Below are positions 1 through 64,000 of a DNA stretch of 64,000 bases, in pieces. The notes below the pieces were generated by a model. That model saw nothing but the letters and a program-made list of their open reading frames with translations, was not told where the DNA came from and made no database searches. The translations under genes and the position numbers were made by a program. The stretch's first letter is position 1, and each line of letters starts with the position of its first letter. The DNA comes from an uncultured Opitutales bacterium. Lineage in GTDB: Bacteria; Verrucomicrobiota; Verrucomicrobiia; Opitutales; Intestinicryptomonadaceae. Location of the stretch: assembly GCA_944389195.1 (NCBI GenBank), contig CALXLM010000040.1:1-64000 (forward strand), read 5' to 3'.

Positions 1-465
1 ATGGAATTTTGCAAGAGTGCGCAGGAAGAAGTAAAGTGGGATAGAAAGATTACTTATCCATTGCGGAAAAGGAAAGACAGGTTAAAGCTGCAAGATAAAG
101 AGCGACTTAAAAGTTTTTTTAGAGAAAATCCAGCAATCGAGCTTGCGTACGAATTTAAGGAACGATTATGCGGGTTGCTAAACAAGAAGAGCCAGACGGC
201 AAGGCAATGCAGGGATAACATAAAGAAGTTAAAGGAAATGATGAAGACAATGAGATACGAGGCGCCGACAGAGTTTGGGAAATTGGCGGAGACGATAAGC
301 GAATGGTTTGCGCCAATAATCAGGATGTGGAGGTTTACAAAAAATAACGGAATAACCGAGGGTTTCCACCGCAAGATGAAGCTAATCCAACGCCTGGCTT
401 ACGGCTATAAAAACTTTGAAAATTATAGATTGAGGGTCATTGTCCAATGCGGCGTCTTCCATTAA
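1..465 (+). CDS. ISL3-family transposase, C-terminal part (cut by window edge)
   Basis: The 154 visible residues match the C-terminal part of the ISL3 (DDE) transposase family. The clearest signature is the tail around residues 117-150, which contains NNGITEGFHRKMK followed by RLAYGYKNFENYRLR. Full-length ISL3 transposases are about 400 residues, so the catalytic N-terminal two thirds either lie left of the window or are missing; the ATG at base 1 is simply the window edge. The sequence just after the stop (CCCACTGACTTCGGTG) resembles the end region of ISL3 elements, but I cannot define the terminal repeat. The element stops about 75 bp before a tRNA gene. Whether the copy is intact cannot be told from here. 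Confidence 0.8.
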   Translation: MEFCKSAQEEVKWDRKITYPLRKRKDRLKLQDKERLKSFFRENPAIELAYEFKERLCGLLNKKSQTARQCRDNIKKLKEMMKTMRYEAPTEFGKLAETISEWFAPIIRMWRFTKNNGITEGFHRKMKLIQRLAYGYKNFENYRLRVIVQCGVFH

Positions 466-500
466 CTCCCACTGACTTCGGTGTTGACCAGACTATCATA

Positions 501-535
501 CAAACAAGCCCCAGAAACTTGAAGAATCAGGGGCC
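501..535 (-). terminator. Possible rho-independent terminator of tRNA-Met
   Basis: Read on the minus strand, a GCCCC/GGGGC stem with a long loop is followed by a T-rich stretch (CTTGTTTG). It lies 7 bp beyond the CCA end of the tRNA. The stem is short and the T-run is interrupted, so the call is tentative. Confidence 0.4.
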
Positions 536-541
536 CTGAAA

Positions 542-616
<75 letters not shown>

Positions 617-902
617 GATTTTGAAGTTTTGCAATGTACGCTTTCGATGAAGCAAGTCAAGTTCTATTTAACATTTTTTCTCTCAGAATCTCCCATACAC
701 ATGCAAATCGCACGAAATAAAACCATTTTTTGTCTTAGTACAAAATTCTAAAAACGATATATCCATAAGCAAAAGGTTCTATGCGAAAAACCGCTTTGCC
801 TCAACAAACATATGCCCCCAAGCGGCCATCAAAAGCCAATATGCATAAGCCTTTCAAACGCGCCAAGACGCGCTTTATTCCATATAGCACATTTTCCATC
901 GC
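617..902. other. Intergenic, no gene seen
   Basis: AT-rich stretch between the tRNA and the rpmA terminator. The only open frame, around 781-1017, runs through the terminator and into rpmA on the opposite strand and is very basic, so it is not credible. Confidence 0.6.
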
Positions 903-930
903 AAAAAAAACCCTCCGAATCCGGAGGGTT
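903..930 (-). terminator. Rho-independent terminator of rplU-rpmA
   Basis: On the minus strand, AACCCTCCG and CGGAGGGTT form a 9-bp stem around a GATT loop and are followed by a run of Ts. It lies about 22 bp downstream of the rpmA stop. Confidence 0.88.
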
Positions 931-952
931 ATAAAATATCAAACAAAGCTGG

Positions 953-1201
953 CTATTCGGCGGCCTCAACCGAAACCTTGCGGTGCGCGCCGTCCCATTT
1001 CACAACGCCGTCTTTAAGCGCAAAAAGCGTGTAGTCTTTGCCCAAGCCCACGTTTTCGCCGGGACGAACTTTTGTGCCGCACTGCCGCATTATGATGTTT
1101 CCGGCCAACACGCGTTCGTCGCCGTACTTCTTAACTCCGAGGCGCTGCGCATGAGAGTCTCTTCCGTTCTTTGCGCTGCCCTGACCTTTTTTATGTGCCA
1201 T
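953..1201 (-). CDS. rpmA: 50S ribosomal protein bL27
   Basis: bL27 sits in the large ribosomal subunit near the peptidyl-transferase centre and contacts the tRNA CCA ends through its flexible N-terminus. The 82-residue product begins [16 protein letters not shown], the typical bL27 N-terminus, and contains the conserved [10 protein letters not shown] and GKDYTLFAL segments. It starts directly at the mature alanine and lacks the cleaved N-terminal extension seen in Firmicutes. It lies 15 bp downstream of rplU in the usual order and ends at a strong terminator. Confidence 0.97.
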
Positions 1202-1216
1202 TGTAGATTTCCTTTC

Positions 1217-1531
1217 TTATGCTTTTACGGCCTCAACCTTGATCACGGAAAGCTCCTGACGGTGGCCCTGCTTGCGCTGGTAGCCTTTCCTGCGCTTTTT
1301 CTTTATAATCACAACTTTTTTACCGCGTTTGTTTTCGAGGATTTTCACGGAAACGCTCGCCCCGTCGACATAAGGCGCGCCGAACTTCGCGTCGGCGCCA
1401 TCGCCGACCATGAGAACTTCCTTGATTTCCACCGTGTCGCCCGCCTTTGAACCGGCGAAACGGTTGACGGAAAGAACGTCCCCTTCGCTGACGGTAACCT
1501 GTTTTCCTTGGATTTTGATTGTCGCTTTCAT
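1217..1531 (-). CDS. rplU: 50S ribosomal protein bL21
   Basis: bL21 binds 23S rRNA in the large ribosomal subunit. The 104-residue length is normal for the family. The basic segment near the C-terminus ([16 protein letters not shown]) is the diagnostic bL21 signature and the N-terminus ([13 protein letters not shown]) aligns with the family. It is the first gene of the rplU-rpmA pair. About 148 bp separate it from the anti-sigma gene upstream. An AT-rich segment rich in TTTTGATAATTTTATAA lies just before its start, but I could not fix a promoter. Confidence 0.97.
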
Positions 1532-1679
1532 TGTTATAAAATTATCAAAAAAGGGAAAGTAAATAGTCCTTCCCCATTCTGCGCAAGACTTTTTTCACTT
1601 TTATTCTCCAAATTACGAAAAGACGCTAAAAACGCGGAGTTTTACATGCGCCGATCGGCTTTAACGGCATAAAATCCGT

Positions 1680-2177
1680 TTAATTTTCGTCTCCGTAGGC
1701 GGTAATTCCCACGGGCGCGTTCGATTTTATCCGTATAACGCTGAACACCGTGCCGTTTTCGGTCACCACGCGTTCGTCTATGACGGTTTGAGAAGCGTTA
1801 ATCCAACGGGGAAGCTGCGAAGCCGCCCGCTCCGGAACGGATTCGTGCCGCGGCATCGTTTGAACTGCCAGCCAAACGAAGCTCGCGCACAGCGCCATCA
1901 GCGCCGCAACCGCCGCCCATTCGATAGCCGCCCTCACCCTTGAAGTTTTCTTCGCCTCAAAGAAGGGCGACCGCACCCCATCGAGATCTCCGAAAACCGC
2001 CTTTTTGCCGTACATGGCGCATGTAGCCGCATGTATTCTGCACGCCCGGTAAAAGAGTTCTGCCATTCTGCGGTCCCCGCGGACGCATTTTGATAGAAGT
2101 TCCAGCTCTTCCCGCGACGCCTCTCCGTCAAGATACGCCGAAACAATCTCGTCAAACCTCTCGCGGGAAATTTTCAT
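1680..2177 (-). CDS. Putative membrane anti-sigma factor
   Basis: A 165-residue protein whose ATG overlaps the stop of the sigma gene by one base (TAATG), so the two are probably translationally coupled. That arrangement is typical of an ECF sigma factor and its anti-sigma partner. The N-terminus (SAYLDGEASREELELL) resembles the short helical zinc-less anti-sigma N-domains common in Planctomycetes and Verrucomicrobia. One transmembrane segment spans about residues 86-106. A short C-terminal domain of about 55 residues would lie in the periplasm. The frame is open further upstream inside the sigma gene, but the coupled ATG and the domain start favour this start. The anti-sigma role is inferred from position and topology. 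Confidence 0.7.
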   Translation of the reverse strand: MKISRERFDEIVSAYLDGEASREELELLSKCVRGDRRMAELFYRACRIHAATCAMYGKKAVFGDLDGVRSPFFEAKKTSRVRAAIEWAAVAALMALCASFVWLAVQTMPRHESVPERAASQLPRWINASQTVIDERVVTENGTVFSVIRIKSNAPVGITAYGDEN

Positions 2178-2773
2178 TACCGCATTTTTTCCAGCTCTTC
2201 CCTCAGATATTCGCGCGCCCTCGACAAACGGCTCTTTACCGTACCCACGCTGATATTCATACGCACGGCTATTTCCTCGTAGCTTAAATCCTCCTCGTTG
2301 CGCAGTTTCAAAACTTCGCCGTATTTCGCGGGCAACGAGTCGATAGCCTTCGGGAGGAGCTCGGCAAATTCGGAATAGGCCGCGCTTTCGGCCGGATTCT
2401 GACCGCCGCTTTCTATGAGGTCGCAAACAGTCATATCGCCCTCTTCGCCGATGGGCGTGTCGAGGGAAATAGATTCTCCGCGCTTGCGCCTCCACCAATA
2501 CCAATGTTTGTTGTGTGCCAGATTTGTGGCTATATGGTACAGCCATGTGGACAAAGAGCATTCGCCCCTAAAATTGCCAATACTCTTGCGCGCCCTTATA
2601 AACGTGTCCTGGGCGACCTCTTCGGCGTCCTGCCTGTTGTCGAGCAGGCTGTTGGCGCGATTGTATATTTTGTCCCAATGGGTGTTCACCAACTCTCCGA
2701 ATGCGACATCGTCGCCGCCTTTAAGGCGTTCGAGGAGGGTGTCGGGACAAGTTGATTCCATTGATTTTGCCAT
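2177..2773 (-). CDS. ECF-family RNA polymerase sigma factor
   Basis: A 198-residue sigma-70-family protein with the two-domain architecture of extracytoplasmic-function (RpoE-like) sigma factors. Region 2 lies at about residues 25-90, with DNRQDAEEVAQDTFIRA and STWLYHIATNLAHN matching the core-binding and -10 recognition helices. Region 4 lies at about 140-195, with LRNEEDLSYEEIAVRM and GTVKSRLSRARE forming the -35 helix-turn-helix. Regions 1 and 3 are absent, as expected. It is followed by a coupled membrane protein and transcribed away from the GTPase operon across a 383-bp divergent region. Its targets cannot be told from the sequence. Confidence 0.93.
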   Translation of the reverse strand: MAKSMESTCPDTLLERLKGGDDVAFGELVNTHWDKIYNRANSLLDNRQDAEEVAQDTFIRARKSIGNFRGECSLSTWLYHIATNLAHNKHWYWWRRKRGESISLDTPIGEEGDMTVCDLIESGGQNPAESAAYSEFAELLPKAIDSLPAKYGEVLKLRNEEDLSYEEIAVRMNISVGTVKSRLSRAREYLREELEKMR

Positions 2774-3156
2774 AAATTCTTTCCTTTAATGTTAATTAGA
2801 CGGCGAACGCGCCAAAACGTTTCAAAAAAAATCTTCACCGCTGGCGTTCCGCCCTACCGGGCACTTTTTTGGAGGGACTCCGCAAAAACCAAGGCCCCCC
2901 GCTCCGCGGTGTCCCCCGACGCTACAGGGCGGAGTTAATCCACCCATGAAACGCGCGTTTACGAATACAAAACAGCGCGTTTCTGCGTTAAGGGACAAGC
3001 GTCCGCCGTTTGTTTATTTTTATCGTATTTTTTCCGCTTTGCTTAAGCGATTTTTCATCGGCGTCGCCTATTCAATAAATTGCGCCCGAAACCGGCTAAA
3101 ATAAAAAAAGAATTGCCAAAGCGGATCGTCGCGCTAAAAATTTCCTAAAAGGATTT
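2774..3156. promoter_or_regulatory. Divergent control region with GC-rich structured element
   Basis: This 383-bp stretch lies between the divergent sigma-factor and GTPase genes. At 2848-2855 and 2926-2933 an 8-bp inverted repeat (TCCGCCCT/AGGGCGGA) encloses a GC-rich block. Inside it is a hairpin at 2866-2888 whose T-run pairs with an A-run around GGAG-GGA-CTCC. The outer 200 bp towards the GTPase gene are AT-rich and should hold its promoter, although I found no clear -35/-10 pair. The GTPase start has a good ribosome site (AAAAGGA, 5 bp before the ATG). Confidence 0.5.
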
Positions 3157-4896
3157 ATGTTTGGATTTGGAAAAAATAAAAAAGGCGCACGGAAAGTCGC
3201 CTTAGTGGATTGCGGCGACGCCTCCATCCAGGAAACATCAAAATACCCGGCAAAGATAGGAGGCGGCGACTCCGAGTTAAAAACCGATTCCCCTTTCCCG
3301 TTTTTGGAAATATCCGAATCGAAAAACGGGAATTTGACGCTCGCGCCGCTCGACCCCAACGCAAGCGTAAAGATAAACGGAACAAAAATTCTGGCCCCCG
3401 TGGAGATGTCCGACGTGGCCACGCTGCAGGTGGGGGAAAAGCTCTATTACATCATAGCTGACGCGCAAATGCTCGAAAAGGCGCGGGTCATGGACACCTC
3501 GAAGTGGCTCGTTTTTTATTCCGAAACTGGGCGCATAGAAGACGAAGTCCCTTTCGCCAGGCTAAAGAGTTCCGTACTCAGCCGCGGTTTGAACGGCGCG
3601 GGAATCGCCATATGCCCGCGCGGATTTGAAATTGGATTCATGTTTTCGTCGGTTTTCGGCGACGACAAGCCGTCGGACATATCATCCGCCGTCCCCATAC
3701 TGTCTGAAAGCTCCGAAGCGGTGACGTGCCCGCTTTGCTGGCTCAAATTCGACGTCGGCGACGCGATGAGTATAGCGGTTCACGAAAGCCTGCGCGGAGA
3801 TCCCGTACTGGGGCCAGACGAAATGTTGCGTTTTCTGCCGACATCGTTCAACGAGGACGGCGTGGCTTTGGATCCGGCGGGAATGCCTGCTCCGGACGTG
3901 GCCTGCCCGCACTGCCGCAAGAAACTTCCTCCCAACTATCTCGAACTTGAAAGGCGCATTTTCTCTATAGTCGGGGCGCCGAGTTCGGGGAAATCATACT
4001 ATCTGAGCGCACTCATACGCCAGCTGCAAAGTTCGCTGTACAAAAATTTCAACATTGTCTTAAAGGACCTCGACCCATCGGGAAACATGCTTCTTACGCA
4101 AATGAAGAACAGCCTGTTTTCCGCGAAAAATCCGGAGGACGCCATACTCGCGAAGACGGCCCTCGAGGGCCTGATGTACGAACGCTATCCGCGTTTCGGA
4201 AAGATGGTAGCACTTCCGAAACCCATGACATACTCCCTTTCAAAGGACGGCGCGGCGGGCACGTCGATAATTTTCTACGACAATGCCGGGGAGCATTTTG
4301 AGCCGGGACTCGACATCGAGGAGTCTCCCGGCGCGATGCACGTTGCCAGCTCCTCCGGAATATTCTTTCTTTTCGACCCCGCCGCCAACCGCAATTTTAA
4401 GGCGGCGATAGGCGACTATCCCGACCCGCAGCTTACAATCGACGGAAGGCTGGACCAGCAGGACACCATACTGTCCGAAATGGAAGTCCGCATAAAGCGC
4501 ATTCTCGCAATCGAGCCGTCGAAAAAAATAGACACACCCCTTGCGGTGCTGATAGGCAAGTGCGACATATGGCGCCACCTTCTGAAGGAGCCCCTCGGCA
4601 ATCCGGTAGCCGGCGGCAAGCTTGACCTTTCGATTGTCGAGGCAAACAGCAAAGTTCTGAGGGATTTTCTGATAGCAACCGACCCCTCCATAGCCGCGAG
4701 CGCGGAGTCCATATCGAAAAACATAAAGTATTTTGCCGTAAGCGCCCTCGGACACTCGCCGCAAATGCTTACCGAGGGGCCGTGCGCGGGAAAGATAGCT
4801 CCAATACCGTCAAAAATAAACCCGATAGACGTCGAAATACCGGCTATATGGGCGTTGTCCCAGTCCACGGATCTCATTCCCACAACGGGGGCGTAA
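3157..4896 (+). CDS. FHA-like/zinc-ribbon P-loop GTPase (DO-GTPase-like)
   Basis: A 579-residue multidomain protein. Residues 30-100 look like a divergent FHA-type beta sandwich (IGGGDSE, then NASVKINGTKI). Cysteines 191/194 and 250/253 form two CPxC knuckles of a probable zinc ribbon with a long insert. The C-terminal half is a P-loop domain. Walker A is GAPSSGKS at 273-280, a G3-like YDNAGEHF lies at 374-381, and LIGKCD at 465-470 sits where the NKxD base-recognition motif belongs. This is the layout of the TRAFAC-type GTPases that Pfam names double-GTPase (DO-GTPase) and pairs with GAP1 proteins, and the next gene is GAP1-like. No transmembrane segment is visible, so it probably acts at the inner face of the membrane with its partners. 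It is first in a four-gene operon. The family assignment rests on motifs and context, not an alignment. Confidence 0.72.
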   Translation: MFGFGKNKKGARKVALVDCGDASIQETSKYPAKIGGGDSELKTDSPFPFLEISESKNGNLTLAPLDPNASVKINGTKILAPVEMSDVATLQVGEKLYYIIADAQMLEKARVMDTSKWLVFYSETGRIEDEVPFARLKSSVLSRGLNGAGIAICPRGFEIGFMFSSVFGDDKPSDISSAVPILSESSEAVTCPLCWLKFDVGDAMSIAVHESLRGDPVLGPDEMLRFLPTSFNEDGVALDPAGMPAPDVACPHCRKKLPPNYLELERRIFSIVGAPSSGKSYYLSALIRQLQSSLYKNFNIVLKDLDPSGNMLLTQMKNSLFSAKNPEDAILAKTALEGLMYERYPRFGKMVALPKPMTYSLSKDGAAGTSIIFYDNAGEHFEPGLDIEESPGAMHVASSSGIFFLFDPAANRNFKAAIGDYPDPQLTIDGRLDQQDTILSEMEVRIKRILAIEPSKKIDTPLAVLIGKCDIWRHLLKEPLGNPVAGGKLDLSIVEANSKVLRDFLIATDPSIAASAESISKNIKYFAVSALGHSPQMLTEGPCAGKIAPIPSKINPIDVEIPAIWALSQSTDLIPTTGA

Positions 4897-4901
4897 AGGA
4901 T

Positions 4902-6266
4902 ATGGCATACCAACTCATATTCACAAGCTGGCCGACGTCGCTTACGATGGGCAGGACGGGATTTTCTACGGTTGCTCGCACAAAATCCATGCCCGAAAAG
5001 CTTGCGGCGGCGGTGGAGCGCTGCGGAGTTTACGACATTCTGCACGGCGAAATATTTTCCCACAGAACCTTGTCCTACTGCGGAGAAACGTGGCATATAC
5101 TGACGAGAATGGGAGATTCCGGGACAGACTACACAAACCGGAACAACTACATAGCCCACCATATAGCCATTCCGCAAAGCGAAATACCAGGGCTCGCAAA
5201 CCCGGCGGAAATACTCGCCCAATGGGACGGGTGGGCAAAGCGGTGGTCGGGCGAGCCCCGCTTTATAGGCGAACCCGACGGCATCGACAAAATACGCGCA
5301 AAAAATTCTCTTCCTGCCAAAAACTGGGAAAGAATATTCGGCAGCTCCGCCAAGGCCGCCCTGCTCGGAAATTTTCCCGCACAGATAACGGCGTCCGCCG
5401 GCGACTGCCGGACTCTGCTCGACTTGTTTTCAGAAAGCCTGCTGTTGAACGTCAATCCGCTCAACGCATGGGAAGTCACTTTCACGACGTACTCGTCCGG
5501 CAGCGAAAACGCGGGAGTTTTTCTATGGAAGGCCGCAGAATCGTCAGATGGCGACCCGATGCAAATAAATCTCACTTTGAAAAGCGCCCCTCCCGCGCCC
5601 AATACGCGCGCGGCTGAATACGCCTCTACCGGAATTTTGACAAACCGCGAACGCTTAAACTTAAAAGTTTCAAAGCCCAAAGCGCCAACGCGCTACAAGG
5701 TGGTGTACGTAAAAAAACGGGGTGTCCCGAAAATATTTCTGCTTTACGCCGCATCGGCTGCGATAACCGCCGGAACGATTGCCGCAGCCGCTTTCCTATA
5801 CATGGAGCCGGCGGATTCATTCAAAGAAAACGCGGTCCAGGCATCTCCCGAGCCGCTTCCCGTTTTAGAGGCGCTCTCGGAATCGAATCCGGAAAAGCGC
5901 GCCGCAGAAGGGCAGTCCGAATCCTCCGCCCGTGCAAAAACCCTTTCGGAAACCATATCCGAAGCGAGGGAGAAAGTGGGAAAAGACGATTTCGAGGGCG
6001 CGGTACGCCTATGGGACGAATCGCCCTACGCTGCCTCCAACCCGTCGGTCAAGCGCGACATTCTCGAAGACATCGGGGCGCGCGCCGATTCGCTTATGAG
6101 ATATGCCGAAAACGCGTTTGCATTGGGCGGGCGCGACGAAAAAGCCGAGGGAAAAGCTATAGTCAATATGGCAAAAGCCCGCCGCGCGCTCGACATTCCC
6201 GGAATCTCCCGCAAAGAGGCGCGCGAAAAAAAATGGAAAACTTTGAACGGTAAAATCGGAAAATAA
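4902..6266 (+). CDS. GTPase-associated protein 1 (GAP1-N)-like membrane protein
   Basis: A 454-residue protein. Residues 1-235 resemble the N-terminal domain of GTPase-associated protein 1: FTSWPTSLTMGRTGFSTVAR at the start, then GTDYTNRNNYIAHHIAIP at about 74-91, which matches the family's characteristic DxxxRxNxxAHH pattern. A single transmembrane helix follows at about 276-300 after a basic stretch, so the GAP1-like part is cytoplasmic. A charged tail of about 150 residues, mostly helical, lies outside. I chose the ATG at 4902 because it follows the GTPase stop by 5 bp with AAAGGA in front and gives a proper domain start. The upstream in-frame extension lies inside the GTPase gene. The usual GAP1 middle and C-terminal domains appear to be replaced by the membrane anchor and tail. 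Confidence 0.7.
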   Translation: MAYQLIFTSWPTSLTMGRTGFSTVARTKSMPEKLAAAVERCGVYDILHGEIFSHRTLSYCGETWHILTRMGDSGTDYTNRNNYIAHHIAIPQSEIPGLANPAEILAQWDGWAKRWSGEPRFIGEPDGIDKIRAKNSLPAKNWERIFGSSAKAALLGNFPAQITASAGDCRTLLDLFSESLLLNVNPLNAWEVTFTTYSSGSENAGVFLWKAAESSDGDPMQINLTLKSAPPAPNTRAAEYASTGILTNRERLNLKVSKPKAPTRYKVVYVKKRGVPKIFLLYAASAAITAGTIAAAAFLYMEPADSFKENAVQASPEPLPVLEALSESNPEKRAAEGQSESSARAKTLSETISEAREKVGKDDFEGAVRLWDESPYAASNPSVKRDILEDIGARADSLMRYAENAFALGGRDEKAEGKAIVNMAKARRALDIPGISRKEAREKKWKTLNGKIGK

Positions 6267-9040
6267 TGACTCCACAATTTTTAACAGTAAAAATTCAGGC
6301 GCTTCTCGGCGGACGCGCGACGGCCTCCGAAATGCAAAAAAGATCGGTCGCCATGGAATACTACAAGTTGTGCGCGCGCGCCGAAGCGCAGCTCGAGCAC
6401 TGCGTGGCACTCATAAAAGCCGGCCGCGACTATCCGGCATTGCAAGTGGCGGAATCCTCCGGGTTGCTCGACCTTCTAAATTCGCTGATGTTCCCCGAAC
6501 TTGAGCGGTGGCGCTCGTACTGCGCGGCGGAAGACCTGCCCGTGCCGCCGCCGTTCGACGATTCGCAAATAGAGCTTGTAAATTCCCTTTACGCAAGGGG
6601 CGTGTCACAAAACCACCCCCTTTACCGCGACTACCGGCGCGCCATGCGCATGAGAAAGTACGAAGACGCGCTGGCCGTAATAAAAACCATTTCGAAAATC
6701 AACTCCTACGACGCCGAAGCTCGGCGCGAATGCGACAAGCTCCGGAGGAAGGTGTCCGCCGCAAAATTGAAAAAGCTTGAAGGCGCGCTCGCAAAAAACG
6801 ATTTCGAGGCGGTATTAAAGCTGTACGACGAGCTCCAACCCGAATCCGAACTGATATCCGACAGCAGAGTGTGGAGGGAGGCGTCGGAATTTAAGCGCGC
6901 CAAGGAAAGCGAATACGAACGCTCCCGCTGCATGTCGATAATCAGAGAGCTTGAATCAATCGACATTGAAAACGATTTCGCCCGGGCCTCGGATCTGGTG
7001 ACGGAGTTCAATCTTATCCGCAGCGACACCGATTTCGTCGGCCCCGACCTCGAATTCATAGAAAAAATATCGAAGGAGACGGCGGTGAAGCAAAACGAGA
7101 TAATCGCCGCCGAAAAGGCCGCACGCGCGCGAAACCTGATAGGTATAGAGCTTGAAAGCCCTGACAAGAGTGAAAGAAGGCGGGTAAAACTGGCGCGTCT
7201 GCTGTCGCTTTCGGCGGACGCGGGGAAAACCCTCGACCCAGAATCCGCAAGGAGGCTGGCGGCGCGCATATCCGCACTGAGGCTCAGCCTGCGCATGTCG
7301 GCGGCGGCCAAAGCGGCATGCTGGGCGGCGGCGGCGGCAGGAATCGCCGCGGCGGCGGCGTTTATATGGAACTTTGCTGAATCGCAAAAAATCGGCAGCG
7401 AGGCGGAAAACGAAATAGCCCAGATAGAGGCCTCACAGGAACCCTCGGATCTTCCTAAAAAAATAGAATCGTTCAGGAAAAAATACCCGGAACTTTCGGA
7501 ATCGAAATACGCCGAAAGACTTTCGAGTTTGGAAGGCGTTGCGGCGCTGTCCATAAAGCGCCGCGACCGCGTAAAAAGCGCGTTGGAACAAATGGAGGCC
7601 ATAGACTTTAAGACGGCGCCCTCAAAAGAGTTTGCGGAGGCGAAATCGAACTCCGAAAAGCTTTTTCTTGAGCTTTCGTCGCTGTCACCGATGGAGCAGA
7701 TTGACTTCCGCGACAGAATCGAAAGCCTTTCGAAAAAAATTTCCGCCGCAATAGACGAAAGGAAGGCGAAAAACTCGGCCGCAATAAGGCTCAATCTGTC
7801 AAAATACGAATCCATAGCCGAAGAATATGAAAACTTTTCGCGCGCGAAGGACGACATAGACAGGGACGCCGAGAAGGTCCTGAAAGTTCTCCGCCCGCTC
7901 ATGGAGGACGTCAGCATCCTTTTTAAGCCGCACCAACTCGACATAGAAAAGTTCAACGAAATATCGGTGCGAGCCACCGACGCAAAAAACAAGTACGCAA
8001 AGTTCGACAAGCTAAAAGAGGCCCTTGAAACGTCGAGAACCGCGGCGGAATATTCGGCCGCCGTCGACATTCTCGCGGAGTCCGGAATAACGCCCGCGGA
8101 ATTCGCGCGCAAATTGTCGAAAATCGCCGAATTAAAGGACTCTATAATGCTCGGGCAGCTCGTCGATTTCGGGACTCCCGAGGGCGTTGCGCAAATTAAT
8201 TCTGCGGGCATCGCGGTGCGCGCCGCACTGCCCGAAAACAAAATGCTCACCGACCTCTATAAATATTCTCGCGACGGAAAATACGAAGTTTACACCATAG
8301 GGAAAATCACCGAGCAGACCCAAAAATGGCGCGGAGGCTCCGAAATAGTGCAGCAGGTAAACGAAGTCTCCGCCGGCGGCAGAATCTCTACAAAGCCATA
8401 CAGAAAACACTTTATCGACGGGCGCGCCCCCCGCGGGGAAATACTTTTGGGCGGCGACGAAGCCGCGGAATCGAAACTCGGCAAAATGGCATATAAAGAA
8501 GCCGCCCAAGAATCGCTGCTATCGGCGCTAACGCTCATAGGAAACGCAAAGGCAAACCCCATTTACAAAGTATTTTTCGAAGGGTTGATTTTTGCCAAGC
8601 TTTCTGAAAATCCCGCAGCTACAATGCTTGAATACTCCCCTTTGGCGAAGGCGAGAAAAACGGCGGTCGAACGCTACTCCAAAGCGTTTTTCGACTATTC
8701 GTGGATATTCGAATCCGATTCAAAGGCCAAACTGATAGATGCCGAACTTTACTCACAAAAGGCCCCCGACTACTTCAAAGACGCCCAAACGCGGCTGAAC
8801 GCGATAAAAATAGCGCTCGAAAACCCGATTATGCTAATTGGCGTGTGCGACGAAACCGGCAAGGCGTCTTTGTTCAAAGATCCCAAGGGCGCAATATGGT
8901 CGGTGGGCCTTGGCACCGGAAAATTTGAAAGGGTAGGCGAAAATATGGCCGCGTGCTCGGGCAAACTCGCGCCGCTGGCTCCAATTTTCAGCGAAGTTAA
9001 GCCCTCCGCCGAAATTTTAAAAGAAGCCGCCCGCAAATAG
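6266..9040 (+). CDS. Large coiled-coil/TPR-like membrane protein of the GTPase operon
   Basis: A 924-residue protein with no family I recognise. Residues 1-340 are charged, helical and repeat-like (RKYEDALAVIKTISK, then KNDFEAVLKLYDELQPE, spaced like TPR hairpins). A very alanine-rich transmembrane helix lies at about 346-370. About 270 residues of predicted coiled coil follow, rich in Lys, Glu, Ser and Ala. The C-terminal 280 residues look globular and mixed alpha/beta (for example KYEVYTIGKITEQTQKW). Its ATG overlaps the previous stop by one base (TAATG). With one membrane pass it could link the cytoplasmic GTPase/GAP1 module to the cell envelope, possibly as scaffold or sensor. That role is inference from topology and operon position. 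Confidence 0.75.
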   Translation: MTPQFLTVKIQALLGGRATASEMQKRSVAMEYYKLCARAEAQLEHCVALIKAGRDYPALQVAESSGLLDLLNSLMFPELERWRSYCAAEDLPVPPPFDDSQIELVNSLYARGVSQNHPLYRDYRRAMRMRKYEDALAVIKTISKINSYDAEARRECDKLRRKVSAAKLKKLEGALAKNDFEAVLKLYDELQPESELISDSRVWREASEFKRAKESEYERSRCMSIIRELESIDIENDFARASDLVTEFNLIRSDTDFVGPDLEFIEKISKETAVKQNEIIAAEKAARARNLIGIELESPDKSERRRVKLARLLSLSADAGKTLDPESARRLAARISALRLSLRMSAAAKAACWAAAAAGIAAAAAFIWNFAESQKIGSEAENEIAQIEASQEPSDLPKKIESFRKKYPELSESKYAERLSSLEGVAALSIKRRDRVKSALEQMEAIDFKTAPSKEFAEAKSNSEKLFLELSSLSPMEQIDFRDRIESLSKKISAAIDERKAKNSAAIRLNLSKYESIAEEYENFSRAKDDIDRDAEKVLKVLRPLMEDVSILFKPHQLDIEKFNEISVRATDAKNKYAKFDKLKEALETSRTAAEYSAAVDILAESGITPAEFARKLSKIAELKDSIMLGQLVDFGTPEGVAQINSAGIAVRAALPENKMLTDLYKYSRDGKYEVYTIGKITEQTQKWRGGSEIVQQVNEVSAGGRISTKPYRKHFIDGRAPRGEILLGGDEAAESKLGKMAYKEAAQESLLSALTLIGNAKANPIYKVFFEGLIFAKLSENPAATMLEYSPLAKARKTAVERYSKAFFDYSWIFESDSKAKLIDAELYSQKAPDYFKDAQTRLNAIKIALENPIMLIGVCDETGKASLFKDPKGAIWSVGLGTGKFERVGENMAACSGKLAPLAPIFSEVKPSAEILKEAARK

Positions 9041-9041
9041 C

Positions 9042-9461
9042 ATGAACGGGGAAAAAATCTTTTTTTTGAGTTGGAAAGGCCGCGAAAGCGGCCCGTTTTC
9101 CGCAAAGGAAATCAAGGATATGCTCGGGTGCGGCAAAATCGGAATGCTGCACCTCGTAAGGACGAAATCGACGACTTGGAAACCCCTCAAAAACGTCGAT
9201 TTGTCGAAAATGACGGACGAAAGCGCTCCTGCCGCGCCGCGAAGTTGCGAAAAAATCGACGCCTTGGCCCTGACGGTTTACGCAGTGGCGGGCTTGACTT
9301 TTCTTTCACCGTGGCTGTTGTCGGCGTCGTTTGCGCTGTCGGCATACCAATGGATAGCGGGTTTTAAAAGAAACGCCGTGCTTTCGTTCATCGTGGCGCT
9401 TGCAATCGCGGCGGGCGGAATGGTTTTCTTCGGGCTGGTTTATCCCACAATACTTGAGTGA
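9042..9461 (+). CDS. GYF_2-domain (DUF4339-like) small membrane protein
   Basis: A 139-residue protein starting one base after the previous stop. Residues 5-55 (FLSWKGRESGPFSAKEIKDM, then TTWKPLKNVDL) fit the GYF_2/DUF4339 domain, a small fold thought to bind proline-rich or partner peptides in bacterial membrane proteins. After a short linker, two hydrophobic segments at about 73-103 and 112-135 form a membrane anchor. It is the last gene of the GTPase operon and probably tethers or recruits a component; that is inference. No terminator is evident before nadK, so the operon may read through. Confidence 0.72.
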   Translation: MNGEKIFFLSWKGRESGPFSAKEIKDMLGCGKIGMLHLVRTKSTTWKPLKNVDLSKMTDESAPAAPRSCEKIDALALTVYAVAGLTFLSPWLLSASFALSAYQWIAGFKRNAVLSFIVALAIAAGGMVFFGLVYPTILE

Positions 9462-9514
9462 ATTTTTCTCTTAAAAAGATTGATAAACTCTAAGCCTTGT
9501 GGTTCTTTGACACA

Positions 9515-10348
9515 GTGGACGACAATAAAAAAATTCTTTTTGTTGTAAACAAGACAAAACCCGCGGCGGAACTTATTGCCGAAAAACTTTCGCGCCAAGC
9601 CGAAGGAAGAGGTATGGCATGCGAAATACGCTCTGATTTCCCGGTTCCTGAAAGCGCTTTTGCGGGAAAGGACATTTGCTGCGTAATAGGCGGCGACGGC
9701 ACCATATTGTCGTGCGTGCCCCATCTTGCGAAATTCGACCTGCCCGTATTCGGAATAAACCTCGGCAAGCTCGGCTTCCTGGCCACCTATACCGACAAAA
9801 TATCGGAAGCGGAGTTTTTATCGCTTGTCGGCGGAGAGCGCCGCGTGCTTGAGCGGGCGCTTCTTGAGGCGTCGTGCCAGGGCGGGCGATACCTCGCGCT
9901 AAACGACCTCGTATTTAAAGACCTGCGACTCGACGGCATCTCCAAATTTTCGATTTTTGCCGACAAGGAGTTTATAGCAACCTATGCCGGAGACGGCCTT
10001 ATATTTTCGACGCCCACCGGTTCCACAGCCTACAACCTTTCGGCGGGCGGCCCGATAATCCACCCGAAGGGGCGTGTGTTTGCCATGACTCCAATATGCC
10101 CGCACACGCTCTCGAACAGAAGCCTTATCTACGACTACGGCGCCCAAATTAAAATAGAGTGCGTAAGCGGGGAAAGCGCTCTTATTGCCGACGGGCAAAA
10201 GGTGGCGACTCTAACGCGCGGTTCGGAAGTCGAAATAAGCATGCCGTCAAGAACGCTGAAGTTCGTACGGCTGCGCGGGCACTCGCATTTTGCGATTCTG
10301 CGGAACAAGCTCGGCTGGGCCGAAGACCCGAGAAAATACGAAAAATGA
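9515..10348 (+). CDS. nadK: NAD kinase
   Basis: Phosphorylates NAD to NADP in the cytoplasm. The 277-residue protein carries the catalytic GGDGT motif (CVIGGDGTILS), the conserved FGINLGKLGFL segment, and the second family motif GDGLIFSTPTGSTAY with GGPIIHP. Length is typical. The start is uncertain: the GTG at 9515 gives a normal N-terminus just before KKILFVVNKTKP, and an in-frame TTG at 9497 adds six residues. Neither has a clear Shine-Dalgarno site. It overlaps the next gene by 4 bp (ATGA) and heads a nadK-membrane-yihY-pdxH run. Confidence 0.95.
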   Translation: MDDNKKILFVVNKTKPAAELIAEKLSRQAEGRGMACEIRSDFPVPESAFAGKDICCVIGGDGTILSCVPHLAKFDLPVFGINLGKLGFLATYTDKISEAEFLSLVGGERRVLERALLEASCQGGRYLALNDLVFKDLRLDGISKFSIFADKEFIATYAGDGLIFSTPTGSTAYNLSAGGPIIHPKGRVFAMTPICPHTLSNRSLIYDYGAQIKIECVSGESALIADGQKVATLTRGSEVEISMPSRTLKFVRLRGHSHFAILRNKLGWAEDPRKYEK

Positions 10349-10842
10349 ACCGGCAAAAACATTCATTCCGGGGAACTGGGGGAAATAGCAACGCCGCCGA
10401 ACGCGGCACGGTAGCGTTAAAACGCCCGCAGGCGCAAAAGACGGTTGCCAACGGGGAGGGAAAAGCGCGGCGCAGGGCCGAAAGCGCCCTTTTTGGGCTG
10501 CTTTTGGCATGCGAGGCTGCGTGTTTTCTTTTTGAATCATTTTGTTTCAGCGCCGAAGTAATGGAAAACGCGCTCAAAATTTCGGCAGGCATAGACATCA
10601 TTTTGGCGCTTGCATTTGTTGCGAATTTCAAGCCGCTGCCGTTCCTCAGGCTCAAGGCGTTCGCATTCTCCGGATTTCTGATATACGCCGGCTATTCGCT
10701 CGGGGTACCGGTGTCCGCGCCGGCGTGGCTTTCGATTCTGGTGGCTCTCGCCACGTTTAGGCCTCCAAAAATCGTTCGCGCACTGGTTGTGGCGGCGGCG
10801 TTCGCGCTTGCGGCGACTTTGCTTGCATTTAATCTCGCTTAA
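10345..10842 (+). CDS. Small hypothetical membrane protein
   Basis: A 165-residue protein with no recognised family. A basic, charged N-terminal 45 residues precede about four hydrophobic segments at roughly 48-62, 75-95, 103-118 and 122-160. The ATG at 10345 overlaps the nadK stop (ATGA), which supports it as the start; an open extension lies within nadK in another frame. It ends 5 bp before the yihY start. Its function is unknown. Confidence 0.65.
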   Translation: MNRQKHSFRGTGGNSNAAERGTVALKRPQAQKTVANGEGKARRRAESALFGLLLACEAACFLFESFCFSAEVMENALKISAGIDIILALAFVANFKPLPFLRLKAFAFSGFLIYAGYSLGVPVSAPAWLSILVALATFRPPKIVRALVVAAAFALAATLLAFNLA

Positions 10843-10847
10843 AAAAA

Positions 10848-12254
10848 ATGGAAGACATTTCAAAAAAAACCGGACTGTTCGCCAGGGCGAAGCGCTTTGC
10901 GACAAAAACGATATGGGAAAAAGACGCGTCGGGAATGCGCGGCGGAGCGAAGGCGGCGGCGGCGCTGCTGAGGATTGCCGTATCGACGGTGGACGGCATA
11001 ATCAACAAGCGGATACTCGTGCAGGCCGCCTCGCTTTCGTATGCCACTTTGTTGGCAATAGGCCCGCTGCTGGCGATAGTGGTCATGTTCGCCGGAATGT
11101 TTTTTAGCGGAAACACAAAAATAATCTATTCCAAAATAATGGACGCCGCCACATTCGTCATGCCGGCGTTCAACGAAATACAGCAGCAGTCGGCCGAAAG
11201 CCAAAGTGCCGAAATAAACCCCGAAATAGTGGGGTTTATAGACAACATAACGCGCGCGGGCGCAAAAGGCGGGACGATAGGCCTTTTGGCCATGCTTGCC
11301 ACATGCCTGCTTCTATGCGTCAATATGGAAAGTGCGTTTAATTTTATATGGGGAATAAAGGCCGGAAGAAAGTGGGTTGACCGCATAGTTTTCTATTTTT
11401 CCATGATTTTCTTCGGTTCGGTGGGAATGATATTCGGAATGACGTTTTTTACGACGTCGCAAATACCAAAGTTTCTGGGCGATATTCCGTTCGTAGCCGA
11501 CTATCTGACGGGATTCGTATCGTGGCTTACGTACGCTATCGGGTTGTCCATAATAACCTGCCTTCTCGCAGCGTTCTACAAATTTATCCCCCCGACGCGC
11601 GTAAAATGGAAGCCCGCGTTTGTCGGAGCGGCTGTGACCATGTGCATGCTCGTGTTAAACAACCAGGGTTCGTTTATATATATAAGCTATATCGCAAAAC
11701 AGCAAAGCCTGTACGGATATTTAGCGATAGTCGCCGTCGCGATGTTCAGCCTGTATATTTTCTGGGCGATGATTCTCACCGGCTGCCAGATAACGTACGC
11801 GGTGCAATATGTCGATTTTCTGTCGGACGACGACGCGTGGGGCAAAATGGGAGACCGCGCGAAAAAGCTCTGCGCTTTCGCCGCATTCTTAGAGATAGAG
11901 AAGTCGTTCTACGAATCGAATCCGCGGGCTCCAACGATAGAAAATCTGCTCGGGACGCTGAAGATGCCGAAATCGGCGGTCATAGCGAGCGTCAAATGGC
12001 TTGAGGAAAAGAATTTTGTATGCTCCGCCGAGTCGAGTGGAAACGGAGACGACGTGTTCTTTAAGCCCGCGGTGGACCCCGAAAAAATCACGGTCGGAAA
12101 ATTTTTTGAAAGGCTGAGCCGCAACGACGGCGACGGCGACATAATAAGCCACATACAAATGAGGGAAAACCTCGTGGAGTCCGCGCTCAAAGCGTACGAA
12201 TCTTTTGCGCACTCCGAAAACGGCTCCAAAAATCTAAAGCAAATACTATCCTAA
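10848..12254 (+). CDS. YihY/BrkB-family inner-membrane protein
   Basis: A 468-residue protein of the UPF0761/YihY family, once misnamed ribonuclease BN. The core has about six transmembrane helices, with family-typical segments such as RILVQAASLSYATLLAIGP near the N-terminus and LYGYLAIVAVAMFSLYIFWA in the last helices. The C-terminal 130 residues are soluble and contain a winged-helix-like segment (TIENLLGTLKMPKSAV), as in the longer family members. Biochemical role is unknown. Its stop overlaps the pdxH ATG by one base. Confidence 0.88.
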   Translation: MEDISKKTGLFARAKRFATKTIWEKDASGMRGGAKAAAALLRIAVSTVDGIINKRILVQAASLSYATLLAIGPLLAIVVMFAGMFFSGNTKIIYSKIMDAATFVMPAFNEIQQQSAESQSAEINPEIVGFIDNITRAGAKGGTIGLLAMLATCLLLCVNMESAFNFIWGIKAGRKWVDRIVFYFSMIFFGSVGMIFGMTFFTTSQIPKFLGDIPFVADYLTGFVSWLTYAIGLSIITCLLAAFYKFIPPTRVKWKPAFVGAAVTMCMLVLNNQGSFIYISYIAKQQSLYGYLAIVAVAMFSLYIFWAMILTGCQITYAVQYVDFLSDDDAWGKMGDRAKKLCAFAAFLEIEKSFYESNPRAPTIENLLGTLKMPKSAVIASVKWLEEKNFVCSAESSGNGDDVFFKPAVDPEKITVGKFFERLSRNDGDGDIISHIQMRENLVESALKAYESFAHSENGSKNLKQILS

Positions 12255-12889
12255 TGGACATTTTCCAATTCAGAAACGAATATCTGTTGGGGGGACTCGA
12301 ACGCAAAGATCTCGACGACAACCCGTTTAAACAGTTCGAACTTTGGTTTAAGCATGCGTGTGACTGCAAAGTAAAGGAGCCAAACGCAATGGCCGTATCG
12401 ACAGTTTCGGCGGAAGGCGCTCCGACTTCGCGCGTGGTGCTTTTAAAGTCGTGGGACGAAAGGGGATTCGTCTTTTACACGAACTACCACAGCCAAAAGG
12501 CGCGCGATCTCGAAGCAAATCCGAAAATCAGCGCCCTGTTTGTCTGGCTTGACCTTGAGCGCCAACTCAGGATTAACGGAAGGGCCGAAAAAGTTTCGAC
12601 GGCTGAATCTCTGCGCTATTTCATTTCCCGCCCGTTCGGCAGCAGGCTTGGCGCTTGGGTTTCGCATCAAAGCAGCATAATAACGTCGCGCGCGCTGCTT
12701 GAAATGCAATTCGAAAAAATGAAGCGCAAATTCGCCGACGGGAAAATACCGCTTCCCGATTTCTGGGGAGGGTTCAGAATAGTTCCGGAATACTTCGAAT
12801 TCTGGCAGGGACGGGAGAACCGCCTGCACGACAGGTTCGCATACAAAAAGAACGGGGGAGCATGGGAAATATCGAGGCTGTCCCCTTAG
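12254..12889 (+). CDS. pdxH: Pyridoxamine 5'-phosphate oxidase
   Basis: FMN-dependent enzyme that oxidises pyridoxamine or pyridoxine 5'-phosphate to pyridoxal 5'-phosphate in the cytoplasm. The 211 residues include SRVVLLKSWDERGFVFYTNY and the adjacent FMN-binding SQKARDL, the GSRLGAWVSHQSS segment, and the C-terminal substrate-binding RLHDRFAYKK. Length is normal. It is translationally coupled to yihY through TAATG and is the last gene of that run. No other vitamin B6 gene is nearby, which fits a salvage role. Confidence 0.95.
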   Translation: MDIFQFRNEYLLGGLERKDLDDNPFKQFELWFKHACDCKVKEPNAMAVSTVSAEGAPTSRVVLLKSWDERGFVFYTNYHSQKARDLEANPKISALFVWLDLERQLRINGRAEKVSTAESLRYFISRPFGSRLGAWVSHQSSIITSRALLEMQFEKMKRKFADGKIPLPDFWGGFRIVPEYFEFWQGRENRLHDRFAYKKNGGAWEISRLSP

Positions 12890-12980
12890 CCGCGCGCAAA
12901 AATCCCGCCGGACACAGAAATATTTCCAAACGCCTCCGATATTGCTTGCAGAAAAAAAAATAAATCGTAAATTCCGGCGG

Positions 12981-13008
12981 TTATTACTTATTGGTGTAAA
13001 CATATAAT
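12981..13008 (+). promoter_or_regulatory. Candidate sigma-70 promoter of the SDR gene
   Basis: TTATTA at 12981 and a perfect TATAAT at 13003 are 16 bp apart. The -10 lies only 12 bp before the ATG, so the transcript would have a leader of just a few bases. That fits the lack of a ribosome-binding site here. Confidence 0.45.
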
Positions 13009-13019
13009 TTTGGACACAT

Positions 13020-13799
13020 ATGAAACGTTTTGAAAACAAGGTAGTGCTTGTGACCGGGGCAAGCAGAAATACAGGAGTCGGAATAGCCGCGCTGTTTATA
13101 CGCGAAGGCGCGAAAGTGTGCATATGCGGCTCCACAGAAAAAAGCACCGCGCAGGGTGGGCGTTTCCTCAGGGAAATGGGGCTCGACGGCTTTGTGGAAA
13201 TACCGTGCGACATTTCGAACACTGAACAGGTCAAGGCGATGTTCGGCGTCATAAAAGAAAAATTCGGGCGCATTGACATTCTCGTAAACAACGCCTGCAA
13301 CCAGGGGATAGGCCCGGCGTTTGAAGACATGGATCCGGAATATTTCCTTGCCGTCTTAAAAACAAACATGCTCGGGACCTTCCAGGTTTCCCAGCAGGCC
13401 GTAAAAATGATGCTCGCGCAGGAAAGCAAAGGCGTAATAGTAAACCTCGGATCCAACGTGTCCATGCGGGCAATCCGCAACCGCACGGCCTATGTTGCAA
13501 GCAAGGGCGGAATCGACGCGCTTACCCGCTCCATGGCGGTTGATTTGGCTCCGAAAGGAATCCGGGTGAACGAAGTCGCCCCCGGCTACATTTTTACCGA
13601 CCGATGGGAAAAGCTTGACGAATCTACGGCCAAACGCCGGAGATTAAACACGCCGATAGGCTTTGAAGCCACCGCAGACGACATAGCGCAGGCAGTCGCC
13701 TTCATGGCTTCCGACGCCTCGAGAAACATAGTGGGCGAACGCCTTGTCGTCGACGCCGGTTGCAGCGCGCAGCACATGCCCATAGACGTGGATTGTTAA
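13020..13799 (+). CDS. SDR-family NAD(P)-dependent oxidoreductase
   Basis: A 259-residue classical short-chain dehydrogenase. The cofactor motif TGASRNTGVG lies at about residues 12-21 (TGxxxxTGxG, with the first glycine pattern relaxed). NNAC replaces the usual NNAG near residue 90, GSNVSM carries the catalytic serine, and YVASK the catalytic Tyr and Lys. The C-terminus has the usual PGYI and VVDAGCS pattern. The substrate cannot be told; sugar, polyol and acyl substrates are all possible. It stands alone with its own promoter candidate and a strong terminator. Confidence 0.9.
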   Translation: MKRFENKVVLVTGASRNTGVGIAALFIREGAKVCICGSTEKSTAQGGRFLREMGLDGFVEIPCDISNTEQVKAMFGVIKEKFGRIDILVNNACNQGIGPAFEDMDPEYFLAVLKTNMLGTFQVSQQAVKMMLAQESKGVIVNLGSNVSMRAIRNRTAYVASKGGIDALTRSMAVDLAPKGIRVNEVAPGYIFTDRWEKLDESTAKRRRLNTPIGFEATADDIAQAVAFMASDASRNIVGERLVVDAGCSAQHMPIDVDC

Positions 13800-13821
13800 G
13801 GCGTTCCACACAACTTTCTCA

Positions 13822-13857
13822 AAACGCGCGAACACACATCGCGCGTTTGTTTTTTTC
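13822..13857 (+). terminator. Rho-independent terminator after the SDR gene
   Basis: AAACGCGCG and CGCGCGTTT form a perfect 9-bp stem with a 9-nt loop, followed by GTTTTTTT. Confidence 0.88.
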
Positions 13858-13879
13858 ACCGCAAAAAAGAAAAGGCCAA

Positions 13880-14986
13880 ATGAAATCCAAAGTCTATTTT
13901 ACCGACATGCACACGTCGTTTAACGACGGCCTTCAGAAAAAGCTCGAGCGGCTTATGAAAAGGGCCGGCTTTGAAAAAATCGACTTTACTGGGAAATATG
14001 TAGCCGTAAAGCTGCATTTCGGAGAACCCGGAAATCTTGCGTTTCTTCGTCCGAACTATGCGCGCACTGTTTGCGACTACATAAAAAGGCTCGGTGGAAA
14101 GCCCTTTGTGACCGACTGCAACACGCTGTATGTCGGAGGCAGAAAAAACGCCCTGGATCATCTCGACAGCGCCTATGAAAACGGATACAATCCGTTCTCC
14201 ACGGGTGTGCATACGATAATAGCCGACGGCATAAAGGGAACAGATGAACGCTCCGTTAAGGTCGAAGGCGGCATGTATGTAAAAGAGGCCAAAATAGGGG
14301 CAGCCATAATGGACGCCGACATAGTAATATCCCTAAACCATTTCAAGGGGCACGAACTTACTGGATTCGGCGGGGCTTTAAAAAACATAGGAATGGGAAG
14401 CGGATCGCGCGCAGGCAAAATGGAAATGCACAGCGCAGGCAAACCGCGGGTGGACGCGTCTAAATGCATCGCATGCGGAAGGTGCATAAGGATATGCGCC
14501 CACGGCGCGCCATCAATAAGAAACGGTAAGGCAAAAATCGACCATGCCAAATGCGTGGGCTGCGGAAGGTGCATAGGCGTATGCCCCAAGGACGCGGTCC
14601 AAGCGGCCTTTGACGAAGCCAACGACGTTTTAAACTGCAAGATAGCCGAATACGTAAAAGCCGTGCTGCACGGCAGGCCGCATTTCCACATAAATCTGGC
14701 CGTCGACATATCGCCCTATTGCGATTGCCACGCCGAAAACGACATACCGATAGTTCCGGACGTCGGAATGTTCGCCTCTTTCGATCCGGTAGCAATAGAC
14801 AGGGCGTGCGCCGATGCGGTAAACATGCAGCCCGCGGTAAAGGGCAGCATATTGGAAAAGAACGGACACTTGCATTGCGACCACTTCGCCGACGTCTCCC
14901 CTGAAACAAACTGGATATCCGCGCTTGAACACGCCGAAAAACTCGGCATCGGCACGATGGACTACGAGATTGTCGCCGTAAAATAA
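13880..14986 (+). CDS. DUF362 protein with two 4Fe-4S ferredoxin motifs
   Basis: A 368-residue cytoplasmic iron-sulfur protein. A DUF362 domain is split around a central ferredoxin insert: residues 1-190 and 270-368 belong to DUF362, including VAVKLHFGEPGN and SLNHFKGHELTGFGGALKN. Two CxxCxxCxxxC clusters, CIACGRCIRIC and CVGCGRCIGVCP, lie at about residues 194-240. The family is widespread in anaerobes and is assumed to transfer electrons, without a settled reaction. The ATG at 13880 follows AAAAGG by 4 bp. It is monocistronic between a terminator and tRNA-Leu. Confidence 0.9.
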   Translation: MKSKVYFTDMHTSFNDGLQKKLERLMKRAGFEKIDFTGKYVAVKLHFGEPGNLAFLRPNYARTVCDYIKRLGGKPFVTDCNTLYVGGRKNALDHLDSAYENGYNPFSTGVHTIIADGIKGTDERSVKVEGGMYVKEAKIGAAIMDADIVISLNHFKGHELTGFGGALKNIGMGSGSRAGKMEMHSAGKPRVDASKCIACGRCIRICAHGAPSIRNGKAKIDHAKCVGCGRCIGVCPKDAVQAAFDEANDVLNCKIAEYVKAVLHGRPHFHINLAVDISPYCDCHAENDIPIVPDVGMFASFDPVAIDRACADAVNMQPAVKGSILEKNGHLHCDHFADVSPETNWISALEHAEKLGIGTMDYEIVAVK

Positions 14987-15059
14987 AAATTCGGCGGACT
15001 AAAAAAATTACTCGCCTTTTAAGATAAAATTTTAAGACTTTTCATCTCAAAAACAAAAA

Positions 15060-15143
15060 GCTCGGGTGGCGAAATAGGTAGACGCATCGGCTTTAGGCGC
15101 CGGTGTCCGAAAGGACGTAGGAGTTCAAGTCTCCTCCCGAGCA
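15060..15143 (+). tRNA. tRNA-Leu (anticodon UAG)
   Basis: A class II tRNA of 84 nt with acceptor stem GCTCGGG/CCCGAGC, anticodon loop TTTAGGC (anticodon TAG), a long variable arm (TGTCCGAAAGGACGT) and T-loop GTTCAAGTC. The CCA end is not encoded. Confidence 0.95.
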
Positions 15144-15225
15144 TAAAATCCGATATTCTCCTCCCTCCATTTGCGCCTTGCCTCTCCGAATCTGTTTATG
15201 GCAATATATTGTGTTTGAAGAAGGC

Positions 15226-15257
15226 AAAACGCGAAATTTCACCGAAACGCGTTTTTT
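15226..15257 (+). terminator. Probable terminator downstream of tRNA-Leu
   Basis: AAAACGCG and CGCGTTTT form an 8-bp stem with a 14-nt loop, followed by a run of six Ts that starts inside the stem. Confidence 0.6.
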
Positions 15258-16220
15258 AATGCGCAATTAATAACAGTCAGCAAAGTTCAGCATCATGCGG
15301 AAGAAATAACACGCTACGTTTTTCCCGGATTTCCACGCACTCCCAGCAAATTTTGTTTTAGTATTAACGTGTTATAATTCTGGAGCGATACCAAAGGTTG
15401 GGTAAAGATACTTTAGGGGATAGTTTTTTCACAGTTTCATACCCGATAAAACAAACGTTCCCATACAGTAAGTTTTTTTTTAGTTTCCATTTCGTATGCG
15501 CGCGCTCGATTAGCTTTATCCTTCTACATTAACCTTCAGCTGTTTTTCTTAAACCCAATGATGCCGATACAAGGCACTCGTTTATTGTCCACTAACTTTA
15601 TTGATATTATGCGGTTTTTTCCGTCAGCATCTCAACCCCCCACCAATTTTACTTCAGTGAGCAAAAACCCAACCAAATTCAATTCGCAAACTTTTTCATG
15701 TTTTGTATTACTCAAATCGCTCACTATGGATTATATCTTCTTTGACATCTGTTTTATTCATTTAATAACCTATTTTTGTTAAAAATCGCGCAAAAGTATT
15801 ACGCATAACATTTAACTTTTTTACACCCCGCTTTTCGCGTTTTCCCATATTTTGCAGGTCTTACTATAAACCGTAAAAAACGCGCGTTGATTTCCCCGAG
15901 GGAAAGTTCCATTTATCTGCGCAAAGCAAACGCACTGCCTTCCATGCCCCCAAACTTACATGTCCTTTGAAAGCTTTAAGAGCAAAATACGGGAAAATTT
16001 AAGAACCAAAAATTTCGACGCTACCTTTAAAAGGAATCGACAGTTTCGACAAAAAAATATTACACCTTTCCGAAAGAAAAAACGCAAAAGGCAGTTCGAA
16101 AAACATTACGCAAAACTTATGCTAACGGCGTTTTTTACTTATAGATACATGTGTGCTGTCGTGCCGCAATATCAATTTTCCTTAGGAAGCATTGCAAAAA
16201 AACCTAAAAGGCGTTTTTTT
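15258..16220. other. AT-rich stretch without a recognisable gene
   Basis: About 960 bp with clearly lower GC content than the flanks and many homopolymer A and T runs. Open frames at 15558-15782 and 15960-16445 on the plus strand have no recognisable motif, and the second runs antisense into the YgiQ gene. I see no RNA gene, repeat array or transposase remnant. It lies just downstream of a tRNA, a common integration position, and may be degraded foreign DNA. Confidence 0.5.
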
Positions 16221-17984
16221 TTAAACACCTCCCCTTCTCCCAAAATGGTGTTTTTTAAAGGCATGTTTCTCGTTTTCCTCCGTTTTTTTAGAATGTATCA
16301 TATCTCTTTGGAACCTGCGTTCGGCAAGCCCCTTATTGACGGTTATGGGAGATCCGTCCGGGGCGGTTTCGGAAAAATACATTGCGCTTCCCATAGTCAT
16401 CGGAAGGGGGATAAAATCCTGAACCTGCTGGGGGCTCCAATTTGACTTTGCCAAATATGCGCGCACTTTCTCCATTTCTGCGTCGGTGCATCCGGGAAAA
16501 TTCGAAATAAAATACGGCACTATATATTGTTTCTTTCCGGTTTTTCCGTTTACACTGTCAAATATTTTGCGGAATTCGTCAAACTCGCCAGCTTTGCCTT
16601 TGCGCATCAAACGCAAGACCCTGGCGTCGAGATGCTCGGGAGCAACGCTTATCTGCCCGGATACGTGGTCTCTTATTATTTTCTCGGTAAGTTTGGGTTG
16701 AAGCAGCGCGAGGTCGAGCCTGACGCCGGAATTTATAAACACATGTTTTACGCCGGAAAGCGACTTTAGCTTATCCAACAAAGAAATCAGGGGCTTTTCG
16801 TCGATATTATAGTTTTCGCACACATTTGGAAATACGCAAGAATACCTCTTGCATTTCTTACATGCGTCCAAATTCTTCGGGGCATGTCCGTATATATTGC
16901 CAGCCGCCCCGCCGACATCGCTAACGGTTCCGCGAAATGACGGAGATTTTGAAAGAGCCATTACGCTCCTTATTACGCTGCCTTCGCTCCTTGATACGGC
17001 ATGGCGGCCCTGGTGCACGGCTATGCCGCAAAATGCGCAGCCTCCGGGACACCCCCTTACTACGGTCACAGAATCCTTCACAGTTTCCCACGCCGGAATT
17101 TTTTCGCCATAGCTCCAGTGGGGGCGGTTTGCAAAAGGCAGTTCGCTGAACTTGTCGAACAGCCATGTTGGCATCGGCTCGCGCGGGGGTTCGACCAAAA
17201 GTATTCTGCCGCGCGTTTTCTGAAACAGGCGCCGCCCCGACCAAGGATTCATCTCAGACTCGACAATCTTCATTTCGCGCATTATGGCGCATTTATTCGA
17301 GCAAACTTCCTCGTAAGACGGAAGTTCCGCACAGTCGTTTCCGGCCGAAAAAGCATCCGACTCTTTTCCCCCCAGATATCTGCAAGTGCCGCGTATTCCC
17401 TCCAAAGTCTCTCCGCGCGCAATGCGCGAAAAAATTTCAAGCATTGTCATTTCTCCCATGCCGTAGCACAAAAGATCCGCCTTGGAGTCCGCAAGAATCG
17501 AAGGCCTTATTTTATCCTGCCAATAGTCGTAATGCGCTATGCGCCGCATGCTCGCTTCAACGCCGCCCACGACAACCGGAAGGCCAGGGAAGGCTCGCTT
17601 TGCAAGCTGGCTGTAAACCACCGATGCGTGCGGAGGGCACAAGCCGGTGCGTCCTCCGGGAGAATACATATCCTCCCTCCGAAGTCGCCTGCCCGCCGTG
17701 TATATCTTAAGCATTGAATCTATGTTTCCAGCCGACACCCCGCACCCGATTAGCGGGCGCCCGAATTCCGCCAGGCTTGAAGGATCCCTCCAATCCGGCT
17801 GCGCCGCAATGCCCACGCGATACCCGGCGTCCAAAAGCACGCGCGCTATAAGAAAAGCTCCGAAACTCGGGTGGTCCACATACGCGTCGCCGGAAACAAT
17901 CAAAATATCGATTGCATCCCAACCGCGCGCCTCCATTTCAATCCGGCGCATCGGCACAAACCTGACGAGCTCTGCCTTGTCCAT
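16221..17984 (-). CDS. YgiQ-family radical SAM protein
   Basis: A 587-residue cytoplasmic radical S-adenosylmethionine enzyme of the YgiQ/UPF0313 family, reaction unknown. The N-terminal B12-binding-like region begins MRRIEMEARGWDAIDILIVS, with GDAYVDHPSF, both diagnostic of the family. The cluster motif CPGGCAFC (CxxxCxxC) lies about 340 residues in, and VSDVGGAAGNIYG plus a cysteine pair KKCKRYSC follow. I place the start at 17984 because the family begins only a few residues before RREMEARGW; the frame is open 58 residues further upstream without similarity. It is 256 bp from queE and probably transcribed separately. Confidence 0.92.
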   Translation of the reverse strand: MDKAELVRFVPMRRIEMEARGWDAIDILIVSGDAYVDHPSFGAFLIARVLLDAGYRVGIAAQPDWRDPSSLAEFGRPLIGCGVSAGNIDSMLKIYTAGRRLRREDMYSPGGRTGLCPPHASVVYSQLAKRAFPGLPVVVGGVEASMRRIAHYDYWQDKIRPSILADSKADLLCYGMGEMTMLEIFSRIARGETLEGIRGTCRYLGGKESDAFSAGNDCAELPSYEEVCSNKCAIMREMKIVESEMNPWSGRRLFQKTRGRILLVEPPREPMPTWLFDKFSELPFANRPHWSYGEKIPAWETVKDSVTVVRGCPGGCAFCGIAVHQGRHAVSRSEGSVIRSVMALSKSPSFRGTVSDVGGAAGNIYGHAPKNLDACKKCKRYSCVFPNVCENYNIDEKPLISLLDKLKSLSGVKHVFINSGVRLDLALLQPKLTEKIIRDHVSGQISVAPEHLDARVLRLMRKGKAGEFDEFRKIFDSVNGKTGKKQYIVPYFISNFPGCTDAEMEKVRAYLAKSNWSPQQVQDFIPLPMTMGSAMYFSETAPDGSPITVNKGLAERRFQRDMIHSKKTEENEKHAFKKHHFGRRGGV

Positions 17985-18240
17985 AGACCCCACAATATTT
18001 GCAGCCGCGCGCAAAAAATCAAGGCCTAATCCGTTTTTACATTGCCGCCGTACAAAGACAACCTGCCCATTCAGAAGCAAAACCGCCTTTTGCATTTGGC
18101 AAACCGCCCGCGTTTCCGGGCGTGTTCCAGTGCATATTTGCGCGAACGCGCGGCGCAAGCGCCTTAAAAAGGCGGAATTCTGCCCTTCCCGCGCAGCCAG
18201 GCGGCTTGCTTAGGCGCGGTTTGGAGGGCTTTGCGGCCGT

Positions 18241-18861
18241 TCAGCGCGCAAAATAACATTTGTGCATCTGCCACCCAGCCCTGTATTTTCCACCCTTTGA
18301 TTTTACAAACTCGCAGATTCCCTCCAGCAAATCGGGATCTGATATTCCGCTCCAAACCGGATGGATCCATACGCTTTTGGCATTTAACGCCGCCGGGTAA
18401 AAATTCTCGTATTCACCCAATTCTCGCAAATCGGAAACTATGAATTTAAGTTCGTCGGCCCTGGCAAGCGAAGATTCCAAAGGAGGCGCAAAAAGCTTCG
18501 GGCTTACGGCCACCCAGTCGAAGCGCGAATCGCCGCTCTCATCAATCCGGAGCGTTCCCGAAGTTTCGAGGTGCGCAGCCACATTCACAGAAGAAAGGGC
18601 GGAAAGCAACGGGCGCATATCATGCATGCAAGGCTCCCCTCCCGTAATTACCGCAAACTCCGCAAGCGACGCGGCCGCCTCGGCGGCAATTTCGGATTCG
18701 CTCATTCTCCTGTCCGGAAGCCCTTCCCACGCCGTCCGGGAATCGCACCACCGGCATTTCACATTGCAGCCGAAAAGGCGCGCAAAATATGCGCGCCTGC
18801 CGGCGTGGCAACCTTCGCCCTGTATGGAAAAAAAGGTTTCAGCTATCGGATAGAGCGCCAT
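18241..18861 (-). CDS. queE: 7-carboxy-7-deazaguanine synthase
   Basis: Radical SAM enzyme that contracts 6-carboxytetrahydropterin to 7-carboxy-7-deazaguanine in queuosine biosynthesis. The 206-residue protein has the family N-terminus (PIAETFFSIQGEGCHAGRR) and the cluster motif CNVKCRWCD (CxxxCxxC). TGGEPCMH is the GGE motif that binds the SAM methionine. The start at 18861 overlaps the queD stop by one base (TGATG), which shows coupling. The frame is open upstream through queD but without homology. The product of QueD is its substrate. Confidence 0.94.
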   Translation of the reverse strand: MALYPIAETFFSIQGEGCHAGRRAYFARLFGCNVKCRWCDSRTAWEGLPDRRMSESEIAAEAAASLAEFAVITGGEPCMHDMRPLLSALSSVNVAAHLETSGTLRIDESGDSRFDWVAVSPKLFAPPLESSLARADELKFIVSDLRELGEYENFYPAALNAKSVWIHPVWSGISDPDLLEGICEFVKSKGGKYRAGWQMHKCYFAR

Positions 18862-19301
18862 CAGTCGGCTTCCGGCGACACAAAACGCGCCGTATTTTTC
18901 TTGTCCTCGCTTACGGAAACAGACACAACCCTCACGCGCGACGACGTTTCCCGCAAAACCAAATCGTTGAAAACCCCGAACAGGTGCCTTGCGATGCCCT
19001 CGCACGAACATTGATCTACCACAAATATCTTCCAAGCCTCCGGCGCGGCGTCCCGCAAAACGCGCATGAGCGGATCGCTTTTCGAAAAGACGCACGAATG
19101 GTCGAGGTTTTCGTCTATCCAATTTTTTAGAAACTTCAGCTTGCCGAAATCTACGACAAATCCGTTCTCGTCCGTCCTATCGCATGCAAACGTGACAGAT
19201 ATGTCCCAATTATGGCCGTGCACGAACGCGCAGCGGCCGTCGTGCAAATATTGACGGTGCGCGAACGGAATGTCGAAATATGTTTTCGTGCAGGTAAGCA
19301 T
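18861..19301 (-). CDS. queD: 6-carboxytetrahydropterin synthase (QueD)
   Basis: Zinc enzyme of the PTPS/QueD family that makes 6-carboxy-5,6,7,8-tetrahydropterin from dihydroneopterin triphosphate. The 146 residues include FVHGHNWD, which carries two zinc-binding histidines, DFGKLK and LDHS in the core, and the SCEGIARHLF segment with the catalytic glutamate. It starts one base after the stop of the FAD oxidoreductase and overlaps queE. QueC and QueF are not in the window. Confidence 0.93.
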   Translation of the reverse strand: MLTCTKTYFDIPFAHRQYLHDGRCAFVHGHNWDISVTFACDRTDENGFVVDFGKLKFLKNWIDENLDHSCVFSKSDPLMRVLRDAAPEAWKIFVVDQCSCEGIARHLFGVFNDLVLRETSSRVRVVSVSVSEDKKNTARFVSPEAD

Positions 19302-19302
19302 T

Positions 19303-21012
19303 CTATTTCTTTGTCTTCGGTGCGGCTTTATGCTCGAGAACCTGGCCGTCGGAGAGCAAAACAGAGGCGAGTTTCGACCTGTCGATGTCCTGAACGGCGC
19401 ACCCTTCGTCGATTGCCATCGACGCGGCCGCCGCCGCAGAATGCCCGAGTATCATGAATACGGGCTCCATTCTAATCGACCCGTAGGCTATGTGCGTGGA
19501 AGAGCACGCCACCGGGACAAGAAGGTTTTGGCACTCCGATTTTTGGGGTATTATGGCCCCGTAAGCGATTTTATAGGGCTTTTTCAGCCAGACCTCCACA
19601 TCGCCCTCGTTTTGAATGAATCCGTTTTCGTCGATAAACCTCGACGTGTTGTGCGAATCCAGCCCGTACGAACCCATTCCGACGGGATCGGGAGTGCTGC
19701 GCGCATTTTGGCAGTCGTGCTGCGTCATGACATACTCGCCCTTCATGCGGCGCGCCTCCCTGACATAGAGATAAAACGGCATGTGGCCCGTATCGACAAA
19801 CTCGTCCTTTGAATATCCGAATTTTTTGAACCTATCCTGAATGTTTTTGGGGACGCGCGGATCGTTTTGCAGAAAATATACAAGCCCCGTCTGGTAGTCG
19901 AGATGCGCCTTGACAATTTTTTCGCGCTCAGCATAGGAAGCCTCGGGATAGTTGTAATTTCCGCCGATAAAGTCGAGGCTCACCGCGCCGCGGTTGTTGC
20001 AGTCGCTTTTAAAGTTGGGCATCGGAGAGACTATCATCGGGAAAAATTTCGGCTCGGAGCATACGGCCCTCAAAAGCATTTCGTAATCTTCCGGATTGTA
20101 ATTGGCGGGTTTTTCTATTTTTTTCCAATTCGGGGAATCGGGATTGAGCGTCAGGCACATTCTAAAGCAATACGCCTGTATTTTCTTGTCTGCGGTTCCC
20201 GTTTCGAGGCGCGGCTGGATATTCGCAAACTTCAACAGGCCGCTCGACGGATTTCCGGGCTCCCTATACGGCGAAACTTTACCCTTAAAGAAATGGTAGT
20301 TATGTTTCATGGTCTTGCGGTAGCCGTTGAAAGTTTCCCCGTACTCCTTGTTTGATTCGCGTCCGGTCATGTACGAGCACCCAGCAGCCGCCATTAAGTC
20401 GCCCTCAAAGGTGGCGTCTATAAACATCTTTGCCCTGACGACAATCCCGGATTCAGTCCTTATAGACGCTATTCTGCCGCCTATCTTTTCAACGCCGGTG
20501 CCGTCGCGCAAAAGCCTTTCGCCTTTGACGACCTTCACGTTGGGAAATTCCTTAAGCCAGTTTTCGAAAACCCGTTCGGCCACCTTCGGCTCGAAAATCC
20601 ACATCACTTTGTTTTCGTCGTCGATGGCCTTTGTACCCTGCCCCTGAGACTTAAAACTTTCGCGCGTCTGCAAGTTCCAAGAATCCGGCTTTTGATATTC
20701 CCTCCAAATTCTGTGGTAAAATTCGCGGGACAGCCCGCCGATTGACTCGGTTTTTCCCGAATCGGTAAAAGTAAGGCCCGCACTCGACATCGCGCCCAAA
20801 TGTTTTTCGGGGGCTATAAGAATCACCTTCTTGCCGCTCTTTGCGGCTCTTACTGCCGAAACAACCCCGCCTGAAGTTCCTCCGTACACAACTATGTCGG
20901 CATTCTCTGCGGATTTGCCCCTGCTGACTGCGCTTTCCGACGCGCATCCCGAAAAAAGGAGCGCGGCAAAAGACAGCATTGCAACATATAACATCGATTT
21001 TAATCTATTCAT
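19303..21012 (-). CDS. Secreted FAD-dependent oxidoreductase (lipoprotein)
   Basis: A 569-residue protein of the FAD_oxidored family found in PVC bacteria that degrade carbohydrates. An N-terminal lipoprotein signal ends in the lipobox LLFSGC at about residues 17-22. The FAD-binding Rossmann motif follows at about 40 (VVYGGTSGGVVSAVRAAKSG), then LIAPEKHLGAMSSAGL, typical of the family. Near the C-terminus, CSSTHIAYGSIRMEP is another family signature. It probably oxidises a sugar or polyol outside the inner membrane; the substrate is unknown. I chose ATG 21012, which has GGGGTGGG in front, over a GTG nine bases upstream. The start lies in a small tandem duplication with the end of the upstream peptidase. 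Confidence 0.87.
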   Translation of the reverse strand: MNRLKSMLYVAMLSFAALLFSGCASESAVSRGKSAENADIVVYGGTSGGVVSAVRAAKSGKKVILIAPEKHLGAMSSAGLTFTDSGKTESIGGLSREFYHRIWREYQKPDSWNLQTRESFKSQGQGTKAIDDENKVMWIFEPKVAERVFENWLKEFPNVKVVKGERLLRDGTGVEKIGGRIASIRTESGIVVRAKMFIDATFEGDLMAAAGCSYMTGRESNKEYGETFNGYRKTMKHNYHFFKGKVSPYREPGNPSSGLLKFANIQPRLETGTADKKIQAYCFRMCLTLNPDSPNWKKIEKPANYNPEDYEMLLRAVCSEPKFFPMIVSPMPNFKSDCNNRGAVSLDFIGGNYNYPEASYAEREKIVKAHLDYQTGLVYFLQNDPRVPKNIQDRFKKFGYSKDEFVDTGHMPFYLYVREARRMKGEYVMTQHDCQNARSTPDPVGMGSYGLDSHNTSRFIDENGFIQNEGDVEVWLKKPYKIAYGAIIPQKSECQNLLVPVACSSTHIAYGSIRMEPVFMILGHSAAAAASMAIDEGCAVQDIDRSKLASVLLSDGQVLEHKAAPKTKK

Positions 21013-21060
21013 AAATCCCACCCCGTTTGTAATCTATTCATAAAATTTCCCGTTTGTAAT
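21002..21060 (-). repeat. Imperfect tandem duplication across a gene junction
   Basis: Two copies about 29 bp apart share ATGAATAGATT and ACAAACGGGG-like blocks. One contains the last codons of the peptidase and the other the ribosome site and start of the FAD oxidoreductase. Confidence 0.75.
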
Positions 21061-22422
21061 TCTTTCGAAAAACATTTCATAATAACGCACTGCCTTGTCA
21101 ATAGTAGAAAGCGGAAAACCCTCGTTCGGAGCGTGCAGGTTGTCTGCGGCGGTAAACAATCCGAACATGAGCGAATCCAATCCAGTTTTTCCCTTGATGA
21201 GGGAAATCAGCGGTATGCTGGCGCCTTCGCGCAGATATAGGGGCTTGTTTCCAAAAGCCGCCCGCGAGCATTCGTCAACCGCCTTCAACGCCATTTCAAG
21301 AATGCGCCCCCGCCTTCCTCCGCCGCAATCTTTGGGATTTAAAAAATAAGCATCTCCAAAGGCGTCGCCGTCGGAAAATGAAACCTCCACACCTTTGGGC
21401 GTGCGCTCCTCCATCGTTTTCTGCACAAGCCTGACGACGTCGGCCGTCCTTTGCGGAACGACCGTCCTGCACGATATCTTGCAAAAGCATTCCGACGCTA
21501 TGACCGATTTCGAGCCCTCGCCCTGGTAGCCGCCTCCCACTCCGGTAAATTCGACCGTGGGCAAGACGCGCAATGCCTCTGACGGCAAATAGCCTTTCTG
21601 TTCGTAAAGCTTTTCCACTCCGAGAAGCTTTTTCACCTTGTCCTCCCCGAAAGGGTTGGCCGCTATTTCGGCCTTCTCCCAATCTTCGAGTTTCGCCAAT
21701 CCGTCGTAAAATCCCGGTATGTTTACAAGCCCGTCGGGCCCGTGCAGCGAGGCGCAAACTTCGAACATCGCCTGCACCGGATTGTAAACCATGCCGCCGA
21801 ACATTCCCGAATGGACATCCGTGTTCGGCCCCTTAAAAACCGCATCAAACGACCCCGTCCCCCGCAAACCAATTGTAAGAATAGGCGTGTCTGAAGAAGC
21901 CGCCGAAGTGTCGCTAAGCAGGAGGACATCGTAGCCGCCTATCAGTCCGGCATTTTCCGAAATAAAATTCTCCATGCTGGGGCTGCCGATTTCCTCTTCG
22001 CCTTCGAGCATTATGCCGAAATCCGCAGAAACATCTGGGTTCGTATCGAGAAACCCCAAAAGCCCGCCAAGCATGCAGGAAAACGGCCCCTTATTGTCGG
22101 CGCTCCCCCTGCCCCAAATTTTTCCGTCCCTGACGACCGGCTCAAACGGAGGCGTATTCCATTTACCGACGGGATCGACGGGCTGGACGTCGTAGTGCCC
22201 GTAGCAAAGAACCCTTACGCGTGGCTTTTCGGACGAGCGGCGCTCCGCAAAAATTATGGGGTGCAACGCGGTTTCCATCAGGCGCACGTCAAAGCCGAAG
22301 CCCTTGAGAGCGTCGGCCAAAAACTCCGCGCAAGCCCGAACCTGGCCGCTCCGAGAGGAATCGGCCGACACGCTTTCAAAACGCACGAGGCGCGATATAA
22401 AATCTTTAACGTCCAATTTCAT
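21034..22422 (-). CDS. M20-family dipeptidase/peptidase
   Basis: A 462-residue cytoplasmic zinc metallopeptidase of family M20, resembling carnosinase-type dipeptidases. The metal-site motifs are YGHYDVQPVDP, GRGSADNKGP and EGEEEIGSP, which contain the zinc ligands and the general-base glutamate. The lid dimerisation domain spans about residues 190-330 (DVHSGMFGG). The C-terminus has the last zinc-ligand region (NLHAPNEGF). The ATG at 22422 overlaps the upstream stop (ATGA); a GTG at 22437 is an alternative, and AGGAG lies unusually close to the ATG. No signal peptide is seen. Confidence 0.92.
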   Translation of the reverse strand: MKLDVKDFISRLVRFESVSADSSRSGQVRACAEFLADALKGFGFDVRLMETALHPIIFAERRSSEKPRVRVLCYGHYDVQPVDPVGKWNTPPFEPVVRDGKIWGRGSADNKGPFSCMLGGLLGFLDTNPDVSADFGIMLEGEEEIGSPSMENFISENAGLIGGYDVLLLSDTSAASSDTPILTIGLRGTGSFDAVFKGPNTDVHSGMFGGMVYNPVQAMFEVCASLHGPDGLVNIPGFYDGLAKLEDWEKAEIAANPFGEDKVKKLLGVEKLYEQKGYLPSEALRVLPTVEFTGVGGGYQGEGSKSVIASECFCKISCRTVVPQRTADVVRLVQKTMEERTPKGVEVSFSDGDAFGDAYFLNPKDCGGGRRGRILEMALKAVDECSRAAFGNKPLYLREGASIPLISLIKGKTGLDSLMFGLFTAADNLHAPNEGFPLSTIDKAVRYYEMFFERITNGKFYE

Positions 22423-22787
22423 ACTCCTACAATCCACCTAAGCAATCCGAAAAGCAGAGCCTGCGACGCCGCAAAGCCCAACCACAGCGCAAGCGACGCC
22501 TTAAAACCGCTGCGCGATAAAAATGCTAGCACAGGCCAAGCCGCCCATAAAAGCCCGAAAACCACCCACTCCTCCGCGTCCCCGGGCACAAACCCTAAAA
22601 ACGGCGCGACCCAAACAGCGGCGGCCGCAAATAGGGAAAAGCTAAAGCACCTGTCAAACAGAAACTTCGCCCCGGAGACCGAAGAAGCCAGATAAATCCC
22701 GAATCCCCCGAAAAAAGTCGCAACAAACGCATACCCGCAATGTCCCGCGAGCTTTATCTCCTCGTAATATGGCAAAAAGCCTCCCAT
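22419..22787 (-). CDS. Small hypothetical membrane protein
   Basis: A 122-residue protein with no recognised family and three to four hydrophobic segments (for example YAFVATFFGGFGIYLA, FAAAAVWVAPFLGF and LALWLGFAASQALLFGLL). The start was placed at the methionine just before GGFLPYYEEIK, after the terminator of the preceding lipoprotein gene; the longer frame would read through that terminator. It overlaps the M20 peptidase by 4 bp and so is probably co-transcribed with it. Confidence 0.6.
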   Translation of the reverse strand: MGGFLPYYEEIKLAGHCGYAFVATFFGGFGIYLASSVSGAKFLFDRCFSFSLFAAAAVWVAPFLGFVPGDAEEWVVFGLLWAAWPVLAFLSRSGFKASLALWLGFAASQALLFGLLRWIVGV

Positions 22788-22800
22788 CGACCGAAAAGTC

Positions 22801-22834
22801 AAAAAAAGCGCCTTGCAATGGAATTCCAAGGCGC
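22801..22834 (-). terminator. Rho-independent terminator of the lipoprotein gene
   Basis: On the minus strand GCGCCTTG and CAAGGCGC form an 8-bp stem followed by seven Ts. It lies 27 bp past the stop of the lipoprotein gene. Confidence 0.9.
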
Positions 22835-22860
22835 GAAAACGAGAAACTACATGCTGAAAG

Positions 22861-23265
22861 CTACATGCGCTCAAAGGCGCGCATGTTTTTTGCTATCGCA
22901 TTGAAAATCTGCTGGCTTTTCATCAGATTTCCGTCGCCGTACTCTATCTTCACGCTGACTTCGTCGTTGGGAAGCTGCTTAAGATATACCACGATTTGAA
23001 TGTCGAGCTCGGCGCGCGCGTAAACATACCACTCGTTGTCCTTCGGAATCTGCCCCACGCGAAACAGCTTCATATCGCGCTCAAGCGCTATGTTCGTAGC
23101 CTTGAATGCCGTGTTGATATTACCCGAAAGTTTTCCGCTGAACGTTCCCGTAAGGCCGTCGTAAGACCCCATCGGATGTGCCGCAGAATCGACAACCACG
23201 TTGGTCGTGCAAGCGCACATTAAAAACGCCGCAACAACAAAGGCAAATGACAATATATGTTTCAT
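22861..23265 (-). CDS. Putative lipoprotein, DUF3568-like
   Basis: A 134-residue secreted protein. The first 20 residues form a lipoprotein signal ending in a cysteine (FLMCAC). The rest resembles the DUF3568 family: a strand-rich fold with NTAFKATNIALERDMKLF, then YVYARAELDIQIVVYLKQLP and a closing VKIEYGDGNLMKSQQIFNAI. Function is unknown; similar small lipoproteins are frequent in Lentisphaerae and Verrucomicrobia. The start was taken at MKHILSF, where the signal peptide begins; a longer frame adds 13 residues. It lies 58 bp from hisG and ends at its own terminator. Confidence 0.7.
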   Translation of the reverse strand: MKHILSFAFVVAAFLMCACTTNVVVDSAAHPMGSYDGLTGTFSGKLSGNINTAFKATNIALERDMKLFRVGQIPKDNEWYVYARAELDIQIVVYLKQLPNDEVSVKIEYGDGNLMKSQQIFNAIAKNMRAFERM

Positions 23266-23323
23266 GCCGCTGGATATTGTCCGCACCACGTAAATTTGCA
23301 ACAAAAATTTAGCGCAAAACGTA

Positions 23324-24202
23324 CTACGCTATCACTTTATTCAACGGATATTCCACTATGCCTTCCGCGCCGCTGGCCTTGAGCGTGGGAACGATTTCCC
23401 TCACCGTTTTCTCCTCGACAATAGTCTCAACCGCCACCCATGCGGGATCCGAAAGCTGCGAAACCGTCGGCTTCCTCAATGCCGGAAGGGACGATATGAT
23501 TTTGCTTAAGTTTGCCTTCGGAAGGTTCATCTTAAGCCCCACTTTTGTGGAGGCGGCAAGAGCCGCCTGAAGCAAAAGCGCTATCGACTCTATCTTAGCC
23601 CTCTTTTGCGGGTTCGCCCACGAGGCTTTGTTTGCTATAAATTTTGTATTCGTATAAAGCATCGTATCGACAATGCGCAGATTGTTCGCCCGCAGCGACG
23701 AACCGGTTTCCGTTATATCGGCAATGGCGTCCACAAGATCAGGAACCTTCACTTCTGTTGCGCCCCACGAAAACTCTACATCCGCGGTCACGCCGTTGTC
23801 GGCAAGATACTTTTTTGTGACGTTCAAAAGCTCCGTAGCCACGCGCTTGCCCTGCAAATCCTTGACGGTTTTTACCGGAGAATCTTCCTTAACGCACAGG
23901 ACCCAGCGCGATTTCAGCGCCGTAGCCTTGCTGTAAACCAGGTCGCAAACCTCCTCGACGTCGCTTCCGTTCTCCAATATCCAGTCGTACCCAGTCAAAC
24001 CGCAATCAAAGAAGCCCTGCTCGACGTACCTGCTTATTTCCTGGGCCCTCACGAAACGCCCGTCAAGCTCCGAATCGTCTATCGACGGCTTGTACGAGCG
24101 CGAGCTTTTTGTTATTTTCCATCCGGCCTTTCCGAAAAGCGCGATTGTTGATTCTTCAAGGCTGCCCTTTGGCAGACCCAGCATTAAAAGAGGAGTACTC
24201 AC
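23324..24202 (-). CDS. hisG: ATP phosphoribosyltransferase, long form
   Basis: First enzyme of histidine synthesis: condenses ATP and PRPP to phosphoribosyl-ATP, cytoplasmic, usually hexameric and inhibited by histidine. The 292-residue length marks the long form with its own C-terminal regulatory domain. Motifs include [11 protein letters not shown] at the start, the PRPP-binding [14 protein letters not shown], and the ACT-like C-terminal domain from about residue 210 to 290 ([20 protein letters not shown]). The GTG at 24202 gives the standard STPLL-type start; ATG 24184 is possible. No other his gene is nearby, and HisZ is not needed by the long form. Confidence 0.93.
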
Positions 24203-24232
24203 GATATTTGCCTGATTTGGATGAACAAAAAA

Positions 24233-24306
24233 TGGTGCGGGCAGACAGAATCGAACTGACATCACCAGTTTGGAAGACTGGGGTTTTACCACTAAACTAT
24301 GCCCGC
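24233..24306 (-). tRNA. tRNA-Gly (anticodon UCC)
   Basis: A 74-nt cloverleaf on the minus strand with acceptor stem GCGGGCA/TGCCCGC, anticodon loop CTTCCAA (anticodon TCC), T-loop GTTCGATTC and an encoded CCA end. Confidence 0.94.
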
Positions 24307-24784
24307 GTAAAATTAAAGTCGGCCATATTTGTCTTTTTTTCACGCGCGTCAAGAATTTTATTAAAATTTTAGGCAGAATCATGAAATACCCGCCAGCCTT
24401 ATGCCCGTAACGCCCGAAAAAAATCCGCCAAATTCGCGGGCCCTAAAAAACGGCCCGGCGACACGACCGCATAAGAAAATTCTTTCTTTCGAATTTCCCG
24501 AGAGCCATTCCAAACGCCATTTCCGCCGGTTTATATTTTTACAAATTGCGCCTCTCGATTTCCCCCGTCCGCCCCGGCGCAAAAAGCAATTTTTACGCGG
24601 GCAAATGGGCATTCTCTAAAGATTAGCCCCCCGGACGCGCGATAAAGCCGCGCCGAATCCGCACGCGCCCGGCCCTGCGCGCAAAACCGTGGGCGAAGAC
24701 GTTAAAAGCTTAAAGCGCCGGGCAGTGGAAACAAGCCACATTTTCCCCGCGCCTGCGGGCGTTCCGCAAAAAACGCGCATGGCG
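24307..24784. other. Intergenic, no gene seen
   Basis: About 480 bp between tRNA-Gly and the beta-CASP gene. Short frames on both strands have no family resemblance and are biased by GC-rich runs. I see no repeat or riboswitch. Confidence 0.5.
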
Positions 24785-26137
24785 CTACAACTCAACGGGC
24801 ACGGAGGGTTCGGGTATGATTACGGACGTCTTCGGAGAGCGGTCGATAATCTCGTCCATAAACCATTCGCGCGCGGCCATGCTTCCGTGCGTCAGAACCA
24901 CGCACCTTGGATCCTTTCTCATTATGAACTCGAGTATCTCCTCCCTGTCGGCGTGCGAAGTCAGGTCAAATTTGTCCACGCGGCAGTTGACGTTTCCGAC
25001 AAAAAACAAATCTTTAAAGGAAAATTGCCCGCCGTAAGGCGTGCGCTGGAGGCGCGCAGCCGGCGTGTCGCGGTCGGCGTATCCGACGAAGAAAATTGCG
25101 TTGGCGCGGTTGTCCATCATCGCCGCCGCGGCCAGATAGCTCGGCGTATGCTCAACCATCATTCCGCTGCCCAAAACGTATATGCCCCGCGTTTCGAAAT
25201 CCTTTCCCGGCACTATCTCCCCGCGGAGCGGCTTTACGCCCTCCATGTGCTGTTTGCCGAAAAAAAACGTCGAGGACCGCTTTGCTCCCTTAATAAAATG
25301 TTCGGCTATGTCGAGGCCGAGTCCGCCGGCAAAGACCGGGACATCGGGAATAGCCTTCTGCTGTTTAGCCCTCTGTAATATAAACAGAATCTCCTGCATT
25401 CTTCCAAGCGCAAATGCGGGAATCAAAACGCTTCCCCCCCCCCTTAAAACGAGCGAAATCGACGTCACCAAGCGCGCGACTTCCGAATCGTAGGAAACGC
25501 CTTCCGGGCGCGAATATGAACCGCGCGTCGTCTCAACCACAAGGGTGTCAACCCTTCCTTCCGGAGGCGTAGCCCCCCTTAAAATGCCGGTGGAATGGAA
25601 CGAAATATCGCCTGAAAATAAAATTTTCCGCCTTTTGTACTCGAACATCACCGAAGAAGCGCCTGGAATGTGTCCCGCCGGAGTGAAAGTGACCCCTATG
25701 CGTTCGCCGTTTATCTCGAACTGCTTTTCATGGTGGAACGGCATCGGCGTCGTCCTCGACTTAAGGGCGTCGATAGACTGCGAATCGAACAACGGATACT
25801 CTTTCACGTCGAATTCCTCGCGCTGTTTGACCATAACAGAGCGCGAGTTGCGAAGCATGCGCGCAAGCAAATCGGAATTTTCCTCTGCCGCAAGTATATG
25901 CGCGTGGTTTTGGTTGCGCGCAACCACCGGCAGGGCCCCGCAATGGTCGAGATGCGCGTGCGTGACGGCTATGAAGTCGAGCGTTTCCGGCGTTATTTTG
26001 GAAATGTCGGGCAAGGCGTCCAAACCCATGCGCTTGGGATGAAGCCCGCAATCGACAAGCGCCTTGAACGGCCCCATTTCAATAAGATGGCCGCTTGCCC
26101 CGACGTCGACGTCCGTGTTAAGATCGGTATAAACCAT
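24785..26137 (-). CDS. MBL-fold beta-CASP ribonuclease
   Basis: A 450-residue metallo-beta-lactamase fold protein with a beta-CASP insertion, resembling CPSF73/Ysh1-type RNA nucleases. The zinc motif is THAHLDHCG at about residues 70-78, followed by TPAGHIPGAS and LFSGDIS with the next metal ligands. The beta-CASP region contains SVLIPAFALGRMQE and GYADRDTPA, and the C-terminal histidine motif is LTHGS. This class processes or degrades RNA. The start at 26137 lies 4 bp after the thiS stop, with GGCGGATAGGG in front. The pairing with thiS is unexpected. Confidence 0.88.
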   Translation of the reverse strand: MVYTDLNTDVDVGASGHLIEMGPFKALVDCGLHPKRMGLDALPDISKITPETLDFIAVTHAHLDHCGALPVVARNQNHAHILAAEENSDLLARMLRNSRSVMVKQREEFDVKEYPLFDSQSIDALKSRTTPMPFHHEKQFEINGERIGVTFTPAGHIPGASSVMFEYKRRKILFSGDISFHSTGILRGATPPEGRVDTLVVETTRGSYSRPEGVSYDSEVARLVTSISLVLRGGGSVLIPAFALGRMQEILFILQRAKQQKAIPDVPVFAGGLGLDIAEHFIKGAKRSSTFFFGKQHMEGVKPLRGEIVPGKDFETRGIYVLGSGMMVEHTPSYLAAAAMMDNRANAIFFVGYADRDTPAARLQRTPYGGQFSFKDLFFVGNVNCRVDKFDLTSHADREEILEFIMRKDPRCVVLTHGSMAAREWFMDEIIDRSPKTSVIIPEPSVPVEL

Positions 26138-26141
26138 CGCC

Positions 26142-26345
26142 CTATCCGCCCGCCACGATTTGCATAATTTCAAGCACGTCGCCGTCCTTCAGCGGGACGT
26201 CCTTAAAAGACTCGAAACGCATCGCCCGCCCGTTAAGCTCCACTACGCAGCGCGACGCGTCCAAGCCTAAGGATTCGATAAATTTCGAAACCGTAGGCGC
26301 GCCATCTTCGATGTCATAGTCCCTCGCGTTTGCGGTAATCTTCAT
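26142..26345 (-). CDS. thiS: ThiS-family sulfur carrier protein
   Basis: A 66-residue ubiquitin-fold protein ending in the required di-glycine (IVAGG). ThiS is adenylated at that glycine by ThiF and carries the thiocarboxylate sulfur for the thiazole of thiamine. Residues 1-25 (MKITANARDYDIEDGAPTV) and the KDGDVLEIMQ segment fit the family. The ATG at 26345 gives the right length, although the frame is open 12 residues upstream. A ThiF-like protein lies 1.8 kb away beyond lipA. ThiG and ThiH are not in the window. MoaD-type function is less likely given the length. Confidence 0.85.
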   Translation of the reverse strand: MKITANARDYDIEDGAPTVSKFIESLGLDASRCVVELNGRAMRFESFKDVPLKDGDVLEIMQIVAGG

Positions 26346-26436
26346 ACTACCGCATGAAAGGCGTTTTTTTTGTTTTTTCAAGTTTAAACGCGGCGGCGCG
26401 CAAAACGCAAAAAATGCGCGCTTAAAAAAACGATTT

Positions 26437-27285
26437 CTACCTCGCCGAATCGGCGCGGTAAGAGCTTCGCACGAGGGGCCCCGACATCACAAAAGAAAAA
26501 CCCTCCTTTTTTGCGAATTTCCCCCATTCGTCAAACTCCGACGGCTCAACCCAGCGCGCCACGGGCATGCAAGCCGGCGACGGGCGGGCGTACTGTCCGA
26601 TGGCAATGGACTCCGCCCCCGTTTTCCTTATGTCTATAATAGTCTCTGCAATCTCGCCGCGCGCCTCTCCAAGCCCGAGCATTATGGAGCTTTTTACGCG
26701 CAGCCCGAAATCTCGCGCGGCGCGCAACACCCCGAGAGAAGTCTCGTAATCGGCTTTTTTTCTGACGGATTTTTGAAGCCTGCTAACTGTTTCCAAATTG
26801 TGCGAAAACACGTCGGGACGGGATTCAAATACAGAAAGCAGGGAATTTTTATCGCCGCAAAAATCCGGAACGAGTATCTCGATTTTTGCAGACGGGCAAA
26901 GCGAGCGTATCTCGGCGACAGTCGCGGCCCAATGCGCTGCCCCGCCGTCGGGAAGGTCGTCGCGCGTGGCAGACGTTATGACGGCGTATTTAAGCCCCAA
27001 TTTCGCGACGGCTTTGGCGACCGACCGTGGCTCATCTGCGTCCGGCTTCAGCGGCCTCCCTTTTTCCACGGCGCAAAAGGCGCAGTTGCGGGTGCATATT
27101 CCCCCGAGAATCATAAATGTAGCCGTGCCCCGCGACCAACATTCCCCTCGGTTCGGACATTTCGCATTTTCGCAAACAGTCCCTACACCGCACGACTTTA
27201 CGGCTTTACGCGTTTCGGAAAAACGCCCTCCCCCCGGAAGGCGCACCCTCATCCACGAAGGTATGCGTTCGGCGTCAGATTTCAT
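26437..27285 (-). CDS. lipA: Lipoyl synthase
   Basis: Radical SAM enzyme that inserts two sulfurs into protein-bound octanoyl groups to make lipoate. The 282-residue protein has both cluster motifs: the auxiliary cluster CENAKCPNRGEC (CxxxxCxxxxxC) at about residues 38-49, and the radical SAM cluster CTRNCAFC at about 64-71. The C-terminal RSSYRA provides the conserved serine that ligates the auxiliary cluster. Length is typical. No lipB or E2 gene is nearby. Confidence 0.96.
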   Translation of the reverse strand: MKSDAERIPSWMRVRLPGGGRFSETRKAVKSCGVGTVCENAKCPNRGECWSRGTATFMILGGICTRNCAFCAVEKGRPLKPDADEPRSVAKAVAKLGLKYAVITSATRDDLPDGGAAHWAATVAEIRSLCPSAKIEILVPDFCGDKNSLLSVFESRPDVFSHNLETVSRLQKSVRKKADYETSLGVLRAARDFGLRVKSSIMLGLGEARGEIAETIIDIRKTGAESIAIGQYARPSPACMPVARWVEPSEFDEWGKFAKKEGFSFVMSGPLVRSSYRADSAR

Positions 27286-28112
27286 AATAATGCAAGAATG
27301 TCATCATGTGCTTTTGCAATTTTGCGCGCCGTATCGGCACAACGGGCAATGCGGAATTTGTCGCCCGATGTCTATCTCACAATTTATGAAAGGGTCAAGT
27401 GTAATTAACAAAAGCAAAAGGCAAAACCTCAGAAAAATTCGCGGCGCCCCAAAAGCTGTGCATGTTTTGGACGCTGCCTGCGCGGGCGGCATGCAAAACG
27501 GAGGCAATAATATTCCGCCGCCATTTCGCACATTCCGCCAATAACGCTAAAATACGCAGAACATAAAGTTCCCAAATCTATTTTTTTTACCGCATTAGAT
27601 ACACGCTAAAATTCCGTTTCACCCACTCCACGTCGCATATTGGATAAACCGCAAACTACGAAGCAAGCCCACGCGTCAAAGTCGCCGAATTGCCGTGGAA
27701 AGCATTATCCAATACCGCTTATGCAGCAGACGCATGCAATAACCGCGCCTTCCGACTCCCGGTTTTACCCGTCCCCCCGCGGGAACACGGGCGAAAAGGC
27801 ATGTTTTGCACCCAATTCAGCAACACCCGCAATATTCCGCACGCGCCCAAACGCAAGATTCTCCCGTGCAAACCGCGCGCCGACCGCATTCACTCCGCTG
27901 CGCCGCCCCCCGCGGAAGCGCCGCGCCCATTGAAGTGTTTTTACGCCCAAAGAACGGCGTCCCGCCAACCGACCTGCTTTAAAGTGCCGCAAAAAAAGGA
28001 AAAGCTACCCGCTCAATCCGCCCAGCGCAAGCGCGGAAATATAGGCGGCAGTATATCGACAAAACAGCGCGAATTTGCCAGGCACCTGTTCCGCATCTGC
28101 GGCGCGCATCGC
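27286..28112. other. Stretch without a convincing gene
   Basis: An 827-bp gap between lipA and the ThiF-like gene. The largest frame (plus strand, 27690-28235) runs antisense into the ThiF-like gene and looks like low-complexity basic sequence. I see no TPP riboswitch consensus, tRNA or inverted repeats. It may be a degraded gene. Confidence 0.45.
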
Positions 28113-28796
28113 TTAGCGTATGTTTGCGGAAAAATATTTCATGGAGGAATGGTCGAACATATAAAACATGCCCGTATCAAAGGCGCCGCAAGCGGCGAAA
28201 CGTATGGCCGCCGCCGCGGCCCACACGCCGCTTAGATGCGCGGCTGGTCCGAATACCGCCGCAGGACGCGCAGCGCTCGGCGGGAAGGAAGAAACGTCGT
28301 CGAAATAGAATCCTTCGCCGAAAAGAAAATTCTGCGACACAAAGCCCTCAGCAGAGGCCGCAATCTCCCGCAAACCCGCTCCTCTGCATATGCGCGCCAC
28401 TTCAATTCTCGATTTAAAAGTATCCGTAGCGTCGATGCACAAAGCCGCGCCGCGCATGGCGGCTGCCGCCGTTTCGCCTTCAAATGCGCCGCAGAAAAAA
28501 CTCACGTCGATATCCGGATTCAAGGCCTTTGCATAATCGGCCGCCAAGCGCGCCTTAGAAAGTCCCACGCTGTCGGCGCGGTATATCGTTTGCCTAAACA
28601 GGTTGCCCTCCGAAACGGTGTCGAAATCGACAATTGAAATTCCGCCGAATCCCGCCCCCGCAAGCAGCGGAAGGGCCGCGCAACCGACCCCGCCTACCCC
28701 GGCCAAAACCACCTTGGATTCCGAAATGGATTTTTGGGCGGCCACCCCAAAGCCTTCAAGCGCGGTTTGGCGGGCGTATTTTTTTAAGATGTCCAT
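28113..28796 (-). CDS. ThiF/MoeB/HesA-family adenylating E1-like protein
   Basis: A 227-residue ubiquitin-activating E1-like fold. The nucleotide-binding motif GVGGVGCAALPLLAGAG lies near residue 33, followed by the DFDTVSEGNLFRQ segment that binds ATP. CIDATDTFKSR is the loop that senses the partner. It probably adenylates the C-terminus of a small sulfur carrier such as ThiS, or may be a TcdA-like tRNA modification enzyme. It is slightly shorter than MoeB/ThiF and shows no CxxC pairs, so the structural zinc of typical ThiF/MoeB appears to be missing. Its closest sulfur carrier is ThiS, about 1.8 kb further down on the same strand. Confidence 0.8.
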   Translation of the reverse strand: MDILKKYARQTALEGFGVAAQKSISESKVVLAGVGGVGCAALPLLAGAGFGGISIVDFDTVSEGNLFRQTIYRADSVGLSKARLAADYAKALNPDIDVSFFCGAFEGETAAAAMRGAALCIDATDTFKSRIEVARICRGAGLREIAASAEGFVSQNFLFGEGFYFDDVSSFPPSAARPAAVFGPAAHLSGVWAAAAAIRFAACGAFDTGMFYMFDHSSMKYFSANIR

Positions 28797-28899
28797 TGCA
28801 AAAAATAGTTATATTATTTCGGCGGCAGTCAAAGTTTTTTTCAATCCGCAAAATTATAAAATTGACCCGGACAAGGAAAATTAATTACAATTTTTGAAC

Positions 28900-31263
28900 A
28901 TGAGTTTTACATATAAGTTTTTGGGGGTATTTGCGTCGGCAATTCTTATCGCGGGTGCTGCGCATGCGAAAGAATTGGAACTGTCTAAAAACGGCTCGCC
29001 TTGCATGCCTATAGTCATACCGGACGCGCCGACGAAAGTGGAAGAATATTCCGCACGGGAACTGAAAGAGCATTTGGACAAAATCAGCGGCGGAGACTTT
29101 AAAATTTTAAAAGCCTCCGAAGCTTCGGACTTTCCCGGTGCCATATATGTCGGAGATTCGCCCAAAGCACGGCAAATCATCGGCGGGGAAGATCCCTCAA
29201 AATTCAAATTCGACCAAATCAGGATAAAGACGGCGGACGGCTGTTTGGCGCTGATAGGCCACCCAAAACGCGGAACGCTGTTTGCGGTAGAGTCGTTTCT
29301 TGAAGACGTGCTCGGCGTCAGGTGGTGGACCGCCGACGAAAGTTTCATACCCGACAATCCGACAATATCGATTAAAGAGCAGGACATAAGCTATGCGCCA
29401 GTGCTTATGCACCGAAGGCTCGACTACATTCCCGGCTGGACCCAGGCGCGCTTCACCGCCCGCCTTCGCGCCGGAGACTTGGTGTTCGACGACAAAACCC
29501 TCCAGCGCCAGACAAACAACGGTTTCGCCATTGGATACCACTCGTTCTACCCCATTCTTCCGCCGGAAAAATATTTCAAGGACCACCCCGAATGGTATTC
29601 CCTCGACAAAAAAGGCAAAAGGTTGAGCGAAAATGGCCAACTATGCCTTACCAACGAGGAAATGACAAAGGAATTCACGAAGAACGTGCTTGAAAAGATC
29701 CGCGCGCGTCCCGATTCGGTCTTTGCGCACATATCGCAAAACGATTGGTACGGATACTGCGAATGCAAAAAATGTTCCGATTTTGTGGCCGCCCACGGCG
29801 GCGAACAGTCGGCGGCGATACTCCATTTTATAAATAAGATAGCCGAAGAGGTCGAAAAGGAGTTCCCCGACATAAAAATAGTGACGTTCGCCTATCAATA
29901 CGGGCGCCATGCCCCAAAGGGCATAAAGCCGCGCAGCAACGTATGGATAGAGCTTTGCTCCATAGAGTGCGACTTCGCGCACCCGCTTGAAACCGACAAA
30001 GACTACGGCTTCACAAAAGACATCATCGACTGGAGCAAACTCACCAATAACCTCACAATCTGGAATTACGTCACAAACTACAGCAATCTGCTGTATCCGT
30101 TCCCGAACCTCAACTGCATAGCGCCCGACATAAGGTTTTTCATAAAGCACGGCGCCGTCGGGCTTTTCGAGCAGTCGGACGCATACTGCAACGTGGGAGA
30201 TTTCGTTAGAATGCGCCACTGGATAATGGCGCATCTCATGTGGAACCCGAGCCTGGACGAAAAAAAATTAAGGCGCGAATTTCTGCACAACTACTACACC
30301 CCCGAAATCGGCCCGATGATAGAGGAATACCTAAGGCTTCTCAACGACCGCGCATTCAGCGTCAAATACTCGCAGGCCTGCTGGTACGGAGACGTGCTGA
30401 CATGGCTCGACATAGACACGTTTATAAAGGCCTCAAAGCTAATGGAGGGCGCGCTCGACAAGGCGGTCGAAATGGAGGCAAAAAACCCCGAAAAATACCG
30501 CGGCCTTGCCGCAAAAATCCGTCGCGACAGAACATCGTTCGACTGGTATGTGCTCATGAACTACGCGAACATCATGATGCTTGCCGAAAGGGACGGCAAA
30601 AAGATAACCCATTTGCGCGATCCAGAATATACTGCCGAAAAAATATTAAAGGTCTTCCGCGACCACAACACCATACACATGATCCCGCGGTCGGGCCAAA
30701 AAGATTTCAAGGCCTCCTGGTTCAGGATACCGAAAGTTGCAAAGAACCAGAAGGAGTACCTGAAAAACGCCAAGAGGGACTTTGAATCGAAAGATTTGCT
30801 AAACGACTATCCCAAAGGCTCGTTCTTCGATTTTCAGGACGACCATTTTCTCCACTCTAATTCAAAGGATAGGCGCATAAGAATACCCTGCGAATACGTG
30901 GCAGACAAAAACGCCACAAACGGATACGCCGCAAAACTTTTCGACGGCGACTTATTTCAAATTCCGCTCCGCGACTACATGCTCAACCTGAAGTCGGCTT
31001 CCGGCAAAAAGGAGAAAAACCGCGTTTACAGATTCTACGGTTATATAAGCACAAAGGGGGCGAAGAACTCGTTCAAGACTTCCACAAACCCCAATTGGAG
31101 GGAAATTTCCACCGACGACAAATATAAAATCGTGGATCTTGGAACTTTCACATACACTCCCGAAAGCATGGGGCGCAAATATGTGCGCTGCCATACCTTC
31201 ACTCTTACCCCCAAAGACACTAAAAACTTTTTTCTCGACCGCATTGTGGTTGTGGAGGAATAG
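28900..31263 (+). CDS. Secreted DUF4838-domain protein, copy 1
   Basis: A 787-residue secreted protein and the first of three tandem paralogues. The signal peptide ends near residue 22 (LIAGAAHA). Residues 25-155 form an alpha-glucuronidase/GH20-type N-terminal domain (EYSARELKEHLDKISGGDFK, then KRGTLFAVESFLEDVLGVRWW). A large central DUF4838 domain follows at about 190-560, including HPEWYSL, QNDWYGYCECKKC and the FEQSDAYCN segment. The C-terminal 200 residues look beta-rich. The family is common in glycan-degrading PVC bacteria and is assumed to act on carbohydrate outside the cytoplasm; no activity is proven. The ATG at 28900 gives the signal peptide; an upstream TTG is less likely. Confidence 0.85.
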   Translation: MSFTYKFLGVFASAILIAGAAHAKELELSKNGSPCMPIVIPDAPTKVEEYSARELKEHLDKISGGDFKILKASEASDFPGAIYVGDSPKARQIIGGEDPSKFKFDQIRIKTADGCLALIGHPKRGTLFAVESFLEDVLGVRWWTADESFIPDNPTISIKEQDISYAPVLMHRRLDYIPGWTQARFTARLRAGDLVFDDKTLQRQTNNGFAIGYHSFYPILPPEKYFKDHPEWYSLDKKGKRLSENGQLCLTNEEMTKEFTKNVLEKIRARPDSVFAHISQNDWYGYCECKKCSDFVAAHGGEQSAAILHFINKIAEEVEKEFPDIKIVTFAYQYGRHAPKGIKPRSNVWIELCSIECDFAHPLETDKDYGFTKDIIDWSKLTNNLTIWNYVTNYSNLLYPFPNLNCIAPDIRFFIKHGAVGLFEQSDAYCNVGDFVRMRHWIMAHLMWNPSLDEKKLRREFLHNYYTPEIGPMIEEYLRLLNDRAFSVKYSQACWYGDVLTWLDIDTFIKASKLMEGALDKAVEMEAKNPEKYRGLAAKIRRDRTSFDWYVLMNYANIMMLAERDGKKITHLRDPEYTAEKILKVFRDHNTIHMIPRSGQKDFKASWFRIPKVAKNQKEYLKNAKRDFESKDLLNDYPKGSFFDFQDDHFLHSNSKDRRIRIPCEYVADKNATNGYAAKLFDGDLFQIPLRDYMLNLKSASGKKEKNRVYRFYGYISTKGAKNSFKTSTNPNWREISTDDKYKIVDLGTFTYTPESMGRKYVRCHTFTLTPKDTKNFFLDRIVVVEE

Positions 31264-31290
31264 AAAAAACATTCTATAAATGCCTATAAA

Positions 31291-33687
31291 ATGAAATATG
31301 TAAGCGTTTTTACATCAGTCTGCGCAATTTTTGCGGCTCCGGTTTTCGGCGGCGGCGGGCAGGTAAAGATATCCGACGGCGGGAAGGCCTCCGTCCCGAT
31401 TGTAGTATCCGACTCCGCGTCCGCATCGGAGCTCTACGCAGCAGAAGATCTGAAAGCGCATCTCGACATGATAAGCGGGGGTAGCTTCAAAATATTGAAG
31501 AGTTCGGAAGCCGCCGGAGAATCCTCCGCAATCTACGTCGGAGACACGCCGAAATCGAGGGAGCTCGCCCCGGAATTCGATCCTAAGAAAGTCCCTATCG
31601 ACACGACATTCATAAAAACAGCGGGCAGCAACCTGCTAATAAACGGGCATTACAAACGCGGCGCGCTCTACGCTGTATATTCGTTCCTTGAAGACGAGCT
31701 CGGCGTAAAATGGTGGACTCCGACGCAATCCTTCATACCGAAAATCCCGTCGATTAGCGTCGGGGAAATAGACAAGCTTTATTCCCCGCCGCTAATCTTT
31801 AGACAGACAAACTATATTCCCGGAAGCTTCAACTGGAAGTTCGCCGCAAGGTTAAAGAACGGGCAGTTGAACCCTCCGGACGAAGAATTGCAGCGGCAGA
31901 TTGGGCAGCATTTCGCTATAGCGTACCATTCGTTTTACAAGGTGCTGCCCCCTGAAAAATACTTCAAGGAGCACCCTGAATGGTATTCGGAAATAAAGGG
32001 GAAGCGCACTGCCGAACACGCCCAGCTGTGCCTTTCAAACGAAGAAATGACCGCCGAATTTATAAAAAAGGTAAAGGAGGCGCTTGCGAGGAAGCCGTTT
32101 GCGCGTTTCGTACACGTTTCCCAAAACGACTGGTACGGATACTGCGAATGCAAAAAATGCTCCGACTTTGTGGCCGCCCACGGCGGGGAGCAGTCGGCGG
32201 CGATAGTGAACTTTGCAAACAAGGTTGCCGAAGCCATAGAAAAGAACTATCCGGACGCCCGCATTGTGACGTTTGCCTACCAATACAGCCGCCGCGCGCC
32301 CAAAGGCATAAAGCCCCGCGGGAACGTATGGATAGAGCTATGCTCCATAGAATGCGATTTTGCCCACCCGCTCGAAACCGACAAAGACTACGGCTTCACA
32401 AAAGACATCATCGACTGGAGCAAGCTCACCAGCAACCTCACCATATGGAATTATACGACCTGCTTTAGCAACTATATAATACCCTATCCCAATATGTATT
32501 TGATAGGCGGTGACATCAGGTTTTTCGTCAAGAACGGCGCCATCGGGCTTTTCGAACAGGGAAATTCCTACAGCAACGCGGGGGACTTCAACAACATGCG
32601 CCTCTGGGTAATGTCAAAGCTGATGTGGAACCCGAACCTGGACGACAAAAAGCTCATCGGCGAATTTCTAAAAGGATATTACGGGGAAGACATCGCAAAA
32701 ATATACCGCAAGTATCTCGACGCGATAGAAAACCGCGCAAGAAGCGTCAAATATGCGCAGGGCTGCGACTATGTCGATACCCTCACTTGGATGGATATAA
32801 AAACCTACAATAAGGCGGCTTCGCTGATGAAAAAAGCCCTTGAAACGGCGAGGGAACTCGAGAAATCTGGGCGCGCCCGAAAGGGGCTGTTGAGGGACGT
32901 ATGGCTCGACAAGCTCCCGATAGACTATGTGGGAGTAATGTATAACGTTCAACTGCACAGGCTCGCCGAAGCGAACGGGGAAAAAATAACCTATCCCAAA
33001 GACGTAGCCGCGTCGGCTGAAGACATCATAAACCGCTTTAAAAATTTCAAAACCGAACGGATAGTCCCGTACATGAAGCTTGAAAAATTCAAGCAGACTT
33101 GGAGCAACTTTATGAACTATGCGCGAGGGCAAAAGGAATATCTGAAAGCGCGCCCGAACGCCTTTGACTCGAGCGACCTTCTCGAATATTTCAAGCCGGG
33201 CACCTTCGCCGATTTCCAAGAGGACCGCATAGAACAGGGCGGAAACGGCTGGTCGGAAGGCTGGTCGCAAATGCCGTCCGAGTATGTCAGGGACGATTCC
33301 GCGTCAAACGGCTACGCGGCGAAATGCTCCGACGGCAAACGCTTTGAAATACAGCTGCGCGACACACTCCACAAATTGAAGTCTGAAAGCGGGAACGAAG
33401 ATTCGAACAGGTTCAAGGTCTACGCCTTCCTCAAAAATCCCGGCGCCGACATTCCGAAAGGCGGTTGCACGTGGCTTAACTACTGCGGGGTCGGGCGCAA
33501 GAGGATACAGCGCGTTCCCATGGAAAAAATACCGCACGGCGACAAATTCTCCATGGTTGAGCTCGGAACATTTGAACACTCGGACATCAAAGCCGAACGT
33601 AAGGACGCCGTATGCAAAAAATTCCTCCTGTATTGCGGAAAAAACTCGAACCTGCTTGTCGACCGTATAGTGTTCGTGCGCCAATAA
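31291..33687 (+). CDS. Secreted DUF4838-domain protein, copy 2
   Basis: A 798-residue paralogue of the preceding gene, separated by 27 bp and probably in the same operon. The signal peptide covers about residues 1-22 (CAIFAAPVFGGG). The N-terminal GH20-like domain (KAHLDMISGGSFK, LYAVYSFLEDELGVKWW) and the DUF4838 domain (QNDWYGYCECKKC, LTIWNYTTCFSNY) are arranged as in copy 1. It differs from copy 1 mainly near the ends. The middle, from about base 31926 to 32490, is nearly identical to copy 3 at the DNA level. Substrate unknown. Confidence 0.85.
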   Translation: MKYVSVFTSVCAIFAAPVFGGGGQVKISDGGKASVPIVVSDSASASELYAAEDLKAHLDMISGGSFKILKSSEAAGESSAIYVGDTPKSRELAPEFDPKKVPIDTTFIKTAGSNLLINGHYKRGALYAVYSFLEDELGVKWWTPTQSFIPKIPSISVGEIDKLYSPPLIFRQTNYIPGSFNWKFAARLKNGQLNPPDEELQRQIGQHFAIAYHSFYKVLPPEKYFKEHPEWYSEIKGKRTAEHAQLCLSNEEMTAEFIKKVKEALARKPFARFVHVSQNDWYGYCECKKCSDFVAAHGGEQSAAIVNFANKVAEAIEKNYPDARIVTFAYQYSRRAPKGIKPRGNVWIELCSIECDFAHPLETDKDYGFTKDIIDWSKLTSNLTIWNYTTCFSNYIIPYPNMYLIGGDIRFFVKNGAIGLFEQGNSYSNAGDFNNMRLWVMSKLMWNPNLDDKKLIGEFLKGYYGEDIAKIYRKYLDAIENRARSVKYAQGCDYVDTLTWMDIKTYNKAASLMKKALETARELEKSGRARKGLLRDVWLDKLPIDYVGVMYNVQLHRLAEANGEKITYPKDVAASAEDIINRFKNFKTERIVPYMKLEKFKQTWSNFMNYARGQKEYLKARPNAFDSSDLLEYFKPGTFADFQEDRIEQGGNGWSEGWSQMPSEYVRDDSASNGYAAKCSDGKRFEIQLRDTLHKLKSESGNEDSNRFKVYAFLKNPGADIPKGGCTWLNYCGVGRKRIQRVPMEKIPHGDKFSMVELGTFEHSDIKAERKDAVCKKFLLYCGKNSNLLVDRIVFVRQ
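31926..32490 (+). repeat. Near-identical block shared by DUF4838 copies 2 and 3
   Basis: About 565 bp match 34350-34914 without gaps (offset 2424) and with few substitutions. Sequence just outside on the 5' side diverges abruptly. Parts of copy 1 around the same codons are also very similar. Confidence 0.85.
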
Positions 33688-33702
33688 CAACATAACCGCT
33701 TG

Positions 33703-36120
33703 ATGCCAAATATGACAAAAAAGGTACTTCTGATTTTCTGCGCGGCCGCGGCAGGACTGTCTCTAATATCATGCAAAATCCAAAAGGCTGTGCCGCTTTC
33801 GCGGGACTCCTTAGCATTGGCTGAAATAGTAACGCCCGACACCCCAACTCAATGCGAAAAATATTCCGCAAAAGAACTGAAAAAATATCTGGATAAGATA
33901 ACCGGGGGCGATTTTAAAATCGTTAAGGAATCGGAAGCCGGCGGCGATACGCCCGCAATATATGTAGGCAACACAAAAAAGTCCGCCGAAATATCGCCCG
34001 ATTTCAACCCTGAAAAAGTTCCGGACGATACGGTGCATATAAAAACCGCGGGAGACTGCGTAGTCATAAACGGCCACGAAAGGCGCGGAACGCTCTATGC
34101 GACATCGGTGTTTCTTGAAGACTGCATCGGAGTGAAATGCTGGGCCGACGACGATGTTTTTATCCCCAAAAACCCAACACTGAGCGTTCCCCAAACAAAC
34201 ATCACATACTCCCCTCCCCTTGTTTACCGGCGTATCGACTATAAAGTGGGGGAAAACGCCCAAAACGCCGTAATGTGGCGTTCGGGCATACTAATCATGC
34301 AGAACGACTCTCTATGGCGAGAAGTTGACGACTCTTTCGCAATCTGGTGCCATTCGTTTTACAAGGTGCTGCCCCCTAAAAAATACTTCAAGGAGCACCC
34401 TGAATGGTATTCGGAAATAAAGGGGAAGCGCACTGCAGAACACGCCCAGCTGTGCCTTTCAAACGAAGAAATGGCTGCCGAATTTATAAAAAAGGTAAAG
34501 GAGGCGCTCGCCAAGAAACCGTTTGCGCGTTTTGTACATGTTTCCCAAAACGACTGGTACGGATACTGCGAATGCAAAAAATGCTCCGATTTTGCGGCCG
34601 CCCACGGCGGGGAGCAGTCGGCAGCGATAGTGAACTTTGCAAACAAGGTTGCCGAAGCCATAGAAAAGGACTATCCGGACGCCCGCGTTGTGACGTTTGC
34701 CTACCAATACAGCCGCCGCGCGCCCAAAGGCATAAAGCCCCGCGGGAACGTATGGATAGAGCTCTGCTCTATAGAGTGCGATTTTGCCCACCCGCTTGAG
34801 ACCGACAAAGACTACGGTTTCACAAAGGACATCATCGACTGGAGCAAACTTACCAGAAACCTCACAATCTGGGATTATGTCACCTGCTTTAAAAACTATC
34901 AAATACCCTATCCCAACCTTGGAGTTCTCGCAGACAATATCAGGTTTTTCGTCAAAAATGGCGCCATCGGGCTTTTCGAGCAAAGCGACCAAACATGTGT
35001 CACCGGAGACTTTGTCCGGCTTAGGAATTGGTATCTTTACAAGCTAATGTGGAACCCTAATCTCGACGGCAAAAAGCTCGTTGACGAATTTCTGAAAGGG
35101 TATTACGCCCCGGAGGTGGCGGATTATTTGAAGGAGTATCTTGACGAGATGTCCGACGCTGCCGCGCGTACTAAATATTCGCAAAGCTGCTACTACACCG
35201 ACACTCTCACTTGGATGGACGTTAATACGTTCAACAAGATGTACTCCCTAATGGCTAAGGCGCTTGCAAAAGCCGTAGAACTCGAAAAATCCGACCCGCA
35301 AAAATACAAAAACCTTTCAAAGAAGCTGCGCCGAGAAAAGCTGCCTATCGACTATGTAGCCGTAATGAATTACGCCCAACTTAGCGCGATGGCAAAAAGG
35401 CAAAATACAAAATTGGAAATCGGCGAAGATATAGTGTCGCTCGCAGTAAGCATTGCGGAACGTTGGAAAGAATTTGGCGTTAACAGAATAAACCAGCACG
35501 AAACCAGGGAAAATTTTCTTAAATTCGCCGAAACGCTTCCACAAATTGCCAAGAGGCAAAAAGAATACATAGAGGCGTCTCCGAAGCTGTCGGTTTCCGA
35601 AGACATTGGGGAATTCGGCGATCCGGAAACATGCATGGAAATTCAGGAGGACAGAATAGACCAGTGCAATTTTGCGCGAAACATAATGACGCAGCCACCC
35701 ATATATGTACCCGATAAGAACGCCTCCAACGGCTGGGCCGCAAAACTCGATACCGGAAGCGAACGCCTCCGCAGGTTTGAAGTTCAGTTTAGGGGCGATT
35801 TGGAAAAATTAAAATCCCCAAGCGGCGCAAAGGGAAAGCGCAAATACCGCGTCTATGCGTTTGTTAGGGGCGCGGAAAAACAAGGTCCCAACGCCACTTT
35901 CATATCTTATACGTTCAGGAAGGGCAGCTGGGACGTCCACATGCAAAAAAACCAAAAATACGACGTTTACGGTGAAAAATACAAGCGGCTTGACTGCGGC
36001 ACAATTGAATTGGACCATTCGCGCAAGGAAGCGTCGAGTTTCCAGTTTTGGATGAGAATAGAAAGCGTAAAAAAGTATGACGACATTCTTTTGGACCGCA
36101 TTGTAATAGCGGCCGAATAG
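33703..36120 (+). CDS. Secreted DUF4838-domain protein, copy 3 (lipoprotein)
   Basis: An 805-residue third paralogue, 15 bp after copy 2. Its signal peptide ends in the lipobox LSLISC, so this copy is likely lipid-anchored whereas the other two appear soluble. The N-terminal domain (EYSHx-type KYSAKELKKYLDKITGGDFK) and DUF4838 core are conserved. In the central block it matches copy 2 almost base for base. In-frame ATG codons at 33703 and 33712 and a TTG at 33700 all give a signal peptide; none has a clear ribosome-binding site. Confidence 0.84.
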   Translation: MPNMTKKVLLIFCAAAAGLSLISCKIQKAVPLSRDSLALAEIVTPDTPTQCEKYSAKELKKYLDKITGGDFKIVKESEAGGDTPAIYVGNTKKSAEISPDFNPEKVPDDTVHIKTAGDCVVINGHERRGTLYATSVFLEDCIGVKCWADDDVFIPKNPTLSVPQTNITYSPPLVYRRIDYKVGENAQNAVMWRSGILIMQNDSLWREVDDSFAIWCHSFYKVLPPKKYFKEHPEWYSEIKGKRTAEHAQLCLSNEEMAAEFIKKVKEALAKKPFARFVHVSQNDWYGYCECKKCSDFAAAHGGEQSAAIVNFANKVAEAIEKDYPDARVVTFAYQYSRRAPKGIKPRGNVWIELCSIECDFAHPLETDKDYGFTKDIIDWSKLTRNLTIWDYVTCFKNYQIPYPNLGVLADNIRFFVKNGAIGLFEQSDQTCVTGDFVRLRNWYLYKLMWNPNLDGKKLVDEFLKGYYAPEVADYLKEYLDEMSDAAARTKYSQSCYYTDTLTWMDVNTFNKMYSLMAKALAKAVELEKSDPQKYKNLSKKLRREKLPIDYVAVMNYAQLSAMAKRQNTKLEIGEDIVSLAVSIAERWKEFGVNRINQHETRENFLKFAETLPQIAKRQKEYIEASPKLSVSEDIGEFGDPETCMEIQEDRIDQCNFARNIMTQPPIYVPDKNASNGWAAKLDTGSERLRRFEVQFRGDLEKLKSPSGAKGKRKYRVYAFVRGAEKQGPNATFISYTFRKGSWDVHMQKNQKYDVYGEKYKRLDCGTIELDHSRKEASSFQFWMRIESVKKYDDILLDRIVIAAE

Positions 36121-36449
36121 TTGAAAAAAGACATTTGGAACATCTTAAAAAGTCCGATTTTTATAGATGACAAAGTTTTCGACACACCCCAAAAGTGTGC
36201 CGGAGATTTTATTCGCCCGCCTTACCTGCCCGCAACGCGGCGTGAAGCGCAAAAACTGCGGCGCAAACGCAAACTGAAGCGAATTACCGCGCAGTTAAAG
36301 CGAACAAAACACACGCCCTAAAAGCGCTGACGAAATTGGCGCATATTGCGCGGCAGGCCGAAGATTACGGGTTCAAAAACAGAGAGCAAGGGTCTAAGAT
36401 TTCACTTGAAGTGGAATTAGAACATATTAAATTGTAATTTAAGTTTTTT
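36121..36449. other. Intergenic, possible promoter for the large downstream gene
   Basis: A 329-bp gap. A 66-codon frame starting with TTG directly after the previous stop is strongly basic and has no known relatives. AT-rich sequence (GAACATATTAAATTG) within 30 bp of the next start could be a promoter but no clear -35/-10 pair is visible. Confidence 0.45.
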
Positions 36450-39400
36450 ATGGATTACAAAGCCACACTCGGAATCAATCCCGACTCGGGAGAAAACGAA
36501 GTCGGGGGAAAAGCACTTTTTGAATATGTAAACATGAGGTTGTCGGCGGCCGGAGAACCGGTGTTCGGTGACGAGTCCTGCTATCCGGTGCTCGAACTTG
36601 CAAAGCCTCTTCTTGAAAATTACAGGGAATTCGCAAAGCTCTCTTCAAAAATATACTGCCCTTCTGATTTGCGGATTATGGGATTTATAACGTCCTATCT
36701 CGAGGACGTAGTCGGGGAGCGCGAGCCTATACCCGGACTTCCGCACAAGACATTTGTGCTCGACCATTACGGAACGGCACGCACGCTTTCTATGCCACCC
36801 GACTCCGACGAATATAAAAACCCGGTTGTCGAATCGTACAGGGTAAGGCAGGGAATTCTGAACAACCCGCAAAACGACAGGCGTACCACGGCCGGCGTTT
36901 TCCATGTCGCCGAAGGCGGGCTGCCCGTGCCGGACGACAAAAAGTCTGTGCCGAAAGCGGTCTTTAAAAACATGTGGAAAAAGGCGTTTGAAGCCTCCGA
37001 CGACATGCTCGAACTGCCGTTTACCTCAACCCAAAAGGACAAGGCAAAAACATGGGTATCGCTTCTGCTGCGCCCGATAGTGTGCCCCGAAATACCGAAC
37101 GTTTCTGAGGCAAAAACTATGGAGATACGTTTTTTCGCGCCTGGCGGACTCGTTTCGAATCTCGATTTCGTCGAAAGCATATTCGGAAACGGCGGGAATC
37201 CGTACCTTGAAAAAAACGACTCGTACCGCCACTATGAGACATGGACAGGCAACACCGGATGCATAGTCCTCGCGCCGTACTTAACCAAGCTTACGAAAAA
37301 GGAACTCGGCCTGCCGAACGTCGAAGACGCCACTGAAAGGCAAAAGCGCGACGGCATGTGCTGGAGTGACGAAAACGAGCTATACAACGACGGCAAGCCA
37401 TTTAAGCTTACTGCGCGGGATTCGAGCGGGGTCATAGTGACGCTGCTTGCCGACAATTATTTCGGATACTCGAAAAAAGAGGTAAAGACCCAAATAAGTT
37501 TTGCTGCGAACATGTACGGGCAGTGCGAGGAGGAGCATAGCGGTGGCGCGACAGCATTCTCAAGCCGCGATCTCGGAGAGGATTTCTGGACGAGCTCGTA
37601 CGCGCCGAACACGCGGCGCACCTTCTCGGAGCTTGTCGAGCTCCTCGGAGGGGAGATAACCGTTTCTGAGGACGGATGGGCGCGAGATAAAAAATATCCC
37701 GACATAATATACGTCGATGAAAATTCGTATTTTTCTTTAAAGACCCAAACGGTAAGCTGGGAAAAAGACGGCGTCGAAAAAAGCGTAAAGCTAATGCCTC
37801 ACACGACGTATATAACGCCCGCCGGGTACAAAGTCGAGATGGCGCGCCCGCACGAAAGCCGTCGCTGGAGGCTTGTGGGAACCGTCGAGGAGGGGGTGTA
37901 TTGCCATAAGCCCGCAACCGTTTCGGGAGGCGGCAAAAGCGAAATATCTAAAGACATATCCGACGCAATAATCCACGGGCCGTCAATTGTGGCCGACTTT
38001 AAAAAGGATATAAAACTCGTCGAGGAGATCATCGACAAAAACTACGGAAACCGCAACAAAGACCCTTCCCAAAACAAGGGCGAAAACAGCCGAAAAATTC
38101 TCGACCCGCGGCGTACAATGGGATCGGTCGTCAAGCTCCTGACGCCCTCAGACGACTTCACCGACGAATACAACAAATGGGTTGAATCCATCCCCTTCTA
38201 TATCAGGGAATTTGTGCTAACTGTAAAGCGCCACTACCGCCCCGATTGGAACGGAAAATGGCAGGATAAATTCAGCGTAGATACGATAAACGGAGCGGGC
38301 GGCAACACGCTGAAATACAAAAACGCAAACGTTCTGACCTCCTACCTGAGAATAGGCTTTACCGAGGACGGCTCTTGGCGAACGTTCAGCCTGAGGAAGG
38401 ATTTCGCCCCCTCGGTCAAGCTGCAGATGGAGGACGACATCACAAGCTCCGTAGTCGTTCCGCGCAGCAGCGTCGAATATCTGCCCGCTGACATGGCCGA
38501 CAACCCGAGAGCGTCGGTAAAATTCACCGAAAACTGCGAATACAGGCTGTTTCAACGCCCCGACGAAGCCGTAGTGCGCGGCTACGACAAGCGCGCAGAG
38601 GCCGACATGTCGAAAAGCGGCGTGTTTTTCTCCAACTACGAGCCGCTCGACAGAAAGCAGGTAAGGGAAATGGCGGAAGACGTTTTGCGCTTCGACAAAT
38701 TTACCGCGCCGATGCGCGAAAACCTCGAGAAATTTCTCGGAGAATCCGAGCCTAAATATGTTGTTTGCTCCGCAAACCCGCGCATTGTGGACGGAAAGCC
38801 CGGCAAAAACGTCCGCTACCTTCAAAACCGCGACGATATCGTAAATAGAAGGAAATATTATGTCGCCGACATCGGAGTGCGCCTTGCCCGCAAAATTCCG
38901 CTTGGCAAAACGGTGCCGTATCCGGTGTGCGCGGTAATCGCGGGGCGCAGGAACAATCCGGCCGGCGACGGCATACGCTCGCTGGCAGTCCACGGGCCGC
39001 TGCACTATTTGGAGCTTCCGGAACTGTTTATGGAATTTATTGCGTCCATGACGGGCAAGTCGCCCTCGACTGTCGGGGCGGGGCTTGAGGGAGCGATGAC
39101 AAAAGCGCCGTTTAACGCGCTATGCCCGATTACCGACCTAAACAACGCGCTGGTGTCGTTTGCCTTGACGAATTACGACGGTTGGCTTAGCAGCGCAGGC
39201 TATCTCGGGCCGAAATACAGAATCGACCACGACATAAGCCTGCTAGTCCCCGAATTGTGGGCGCGCATGAAGCCCGACGAACTCGACCCAAAAAATCTGA
39301 TGCGCGACGGCATGATAGAGCGCTGCAAAGACTTTGAATACCGCGGTAAGAAAATACTCGCCTCCCGACTCGGTTGGAGAATCACAGACGAATTTGTAAA

Positions 39401-39899
39401 AAGATATTTCGGCAGAATATTCTCCACGCCAGCCTCGATATTTACCCCCGACATGCTTCGTCCCGAACTGCAGGATATGGACACCTTCGCAGACGGCATG
39501 GACAACATGGTCGGCGCCCACAGGCGCGCCGCGGAAATGTATTTTAACGACGGCTCGATCGAAGGCGCGTGCCCGCCCTTGAAAGCCCTGCTGCACATAA
39601 TGCGCGACGGCCACTACGAGGGGAAAACCCTCGAAGACCAGTCCATAAGGGAAATGTTCCTGTTCGACAACGTGATAAGATCGGAATGGTACGCCGAAAG
39701 GCTCATATCAAGGCAGCAATTGGAGGTCAACAAGTTGCAAACGGTTTTGTCGAATCTTACGTCGCTACCGCCAGAAGAAAAGAACCAACAAATTCTATCG
39801 GAGATAGACTCCGCCCGCGCGCGCATCAAGCTTGTAAAAAGCATCGGCTATCTTAAATCGCTTGTCGGGACTCTGGGAGTGGATCCGTTTGTATTGTGA
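36450..39899 (+). CDS. Probable PPi-type phosphoenolpyruvate carboxykinase
   Basis: A 1,149-residue cytoplasmic protein with no signal peptide, transmembrane segment or P-loop. Its length and sequence fit my memory of the PPi-dependent PEP carboxykinases found in Propionibacterium and Entamoeba (about 1,100-1,150 residues, unrelated to ATP/GTP PEPCK). Highly conserved-looking blocks are YFGYSKKEVKTQIS at about 337-350 and EEEHSGG at 360-366, with FVLDHYGTARTLSMPPDS near 102-119. Such an enzyme would interconvert oxaloacetate plus PPi and PEP, CO2 and phosphate, linking succinate or fumarate metabolism to gluconeogenesis. The assignment is by recollection of the family and needs an alignment. 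It ends 9 bp before the start of the next gene. Confidence 0.55.
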   Translation: MDYKATLGINPDSGENEVGGKALFEYVNMRLSAAGEPVFGDESCYPVLELAKPLLENYREFAKLSSKIYCPSDLRIMGFITSYLEDVVGEREPIPGLPHKTFVLDHYGTARTLSMPPDSDEYKNPVVESYRVRQGILNNPQNDRRTTAGVFHVAEGGLPVPDDKKSVPKAVFKNMWKKAFEASDDMLELPFTSTQKDKAKTWVSLLLRPIVCPEIPNVSEAKTMEIRFFAPGGLVSNLDFVESIFGNGGNPYLEKNDSYRHYETWTGNTGCIVLAPYLTKLTKKELGLPNVEDATERQKRDGMCWSDENELYNDGKPFKLTARDSSGVIVTLLADNYFGYSKKEVKTQISFAANMYGQCEEEHSGGATAFSSRDLGEDFWTSSYAPNTRRTFSELVELLGGEITVSEDGWARDKKYPDIIYVDENSYFSLKTQTVSWEKDGVEKSVKLMPHTTYITPAGYKVEMARPHESRRWRLVGTVEEGVYCHKPATVSGGGKSEISKDISDAIIHGPSIVADFKKDIKLVEEIIDKNYGNRNKDPSQNKGENSRKILDPRRTMGSVVKLLTPSDDFTDEYNKWVESIPFYIREFVLTVKRHYRPDWNGKWQDKFSVDTINGAGGNTLKYKNANVLTSYLRIGFTEDGSWRTFSLRKDFAPSVKLQMEDDITSSVVVPRSSVEYLPADMADNPRASVKFTENCEYRLFQRPDEAVVRGYDKRAEADMSKSGVFFSNYEPLDRKQVREMAEDVLRFDKFTAPMRENLEKFLGESEPKYVVCSANPRIVDGKPGKNVRYLQNRDDIVNRRKYYVADIGVRLARKIPLGKTVPYPVCAVIAGRRNNPAGDGIRSLAVHGPLHYLELPELFMEFIASMTGKSPSTVGAGLEGAMTKAPFNALCPITDLNNALVSFALTNYDGWLSSAGYLGPKYRIDHDISLLVPELWARMKPDELDPKNLMRDGMIERCKDFEYRGKKILASRLGWRITDEFVKRYFGRIFSTPASIFTPDMLRPELQDMDTFADGMDNMVGAHRRAAEMYFNDGSIEGACPPLKALLHIMRDGHYEGKTLEDQSIREMFLFDNVIRSEWYAERLISRQQLEVNKLQTVLSNLTSLPPEEKNQQILSEIDSARARIKLVKSIGYLKSLVGTLGVDPFVL

Positions 39900-39907
39900 G
39901 ATTGTTT

Positions 39908-41332
39908 ATGAATAAAACTATATTGATATTGATGGCAGCCAGCTGCGCATGCGCAGTGTTCGGGAGGGACGTGTATGTGTCGTCGTCTTTCGGCAGCGAC
40001 TCCAACGAAGGGACGGCCTCGGCTCCGTTGAAAACCATAGCTGCCGCCCCCAAAGACGGGGTAAACCTGTTCCTAAGGCGCGGAGACGTGTTCTTTGAAA
40101 CGCTCGAAGGCTTTAAAAATTCGACGATAGACGCATACGGCGAAGGGGCAAAGCCTCTAATATGCGGATTGAAAATATTAAAAAACAACGGTGCATGGAT
40201 GAAACTTCCGAACGGTGTATGGCGCCTCGACCTGTCCAAGCAGGAAGATTTCGAAGGCTACAAGGCGGAAGAAAAGACAAACAACATAGGCGCCATCTAC
40301 TATATAAACGAGGATAAAATTTACGGCCATCTGGTCAGGCGTGGAAATGCGCTTGCAAACGAAGGCGATTTCTGGGTCGCCGACCACCTCAACGTGACAG
40401 ACGTTCAGAATAAAAACGAAAAATTTAGACACTTGTATTTTAAATCCGAACGCCACCCGTCTGAGATCGGGGAAAAAGTGGGCTTTGTCACCTGCTCTTT
40501 CGGCGTAAGAAATATACGGAACTGCACCGTAAAAAACATTGACGTAAAGGGTTTCGGCGTCCACGGAATATCCAAGGCATGGAACAGCCAATTTAAAAAC
40601 ATAGGCATCGACCTTATAGGCGGAAGCGTGCAGCTCTCATACAAGACATGGGTGAGGCTCGGGAACGGCGTGGAATTTTGGATTTCCGACAATGACCCGT
40701 GCAACGGAAATATTGTGGAGGACTGCAAGATAACGCGAACCTACGACTGCGGCGCGACAATACAAGGCATCGCCGACGGAGAAATGAAGGCGGAAAACAT
40801 AAAGTTTACAAAAAATTATTTCTTTAGATGCCGCCAGGCTTTCGAACATTTCATGCGCTCAAATAAAGCCACCGCAAAATACGTCAACTGCGAATTCTCT
40901 GACAACCGCTGTTTCGACATGGGGCAAAACGAGTTTTCAACGCCAGAAATGCGCGACGCCAACTTGCTGTCCTACGAAAAAAAACCCATAAGCGGACTCG
41001 CTATAAAGAACAACATATTCTGGGGAGCCCCGATATACAGCGCCCAAACCCACATGGCAAAATTGGAGGGCAACACATTCTACGTTTACAAAGGCCAATA
41101 CCTGTATTTTAACAGGGCGTTTCCGCAAAATGTTATCTGGGCCGACAGCGAAGCCGACATAGAAAAATTCAAGGAGTTTGCGGGAGACCCCACGGACAAA
41201 ATAGTAATCGTTTCAAAAGACGACGAATCATTGAAGCGCGAAGTTCTCGACTCCGCCTTTAGCGGGGAAAAAAGCGCCATAAAGAAAAAAACACGCCAGA
41301 AATACCGCCGCGACTTCTTTTACAGAAAATAG
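39908..41332 (+). CDS. Secreted right-handed parallel beta-helix protein
   Basis: A 474-residue secreted protein. The signal peptide ends near residue 19 (SCACAVFG). It continues with DVYVSSSFGSDSNEGTASAP, the standard opening of pectate-lyase-like and DUF1565-type beta-helix proteins. The rest is regular short strands and asparagine-rich turns (for example ENIKFTKNYFFRCRQAFEH, AIKNNIFWGAPIYS), the pattern of beta-helix coils. It probably binds or cleaves polysaccharide, but no catalytic residues could be identified. The start at 39908 lies 8 bp after the preceding stop, so it is likely co-transcribed with the upstream gene. A GTG at 39896 is also in frame. Confidence 0.75.
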   Translation: MNKTILILMAASCACAVFGRDVYVSSSFGSDSNEGTASAPLKTIAAAPKDGVNLFLRRGDVFFETLEGFKNSTIDAYGEGAKPLICGLKILKNNGAWMKLPNGVWRLDLSKQEDFEGYKAEEKTNNIGAIYYINEDKIYGHLVRRGNALANEGDFWVADHLNVTDVQNKNEKFRHLYFKSERHPSEIGEKVGFVTCSFGVRNIRNCTVKNIDVKGFGVHGISKAWNSQFKNIGIDLIGGSVQLSYKTWVRLGNGVEFWISDNDPCNGNIVEDCKITRTYDCGATIQGIADGEMKAENIKFTKNYFFRCRQAFEHFMRSNKATAKYVNCEFSDNRCFDMGQNEFSTPEMRDANLLSYEKKPISGLAIKNNIFWGAPIYSAQTHMAKLEGNTFYVYKGQYLYFNRAFPQNVIWADSEADIEKFKEFAGDPTDKIVIVSKDDESLKREVLDSAFSGEKSAIKKKTRQKYRRDFFYRK

Positions 41333-41419
41333 GCTTTCCGTTTGAAGCGTTTCCCCTTCGCCGCTTTTCAAAGCCGCCTCATAAATGCGCTAAACGGGAC
41401 GAAATCGGCGGATTAGGCG

Positions 41420-41452
41420 CCGCCTCAAGGAGCCGCCTCAAGGAGCCGCCTC
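41420..41452. repeat. 13-bp tandem repeat, 2.5 copies
   Basis: CCGCCTCAAGGAG is repeated twice exactly and followed by CCGCCTC. It lies in the 244-bp gap between the beta-helix gene and glcD. Confidence 0.8.
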
Positions 41453-41576
41453 CCTTAGCGTGGTATAAAACCGCGCCTTGCGTTATGCAAACCGCGACAA
41501 CGCCAAATCAATAAAACCTTGACGCAAAAAAGACGCATTCTACTCTTTAGCCATATACCATAAAACAACTCGCCGC

Positions 41577-42953
41577 ATGCTTCCAACAAAAGATTTTGAA
41601 AAGATTGTCGGCCGCGGGAATGTGCTCGCGTCCGTAGCAGACAGACAAACCTACGCATACGATTCCGCTGTGCTCGACCCCGTCACTCCCGCGCTCGTCG
41701 TATGTCCCGAAACATCCGGACAGCTCGGGGGCGTAATCGCCCTATGCTACAAGCACGGCCTTCCCATGACCGTAAGGGGCTCAGGGACAAACCTCTCGGG
41801 GGGAACCGTGCCGGACTCGACGGATTCGGTTGTCATAAGCACGCAGAAGCTTAACAGAATTTTGGAGATTAACGAAGCTGATTTGTACGCCGTCGTCGAA
41901 CCGGGGGTAGTGACGGCTAAATTTGCCGGAGCGGTTTCCCAAAAGAATCTCTTTTATCCGCCCGATCCCGGCTCGCAGGCGGTTTCCACAATCGGCGGAA
42001 ACATCGCCGAAAACGCTGGCGGGCTGCGCGGCCTTAAATACGGCGTCACCAAGGACTATGTTATGGGGCTGGAGTTCTTTGACAGCAAAGGCGATATTGT
42101 AAAAAGCGGGTCGCGCACCGTAAAATGCGTGACCGGATACAACCTATCGGGGTTAATGGTGGCTTCCGAAGGAACGCTCGGCGTCATTTCCAAGGCGATA
42201 CTCAAGCTTATCCCACCGCCGAAAGCGTCAAAAGCAATGACCGCCGTCTTTGACGACGTTCAAAAGGCGGCGGACGCCGTTGCGGGCATAATAGCCGCGC
42301 ATATACTGCCGTGCACTTTGGAATTTATGGACAACGTCACAATCAACATGGTCGAAGACGACGTAAAAATCGGGCTTCCGCGCGACGCACAGGCCATGCT
42401 GCTCATTGAAGTTGACGGCCATCCGGCTCAGGTTGAGGACGACGCGGCGACAGTCGAAGCGCAGCTGAAGAAAAACGGCGCATCCGGCATATTCGTGGCA
42501 CGCGACGCCGAAGAAAAGAACAAAATATGGGAAGCCCGTAGAAAGGCGCTTCCCGCGTTGGCCCGCAGGCGGCCGACAATCGTGCTCGAAGACGCAACCG
42601 TTCCGCGCTCGAAAATTCCGGCAATGATAGGGGCCATCAATGAAATAGCCGCCAAATACGAGCTTCTTGTCGGCACTTTCGGCCATGCCGGAGACGGCAA
42701 TCTCCACCCCTCAATCCTATGCGACAGGCGCGATAAGGAGGAGTTCTCACGCGTGGAAAACGCCATAGACGAACTCTTTAGAAGAACGATAGAAATGGGC
42801 GGAACGCTTTCCGGCGAACACGGCATCGGGACGGCGAAGGCAAAATGGCTCGAATTGGAAACGTCGAAAGCCACAACAGAATATTCGCGCCTCGTGCGCC
42901 GCGCCGTCGATCCTAAAGGTCTTTTTAACCCGTCAAAAATGGCGGCCATTTGA
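41577..42953 (+). CDS. glcD: Glycolate oxidase FAD subunit GlcD-like
   Basis: A 458-residue flavoprotein of the FAD-linked oxidase (PCMH/VAO) family. The FAD-binding part (residues 30-220) contains TVRGSGTNLSGG and GGNIAENAGGLRGLKYG. The C-terminal substrate domain contains GHAGDGNLHPS and ends with GEHGIGTAK and LFNPSKM, the usual glycolate/D-lactate dehydrogenase signature. It oxidises glycolate or another 2-hydroxy acid and passes electrons to the iron-sulfur subunit encoded 3 bp downstream. D-lactate is an alternative substrate. GlcE is not adjacent; the two-gene GlcD-GlcF form is common. Confidence 0.9.
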   Translation: MLPTKDFEKIVGRGNVLASVADRQTYAYDSAVLDPVTPALVVCPETSGQLGGVIALCYKHGLPMTVRGSGTNLSGGTVPDSTDSVVISTQKLNRILEINEADLYAVVEPGVVTAKFAGAVSQKNLFYPPDPGSQAVSTIGGNIAENAGGLRGLKYGVTKDYVMGLEFFDSKGDIVKSGSRTVKCVTGYNLSGLMVASEGTLGVISKAILKLIPPPKASKAMTAVFDDVQKAADAVAGIIAAHILPCTLEFMDNVTINMVEDDVKIGLPRDAQAMLLIEVDGHPAQVEDDAATVEAQLKKNGASGIFVARDAEEKNKIWEARRKALPALARRRPTIVLEDATVPRSKIPAMIGAINEIAAKYELLVGTFGHAGDGNLHPSILCDRRDKEEFSRVENAIDELFRRTIEMGGTLSGEHGIGTAKAKWLELETSKATTEYSRLVRRAVDPKGLFNPSKMAAI

Positions 42954-42956
42954 GTT

Positions 42957-44252
42957 ATGGACAATTTAAGACAACTGGCGGCGGAACTGTCAAAACTCGA
43001 CGACAAGCTCGTCAAATGCATGCGCTGCGGGACATGCCAATCGGTTTGCCCGATATTTGCCGAAACCGTAAAGGAGTCGGACGTCGCGAGGGGAAAACTT
43101 GCGCTGCTGTCAAATCTTGCATCGGAAATCATCGACGATCCCCAAGCCGTCCGGGAAAGGCTTGACCGCTGCCTTCTATGCGGTTCGTGCCAAGACGCGT
43201 GCCCTTCGGGGGTCAAGACTCTCGACATTTTCATGAAGGCGCGCGAAATATCCGCCCGATATTTGGGGCTCAACCCCGTAAAAAAGCTCATATTCCGCGC
43301 CATGCTTTGCAATCCGCGCGCCTTTAATTTTGCGCTGCGCGCCGCAAGGCCGTTTCAAAAGCTGTTTATGCGCGCCCAACAAAACGCGCCCCGCACCGCA
43401 AAAGTGCCTCTTGCAAAGTTTGCCATAGGCGATAGGCGGCTGCCAGTCATGCCCGAAGCCTCAATACACGAAAAATACGGAGACTTGGACGTGCCTGCAA
43501 AACCGGGAAAACCCAAGGTTTTATTTTTCCCGGGCTGCATGGGCGACAAGGTTTACACAAACGTCACGGAAGCGTGCATTAAAATTTTTAAGCATTTCGG
43601 AGTGGGAGTGCGCATTCCGGGGAACCTCGCATGCTGCGGCATACCCGCCCTCGCCTCCGGCGACGCCGAAGGTTTTAAAACAATGCTCGCCCACGACGTC
43701 GACATAATAAAAAAAATCGACTTCGACTACATAGTGACGGCGTGTTCGTCGTGCACAGAAACAATCGGCGAACTCTGGCCCAAATACGCCTCAGAGATGC
43801 CGGAATACTCGGCAGCCGCAAAAGACATCGGAAAAAAGGCAATAGACATAAACGCATTTATTGTTGACGTTTTGAAAGTTGATACGTTGCCTAAAGAAAA
43901 GCTGCAAAAAACCTCCAAAATCACATACCACGACTCATGCCACTTGCTAAAGTCGCTCGGAATATCCTCGCAGCCGCGCAAACTCGTAAAGGCCAATTCC
44001 GATTACGAATTCGTCGAAATGGACGAAGCTGACAAATGCTGCGGTTGCGGCGGAAGTTTTACCCTTACACATTATGACATTTCCCGCAAAATAGGCCAGC
44101 GAAAGCGCGACAACATCGTAAAAAGCGGCGCAAAAACCGTCGCATGCGGCTGCCCGGCGTGCATGATGCAAATATCGAATCTACTGGCTCTCAACGGAGA
44201 CGACGTAAAAGTCAGGCATGTAGCCGAAATATTTGCCGAAACATTGGAATGA
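42957..44252 (+). CDS. glcF: Glycolate oxidase iron-sulfur subunit GlcF-like
   Basis: A 431-residue iron-sulfur protein of the GlcF/CCG family. Two 4Fe-4S motifs lie near the N-terminus: CMRCGTCQSVCP and CLLCGSCQDACP. The C-terminal part has two CCG domains, with CCGIPALASGD and KCCGCGGSFTLTH as their cysteine motifs. It accepts electrons from GlcD and feeds the quinone pool at the cytoplasmic face of the membrane. The start lies 3 bp after the glcD stop. No terminator is visible after it. Confidence 0.92.
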   Translation: MDNLRQLAAELSKLDDKLVKCMRCGTCQSVCPIFAETVKESDVARGKLALLSNLASEIIDDPQAVRERLDRCLLCGSCQDACPSGVKTLDIFMKAREISARYLGLNPVKKLIFRAMLCNPRAFNFALRAARPFQKLFMRAQQNAPRTAKVPLAKFAIGDRRLPVMPEASIHEKYGDLDVPAKPGKPKVLFFPGCMGDKVYTNVTEACIKIFKHFGVGVRIPGNLACCGIPALASGDAEGFKTMLAHDVDIIKKIDFDYIVTACSSCTETIGELWPKYASEMPEYSAAAKDIGKKAIDINAFIVDVLKVDTLPKEKLQKTSKITYHDSCHLLKSLGISSQPRKLVKANSDYEFVEMDEADKCCGCGGSFTLTHYDISRKIGQRKRDNIVKSGAKTVACGCPACMMQISNLLALNGDDVKVRHVAEIFAETLE

Positions 44253-44574
44253 CAAAATTCCCCGCTGGAACATGCGCCAAACGGCGTTTAGCTCGCAAGG
44301 CATACGCCCATGCCTCCCCGCAGCAACGGTCAGGCGCCGACAGCTTCTGCCTGTATTTAAGGCAGCGCGAAAGAGCCGCAAGAGCCGGCCTATTCGTCTC
44401 TTCGCCCCTTCTTGCCTGGCGGAGTTTTATGAACCAGTCTCGCCGCAAACAGGCACAATGCGCAAGCCATAGCGCCAATCAGAGAGCCAAAACTGCAAAA
44501 TATACAACCAAACATAGCCTTATTTATAACAAACCTGTCAATACCTGCATATCGTAAATTTTCAAAATTCAGTT
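44253..44574. other. Intergenic, no gene seen
   Basis: A 322-bp gap with short low-quality frames on both strands. I see no promoter or structured RNA. Confidence 0.5.
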
Positions 44575-45126
44575 ATGAAAAAAATATTGCTGTATATTTC
44601 CCTGGCCGCGCTCCCCTATCCCGCAGCCGCGCTCGACGGCGCGGCTGCCGGGTACGACTTCTCCGCGCTTTTAAACCCAAAGAATTTCGAAAACGTCGAT
44701 ACATCATGCTTTAACGAATACGGCAAGCAGGTGTTCGATATTTCATTTGAGAAAATTTCCGTCAAAAGCGGAATGGGCGCATTCAATATTTCATTGCCGC
44801 AGAAAATAACCGTAAAGAATCTGAACCTTGCCGTTTATGCTGCAAACCTCACCTCGAAAGAGCTGGAAAAAACTAACATTCCGCGCCCTCTCGATTTCGA
44901 AATCGAAGGATTAAACCTTACCGTGTACGGAAAAAAGAACATAATGAAAATTACCGCCGAACGCGCCATTATATACAAGGAAAACATCGCATACCTGTCG
45001 CCCGACGCGACTATCTCGGTTGGTGGAAAATCGCTGAAACTCGGGCGCGGCGCAAGCGTGGAATTAAGGGGAAGAATGCTGGTTGTAAAAAGTTCGGAAG
45101 CGGGAAAAATCGGGATTAAAATCTAA
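44575..45126 (+). CDS. Hypothetical secreted protein
   Basis: A 183-residue protein with a clear signal peptide (KKILLYISLAALPYPAAA) and a remainder rich in alternating hydrophobic and polar residues (KITVKNLNLAVYAANL, FEIEGLNLTVYG, LSPDATISVGG), as in beta-jellyroll or LptA/LptC-like envelope proteins. The resemblance is to the general pattern only; I do not recognise a family. It is preceded by a short AT-rich region and followed 21 bp later by a small membrane protein that may belong with it. Confidence 0.6.
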   Translation: MKKILLYISLAALPYPAAALDGAAAGYDFSALLNPKNFENVDTSCFNEYGKQVFDISFEKISVKSGMGAFNISLPQKITVKNLNLAVYAANLTSKELEKTNIPRPLDFEIEGLNLTVYGKKNIMKITAERAIIYKENIAYLSPDATISVGGKSLKLGRGASVELRGRMLVVKSSEAGKIGIKI

Positions 45127-45147
45127 CTGAAAGATTGACAGCCGCCG

Positions 45148-45417
45148 ATGAAAACGACGCCGACCATCTTCGTATTAAAAATAAGCTTCATTCCGGTTTT
45201 TCTCCTCCTCGAAATTCTATTCGCAAAACTCGTCGCGAAATCCGGAGCGGCGGAATTTCTACTTGGCATAGGCGCAAGCAAAGAGTTCACAATTAAAGCG
45301 TTGTTTACGGCAGCATGCGTTTTGGCAGTACTATCGACAGCCTTGTACGTAAAAACAATTCTGTTAATCGTAACCCGCATTAAGCGCACAAAAAACGGCC
45401 CTCACAAAAACGCATAA
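45148..45417 (+). CDS. Small hypothetical membrane protein
   Basis: An 89-residue protein with two hydrophobic segments at about 6-30 (LKISFIPVFLLLEILFA) and 50-73 (FTAACVLAVLSTALYV), and a basic C-terminus that would remain in the cytoplasm. No known family. It has a modest size and no clear ribosome-binding site, so it may not be expressed. Confidence 0.45.
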   Translation: MKTTPTIFVLKISFIPVFLLLEILFAKLVAKSGAAEFLLGIGASKEFTIKALFTAACVLAVLSTALYVKTILLIVTRIKRTKNGPHKNA

Positions 45418-45477
45418 ATGGCCGGGCTTCTTCACAACACGGCCTGCGAACTTTTCCATGGAATTATTGCAAACGGC

Positions 45478-45515
45478 AAAAAAAAGCCCGGAAACAAAAA
45501 CAACGCTTCCGGGCT
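45478..45515 (-). terminator. Rho-independent terminator of the Gfo/Idh/MocA gene
   Basis: On the minus strand AGCCCGGAA and TTCCGGGCT form a 9-bp stem around a 13-nt T-rich loop and are followed by a run of Ts. It lies 28 bp after the stop. Confidence 0.88.
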
Positions 45516-45542
45516 TCCGCGGTAAAAATCAGGCCGAGCCTA

Positions 45543-46946
45543 TCAGGAGAACAGGCCGCCGAAAGATTTAGACTCCCAACCCTTGCGTTCGGGTTCCCTG
45601 ATGTAAACGTCGAGCTCCGGGCGATTCGTAGAACGCATATTCGCAGCGTCCCATTCAATTTTTCCGCCGACACGCTGGGCAAGGGCGCCCAAAAGCGCGA
45701 CTTCCGTAAGCTGCGATGCGTATTTGAAATTAGACCCGCACTCCTTTATATCGCCGCGTATAGCGTCGCACCATTCGAGATAGAGATCGCCCTTGCGTAC
45801 GCGGGGTATCGTCTTCGGCGGGCGGTTCCTTCTAAATTCGGCAAAGAACGCGTCGTTTGAAACACGGGGGTCGAAATTGGGGCGCGACCCGGTGTGGATT
45901 GTGCGTTTGTCGCCTATCATGTACATGCCAGAAGATGACAGTGCGCGGTCTTTCTCGAAATCGTGCGGCCTGGTAATCGGAGTTTTCGCGCCGTCGTACC
46001 AGTACATCACAAGTTCCGGATGCTTGTCGGTCTTTGCAAAGGTCCATTTCACAGTGGACGAATCCGGAATGAAAACCTTTTGGTCAAACGGGCACTTTGC
46101 CTCCACGAGCTCAACAGACACCGGATCCTTCAAATCGAGAATCCACACGGGGGCGTCGGCCGTATGGCAGAACCAGTCGCCAAGCATTCCAGTTCCGTAA
46201 TCCCAAAAACCGCGCCAGCTAAGCGGAGCGTAGATGCCGTTGTAGTCGGTATATTTTCCCTGGTTTATCCAGAGATCCCAGTTGAGCTGGGTAGGTATCT
46301 TTTCCTTAGCGAGAGGAAGCCCGTTATTAGGCTTTACAAAATACGGAGTTTTCTTGGGATTGCCGTCCCACCATTTCGGGCCGCTGCACATTACGTGTAC
46401 TTCCCTTACGTCGCCAGTGACGCCGCTGTCGTACCATTCCTTGAGCATCCTTATCTGCTCGGTGGCGTGCCCCTGGTTCATCATCTGGGTCTGAACGCCG
46501 TAATATTGGCGGGCGCGCTCGAGTTCGCGGCACTGCCATATGTTGTGCGTCAGCGGCTTCTGAACGCACACATGCTTTCCGCACTGCATGGCGTCCAGCG
46601 TAATTTTGAAGTGGGAATGGTCGGGGGTGGACACGCAAACGGCGTCGATTTCTCCGCCCATTTTGTCTAACATTTCGCGGTAATCCTGAAAAACTTTAGC
46701 CTTCGGGAACATCTTGACGCCCCTGCCGACCATTCTCGTATCGACGTCGCAAAGCGCCACCCCGTTTTCTTCTCGCATGCCGTTGAGAGCCATTCCCCCA
46801 ATATTGCCGACTCCGACAAAGGCGACGTTTATCTTGTCGTTGGCGCTTATTTTCCTCGGCTTCGGAGTCGACGAACACCCCGGGAAAAACATGGCGGCTG
46901 TGGCGGCGGTTGCCGCAGATTTAATGAATTTTCTTCTGTTTAGCAT
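45543..46946 (-). CDS. Gfo/Idh/MocA-family oxidoreductase with Tat lipoprotein signal
   Basis: A 467-residue NAD(P)-binding oxidoreductase with a twin-arginine signal (LNRRKFIKSAATAATAA) ending in PGC, so it is probably exported folded and lipid-anchored. The Rossmann motif is VAFVGVGNIGGMALNGM at about 37-53. CVSTPDHSHF and GKHVCVQKPLTHN carry the family's catalytic lysine region (EKP becomes QKP here). The secreted members of this family in PVC bacteria are thought to act on sugars, substrate unknown. I chose ATG 46946 because the Tat signal begins there; the frame is open further upstream without similarity. Confidence 0.86.
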   Translation of the reverse strand: MLNRRKFIKSAATAATAAMFFPGCSSTPKPRKISANDKINVAFVGVGNIGGMALNGMREENGVALCDVDTRMVGRGVKMFPKAKVFQDYREMLDKMGGEIDAVCVSTPDHSHFKITLDAMQCGKHVCVQKPLTHNIWQCRELERARQYYGVQTQMMNQGHATEQIRMLKEWYDSGVTGDVREVHVMCSGPKWWDGNPKKTPYFVKPNNGLPLAKEKIPTQLNWDLWINQGKYTDYNGIYAPLSWRGFWDYGTGMLGDWFCHTADAPVWILDLKDPVSVELVEAKCPFDQKVFIPDSSTVKWTFAKTDKHPELVMYWYDGAKTPITRPHDFEKDRALSSSGMYMIGDKRTIHTGSRPNFDPRVSNDAFFAEFRRNRPPKTIPRVRKGDLYLEWCDAIRGDIKECGSNFKYASQLTEVALLGALAQRVGGKIEWDAANMRSTNRPELDVYIREPERKGWESKSFGGLFS

Positions 46947-47014
46947 AATTTGTTCCTTGTTAGTTGTGCAATTAAAACTTTGGCATAGATCCGCGCCGTC
47001 AAACAAACACGAAT

Positions 47015-47761
47015 CTACATATACAGACCACCGTTTACGGCTATGGTTTGCCCGGTGATGTAGCCCGCCTCGTCCGAAGCCAAAAAGGCGCACACCTTTG
47101 CGATATCGTCGGGCTTCCCCGTGCGCTTAAGAGGTATGTTGGCCTTTGCCGCCTCTATTATGGACGCCGGAAGCACGGCGGTCATGTCCGTGTCTATAAA
47201 CCCGGGAGCCACTACGTTTGCGGTGATATTCCGCGCGGCAAATTCGCGCGCAAGGGTCTTTGTAAACCCGATTATTCCCGCCTTTGCGGCTGAATAGTTT
47301 GCCTGACCGGTGTTTCCCGCCTGCCCGGAAACGGAGGCTATATTTATGATTCTCCCGTGCCTGTTGCCGACCATTGCGCGTATGAGATTGCGCACTACAT
47401 AAAAACACGACGAAAGATTTGTGGATATTACATCGTCCCACTCCTCGTCGGACATTCTCATTAAAAGGTTGTCGCGCGTTATTCCGGCGTTGTTTACTAT
47501 GATGTCAACCGCGCTGTATTTTTCAAGAATGTGCGAGCATGCGTCCTTTACCTCGGCCGGTTTGGAAACGTCGAAAGCCCACGCCTCTGCCCTGCCGCCG
47601 GAAGCGTTGATTTCGTCGGCAACCTTCCCGCATGACGATATGTTTTTGCTTATGCACAAAACCGTGCAACCGGCTTTTGCCAGCTCCAAAGCCACGGCTT
47701 TGCCTATTCCCCTGCCCGCCCCGCTTACAAAGGCGGTTTTCCCTTTATAATTAAGTTCCAT
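47015..47761 (-). CDS. fabG: 3-oxoacyl-ACP reductase
   Basis: A 248-residue classical SDR that fits FabG, which reduces 3-oxoacyl-ACP with NADPH in fatty-acid elongation. The cofactor motif TAFVSGAGRGIG lies near residue 6, NNAGITRDNLLMRM at about 82 is characteristic of FabG, IINIASVSGQAGNTGQANYSA carries the catalytic serine and tyrosine, and AAKAG the lysine. It ends with the usual GGLYM. ATG 47761 gives the usual FabG N-terminus. It stands apart from other fatty-acid genes, so another SDR role cannot be excluded. Confidence 0.87.
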   Translation of the reverse strand: MELNYKGKTAFVSGAGRGIGKAVALELAKAGCTVLCISKNISSCGKVADEINASGGRAEAWAFDVSKPAEVKDACSHILEKYSAVDIIVNNAGITRDNLLMRMSDEEWDDVISTNLSSCFYVVRNLIRAMVGNRHGRIINIASVSGQAGNTGQANYSAAKAGIIGFTKTLAREFAARNITANVVAPGFIDTDMTAVLPASIIEAAKANIPLKRTGKPDDIAKVCAFLASDEAGYITGQTIAVNGGLYM

Positions 47762-47887
47762 AACTGAAATTAATATGGCGGAATTTTTGCAAATTAAAAG
47801 CATTTTTCGGCTTAAAAACCGATTTTTGCAATGCGCCTAAAGCCCGTAAGCATATATCTCGGCGCGCATGCGGAGGACAAAAGGCCC

Positions 47888-49288
47888 TTATTTGCTGCCT
47901 TTTAGCACGGCAAATCCTTTCGGCTCCATCTCAAAAACCGACTTGCCCCCAACGGCATGGAATTTTGTCCCGAAACTGAGAATCTCGTTGAAGTCTCCGG
48001 CATCGAAAGCGACTTCCGTTTTCTCGGCGGAATCGCCGGCGTTAATCACTATGAGAGCGCTTTCGCCCCCCATGGCGCGGGAATATGAAAGAACGGTATC
48101 AGGCTTGTCGTTGTCTATCCATTTAGTCTCGCCGCTGTTGAAGACGGGATCCTGGCGGAGTTTTATAAGTTCTTTGACCAAATCCATTCTGCGTTTTCCC
48201 TGTTCGGTAAGCATGTTGGCCCATTCTACGAAATATCTGCCGTGGCGCCTGTTTGAAAAAATCGTCATGGGGGCATCGTCGGCGAATTCGTTTCCGCTGT
48301 ATATAAACGGTATGCCGTCGAGAGTAAAATTCATGACCATTACTGCGTCCATTCCGCGATATCCGAAGCGGAGCTCACAACGCTTTCTGAACGGGCCGTT
48401 TGCAAAATCGTGGTTTTCCATGGCACGAAGGACTTTCCCGCCATTTGGAAGCCCACGGCTGAAATTTTCCCAGCGCTCCCTAAGAATGGAAGCCGGCTTT
48501 TTCCCGTGAAAAACTTCTATAGTTCTGCGCTGCCACATAACTTCGTATATGGCGTCGTAAACCTTCTCGAGAGCCGACGGCCTCTCGCTCTCCTCTATCA
48601 TAATCAGCTTTGGGTTCAATTTTATCAGGCTCCCATATGCCTCCTCCCAGAAATCCGGCGGAACCATAGCTCCCACATCGGTGCGAAATCCGTCCGCGCC
48701 GTACTCCTTTACATAATGCTCCATATTGGAGATTAAATATTGGCGCAATTTTTCATTCTTAAAATTCAAACGCGGGAAACACCACTCTCCCGTATAAAAA
48801 GAACCGTCGGGATTGCGCATTACAAAATCCGGATTGTCTTTCAAAAAAACCGCCCCCGGGCCGCAGTGGTAGTATACGAGGTCGAATATTACCTTTAATC
48901 CGAGGCCGTGGGCCTTTTCCACAAAATTCTTCACATCGGAAGGAGTGCCGTAATCGGCCTCCACCTTGAAATAATCCTTAATTCTATACGGGTTTTTCGG
49001 ATTGTTGGTCCTTGAAGCCTTTTGCCTTTGGCTCCAAAACTTCAAATCCGCATGGTCGTCGTGTTCCGCAATCGGGCACAAATACACGATGTTTACCCCG
49101 AGAGACTTTATGTAAGGCAACATTTCCGCCGCTTTATTCAGCGTGCCCTCCTGGGTAAACGACGGCAATAATATCTGGTATATTACCGACTTTTCAAAGC
49201 CTTCGGGCGGTTTTTTTACAGCCGCCTCTCCCTTAATTGCACACAAAAAAACGGAAAATATCCCAAGAAAATATACAAATTTTCTCAT
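47888..49288 (-). CDS. Secreted GH13 alpha-amylase family enzyme
   Basis: A 466-residue glycoside hydrolase of family 13 with an N-terminal signal peptide (FVYFLGIFSVFLCAIKGEA). Catalytic elements are visible: the nucleophile in GFRTDVGAM, the acid/base in MIEESE, and the transition-state stabiliser in AMENHD. Region I reads DLVYYHCG, where the usual asparagine is a tyrosine. It would act on alpha-glucans outside the cytoplasm; hydrolase versus transferase activity cannot be told. The start was placed at MRKFVYFLG where the signal begins, with a longer frame possible. Confidence 0.88.
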   Translation of the reverse strand: MRKFVYFLGIFSVFLCAIKGEAAVKKPPEGFEKSVIYQILLPSFTQEGTLNKAAEMLPYIKSLGVNIVYLCPIAEHDDHADLKFWSQRQKASRTNNPKNPYRIKDYFKVEADYGTPSDVKNFVEKAHGLGLKVIFDLVYYHCGPGAVFLKDNPDFVMRNPDGSFYTGEWCFPRLNFKNEKLRQYLISNMEHYVKEYGADGFRTDVGAMVPPDFWEEAYGSLIKLNPKLIMIEESERPSALEKVYDAIYEVMWQRRTIEVFHGKKPASILRERWENFSRGLPNGGKVLRAMENHDFANGPFRKRCELRFGYRGMDAVMVMNFTLDGIPFIYSGNEFADDAPMTIFSNRRHGRYFVEWANMLTEQGKRRMDLVKELIKLRQDPVFNSGETKWIDNDKPDTVLSYSRAMGGESALIVINAGDSAEKTEVAFDAGDFNEILSFGTKFHAVGGKSVFEMEPKGFAVLKGSK

Positions 49289-49577
49289 ATGCAAAACATT
49301 CCTTGTTTTAAGTTCAATAGAAAATATAAATACCAACGTTCAAATTTCATTTTTGTGAAAACAAATTGCCATTTTCAAGAAAAAAACCCTAAAGGCCCCC
49401 AAGCAATACGATTATCCATCAATATAATTATAAGCATCATGCAAAAAAAATTCTATTGCCGGCCGCAACGCGGATAGCAAAGGCGAAAAAATTTTAAAAT
49501 AATGTTGAAAGAAAAGGCCAATTTTGCCTTATTCAAGACTTCCATTTTTAATTAATTGTAACCTGTAAAACAAAATC

Positions 49578-50408
49578 ATGGGAAACTTGAAAAAATCACT
49601 GATGTCATCGCTAATGAAAAAATTTGTGATGGCTGTCACGGGCTTCGTACTGGCTTCATTCCTGCTGGTTCACATGCTCGGCAACTTACAGACGTTGGAA
49701 GGCGGCCCACACGCCATCAACGCGTACGCAAACTTTCTCCAGACTCTTCCGTGGGAGATACTCTGGGGCTTCAGACTTTCTCTTGGGGCATGTCTTGTGC
49801 TGCACCTGCTGACGGCATACATGCTCGTTATAGAAAACAACAAGTCTCGCCCCCAGCGCTATTCCGTAAAGAAAAGCCAGGCGTCCACATTCGCGGCAAG
49901 AACCATGATTTTCTCCGGGACAATAATAGCAATATTTGCGGTCATACACATTCTGCACTACACCGTCCTAAATTTGGATCCGTCGTTCAAGCTTCTCGAA
50001 TGGAAAGCCACATCCGGAATGTATGAGGGCAAAACCATTCACGACGTTTACGCCATGCTCGTTCTCGGATTTTCAAATCCGTGGGTTTCGATAGCCTATA
50101 TTTTCTCCATGGTTGTAATAGGCTTCCACCTGTCCCACGGGGTCAGCAGCATGTTCCAGAGCGTCGGATTCCGCAACGAGACATGGCGCTATCGCCTTAA
50201 CGCTGTGGCTCTCGCGTACTGTGCGGTCATAGCGCTCGGCTTTTCGATAAACCCGATAGCGGTTTTGGTATCAAAATACACCGATTGCCAGATTCTTCCG
50301 GTGGCGCAGATCAACAAGCAATTCGACGCTTTAAAGAGCGGCAAGGGAGAAATCTTTATAAATTACGACTTTCTTAAGGAAGGCTGCAAATCAGCCGTCA
50401 AAAAATAA
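49578..50408 (+). CDS. sdhC: Succinate dehydrogenase/fumarate reductase cytochrome b subunit
   Basis: A 276-residue membrane anchor with about five transmembrane helices and heme-ligand histidines in the usual places ([53 protein letters not shown]). This is the single-subunit, di-heme type B anchor found in Bacteroidetes and epsilon-proteobacteria. It forms the quinone site and holds SdhA/SdhB to the membrane. It is the first gene of sdhCAB, with a 17-bp gap to sdhA, and is preceded by an AT-rich region that could hold the promoter. Confidence 0.93.
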
Positions 50409-50425
50409 AATTGAAGGGAAACGTT

Positions 50426-52354
50426 ATGAATTTGGATTCAAAAATTCCTGAGGGCCCCATATCGGAAAAATGGTCTAACTTTAAATTCCACGCAAAACTT
50501 GTAAACCCGTCGAACCGCAGAAAATACCACGTAATAGTTGTGGGAAGCGGCCTCGCGGGAGCGAGCGCCGCGGCGAGCCTGGCGGAACAAGGCTACAACA
50601 TATCCTGTTTCTGCTATCAGGACAGCCCGAGGAGGGCCCACTCCATAGCCGCCCAGGGCGGCATCAACGCCGCCAAGAACTACCAGAACGACGGAGACAG
50701 CATATACCGCCTGTTCTACGACACGGTAAAAGGCGGAGACTTCCGCTCGCGCGAAGCCAATGTTTACCGGCTCGCCGAAGTCAGCGTGCACATCATAGAC
50801 CAGTGCGTGGCGCAGGGCGTCCCGTTCGCGCGCGAATACGGCGGCCTTCTTGCCAACCGCTCGTTCGGGGGCGCTCAGGTAAGCCGCACGTTCTACGCGC
50901 GCGGGCAAACCGGGCAGCAGCTGCTTCTCGGCGCGTATTCTGCTCTCGAAAGGCAAATCGAGCTTGGCAAAGTCAAAATGTACACGCGCCGCGAAATGCT
51001 CGACCTTGTAAAGATAGACGGGTCCGCAAAGGGGATCATAGTCCGCAACCTTTTGACCGGAGAAATCGAAAGATACGCCGCCGACGCCGTTCTGCTTTGC
51101 ACGGGCGGATATGGAAACGTATTTTACCTTTCAACAAACGCGCAGGGCTGCAGCGTGACAGCGGCATACCGCTGCTACAAGCGCGGGGCCGGTTTTGCAA
51201 ATCCGTGCTTTACGCAAATCCACCCGACCTGCATTCCGCAGCACGGCGACCAGCAGAGCAAGCTGACCCTCATGAGCGAATCCCTGCGCAACGACGGCCG
51301 GGTGTGGGTTCCCAAAAAAGCCTCTGACTGCGCGAAAAAACCGTCGGAAATAGCTGAGGAAGACAGGGACTACTATCTTGAAAGAAAATATCCGTCATTC
51401 GGCAATCTCGCCCCGCGCGACATCTCGTCCCGCGCGGCGAAAGAGGCGTGCGACGACGGCCGCGGCGTCGGTCCGGCAGTAAACGGCGAAAGGCGCGGGG
51501 TCTATCTCGATTTCGCCGACGCCATACAGCGCGACGGCTTGAAGACCGTAAAGGAAAAATACGGCAATCTGTTCGACATGTACGAGCGCATAACAGGGGA
51601 AAACGCCTACGAAACTCCGATGCGCATATATCCGGCATCGCACTACACGATGGGCGGCCTATGGGTCGATTACACCCTCGAAAGTACGATACCCGGCCTG
51701 TTTGTCCTCGGCGAGGCGAACTTCTCCGACCACGGCGCGAACCGCTTGGGCGCTTCGGCTCTCATGCAGGGTTTGGCGGACGGATATTATGTAATACCGT
51801 ACACCCTTCCAAACTATCTGGCAAGGGTCGGCGCGCAAAAGATTTCGACCGACCGTCCGGAATTTGCGGATGCTGAAAAGAATGTCCGCGACCAAATTAA
51901 AAAGCTCATGAGCGTAAAAGGCACGCAAAGTCCGCGCCATTTCCACATGAAGCTTGGAAAAATCATGTGGGAATACTGCGGAATGGCGAGATCCGAAGAA
52001 AGCCTGAAAAAGGCCTTGGAACTCATACCGCAGCTTCGCGCGGAGTTCTGGAAAGACGTCAAGGTAGTCGGCGAGGAAAACACCCTCAACACCGAGCTTG
52101 AACGCGCAGGACGCGTGGCGGACTTCCTCGAATTTGCCGAGGTCATGGTGCGCGACGCCCTTGAAAGGCGCGAAAGCTGCGGCGCGCATTTCCGCATTGA
52201 GCACCAGACGGAGGACGGCGAAGCCAAGCGCAACGACGCCGAATATTCTTACGCAGCCGTATGGCTCTACGACGGTGAAGGCAACCCGCCCAAACTATTA
52301 AAGGAACCCATCACGCACGACGAAGTAAAGCCCGTCGTCCGCTCGTACAAATAA
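50426..52354 (+). CDS. sdhA: Succinate dehydrogenase/fumarate reductase flavoprotein
   Basis: A 642-residue flavoprotein with covalently bound FAD. The Rossmann motif [19 protein letters not shown] lies at about residues 39-57, the FAD-attaching histidine is in [16 protein letters not shown], and the substrate site includes the conserved HPTCIPQH. The C-terminal helical part has EEN and the family-typical FRIEHQ. It interconverts succinate and fumarate in the cytoplasm, with direction set by growth conditions. The ATG at 50426 follows a good site (GAAGGGAAACG) and an upstream TTG is less likely. Confidence 0.95.
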
Positions 52355-52374
52355 TCTAAAATTTCGGAATACAA

Positions 52375-53136
52375 ATGAAAGTACATCTTAAAATTTGGAG
52401 GCAAAAAAACGAGAAGGCAAAGGGTCGTTTTGAGACCTACACTGTCGATAATGTAAGCGAAGACAGCTCCTTCCTCGAAATGTTCGACATACTCAACGAA
52501 CAGCTTGTAGCGCAGGACAAAGAACCCATAGTTTTCGACCACGACTGCCGCGAAGGAATTTGCGGCATGTGCTCAATGGTCATAAACGGTGTTCCGCACG
52601 GTCCGGAACGGGAAACAACCGTATGCCAACTGCATATGCGCAAGTTCAAGGACGGCGACACAATTATCGTCGAGCCGTGGCGCGCTGGGCCGTTCCCCGT
52701 AAAGAAAGACCTCGTCGTATCGCGCGAAGCTCTCGACCAAATACAACAAGCAGGCGGATACATATCGGTGCGCACTGGCGCTCCGCAGGACGCGAACGCC
52801 GTGCTTATACCCAAAGACACCGTAGAGAAGGCTATGGATGCAGCGGCTTGCATAGGTTGCGGAGCCTGCGTTGCGGCCTGCCCGAACGCGTCAGCTATGC
52901 TGTTTACGGCGGCGAAAGTTTCCCACCTGAACTATCTGCCGCAGGGCGCCCCGGAAAAAGACAGGCGCACGATTGCCATGGTCGAAAAAATGGACGAGCT
53001 TGGATTCGGCAACTGCTCGAATTACGGCGAATGCCAGGCGGTATGTCCCAAAGGCATAACGCTTGATTTCATCGCAAAAATGAACCGCGACTATGCCGTA
53101 GCGAAAGCAAAACAGCTTGCCGCGCAAGGTCAATAA
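52375..53136 (+). CDS. sdhB: Succinate dehydrogenase/fumarate reductase iron-sulfur subunit
   Basis: A 253-residue protein that carries electrons from SdhA to the membrane. The N-terminal [2Fe-2S] motif reads [12 protein letters not shown]; the C-terminal ferredoxin domain has [13 protein letters not shown] and [14 protein letters not shown] for the [4Fe-4S] and [3Fe-4S] clusters. Length and order are typical of the Bacteroidetes type. It is the last gene of sdhCAB and is followed by a strong terminator. Confidence 0.95.
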
Positions 53137-53155
53137 GCTTTAGGTTTACCAACCG

Positions 53156-53188
53156 CAAAAAGCCGCCGTTTAAACGGCGGCTTTTTTA
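53156..53188 (+). terminator. Rho-independent terminator after sdhB
   Basis: GCCGCCG and CGGCGGC form a perfect palindrome (GCCGCCGTTTAAACGGCGGC) followed by six Ts, with four or more As on the other side, so it may act on both strands. Confidence 0.9.
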
Positions 53189-53596
53189 TTGAAATCGCCT
53201 GGCTATGCGAAGGGCAAGACGCACGGAATTTTAAATGCGCAAAAATCCCACAAACCCGCGCAATAAGCGTACGCAACATCTACACCACTATTTATGCCAA
53301 GCTTAGCCACATTAAAATGTGAAACCCGTGCAATAAGCGCAATACCGTCCGTTTGCGACCCGCCATCTGCATGCGCGACCGCCGGTTCCACATGGACGCA
53401 TATGTCTGCGCAATGTGAAAGGGCGCCCTCTTTCATCTCCGCTTAAAATATTAGAAATCTTTTTTATAAAATCCGCGCTTTATCCGATACGCAACACTGA
53501 ACACATGCGATACCGGATAAATTCGCACATGTTTTTTTAAGCGGCCTATTTTATACGCCACGGCGGGCGCATTCCAGCGTCGGCGTTCCCTGAAAA
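53189..53596. other. Intergenic, with a 16-bp direct repeat
   Basis: About 400 bp between convergent genes. ACCCGCGCAATAAGCG at 53254-53269 recurs as ACCCGTGCAATAAGCG at 53324-53339, exactly 70 bp apart. No gene is seen. Confidence 0.5.
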
Positions 53597-55279
53597 TTAT
53601 CTTTTTTTATTCGCAAGTTTATTGAGTATGCGGGAATAGACCTTTCTTGCGACCTCCCTCCTTGTGGCGGCATTCTCAAAATCGCAGGAATCTATAAATG
53701 CGCCGTTGAATTCCGATTCATGCCCGATAAATTCGGCCAATTTTGCGGCGTATATTTTTGCCGTATCCCTTCCGCAATTAAAATCCACCGCCCAGGAAAG
53801 CAGATGCGCAAAATCAGGGTGCTTTCTAAAGTCCACGTCTTTTATCCGGCGCGAAATCTCCACAATGCGTTCCCTTCCAGTCTCGTCGGCGTTCGCGCGC
53901 ATAAACGACAACACCTGCAAGGCATTAAGCGCCTCCGTATCCGTCATATCTTCGGCAATTTTTTTTAAATCCTGCAATGGAGATGTAATGAATTTAAGGA
54001 CTTTGTTCTTTTCGTTTTCAAAACGCCACAACTCAATGCCCCCAAGCGACACTATCTTCGGCATTTTCCAATTTTCAAGCGAATCGAAATCTGGGGTGGG
54101 CGTATTGTGAAAATTAAACGATATGCGCAGTTCAAAAGAGGCGCATTTAAGAGTCGTATCGGGATAAAACATCTCGATATCGAAACAATTTTGCCGTATG
54201 CCGTTTAAAAACAAATATTCACTGTATAAAGGAGTTCCGATTTCCGGATACTTTACAATCAATGATATATTGCCCATGTTAACGGAAAATTTGACTGAAA
54301 GCTTCGACTCGTCTATCGATCCCTTTTGTATTTTTGCGTACAATTTTTTTAAATTATCCGTAAATTCGCCCCGCGCTTTATAATCGTCCGGCGCGATTCT
54401 CTTACCGCCGGCATTGTGGATGCTTTCGCTCTTTTTCAATTCGCGCAAGGACGCTATGGCTGCCGATACCCTTAGCGGATTTTCTATTTCAGCCTCAACG
54501 GCCCTTTTTAAAAACTTGGAGCAGTCAAACGGGCATCCAATCACCAAATAAGCCTTAGGAGACGTGCGCGTTGCCGGCAGATAAAGAACCGCCGACCATG
54601 TGCCGTCTTTTAGTTTTTTGCAATATTGCAAAATGCCGCGAGTTTTAACTTTCCGGCTTTGCAGTATGCTTTTGCAAATATCGATATCCGACCAACCGTC
54701 GTATTCGAAATTCTTAGGACGGAACATGAGATATCCGAGTTCGAACCAACTTTGCAAATTGTCCGACTTAGGATCGTACGGAGTTTTCCCCCTGCGCACC
54801 TTGTCTTCATGCGACATTCTTATTTCGGGCATTTCCCTCGCCAAAACGACTTCTGCCATACCGTTTTTGACGTTTAAGACATAACTTTTTTCTTCCAGAA
54901 AAAATGCGCTATAAGAAGGGCGCATCTCGATTAATTTAATGTTTTTTCCCGAAAACCAATCGCAAAATATGCCGTCCCCGATAATGTCCCCGCAAAAATC
55001 CCCTCCGCCGTCCGGCTGCTTTCCGTCAAAAAGCCTTTTGCAAACAAGCTTGCCGTTTACAATTTCAAATTCAGCCACATAACGCCGCCAGAGCGCCGTT
55101 GAAACACGGGGATTCCTTTCCTTTACCTTTTTTATTTGCCCGAATTTTTCGAACGGATACTGGTACGAACCGATTAGATATGTTTTTCCGTTCCATAAGA
55201 GCCTGTCGGGTATTTGTTCGGTCGCATAAATTTGAAAAGAAAGAATAAGCGACACAAAAAACACAGTGATATGCCTCAT
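53597..55279 (-). CDS. Hypothetical secreted protein
   Basis: A 560-residue protein with a signal peptide (ITVFFVSLILSFQIYATEQ) and no family I recognise. The N-terminal 250 residues are rich in aromatic and lysine residues with short strands, the C-terminal 150 look helical (AKIYAAKLAEFIGHE, ATRREVARKVYSRIL). It contains several cysteines and may form disulfides. No catalytic motif is visible. It stands alone between the sdh operon and groEL on the minus strand. Long hypothetical secreted proteins of this kind are common in Verrucomicrobia. Confidence 0.65.
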   Translation of the reverse strand: MRHITVFFVSLILSFQIYATEQIPDRLLWNGKTYLIGSYQYPFEKFGQIKKVKERNPRVSTALWRRYVAEFEIVNGKLVCKRLFDGKQPDGGGDFCGDIIGDGIFCDWFSGKNIKLIEMRPSYSAFFLEEKSYVLNVKNGMAEVVLAREMPEIRMSHEDKVRRGKTPYDPKSDNLQSWFELGYLMFRPKNFEYDGWSDIDICKSILQSRKVKTRGILQYCKKLKDGTWSAVLYLPATRTSPKAYLVIGCPFDCSKFLKRAVEAEIENPLRVSAAIASLRELKKSESIHNAGGKRIAPDDYKARGEFTDNLKKLYAKIQKGSIDESKLSVKFSVNMGNISLIVKYPEIGTPLYSEYLFLNGIRQNCFDIEMFYPDTTLKCASFELRISFNFHNTPTPDFDSLENWKMPKIVSLGGIELWRFENEKNKVLKFITSPLQDLKKIAEDMTDTEALNALQVLSFMRANADETGRERIVEISRRIKDVDFRKHPDFAHLLSWAVDFNCGRDTAKIYAAKLAEFIGHESEFNGAFIDSCDFENAATRREVARKVYSRILNKLANKKR

Positions 55280-55334
55280 AAAACCGATTTATAAAAAATA
55301 ATAATATTTTTCAAATATTTAATCGACCATAAAT

Positions 55335-55365
55335 AAAAAAGCGGGAAACCTTTGAGGTTTCCCGC
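55335..55365 (-). terminator. Rho-independent terminator of groES-groEL
   Basis: On the minus strand GCGGGAAACC and GGTTTCCCGC form a 10-bp stem with a five-nucleotide loop and are followed by TTTTTTA. It lies 50 bp after the groEL stop. Confidence 0.92.
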
Positions 55366-55415
55366 CTTTACCTACTCGGGCGCATATGCGCGCTTTCGGA
55401 AATATCAGGGAATGA

Positions 55416-57047
<1,632 letters not shown>

Positions 57048-57070
57048 CTATATAATTATGATGTTTGTTG

Positions 57071-57367
57071 TTATTTAAGTATCGCAACGATGTCGTCCTC
57101 GCGCAAAAGCACGAATTTCTCGTCGCCTATTGAAACTTCGGTTCCGCCGTACTTCGATATGAGAACGTTGTCGCCGACTTTTACTTCAAATGGAAGGCGT
57201 TTGCCGTCGGAGTCCAATTTTCCGCTGCCTATCGCCACAACCGTAGCTTCTTGCGATTTTTCTTTGGCGGCGTCAGGAATAATGATTCCGCCCTTGATTT
57301 GTTCTTTTTCCTCGTTTTGCTTTACAAGCACTCTGTCACCGAGGGGTTGGATTTTTACTTTTGCCAT
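57071..57367 (-). CDS. groS: Co-chaperonin GroES
   Basis: The 98-residue co-chaperonin that caps GroEL. Residues 1-25 ([20 protein letters not shown]) and the mobile loop ([18 protein letters not shown]) are typical, with the roof segment around EDDIVAILK at the C-terminus. It lies between dnaK and groEL, which is unusual. Confidence 0.97.
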
Positions 57368-57443
57368 ATATTGTTCTTTTGTTAGTTATGATAGTAAAAA
57401 GTTTTTCCATTATGCCAATCATTGGCCTTTTGAAAAGCCAAAA

Positions 57444-57479
57444 GCGCCTCTGCGATTGTAAAAACCGCAGAGAGTGCGC
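57444..57479 (-). terminator. Hairpin between dnaK and groES, probable terminator
   Basis: CTCTGCG and CGCAGAG, extended by outer GCGC pairs with a small internal bulge, form a stable stem on the minus strand, followed by TTTTGGCTTTT. It lies just past the dnaK stop, so groES may have its own promoter in the 75 bp beyond. Confidence 0.55.
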
Positions 57480-57489
57480 CAAATTGATT

Positions 57490-59424
57490 TTACGAATTGT
57501 GCGGCTTGTCGTCGTCGACAACCTCGAAATCCGCGTCAACCGGGCCGTTGTGCTGCTGCTGGGCCGCGCCGCCGGACGCCTGTTGAGAGTCGGACTGCTG
57601 TCCCTGTTGGGCCGCCTGCTGCATGTGCTGCGCATTCGCCTGCAACAAGGCCATCAGCTTTTCAACCGCCCCCTTAAGCTCGTCTTTCGTGGCGTCGGAC
57701 TTGTCGAGAACCTGCTTTGCGGCGGTAATCTCGTTTTCAAGAGCCTGCTTCGCGTCAACCGGAATGTTTGCCCCGTTTTCGCCAATCTGCTTTTGGGTTT
57801 GATATATTACGTTGTCGAGCTCGTTTCTGGCCTCGGCCGTCTCCTTGCGCATGGCGTCCTCGGCTGCGTGCAGTTCGGCCTCCTTGCGGAGTTTTTCGAC
57901 TTCGTCCTTACTTAAGCCGCTACTGTTTGTAATGGTGATTTTCTGCTCCTTGCCGGTGCTTTTATCCTTTGCCGACACATTGAGTATGCCGTTGGCGTCT
58001 ATATCGAACGTCACCTCAATCTGTGGCAATCCGCGCGGGGCCGGAGCGATGCCGTCAAGCCTGAAGTTTCCGATGAGCTTGTTGTCGCGCGCCATCGGAC
58101 GCTCTCCCTGCAGAACCCTTATGTCGACGGCCGTCTGGTTGTCGGAATAAGTGGAGAAAATCTGGGAAGCCTTTTTGGGTATGGTCGTATTGCGTTCTAT
58201 CATGGGAGTCGATACGCCGCCGGCGGTCTCTATCGAAAGGGTCAGCGGAGTGACGTCCAAAAGCAAAACGTCGCGAACATCGCCCTGCAAGACACCGCCC
58301 TGAATAGCCGCGCCGCGCGCGACAACCTCGTCCGGATTGACTCCCTTATGCGCCTCTTTGCCCGCCAAATGGTCGGCTATCTCAACAACTTTCGGCATGC
58401 GGGTCATTCCCCCGACAAGAACGAGTTCGTCAATGTCGGATTTTGAAAGCCCGGCGTCGCGCAGGCAATCGTCGAACGGCTTTACCGTCCTATTGACAAG
58501 CCCGTCCGTAAGCTGCTCGAGCTTAGCCCTCGTAAGCTTCACGTTCAAGTGTTTTGGCCCGGAGGCGTCCGCCGTGATAAACGGCAGATTGATGTCGGTT
58601 TCCTGCGCCGAAGAAAGCGCTATTTTCGCCTTTTCCGACTCCTCTTTCAATCTTTGGAGAGCCATCGGGTCGTTGCGCAAATCTATCCCCGTATCCTTCT
58701 TAAAGGAATCTATCAGCCAATCCATTATGGCAGCGTCCCAGTTGTCGCCGCCCAACTGCGTGTCGCCGTTGGTGGCTTTCACTTCAAACACGCCGTCGCC
58801 TATCTCGAGAATGGAGATATCGTATGTGCCTCCGCCCAAGTCGTAAACGGCAATCGTCTCGTCGTTCTTCTTGTCGAGCCCGTAGGCGAGAGAAGCCGCG
58901 GTGGGTTCGTTTATAATTCTTTTTACGTCGAGGCCGGCAATGGTTCCGGCATCTTTCGTGGCCTGTCTTTGGGCGTCGTTAAAGTACGCCGGCACAGTTA
59001 TTACCGCCTCCGTTATTTTTTCGCCGAGATACGATTCCGCGTCGGCCTTCAGCTGTTGAAGAACCATAGCAGAAATTTGTTCCGGAGAAAACCTTTCGGT
59101 CTTCCCGCCTACCTGGCACTCTATCATGGCCGCGCCGTTCGGGCCCTCCACAACCTTGTACGGAAGCTCGCTTGCAAGCTTCTGCACTTCCGAAAATTTC
59201 CGCCCTATGAGGCGCTTTGCCGAAAAAATCGTGTTTGTAGGATTGGTAATAGCCTGACGCTTCGCAGCCTGACCGACCAGTCTTTCACCCGATTTTGTAA
59301 ATGCAACAACGGAAGGCGTGGTTCTTCCACCTTCACGATTGGGGATAACGGTGCTTTCTCCGCCTTCCATTACCGCCATGCAGGAATTTGTAGTTCCTAA
59401 GTCAATGCCTAATATTTTACTCAT
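57490..59424 (-). CDS. dnaK: Chaperone DnaK (Hsp70)
   Basis: The ATP-driven Hsp70 that binds exposed hydrophobic segments and works with DnaJ and GrpE. The 644-residue protein opens with [17 protein letters not shown], has the GGGTYDIS phosphate-binding motif and the [14 protein letters not shown] linker before the substrate domain. The C-terminal lid is followed by a Gln-rich tail ending in EVVDDDK. Both domains look intact. DnaJ, GrpE and HrcA are not in the window. Confidence 0.98.
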
Positions 59425-59938
59425 ATGCCATTTTCTAAAGCATGCTTTATGCCAGTTTGAAAAGGCAATCGGACATGATTAATTATTAAACACTTGTAAA
59501 TATATTTTAATTGACCCGAAAGCGTTTTGAAAAATCTATGCGACATTATGTCACACTTTTTGGCAAAACATGTCCCACACCGGCAGATTATCCCGCTTGA
59601 TATTCCCCCTCCCCAAACTATAAAAGCGCAATAAAAGCCGTTCCAAAAAACAAATGTTGCCCCGCCCGGCAAATTTCCCTGCCCGCCCCGGTGCGATTTA
59701 TATCCGGCGCGATACCACAACACGACACCGCAAATCAGCAAAAAACTGTTTGCCATACCTCCCGCCCAAGGCCCCCGCACGTAGTGACATATTTAATTAT
59801 AGTGCGGTGCCGCTTACAACAGGGCAAAAACCGCATTTTAAGGCGCCTTGAAACGCCCGCAGATAAGCCAAAGGCGCGCGGCAACATTTTTGCCTACACC
59901 CCGCCCGCGCCGCAGGCAGCCCACAGGCCGGCAATATG
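59425..59938. promoter_or_regulatory. dnaK upstream region with operator-like palindrome
   Basis: A 514-bp stretch. At 59539-59555 lies a near-perfect 17-bp palindrome, TGCGACATTATGTCACA, about 115 bp before dnaK; on the coding strand it contains CATAAT, which could serve as a -10. No CIRCE element (TTAGCACTC-N9-GAGTGCTAA) is seen. A frame at 59421-59780 looks spurious. Confidence 0.5.
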
Positions 59939-60625
59939 CTAATACATCAGCCTGCGCACAAGCATGAACGCCTCGGCCGCCCTCATGCCCGAAATTGCGC
60001 CGCGCACTATCGCCAGCGACTTTAAAGCCTCTATGCTGCGGACGTCCGGAAAATATTTCAGCTGGCTCTTGTACGCCTGCACTGCTTTAAGCTTTAAATC
60101 TAAAAAGTCGTAAATTTCGTTAAAAACATTCGGGAGAAATCCGCCCTCAACGCATTCGATATTCCAATGTGTTTCGGAGAGAGTCTCGTACATTAAAACC
60201 TCCTTGATTTTTCTGCCGAATTCGGTGCATGTGCGCGCGGCCACCTGCGCGGCGTAAACTATTTCGCGGTGGTCCTTATGGAGATCGTTTATAAACGGAA
60301 TGTAGAGAATGTCGGGTTCGACCTCCTTGATTACATCGACCACCACCCTGTTGACCTTATACATCGGTTCGTCGTTCAGCAGAACGTTCGGAAGATCCCT
60401 GTATATCACGTTTTTGTAGTCCACGCCGAGAATCTCCATGGCCTCTTTCGTTTCCGCTCGTATCTCGGGCTTGTTGGGCTTCATCACGGGATTGTCGTCG
60501 CCGATGGAAGTCAAAACCGACACGAAAACGTCGTCGCCTCTCGATACATGCTTCGCCATTGTGGCTCCGGCGCCGAGTGTTTCGTCGTCGTTGTGCGGGG
60601 CAAGCACCAATATTCTCTTTTTCAT
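59939..60625 (-). CDS. PIG-L/LmbE-family deacetylase
   Basis: A 228-residue zinc-dependent N-deacetylase of the PIG-L/LmbE family. The metal site has PHNDDE at about residues 10-15, where the usual motif is PHPDDE, and the second histidine pair in LHKDHRE. These enzymes deacetylate N-acetylglucosamine-containing glycans, lipids or thiol cofactors in the cytoplasm. The start at 60625 (KKRILVLAPHND) begins at the fold. It lies 5 bp downstream of a glycosyltransferase and is likely co-transcribed with it. The acceptor is unknown. Confidence 0.86.
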   Translation of the reverse strand: MKKRILVLAPHNDDETLGAGATMAKHVSRGDDVFVSVLTSIGDDNPVMKPNKPEIRAETKEAMEILGVDYKNVIYRDLPNVLLNDEPMYKVNRVVVDVIKEVEPDILYIPFINDLHKDHREIVYAAQVAARTCTEFGRKIKEVLMYETLSETHWNIECVEGGFLPNVFNEIYDFLDLKLKAVQAYKSQLKYFPDVRSIEALKSLAIVRGAISGMRAAEAFMLVRRLMY

Positions 60626-60630
60626 ATTGT

Positions 60631-61362
60631 TTATCTCCAGTGTTCCCCGAGCCATTTAGGCGTCCGAACGTACCTGACAAATTTTTTAATTCCCCTGGTT
60701 TTTCCCGCCATAGCCTGGTCGGGCGTCGGATTTCCGTGAAAAACCACCATTTTTGCGCCTTCGGGCAAAATCGGATCCGAAAAGAAGCAAAGCGGAAACG
60801 GGCGCATGCAGTTGTACTTAAAGCTCGGCATCCATTTTTTAGGCCAAAATTTGAGCCTCCCCGCCTTTGAAATGACGTCTGTCACGTATGCTTGTTCGTG
60901 GCGGTAGTTTTTCTTAACTTCGTCCATGTGCGACATAAAGTAGTCGTACAAAAAGCGCTCTTTGCCTGCTTCAAAACGGTACACGCCCGTCTCGCCAATC
61001 CCGTGTTTTTTCGACGGGCGCCAATGCTCGATGACAAAAAAGTCACCCTCTATCTTGAAATAGTCGTCTATGTTTCCGACAATGACCGTATCGAGGTCCA
61101 GGAATAACACGCGGCCGTCGAGGCCGATGTCGTCTCTGAATGTGGACAGTTTGCGCCAACCGCGCTCCTTATCCGGCGGCAAATCCATTTCCGGAAGAGG
61201 TCTGGCGTCTATGCGGCTGTCGAGCCCCCCTGTGTCGTCGGTAAAACAGACGAACTTAAACGGCAGGGTCATATTGCGCGAAACCATATTGTATAGGCGG
61301 TTGACATACTCCGCCCCGTACTTGGTTCCCCACTTCATGGATAATACGGTAAAATCAGCCAT
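60631..61362 (-). CDS. Glycosyltransferase-like protein (DxD type)
   Basis: A 243-residue protein of the GT-A nucleotide-sugar transferase superfamily, resembling GT8-like proteins. The DxD motif is LFLDLDTVIVGNIDDYF at about residues 90-107, which would bind a metal and the nucleotide sugar. Surrounding segments (FKFVCFTDDTGGL, FFVIEHWRPS) fit the fold. No transmembrane segment is seen. The ATG at 61362 has GGAG five bases before it, and a GTG six bases further upstream is less likely. It is paired with the PIG-L deacetylase. Confidence 0.75.
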   Translation of the reverse strand: MADFTVLSMKWGTKYGAEYVNRLYNMVSRNMTLPFKFVCFTDDTGGLDSRIDARPLPEMDLPPDKERGWRKLSTFRDDIGLDGRVLFLDLDTVIVGNIDDYFKIEGDFFVIEHWRPSKKHGIGETGVYRFEAGKERFLYDYFMSHMDEVKKNYRHEQAYVTDVISKAGRLKFWPKKWMPSFKYNCMRPFPLCFFSDPILPEGAKMVVFHGNPTPDQAMAGKTRGIKKFVRYVRTPKWLGEHWR

Positions 61363-61396
61363 TTCCACTCCGGTAGATTTAATTTGTAAAATATTC

Positions 61397-61426
61397 TATG
61401 TATCTTAAAGCGCGGTTTTTTGTCAA
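61397..61426 (-). promoter_or_regulatory. Candidate sigma-70 promoter of the glycosyltransferase gene
   Basis: On the minus strand a perfect TTGACA -35 (61421-61426) and TACATA -10 (61397-61402) are 18 bp apart. They lie between the CheA-like gene and the glycosyltransferase, about 35 bp before its start. Confidence 0.6.
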
Positions 61427-61430
61427 GACT

Positions 61431-63995
61431 CTACTTTAAAAGAGACCTTATTGTGCGCAAAAACGAATCGTCCTGAAAGCTGCTTTTTGTAAGGTAGGCG
61501 TTGGCCCCCGCGGCCTTCCCGAGCGCTCGGTCTTCCGACCTGTCCTTATATGAAACTATCACCACGGGGACGGACGAATTCGCCTTCCTTATCCTTTCAA
61601 CGAGCTCAAAACCCGTCATTCGCGGCATGTCGACGTCGCTGACCACTATGTCGTAGTCGGAAAGCCGGAACGAATTCCAGCCGTCCATGCCGTCAACGGC
61701 GGTATCGACCGCGTACCCCGCCCCGGCTAAAATCTTGCGCTGCGTCTCGCGCACGGTGGCCGAATCGTCCACCACCAAAATCTTCTTTATTTTTACGGCG
61801 TCGGAGCTTTTTTCATATTCCGCCTCCGAAACGCCGCGCGCCGACAATTTCTCGGCGTTGGCCATGAGGTCTTCGACATCGATTATTAGAACCGGAAGGC
61901 CGTCGTCCCCGAGCGAGGCCGCCGATATGCACGGAATTTTCCCGAGATTTGCGTGAAGCGGCCTCACCACAAGCTCGACCTCGTTTGGAAGGCCGTCGAC
62001 TTCAAACGCAAAAACGTCCCCCTTGTTTGCCGCAACCACCGCGTAAATATCGTCTGAACGGCGCGGAGGCATGCGTCCGAACCCCAACACTTCGTATGCG
62101 GAAAGCAGCTTGACTTTTCTGCCCTCATATTCGAAGAAACTTGCCCCGTTTTCCGGCGATACGTCCGAATGGGAAAGCTTAACGGTTCTATAAATCCGCC
62201 CGAGGGGAAATGCGTACGGCTCGCCCCCTATGTTTACCGTGAGCGCCTTTATGACCGAGCGCGTAATCGGAAGCCTCATTGTAAAAGTCGCGCCGCCGCC
62301 CGGCGTCGTGGAAACAGAAATCCTTCCGCCGACCTCCCTCATCATCGACTGCACGACGTCGAGCCCCACACCCCTCCCGCTAAGTTGCGTGACTCCGTCT
62401 TTTGTTGTGAAATTCGGCAGAAAAAGAAATTCGAAAAGCTCGTCGGCCGGCATTTTCTCGAGTATTTCCGGAGACACGAGATTTTTCTCCAATATCCTCG
62501 ACCTGATTTTAACCTCGTCGAGCCCCGCGCCGTCGTCGCTTAGCTGGAGCATCAGAAACCCGGCCGAATGCCATGCGCTCAGAGCTATTTTCCCCGCAGG
62601 CGGCTTGCCTCGCGCCGCCCTCACCTCGGGAAGCTCTATGCCGTGGTCGCACGCGTTTCGTATGAGCTGTGTAATCGGAGCCTCGAGTTTTTCCAGGACG
62701 TCCCGGTCCACCGGAACGTCCTTACCGCGTATTTCAAAAGAAATTTTCTTTCCCGATTCCTTTGCGAGATCGCGAACCATTCTCGGAAACGCCGTAATGC
62801 CGTCGGAGAACGGACGCATTCTGCTTGCAAGAACCTCCGTGTATAGCCTGTCTGAAAGCATAACGTTGCGGCGCGAATATTCTCCGAGCGCGTCCATCTG
62901 CGCGCGCGAGTCGTCCACAAGGGAGCGCATCGATTTTCTTAGCTGCTCCAACCTCGCCATAGCCGCGTCAGAGCCGCGCGTTCCCTCGAGCGAATTCATC
63001 GCGCTTTCGAGCTGCCGCACAGCCTGTTCCTGCAAATCCTTCATGGACGCGGCAGACTCCCTGTACAATTCGACGCGCCTGTTTTCTATAAGAATCTCGG
63101 CTGCAAGCTCCATAAGCGAACTTAAGCTTTTCGCCGAAACCCTTATGAACGAGTCGTTTCTTCCTGCCTTTTTTTGTGCGGGCTGCCTTGCCGGAGGCCT
63201 GTTCGGCCACCGCTTCGGAGTGCGCCCGGCCTCTATTTCGCGCAGCTGCCCCATTAACTCCCCAAAACGCGAGCGGTTCATCGTCTCGAATCCGCAGTCG
63301 CGCAAATCGCCGATAAAATCCGCGCAATCGAGCAGAGAGTCGAGGGAATCCGAACTTATGGCTATTTTTGCGTTTTGAGCCGCAGAAAAGCAGTTTTCCA
63401 TCTGGTGCATGAACGAGACTATGTCGCCGAGCCCCACTACGCGCGCGGCCCCTTTTAGGCTGTGGCTTGCGCGCATAAGTTTTTCGAGCTTTTGAGGGTT
63501 TGAAAAATCGTCCTCAAGCTCCACGAGCGTGTCGGAAAGCGATGCGAGCTGGTTGCCCACCTCCTCCATAAAAATCGCCTTCATGGACGCGTCTATCGCC
63601 GGAAGCCTGTCCGCCGGAGCGCCTGGCGCGGCCGGCGACTGGCTTTGGGCAGGCTGATCTTCGGCGCGAAAGTCGGATTTCAGAATCTCGTCGAATTTAG
63701 GGTCTGCCTCAGATATCCGCGACTCCGCATCGTCTATTCCCGCGTGCGCTATCTCCGCCAAAACGCCGACTGCAAAAGAAAACGATGAGTTAAATTTGCC
63801 TGCCCCCTCAGCCCTGTGCAAGAAATCCTCGATTTTTTCGCATACAGAGGCGTATTTTAAAAATCCTAGCATGCGCGCCGCGCCCCTAAGCGCACTTGCC
63901 GCCCGCGCTCCCTCCTGAGTCCCGACGCGCCCCGACAAAAGTTCCTCCAAAGTCCGACATTGCGCGCGCGACTCCCTCACGAAAAGGTCGAGCAT
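61431..63995 (-). CDS. CheA-type hybrid histidine kinase with REC domain (WspE-like, cut by window edge)
   Basis: At least 854 residues of a hybrid chemotaxis-type kinase. Two HPt-like domains come first. The first (about 1-90) has the fold pattern ALRGAARML but serine 34 where the phosphorylated histidine belongs. The second has the intact box with histidine 178 (ASHSLKGAARVVG). A dimerisation region follows, then the ATPase domain with the N box around N447 (LIRNACDHG) and the DDGAG motif near 487-491. A CheW-like domain lies at about 580-715. A C-terminal receiver has aspartates 743/744, the phosphate acceptor D787, S815 and K837. WspE kinases have this layout and drive cyclic-di-GMP or motility outputs. 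The N-terminus probably extends beyond the window, as the family usually has a few residues more. Confidence 0.87.
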   Translation of the reverse strand: MLDLFVRESRAQCRTLEELLSGRVGTQEGARAASALRGAARMLGFLKYASVCEKIEDFLHRAEGAGKFNSSFSFAVGVLAEIAHAGIDDAESRISEADPKFDEILKSDFRAEDQPAQSQSPAAPGAPADRLPAIDASMKAIFMEEVGNQLASLSDTLVELEDDFSNPQKLEKLMRASHSLKGAARVVGLGDIVSFMHQMENCFSAAQNAKIAISSDSLDSLLDCADFIGDLRDCGFETMNRSRFGELMGQLREIEAGRTPKRWPNRPPARQPAQKKAGRNDSFIRVSAKSLSSLMELAAEILIENRRVELYRESAASMKDLQEQAVRQLESAMNSLEGTRGSDAAMARLEQLRKSMRSLVDDSRAQMDALGEYSRRNVMLSDRLYTEVLASRMRPFSDGITAFPRMVRDLAKESGKKISFEIRGKDVPVDRDVLEKLEAPITQLIRNACDHGIELPEVRAARGKPPAGKIALSAWHSAGFLMLQLSDDGAGLDEVKIRSRILEKNLVSPEILEKMPADELFEFLFLPNFTTKDGVTQLSGRGVGLDVVQSMMREVGGRISVSTTPGGGATFTMRLPITRSVIKALTVNIGGEPYAFPLGRIYRTVKLSHSDVSPENGASFFEYEGRKVKLLSAYEVLGFGRMPPRRSDDIYAVVAANKGDVFAFEVDGLPNEVELVVRPLHANLGKIPCISAASLGDDGLPVLIIDVEDLMANAEKLSARGVSEAEYEKSSDAVKIKKILVVDDSATVRETQRKILAGAGYAVDTAVDGMDGWNSFRLSDYDIVVSDVDMPRMTGFELVERIRKANSSVPVVIVSYKDRSEDRALGKAAGANAYLTKSSFQDDSFLRTIRSLLK

Positions 63996-64000
63996 GAATT

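Follow-up and report, generated by a model that had tools for sequence, protein, structure and literature searches.

In an Opitutales bacterium from the gut, a module of four genes encodes a GTPase, a GAP1-like protein, a single-pass membrane protein of 924 amino acids (here called CC) and a GYF-domain membrane protein. The comparison of this module with its relatives among the Verrucomicrobiota showed that CC is a constant, phylum-wide partner of GAP1-N2 proteins, and that a dedicated channel of the MotA/TolQ/ExbB type is present in relatives and absent from the family of the window (the whole stretch of 64,000 nucleotides that was analysed); both observations are new here. The presence in relatives of a proton channel beside the same switch suggests a GTP-controlled envelope machine that was trimmed in the window's lineage.

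The four-gene unit and its domains

The four genes are co-directional on the plus strand and encode the GTPase (3157..4896, 579 amino acids), the GAP1-like protein (4902..6266, 454 amino acids), CC (6266..9040, a member of no known family) and the GYF-domain protein (9042..9461, 139 amino acids). These open reading frames agree exactly with the tightly packed arrangement described in the original prediction, with a gap of 5 bp, an overlap of 1 bp and a gap of 1 bp between successive genes. The four genes are also kept adjacent, a few bases apart, in most relatives that could be judged, and form one conserved unit. Hydropathy analysis identified one transmembrane (TM) segment in GAP1, one in CC and two in the GYF protein, in line with the membrane placement that had been proposed.

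The GTPase carries an FHA-fold domain (residues about 10-102), a GYF-like domain (about 112-168), a split zinc ribbon (C191/C194 and C250/C253) and a TRAFAC-type GTPase domain (about 263-579) with the P-loop GAPSSGKS at position 273, DNAGEHF at 375 and GKCD at 467. The P-loop, DxxG and G/NKxD motifs are invariant in 50 orthologues, as is E379 (D375-N-A-G-E379), which corresponds to the conserved Walker B glutamate of DO-GTPases. The four cysteines of the zinc ribbon are also invariant in orthologues, with zinc-ribbon Pfam matches that are sub-threshold only. The match of the window's GTPase to DO-GTPase2 (PF19993; 19.3 bits, E=9e-4) lies below the Pfam cut-off of 27 bits; all 50 orthologues match this family at E<=0.1 (best 1.7e-8), the cut-off is exceeded by the remote orthologues L189, L198 and L199, and FHA, GYF_2 and DO-GTPase2 are each significant in GTPase orthologues. 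The AlphaFold model of the protein (pLDDT 84.6) resembles the TRAFAC GTPases EF-Tu, atlastin, Arf and FeoB (Foldseek probability 1.00), as well as FHA domains (Ki67 FHA, TM 0.73).

The GAP1-N2 domain is encoded 5 bp downstream of the GTPase gene and covers residues 1-119 of the GAP1-like protein, followed by a middle region, a TM segment (about 278-296) and a predicted periplasmic tail. It was recognized by PF20013 in the window protein (E=2.9e-17, 63.4 bits versus a cut-off of 24) and in 37 of 37 homologues; R26, D76, Y77, R80, N82 and H87 are invariant. Past the N-terminal domain, no Pfam match naming GAP1-M or GAP1-C was obtained for the 37 homologues, none of which matches FNIII. 'GAP' is here only a name, and GAP activity is putative. 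The assignment of the module to the DO-GTPase and GAP1 families is thus upheld, both by the GAP1-N2 match and by the matches of all GTPase orthologues to DO-GTPase2, and the four genes are found together in other genomes.

The window's GYF protein matches GYF_2 only below the threshold (E=2.3e-4), but relatives match this family clearly, with E values as low as 7e-15. Orthologues are present in 37 of the 42 evaluable loci. The gene seemed to be missing from L075, L106, L114 and L128, which was traced to an artefact of ORF picking, and is apparently absent only from L091/L052.

Kaur, Burroughs, Iyer and Aravind (2020, eLife 9:e52696, PMC7159879) described the DO-GTPase/GAP1-N2 systems, of which the GTPase and GAP1 are members. 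They reported GAP1-N2 systems in verrucomicrobiae, zinc-ribbon GTPases, GAP1 fused to TM segments, and planctomycete GYF proteins with a fused trypsin or TM-rich region; membrane association and GYF linkage are therefore not new, and the suggestion that the envelope-linked form was previously undescribed is not supported in that form. The window module shares with these systems a GAP1-N2 domain above cut-off, a zinc-ribbon TRAFAC GTPase encoded just upstream, a glutamate after DxxG, a membrane-anchored GAP1 and a GYF-TM component. It differs from them in that no FNIII component was found and CC fills the constant third place, in the FHA and GYF domains carried by the GTPase, in a make-up that is constant within families, in the presence of a sigma/anti-sigma pair and, in relatives, in a dedicated MotA/ExbB channel. 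MotA, TolQ and ExbB are not mentioned in the main text of Kaur et al., and the literature searched gave nothing beyond that paper on a combination of DO-GTPase, ExbB and GYF.

CC and the dedicated channel of relatives

CC consists of a helical N-terminal part (residues 1-345, predicted to be cytosolic), a TM segment (about 349-367), a helical rod (about 380-640) and a C-terminal beta/alpha domain (about 660-924). Basic residues preceding the TM segments predict a single-pass topology with the N-terminus inside and the C-terminus outside for both CC and GAP1. CC gave no match above cut-off in Pfam, PADLOC or NCBIfam, and its structure model (pLDDT 86.2) had no PDB fold match at E<=1e-3. FNIII was matched by none of 44 CC homologues, and no effector or FNIII domain recurs in CC and GAP1 homologues. 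In a survey of 384 Verrucomicrobiota genomes, a GAP1-N2 gene was located within 8 kb of 43 of the 49 CC homologues, and 45 of 47 CC-bearing genomes carry GAP1-N2.

Many other families encode, directly after the module, a channel of a dedicated MotA/TolQ/ExbB subfamily and two single-pass proteins. The MotA_ExbB protein encoded after the GYF gene in several of these families was clearly recognized (E 9e-11 to 4e-8, 33.6-42.0 bits versus a cut-off of 22.9), and the channel carries the TM3-TM4 signature PxLGFIGTxxGL...AFxTT. Each of the 28 subfamily members is encoded no further than about 10 kb from GAP1-N2 or CC, and none of the 43 nearest lower-scoring MotA/ExbB proteins adjoins either. Where the TM segment begins, both single-pass partners carry an invariant Asp, as ExbD/TolR do; profile comparison gave no significant match to ExbD, TolR or MotB. 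The window locus has no channel gene, and the dedicated subfamily was not found in the window's genome, which has six ordinary MotA/ExbB proteins. The module had been predicted to be streamlined, and this proved right because relatives carry the channel and its partners, a reason that is invisible from the window alone.

In the GTPase tree, loci with the channel fall on either side of the deepest split, and an ancestral link followed by losses is therefore favoured. The channel label nevertheless changes 7 times across the tree and about two thirds of the GAP1-N2 loci in the phylum have no channel, so that repeated gain is possible. We infer loss in the window's family rather than gain elsewhere.

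Like Tol-Pal, Ton and MotAB, the relatives combine a MotA/TolQ/ExbB-family channel with single-pass rod proteins that have a TM Asp. Their channel, however, forms a subfamily of its own that occurs only alongside GAP1-N2 or CC and is apparently under GTPase control, and it has two different single-pass partners, whose ExbD/TolR homology is putative; the window has no channel at all. The likeness to Zorya (ZorAB), a MotAB-like motor joined to cytosolic NTP-dependent parts, likewise concerns relatives only. Their channel, of about 300 amino acids, does not have the long cytoplasmic tail of ZorA, and ZorC, ZorD and ZorE were not recognized, the GTPase and GAP1 being in their place.

A possible GTP-switched envelope complex

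The best reading, to which we give about even odds and which is drawn from protein anatomy and gene neighbourhood, is that the four genes encode a GTP-switched inner-membrane complex that was ancestrally tied to an ion-driven stator and has no stator in the window. The soluble GTPase would be the switch, with its FHA, GYF and zinc-ribbon domains as docking surfaces, and would bind the GAP1-N2 domain and the helical half of CC, both in the cytosol. GTP binding or hydrolysis would cause a conformational change in the membrane-anchored assembly, which CC may transmit across the membrane; its large rod and C-terminal domain in the periplasm would then act on the cell envelope. The GYF protein would be an additional membrane partner, tethered through its GYF domain. 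Ancestrally, the GTPase would gate the dedicated channel with its two rod-like single-pass partners, ion flow thus powering mechanical work, and the window's family would have lost the channel and retained the switch and transmission parts. This motor reading rests on relatives, because the window locus has no channel. More tentatively still, the DO-GTPase/GAP1-N2 switch may control the dedicated stator through CC, as an undescribed single-pass protein of ~1000 amino acids, and the window's lineage, having kept switch and transmission without the stator, may work with GTP alone or with a general ExbB/TolQ channel.

DO-GTPase/GAP1 systems are so far computational only, with no experiment found in the literature searched. 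A constant ~1000-residue partner and a dedicated ion channel offer a concrete hint of what the switch may drive in Verrucomicrobiota, and raise the testable question of whether a GTPase gates an ion-driven envelope motor. They also suggest that part of the GAP1-N2 group may be cell-envelope machinery and not defence, which would alter gene labelling.

The main rival explanation, which we consider unlikely, is a conflict system (anti-phage or self-sacrifice) in which the GTPase and GAP1 would sense invasion and set free an effector, here the GYF protein as a membrane pore. Kaur et al. class GAP1-N2 systems in this way, and Zorya is an example of a MotAB-like motor used in phage defence (PMC11890865). 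Distribution speaks on both sides. GAP1-N2 is patchy over the phylum (68 of 384 genomes), but GAP1 and a CC homologue are kept in all unmasked genus and family members sampled; G010 and the partly masked G001 were left out of the counts, and G010 was rejected as a genus member that had lost the module, a housekeeping neighbour being likewise not found there. The original prediction saw no known effector; a lack of variable effectors holds in the two best-sampled families (the window's and a freshwater family), where the make-up is constant without swapping of parts, and fails phylum-wide, where GYF is joined to trypsin, RDD or PrsW domains and one branch has a PilM-like protein. GAP1, CC and the GYF protein diverge rapidly (44%, 42% and 35% identity versus 69% for the neighbouring NAD kinase). 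However, housekeeping genes surround the locus at a stable position in each of the two well-sampled families, and its neighbours in the window (ribosomal L21/L27, NAD kinase, YihY and PdxH; L21, L27 and PdxH named from sequence reading) together with no PADLOC match of note led us to reject a defence island. Nor was GAP1 found on catalogued plasmids or the GTPase on catalogued phages, and no nuclease or toxin domain was found.

The divergent sigma/anti-sigma pair

Just upstream of the module lies a sigma/anti-sigma pair that the original prediction had overlooked. The ECF sigma factor gene (2177..2773, minus strand; Sigma70_r4_2 E=6e-18, Sigma70_r2 E=1e-12) is divergent from the operon, and its stop codon is overlapped by the start of the gene for a putative anti-sigma protein (1680..2177, minus strand; 165 amino acids, one TM at about 83-101). 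The sigma gene is present in 30 of 42 evaluable loci and is adjoined by anti-sigma homologues in 27 of the 42; one anti-sigma relative matches zf-HC2 weakly (E=0.04). Co-conservation of the pair in window-like families is new here, as is the placement of their locus amid housekeeping genes.

An envelope-stress sensor with the neighbouring ECF sigma factor as its output, in which CC and GAP1 would read the envelope through their periplasmic portions and the state of the GTPase would control anti-sigma release, is improbable in our assessment. It would fit the co-conservation of the pair with the module in three Opitutales families despite different flanking genes, as well as the ECF-like autoregulatory site upstream of the sigma gene, and a DO-GTPase relative near psp genes has a predicted role in membrane stress (PMC11237479). 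However, the pair is absent from other families in which the four genes are kept (L056, L057, L143, L147, L152 and L154). An ECF-promoter-like, possibly autoregulatory site, GAAAC-N17-GTCT (2798..2823, minus strand), lies directly upstream of the sigma gene and is oriented to it; strict matches were confined to the window's family (8 of the 48 divergent intergenic regions compared), with 8 of 8 oriented to the sigma gene and 0 towards the GTPase. Control of the operon by the adjacent ECF sigma was rejected on this orientation and on a genome scan that revealed no regulon (3 matches versus 4 in the reversed control).

In the least probable reading, the GTPase would help to assemble a structural scaffold or an apparatus for secretion or of pilus-like type. 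The long helical rod of periplasmic CC and the PilM-like protein (PilM_2 E=6e-16) encoded after the module in one branch speak for it; against it, pilin, secretin and secretion ATPase were not recognized in the scanned proteins and none is in the window's operon.

A constant four-gene unit

The window derives from an Opitutales (Verrucomicrobiota) metagenome-assembled genome, and the named relatives closest to it are Opitutales and Verrucomicrobiota bins, of which several come from gut or rumen. Its open reading frames reproduce exactly the four genes and the spacing of the original prediction, with the GTPase at 3157-4896, GAP1 at 4902-6266, the 924-residue protein at 6266-9040 and the GYF protein at 9042-9461, all on the + strand. 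Among the 80 nearest GTPase relatives in named genomes, where relatives of the window are over-represented and most genomes are metagenome bins, 42 loci had enough room to be judged; GAP1 was detected in 39 and the 924-residue protein in 38, and gaps between genes were mostly of a few bases. Automatic ORF picking recovered the complete set in 33/42 loci. Once four missed GYF genes were recovered, the tabulated neighbourhoods of homologues bore out the expectation that the four genes occur together elsewhere (37/42).

Of 384 Verrucomicrobiota genomes, 68 had GAP1-N2; over the full set, 43 of the 49 matches to the 924-residue protein lay within 8 kb of it, and 45/47 genomes with the 924-residue protein also carried GAP1-N2. 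Kinship among genomes inflates any p-value for this pairing, but the pattern nonetheless spans many families. In the sample, every unmasked genome of the window's genus and family had GAP1 and a detectable 924-residue homologue, leaving out genus members G001, which is partly masked, and G010, in which a housekeeping neighbour was likewise not found. No GAP1 turned up on catalogued plasmids and no GTPase on catalogued phages. The window's system is a constant, chromosomal set. Between family members, the GTPase is about as conserved (68% identity) as NAD kinase (69%), and GAP1 (44%), the 924-residue protein (42%) and the GYF protein (35%) diverge faster.

Some loci depart from this arrangement. 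Among well-covered family members, L052/L091 (genome G003) alone yielded no GYF gene downstream of the 924-residue protein. In family f4 (loci L063, L065, L066 and L068), GAP1 adjoins the 924-residue protein with no GTPase detected beside them; it may lie elsewhere in the genome or be too diverged. Termite-gut-type Puniceicoccales bins (loci L113, L116, L134, L141 and L145) carry GTPase genes with no detectable adjoining GAP1, and one bin, Md513_bin100, holds several GTPase copies, possibly a family expansion. Approximately 2.7 kb upstream of the operon, an ORF at 1-465 (+) appears to resemble the C-terminal part of an ISL3-type transposase.

Architecture of the proteins

The second protein was correctly assigned to GAP1: it matches GAP1-N2 (PF20013) with 63.4 bits against a cut-off of 24, and the domain is also present in all 37 homologues scanned. 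The DO-GTPase assignment held for the orthologues, whereas the window protein itself falls below the cut-off (19.3 versus 27 bits). All 50 orthologues match the DO-GTPase2 model (best 1.7e-8), and L189, L198 and L199 pass its cut-off. An AlphaFold model built with the 50 orthologues (pLDDT 84.6) has TRAFAC GTPases (probability 1.00) and the Ki67 FHA domain (TM score 0.73) as structural matches, and remote orthologues display FHA (to E=1.7e-17) followed by GYF_2 (E=3e-11). Together, these matches establish the order FHA, GYF-like, split zinc ribbon and GTPase, from N- to C-terminus. The P-loop, DNAGE, G/NKxD and the four zinc-ribbon cysteines show little or no variation.

Searches of Pfam, NCBIfam and PADLOC gave no match above cut-off for the 924-residue protein, and its 44 homologues showed no recurrent match. 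Its model is of good quality (pLDDT 86.2, from 44 sequences) and presents 345 all-helical N-terminal residues, a single TM segment at ~349-367, a helical rod and a C-terminal beta/alpha domain; no solved structure resembled it at E<=1e-3. Basic residues preceding the TM segments suggest an N-in, C-out topology for this protein and GAP1. The predicted cytosolic half is better conserved than the rod (48% versus 30% identity between family members).

A dedicated channel in relatives

In remote relatives, a trio of genes recurs after the GYF gene. The first product belongs to the MotA/TolQ/ExbB family (E 9e-11 to 4e-8, above cut-off) and carries its own conserved N-terminal signature. Each of the other two, paralogues of one another, spans the membrane once, has an invariant Asp where the TM segment begins and contains a coiled-coil-like region. 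This layout recalls ExbD/TolR, but homology is not established by comparing profiles. When run over the 384 genomes, the subfamily profile gave two clearly separated score sets. All 28 matches above 330 bits lie within ~10 kb of GAP1-N2 (26) or the 924-residue protein (2), while none of the 43 below 235 bits is near GAP1-N2; the subfamily is therefore dedicated to this system in this phylum. Neither the window's family nor the freshwater one has it. Since both branches of the deepest split in the GTPase tree include the channel (7 changes), ancestral presence with later losses is a simpler reading than repeated gain, which keeps some plausibility.

The anatomy, the partnership and the dedicated channel are observed steps, from which we infer the mechanism as a whole: GTP would switch an envelope complex that, ancestrally, would have been coupled to an ion-driven stator. 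We favour this reading with modest confidence; a role in phage defence is the less probable, though still sizeable, alternative.

The low-scoring matches form a second MotA/ExbB group, mostly of ~500 residues and unlinked to GAP1-N2. In locus L237, one ~500-residue member on G270:C2 adjoins an ExbD-like protein (L237:1110-2009) that has an LDxLC motif in its TM segment and is extended by a coiled coil.

Flanking genes and variable parts

An ECF sigma factor gene lies immediately upstream of the operon, divergently oriented, and the start of a neighbouring single-TM protein gene overlaps its stop. Found in 30 and 27 of the 42 judgeable loci, respectively, the pair occurs in three families whose flanking genes differ: the window's genus has L21/L27 and NAD kinase-YihY-PdxH, and freshwater relatives have, as far as names read from the sequences indicate, histidine, NAD and pantothenate biosynthesis genes. 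A GAAAC-N17-GTCT site upstream of the sigma gene (8/48 loci) always points to sigma, and control of the operon by sigma is therefore not established.

The original prediction had suggested that the envelope-linked version could be undescribed, which does not stand: Kaur et al. 2020 (PMC7159879) already report verrucomicrobial GAP1-N2 systems with membrane association, as well as planctomycete GYF-trypsin/TM proteins; their main text makes no mention of MotA, TolQ or ExbB. Their picture of a core plus variable parts fits the GYF fusions to a trypsin-like domain (L198:12149-13789), a PrsW intramembrane protease (L192:330-1721) and RDD (L206:1495-2529; also L057). It also fits a PilM-like protein that has gained a TM segment and is encoded after the 924-residue protein in one Verrucomicrobiota branch (L190:11368-13224, PilM_2 E=6e-16; L195:1929-3749, 1.4e-3). 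Elsewhere, the window's genome encodes a second, stronger GYF_2 protein (L001, G000:C17:109339-109476; 52.5 bits) in a 369-residue frame.
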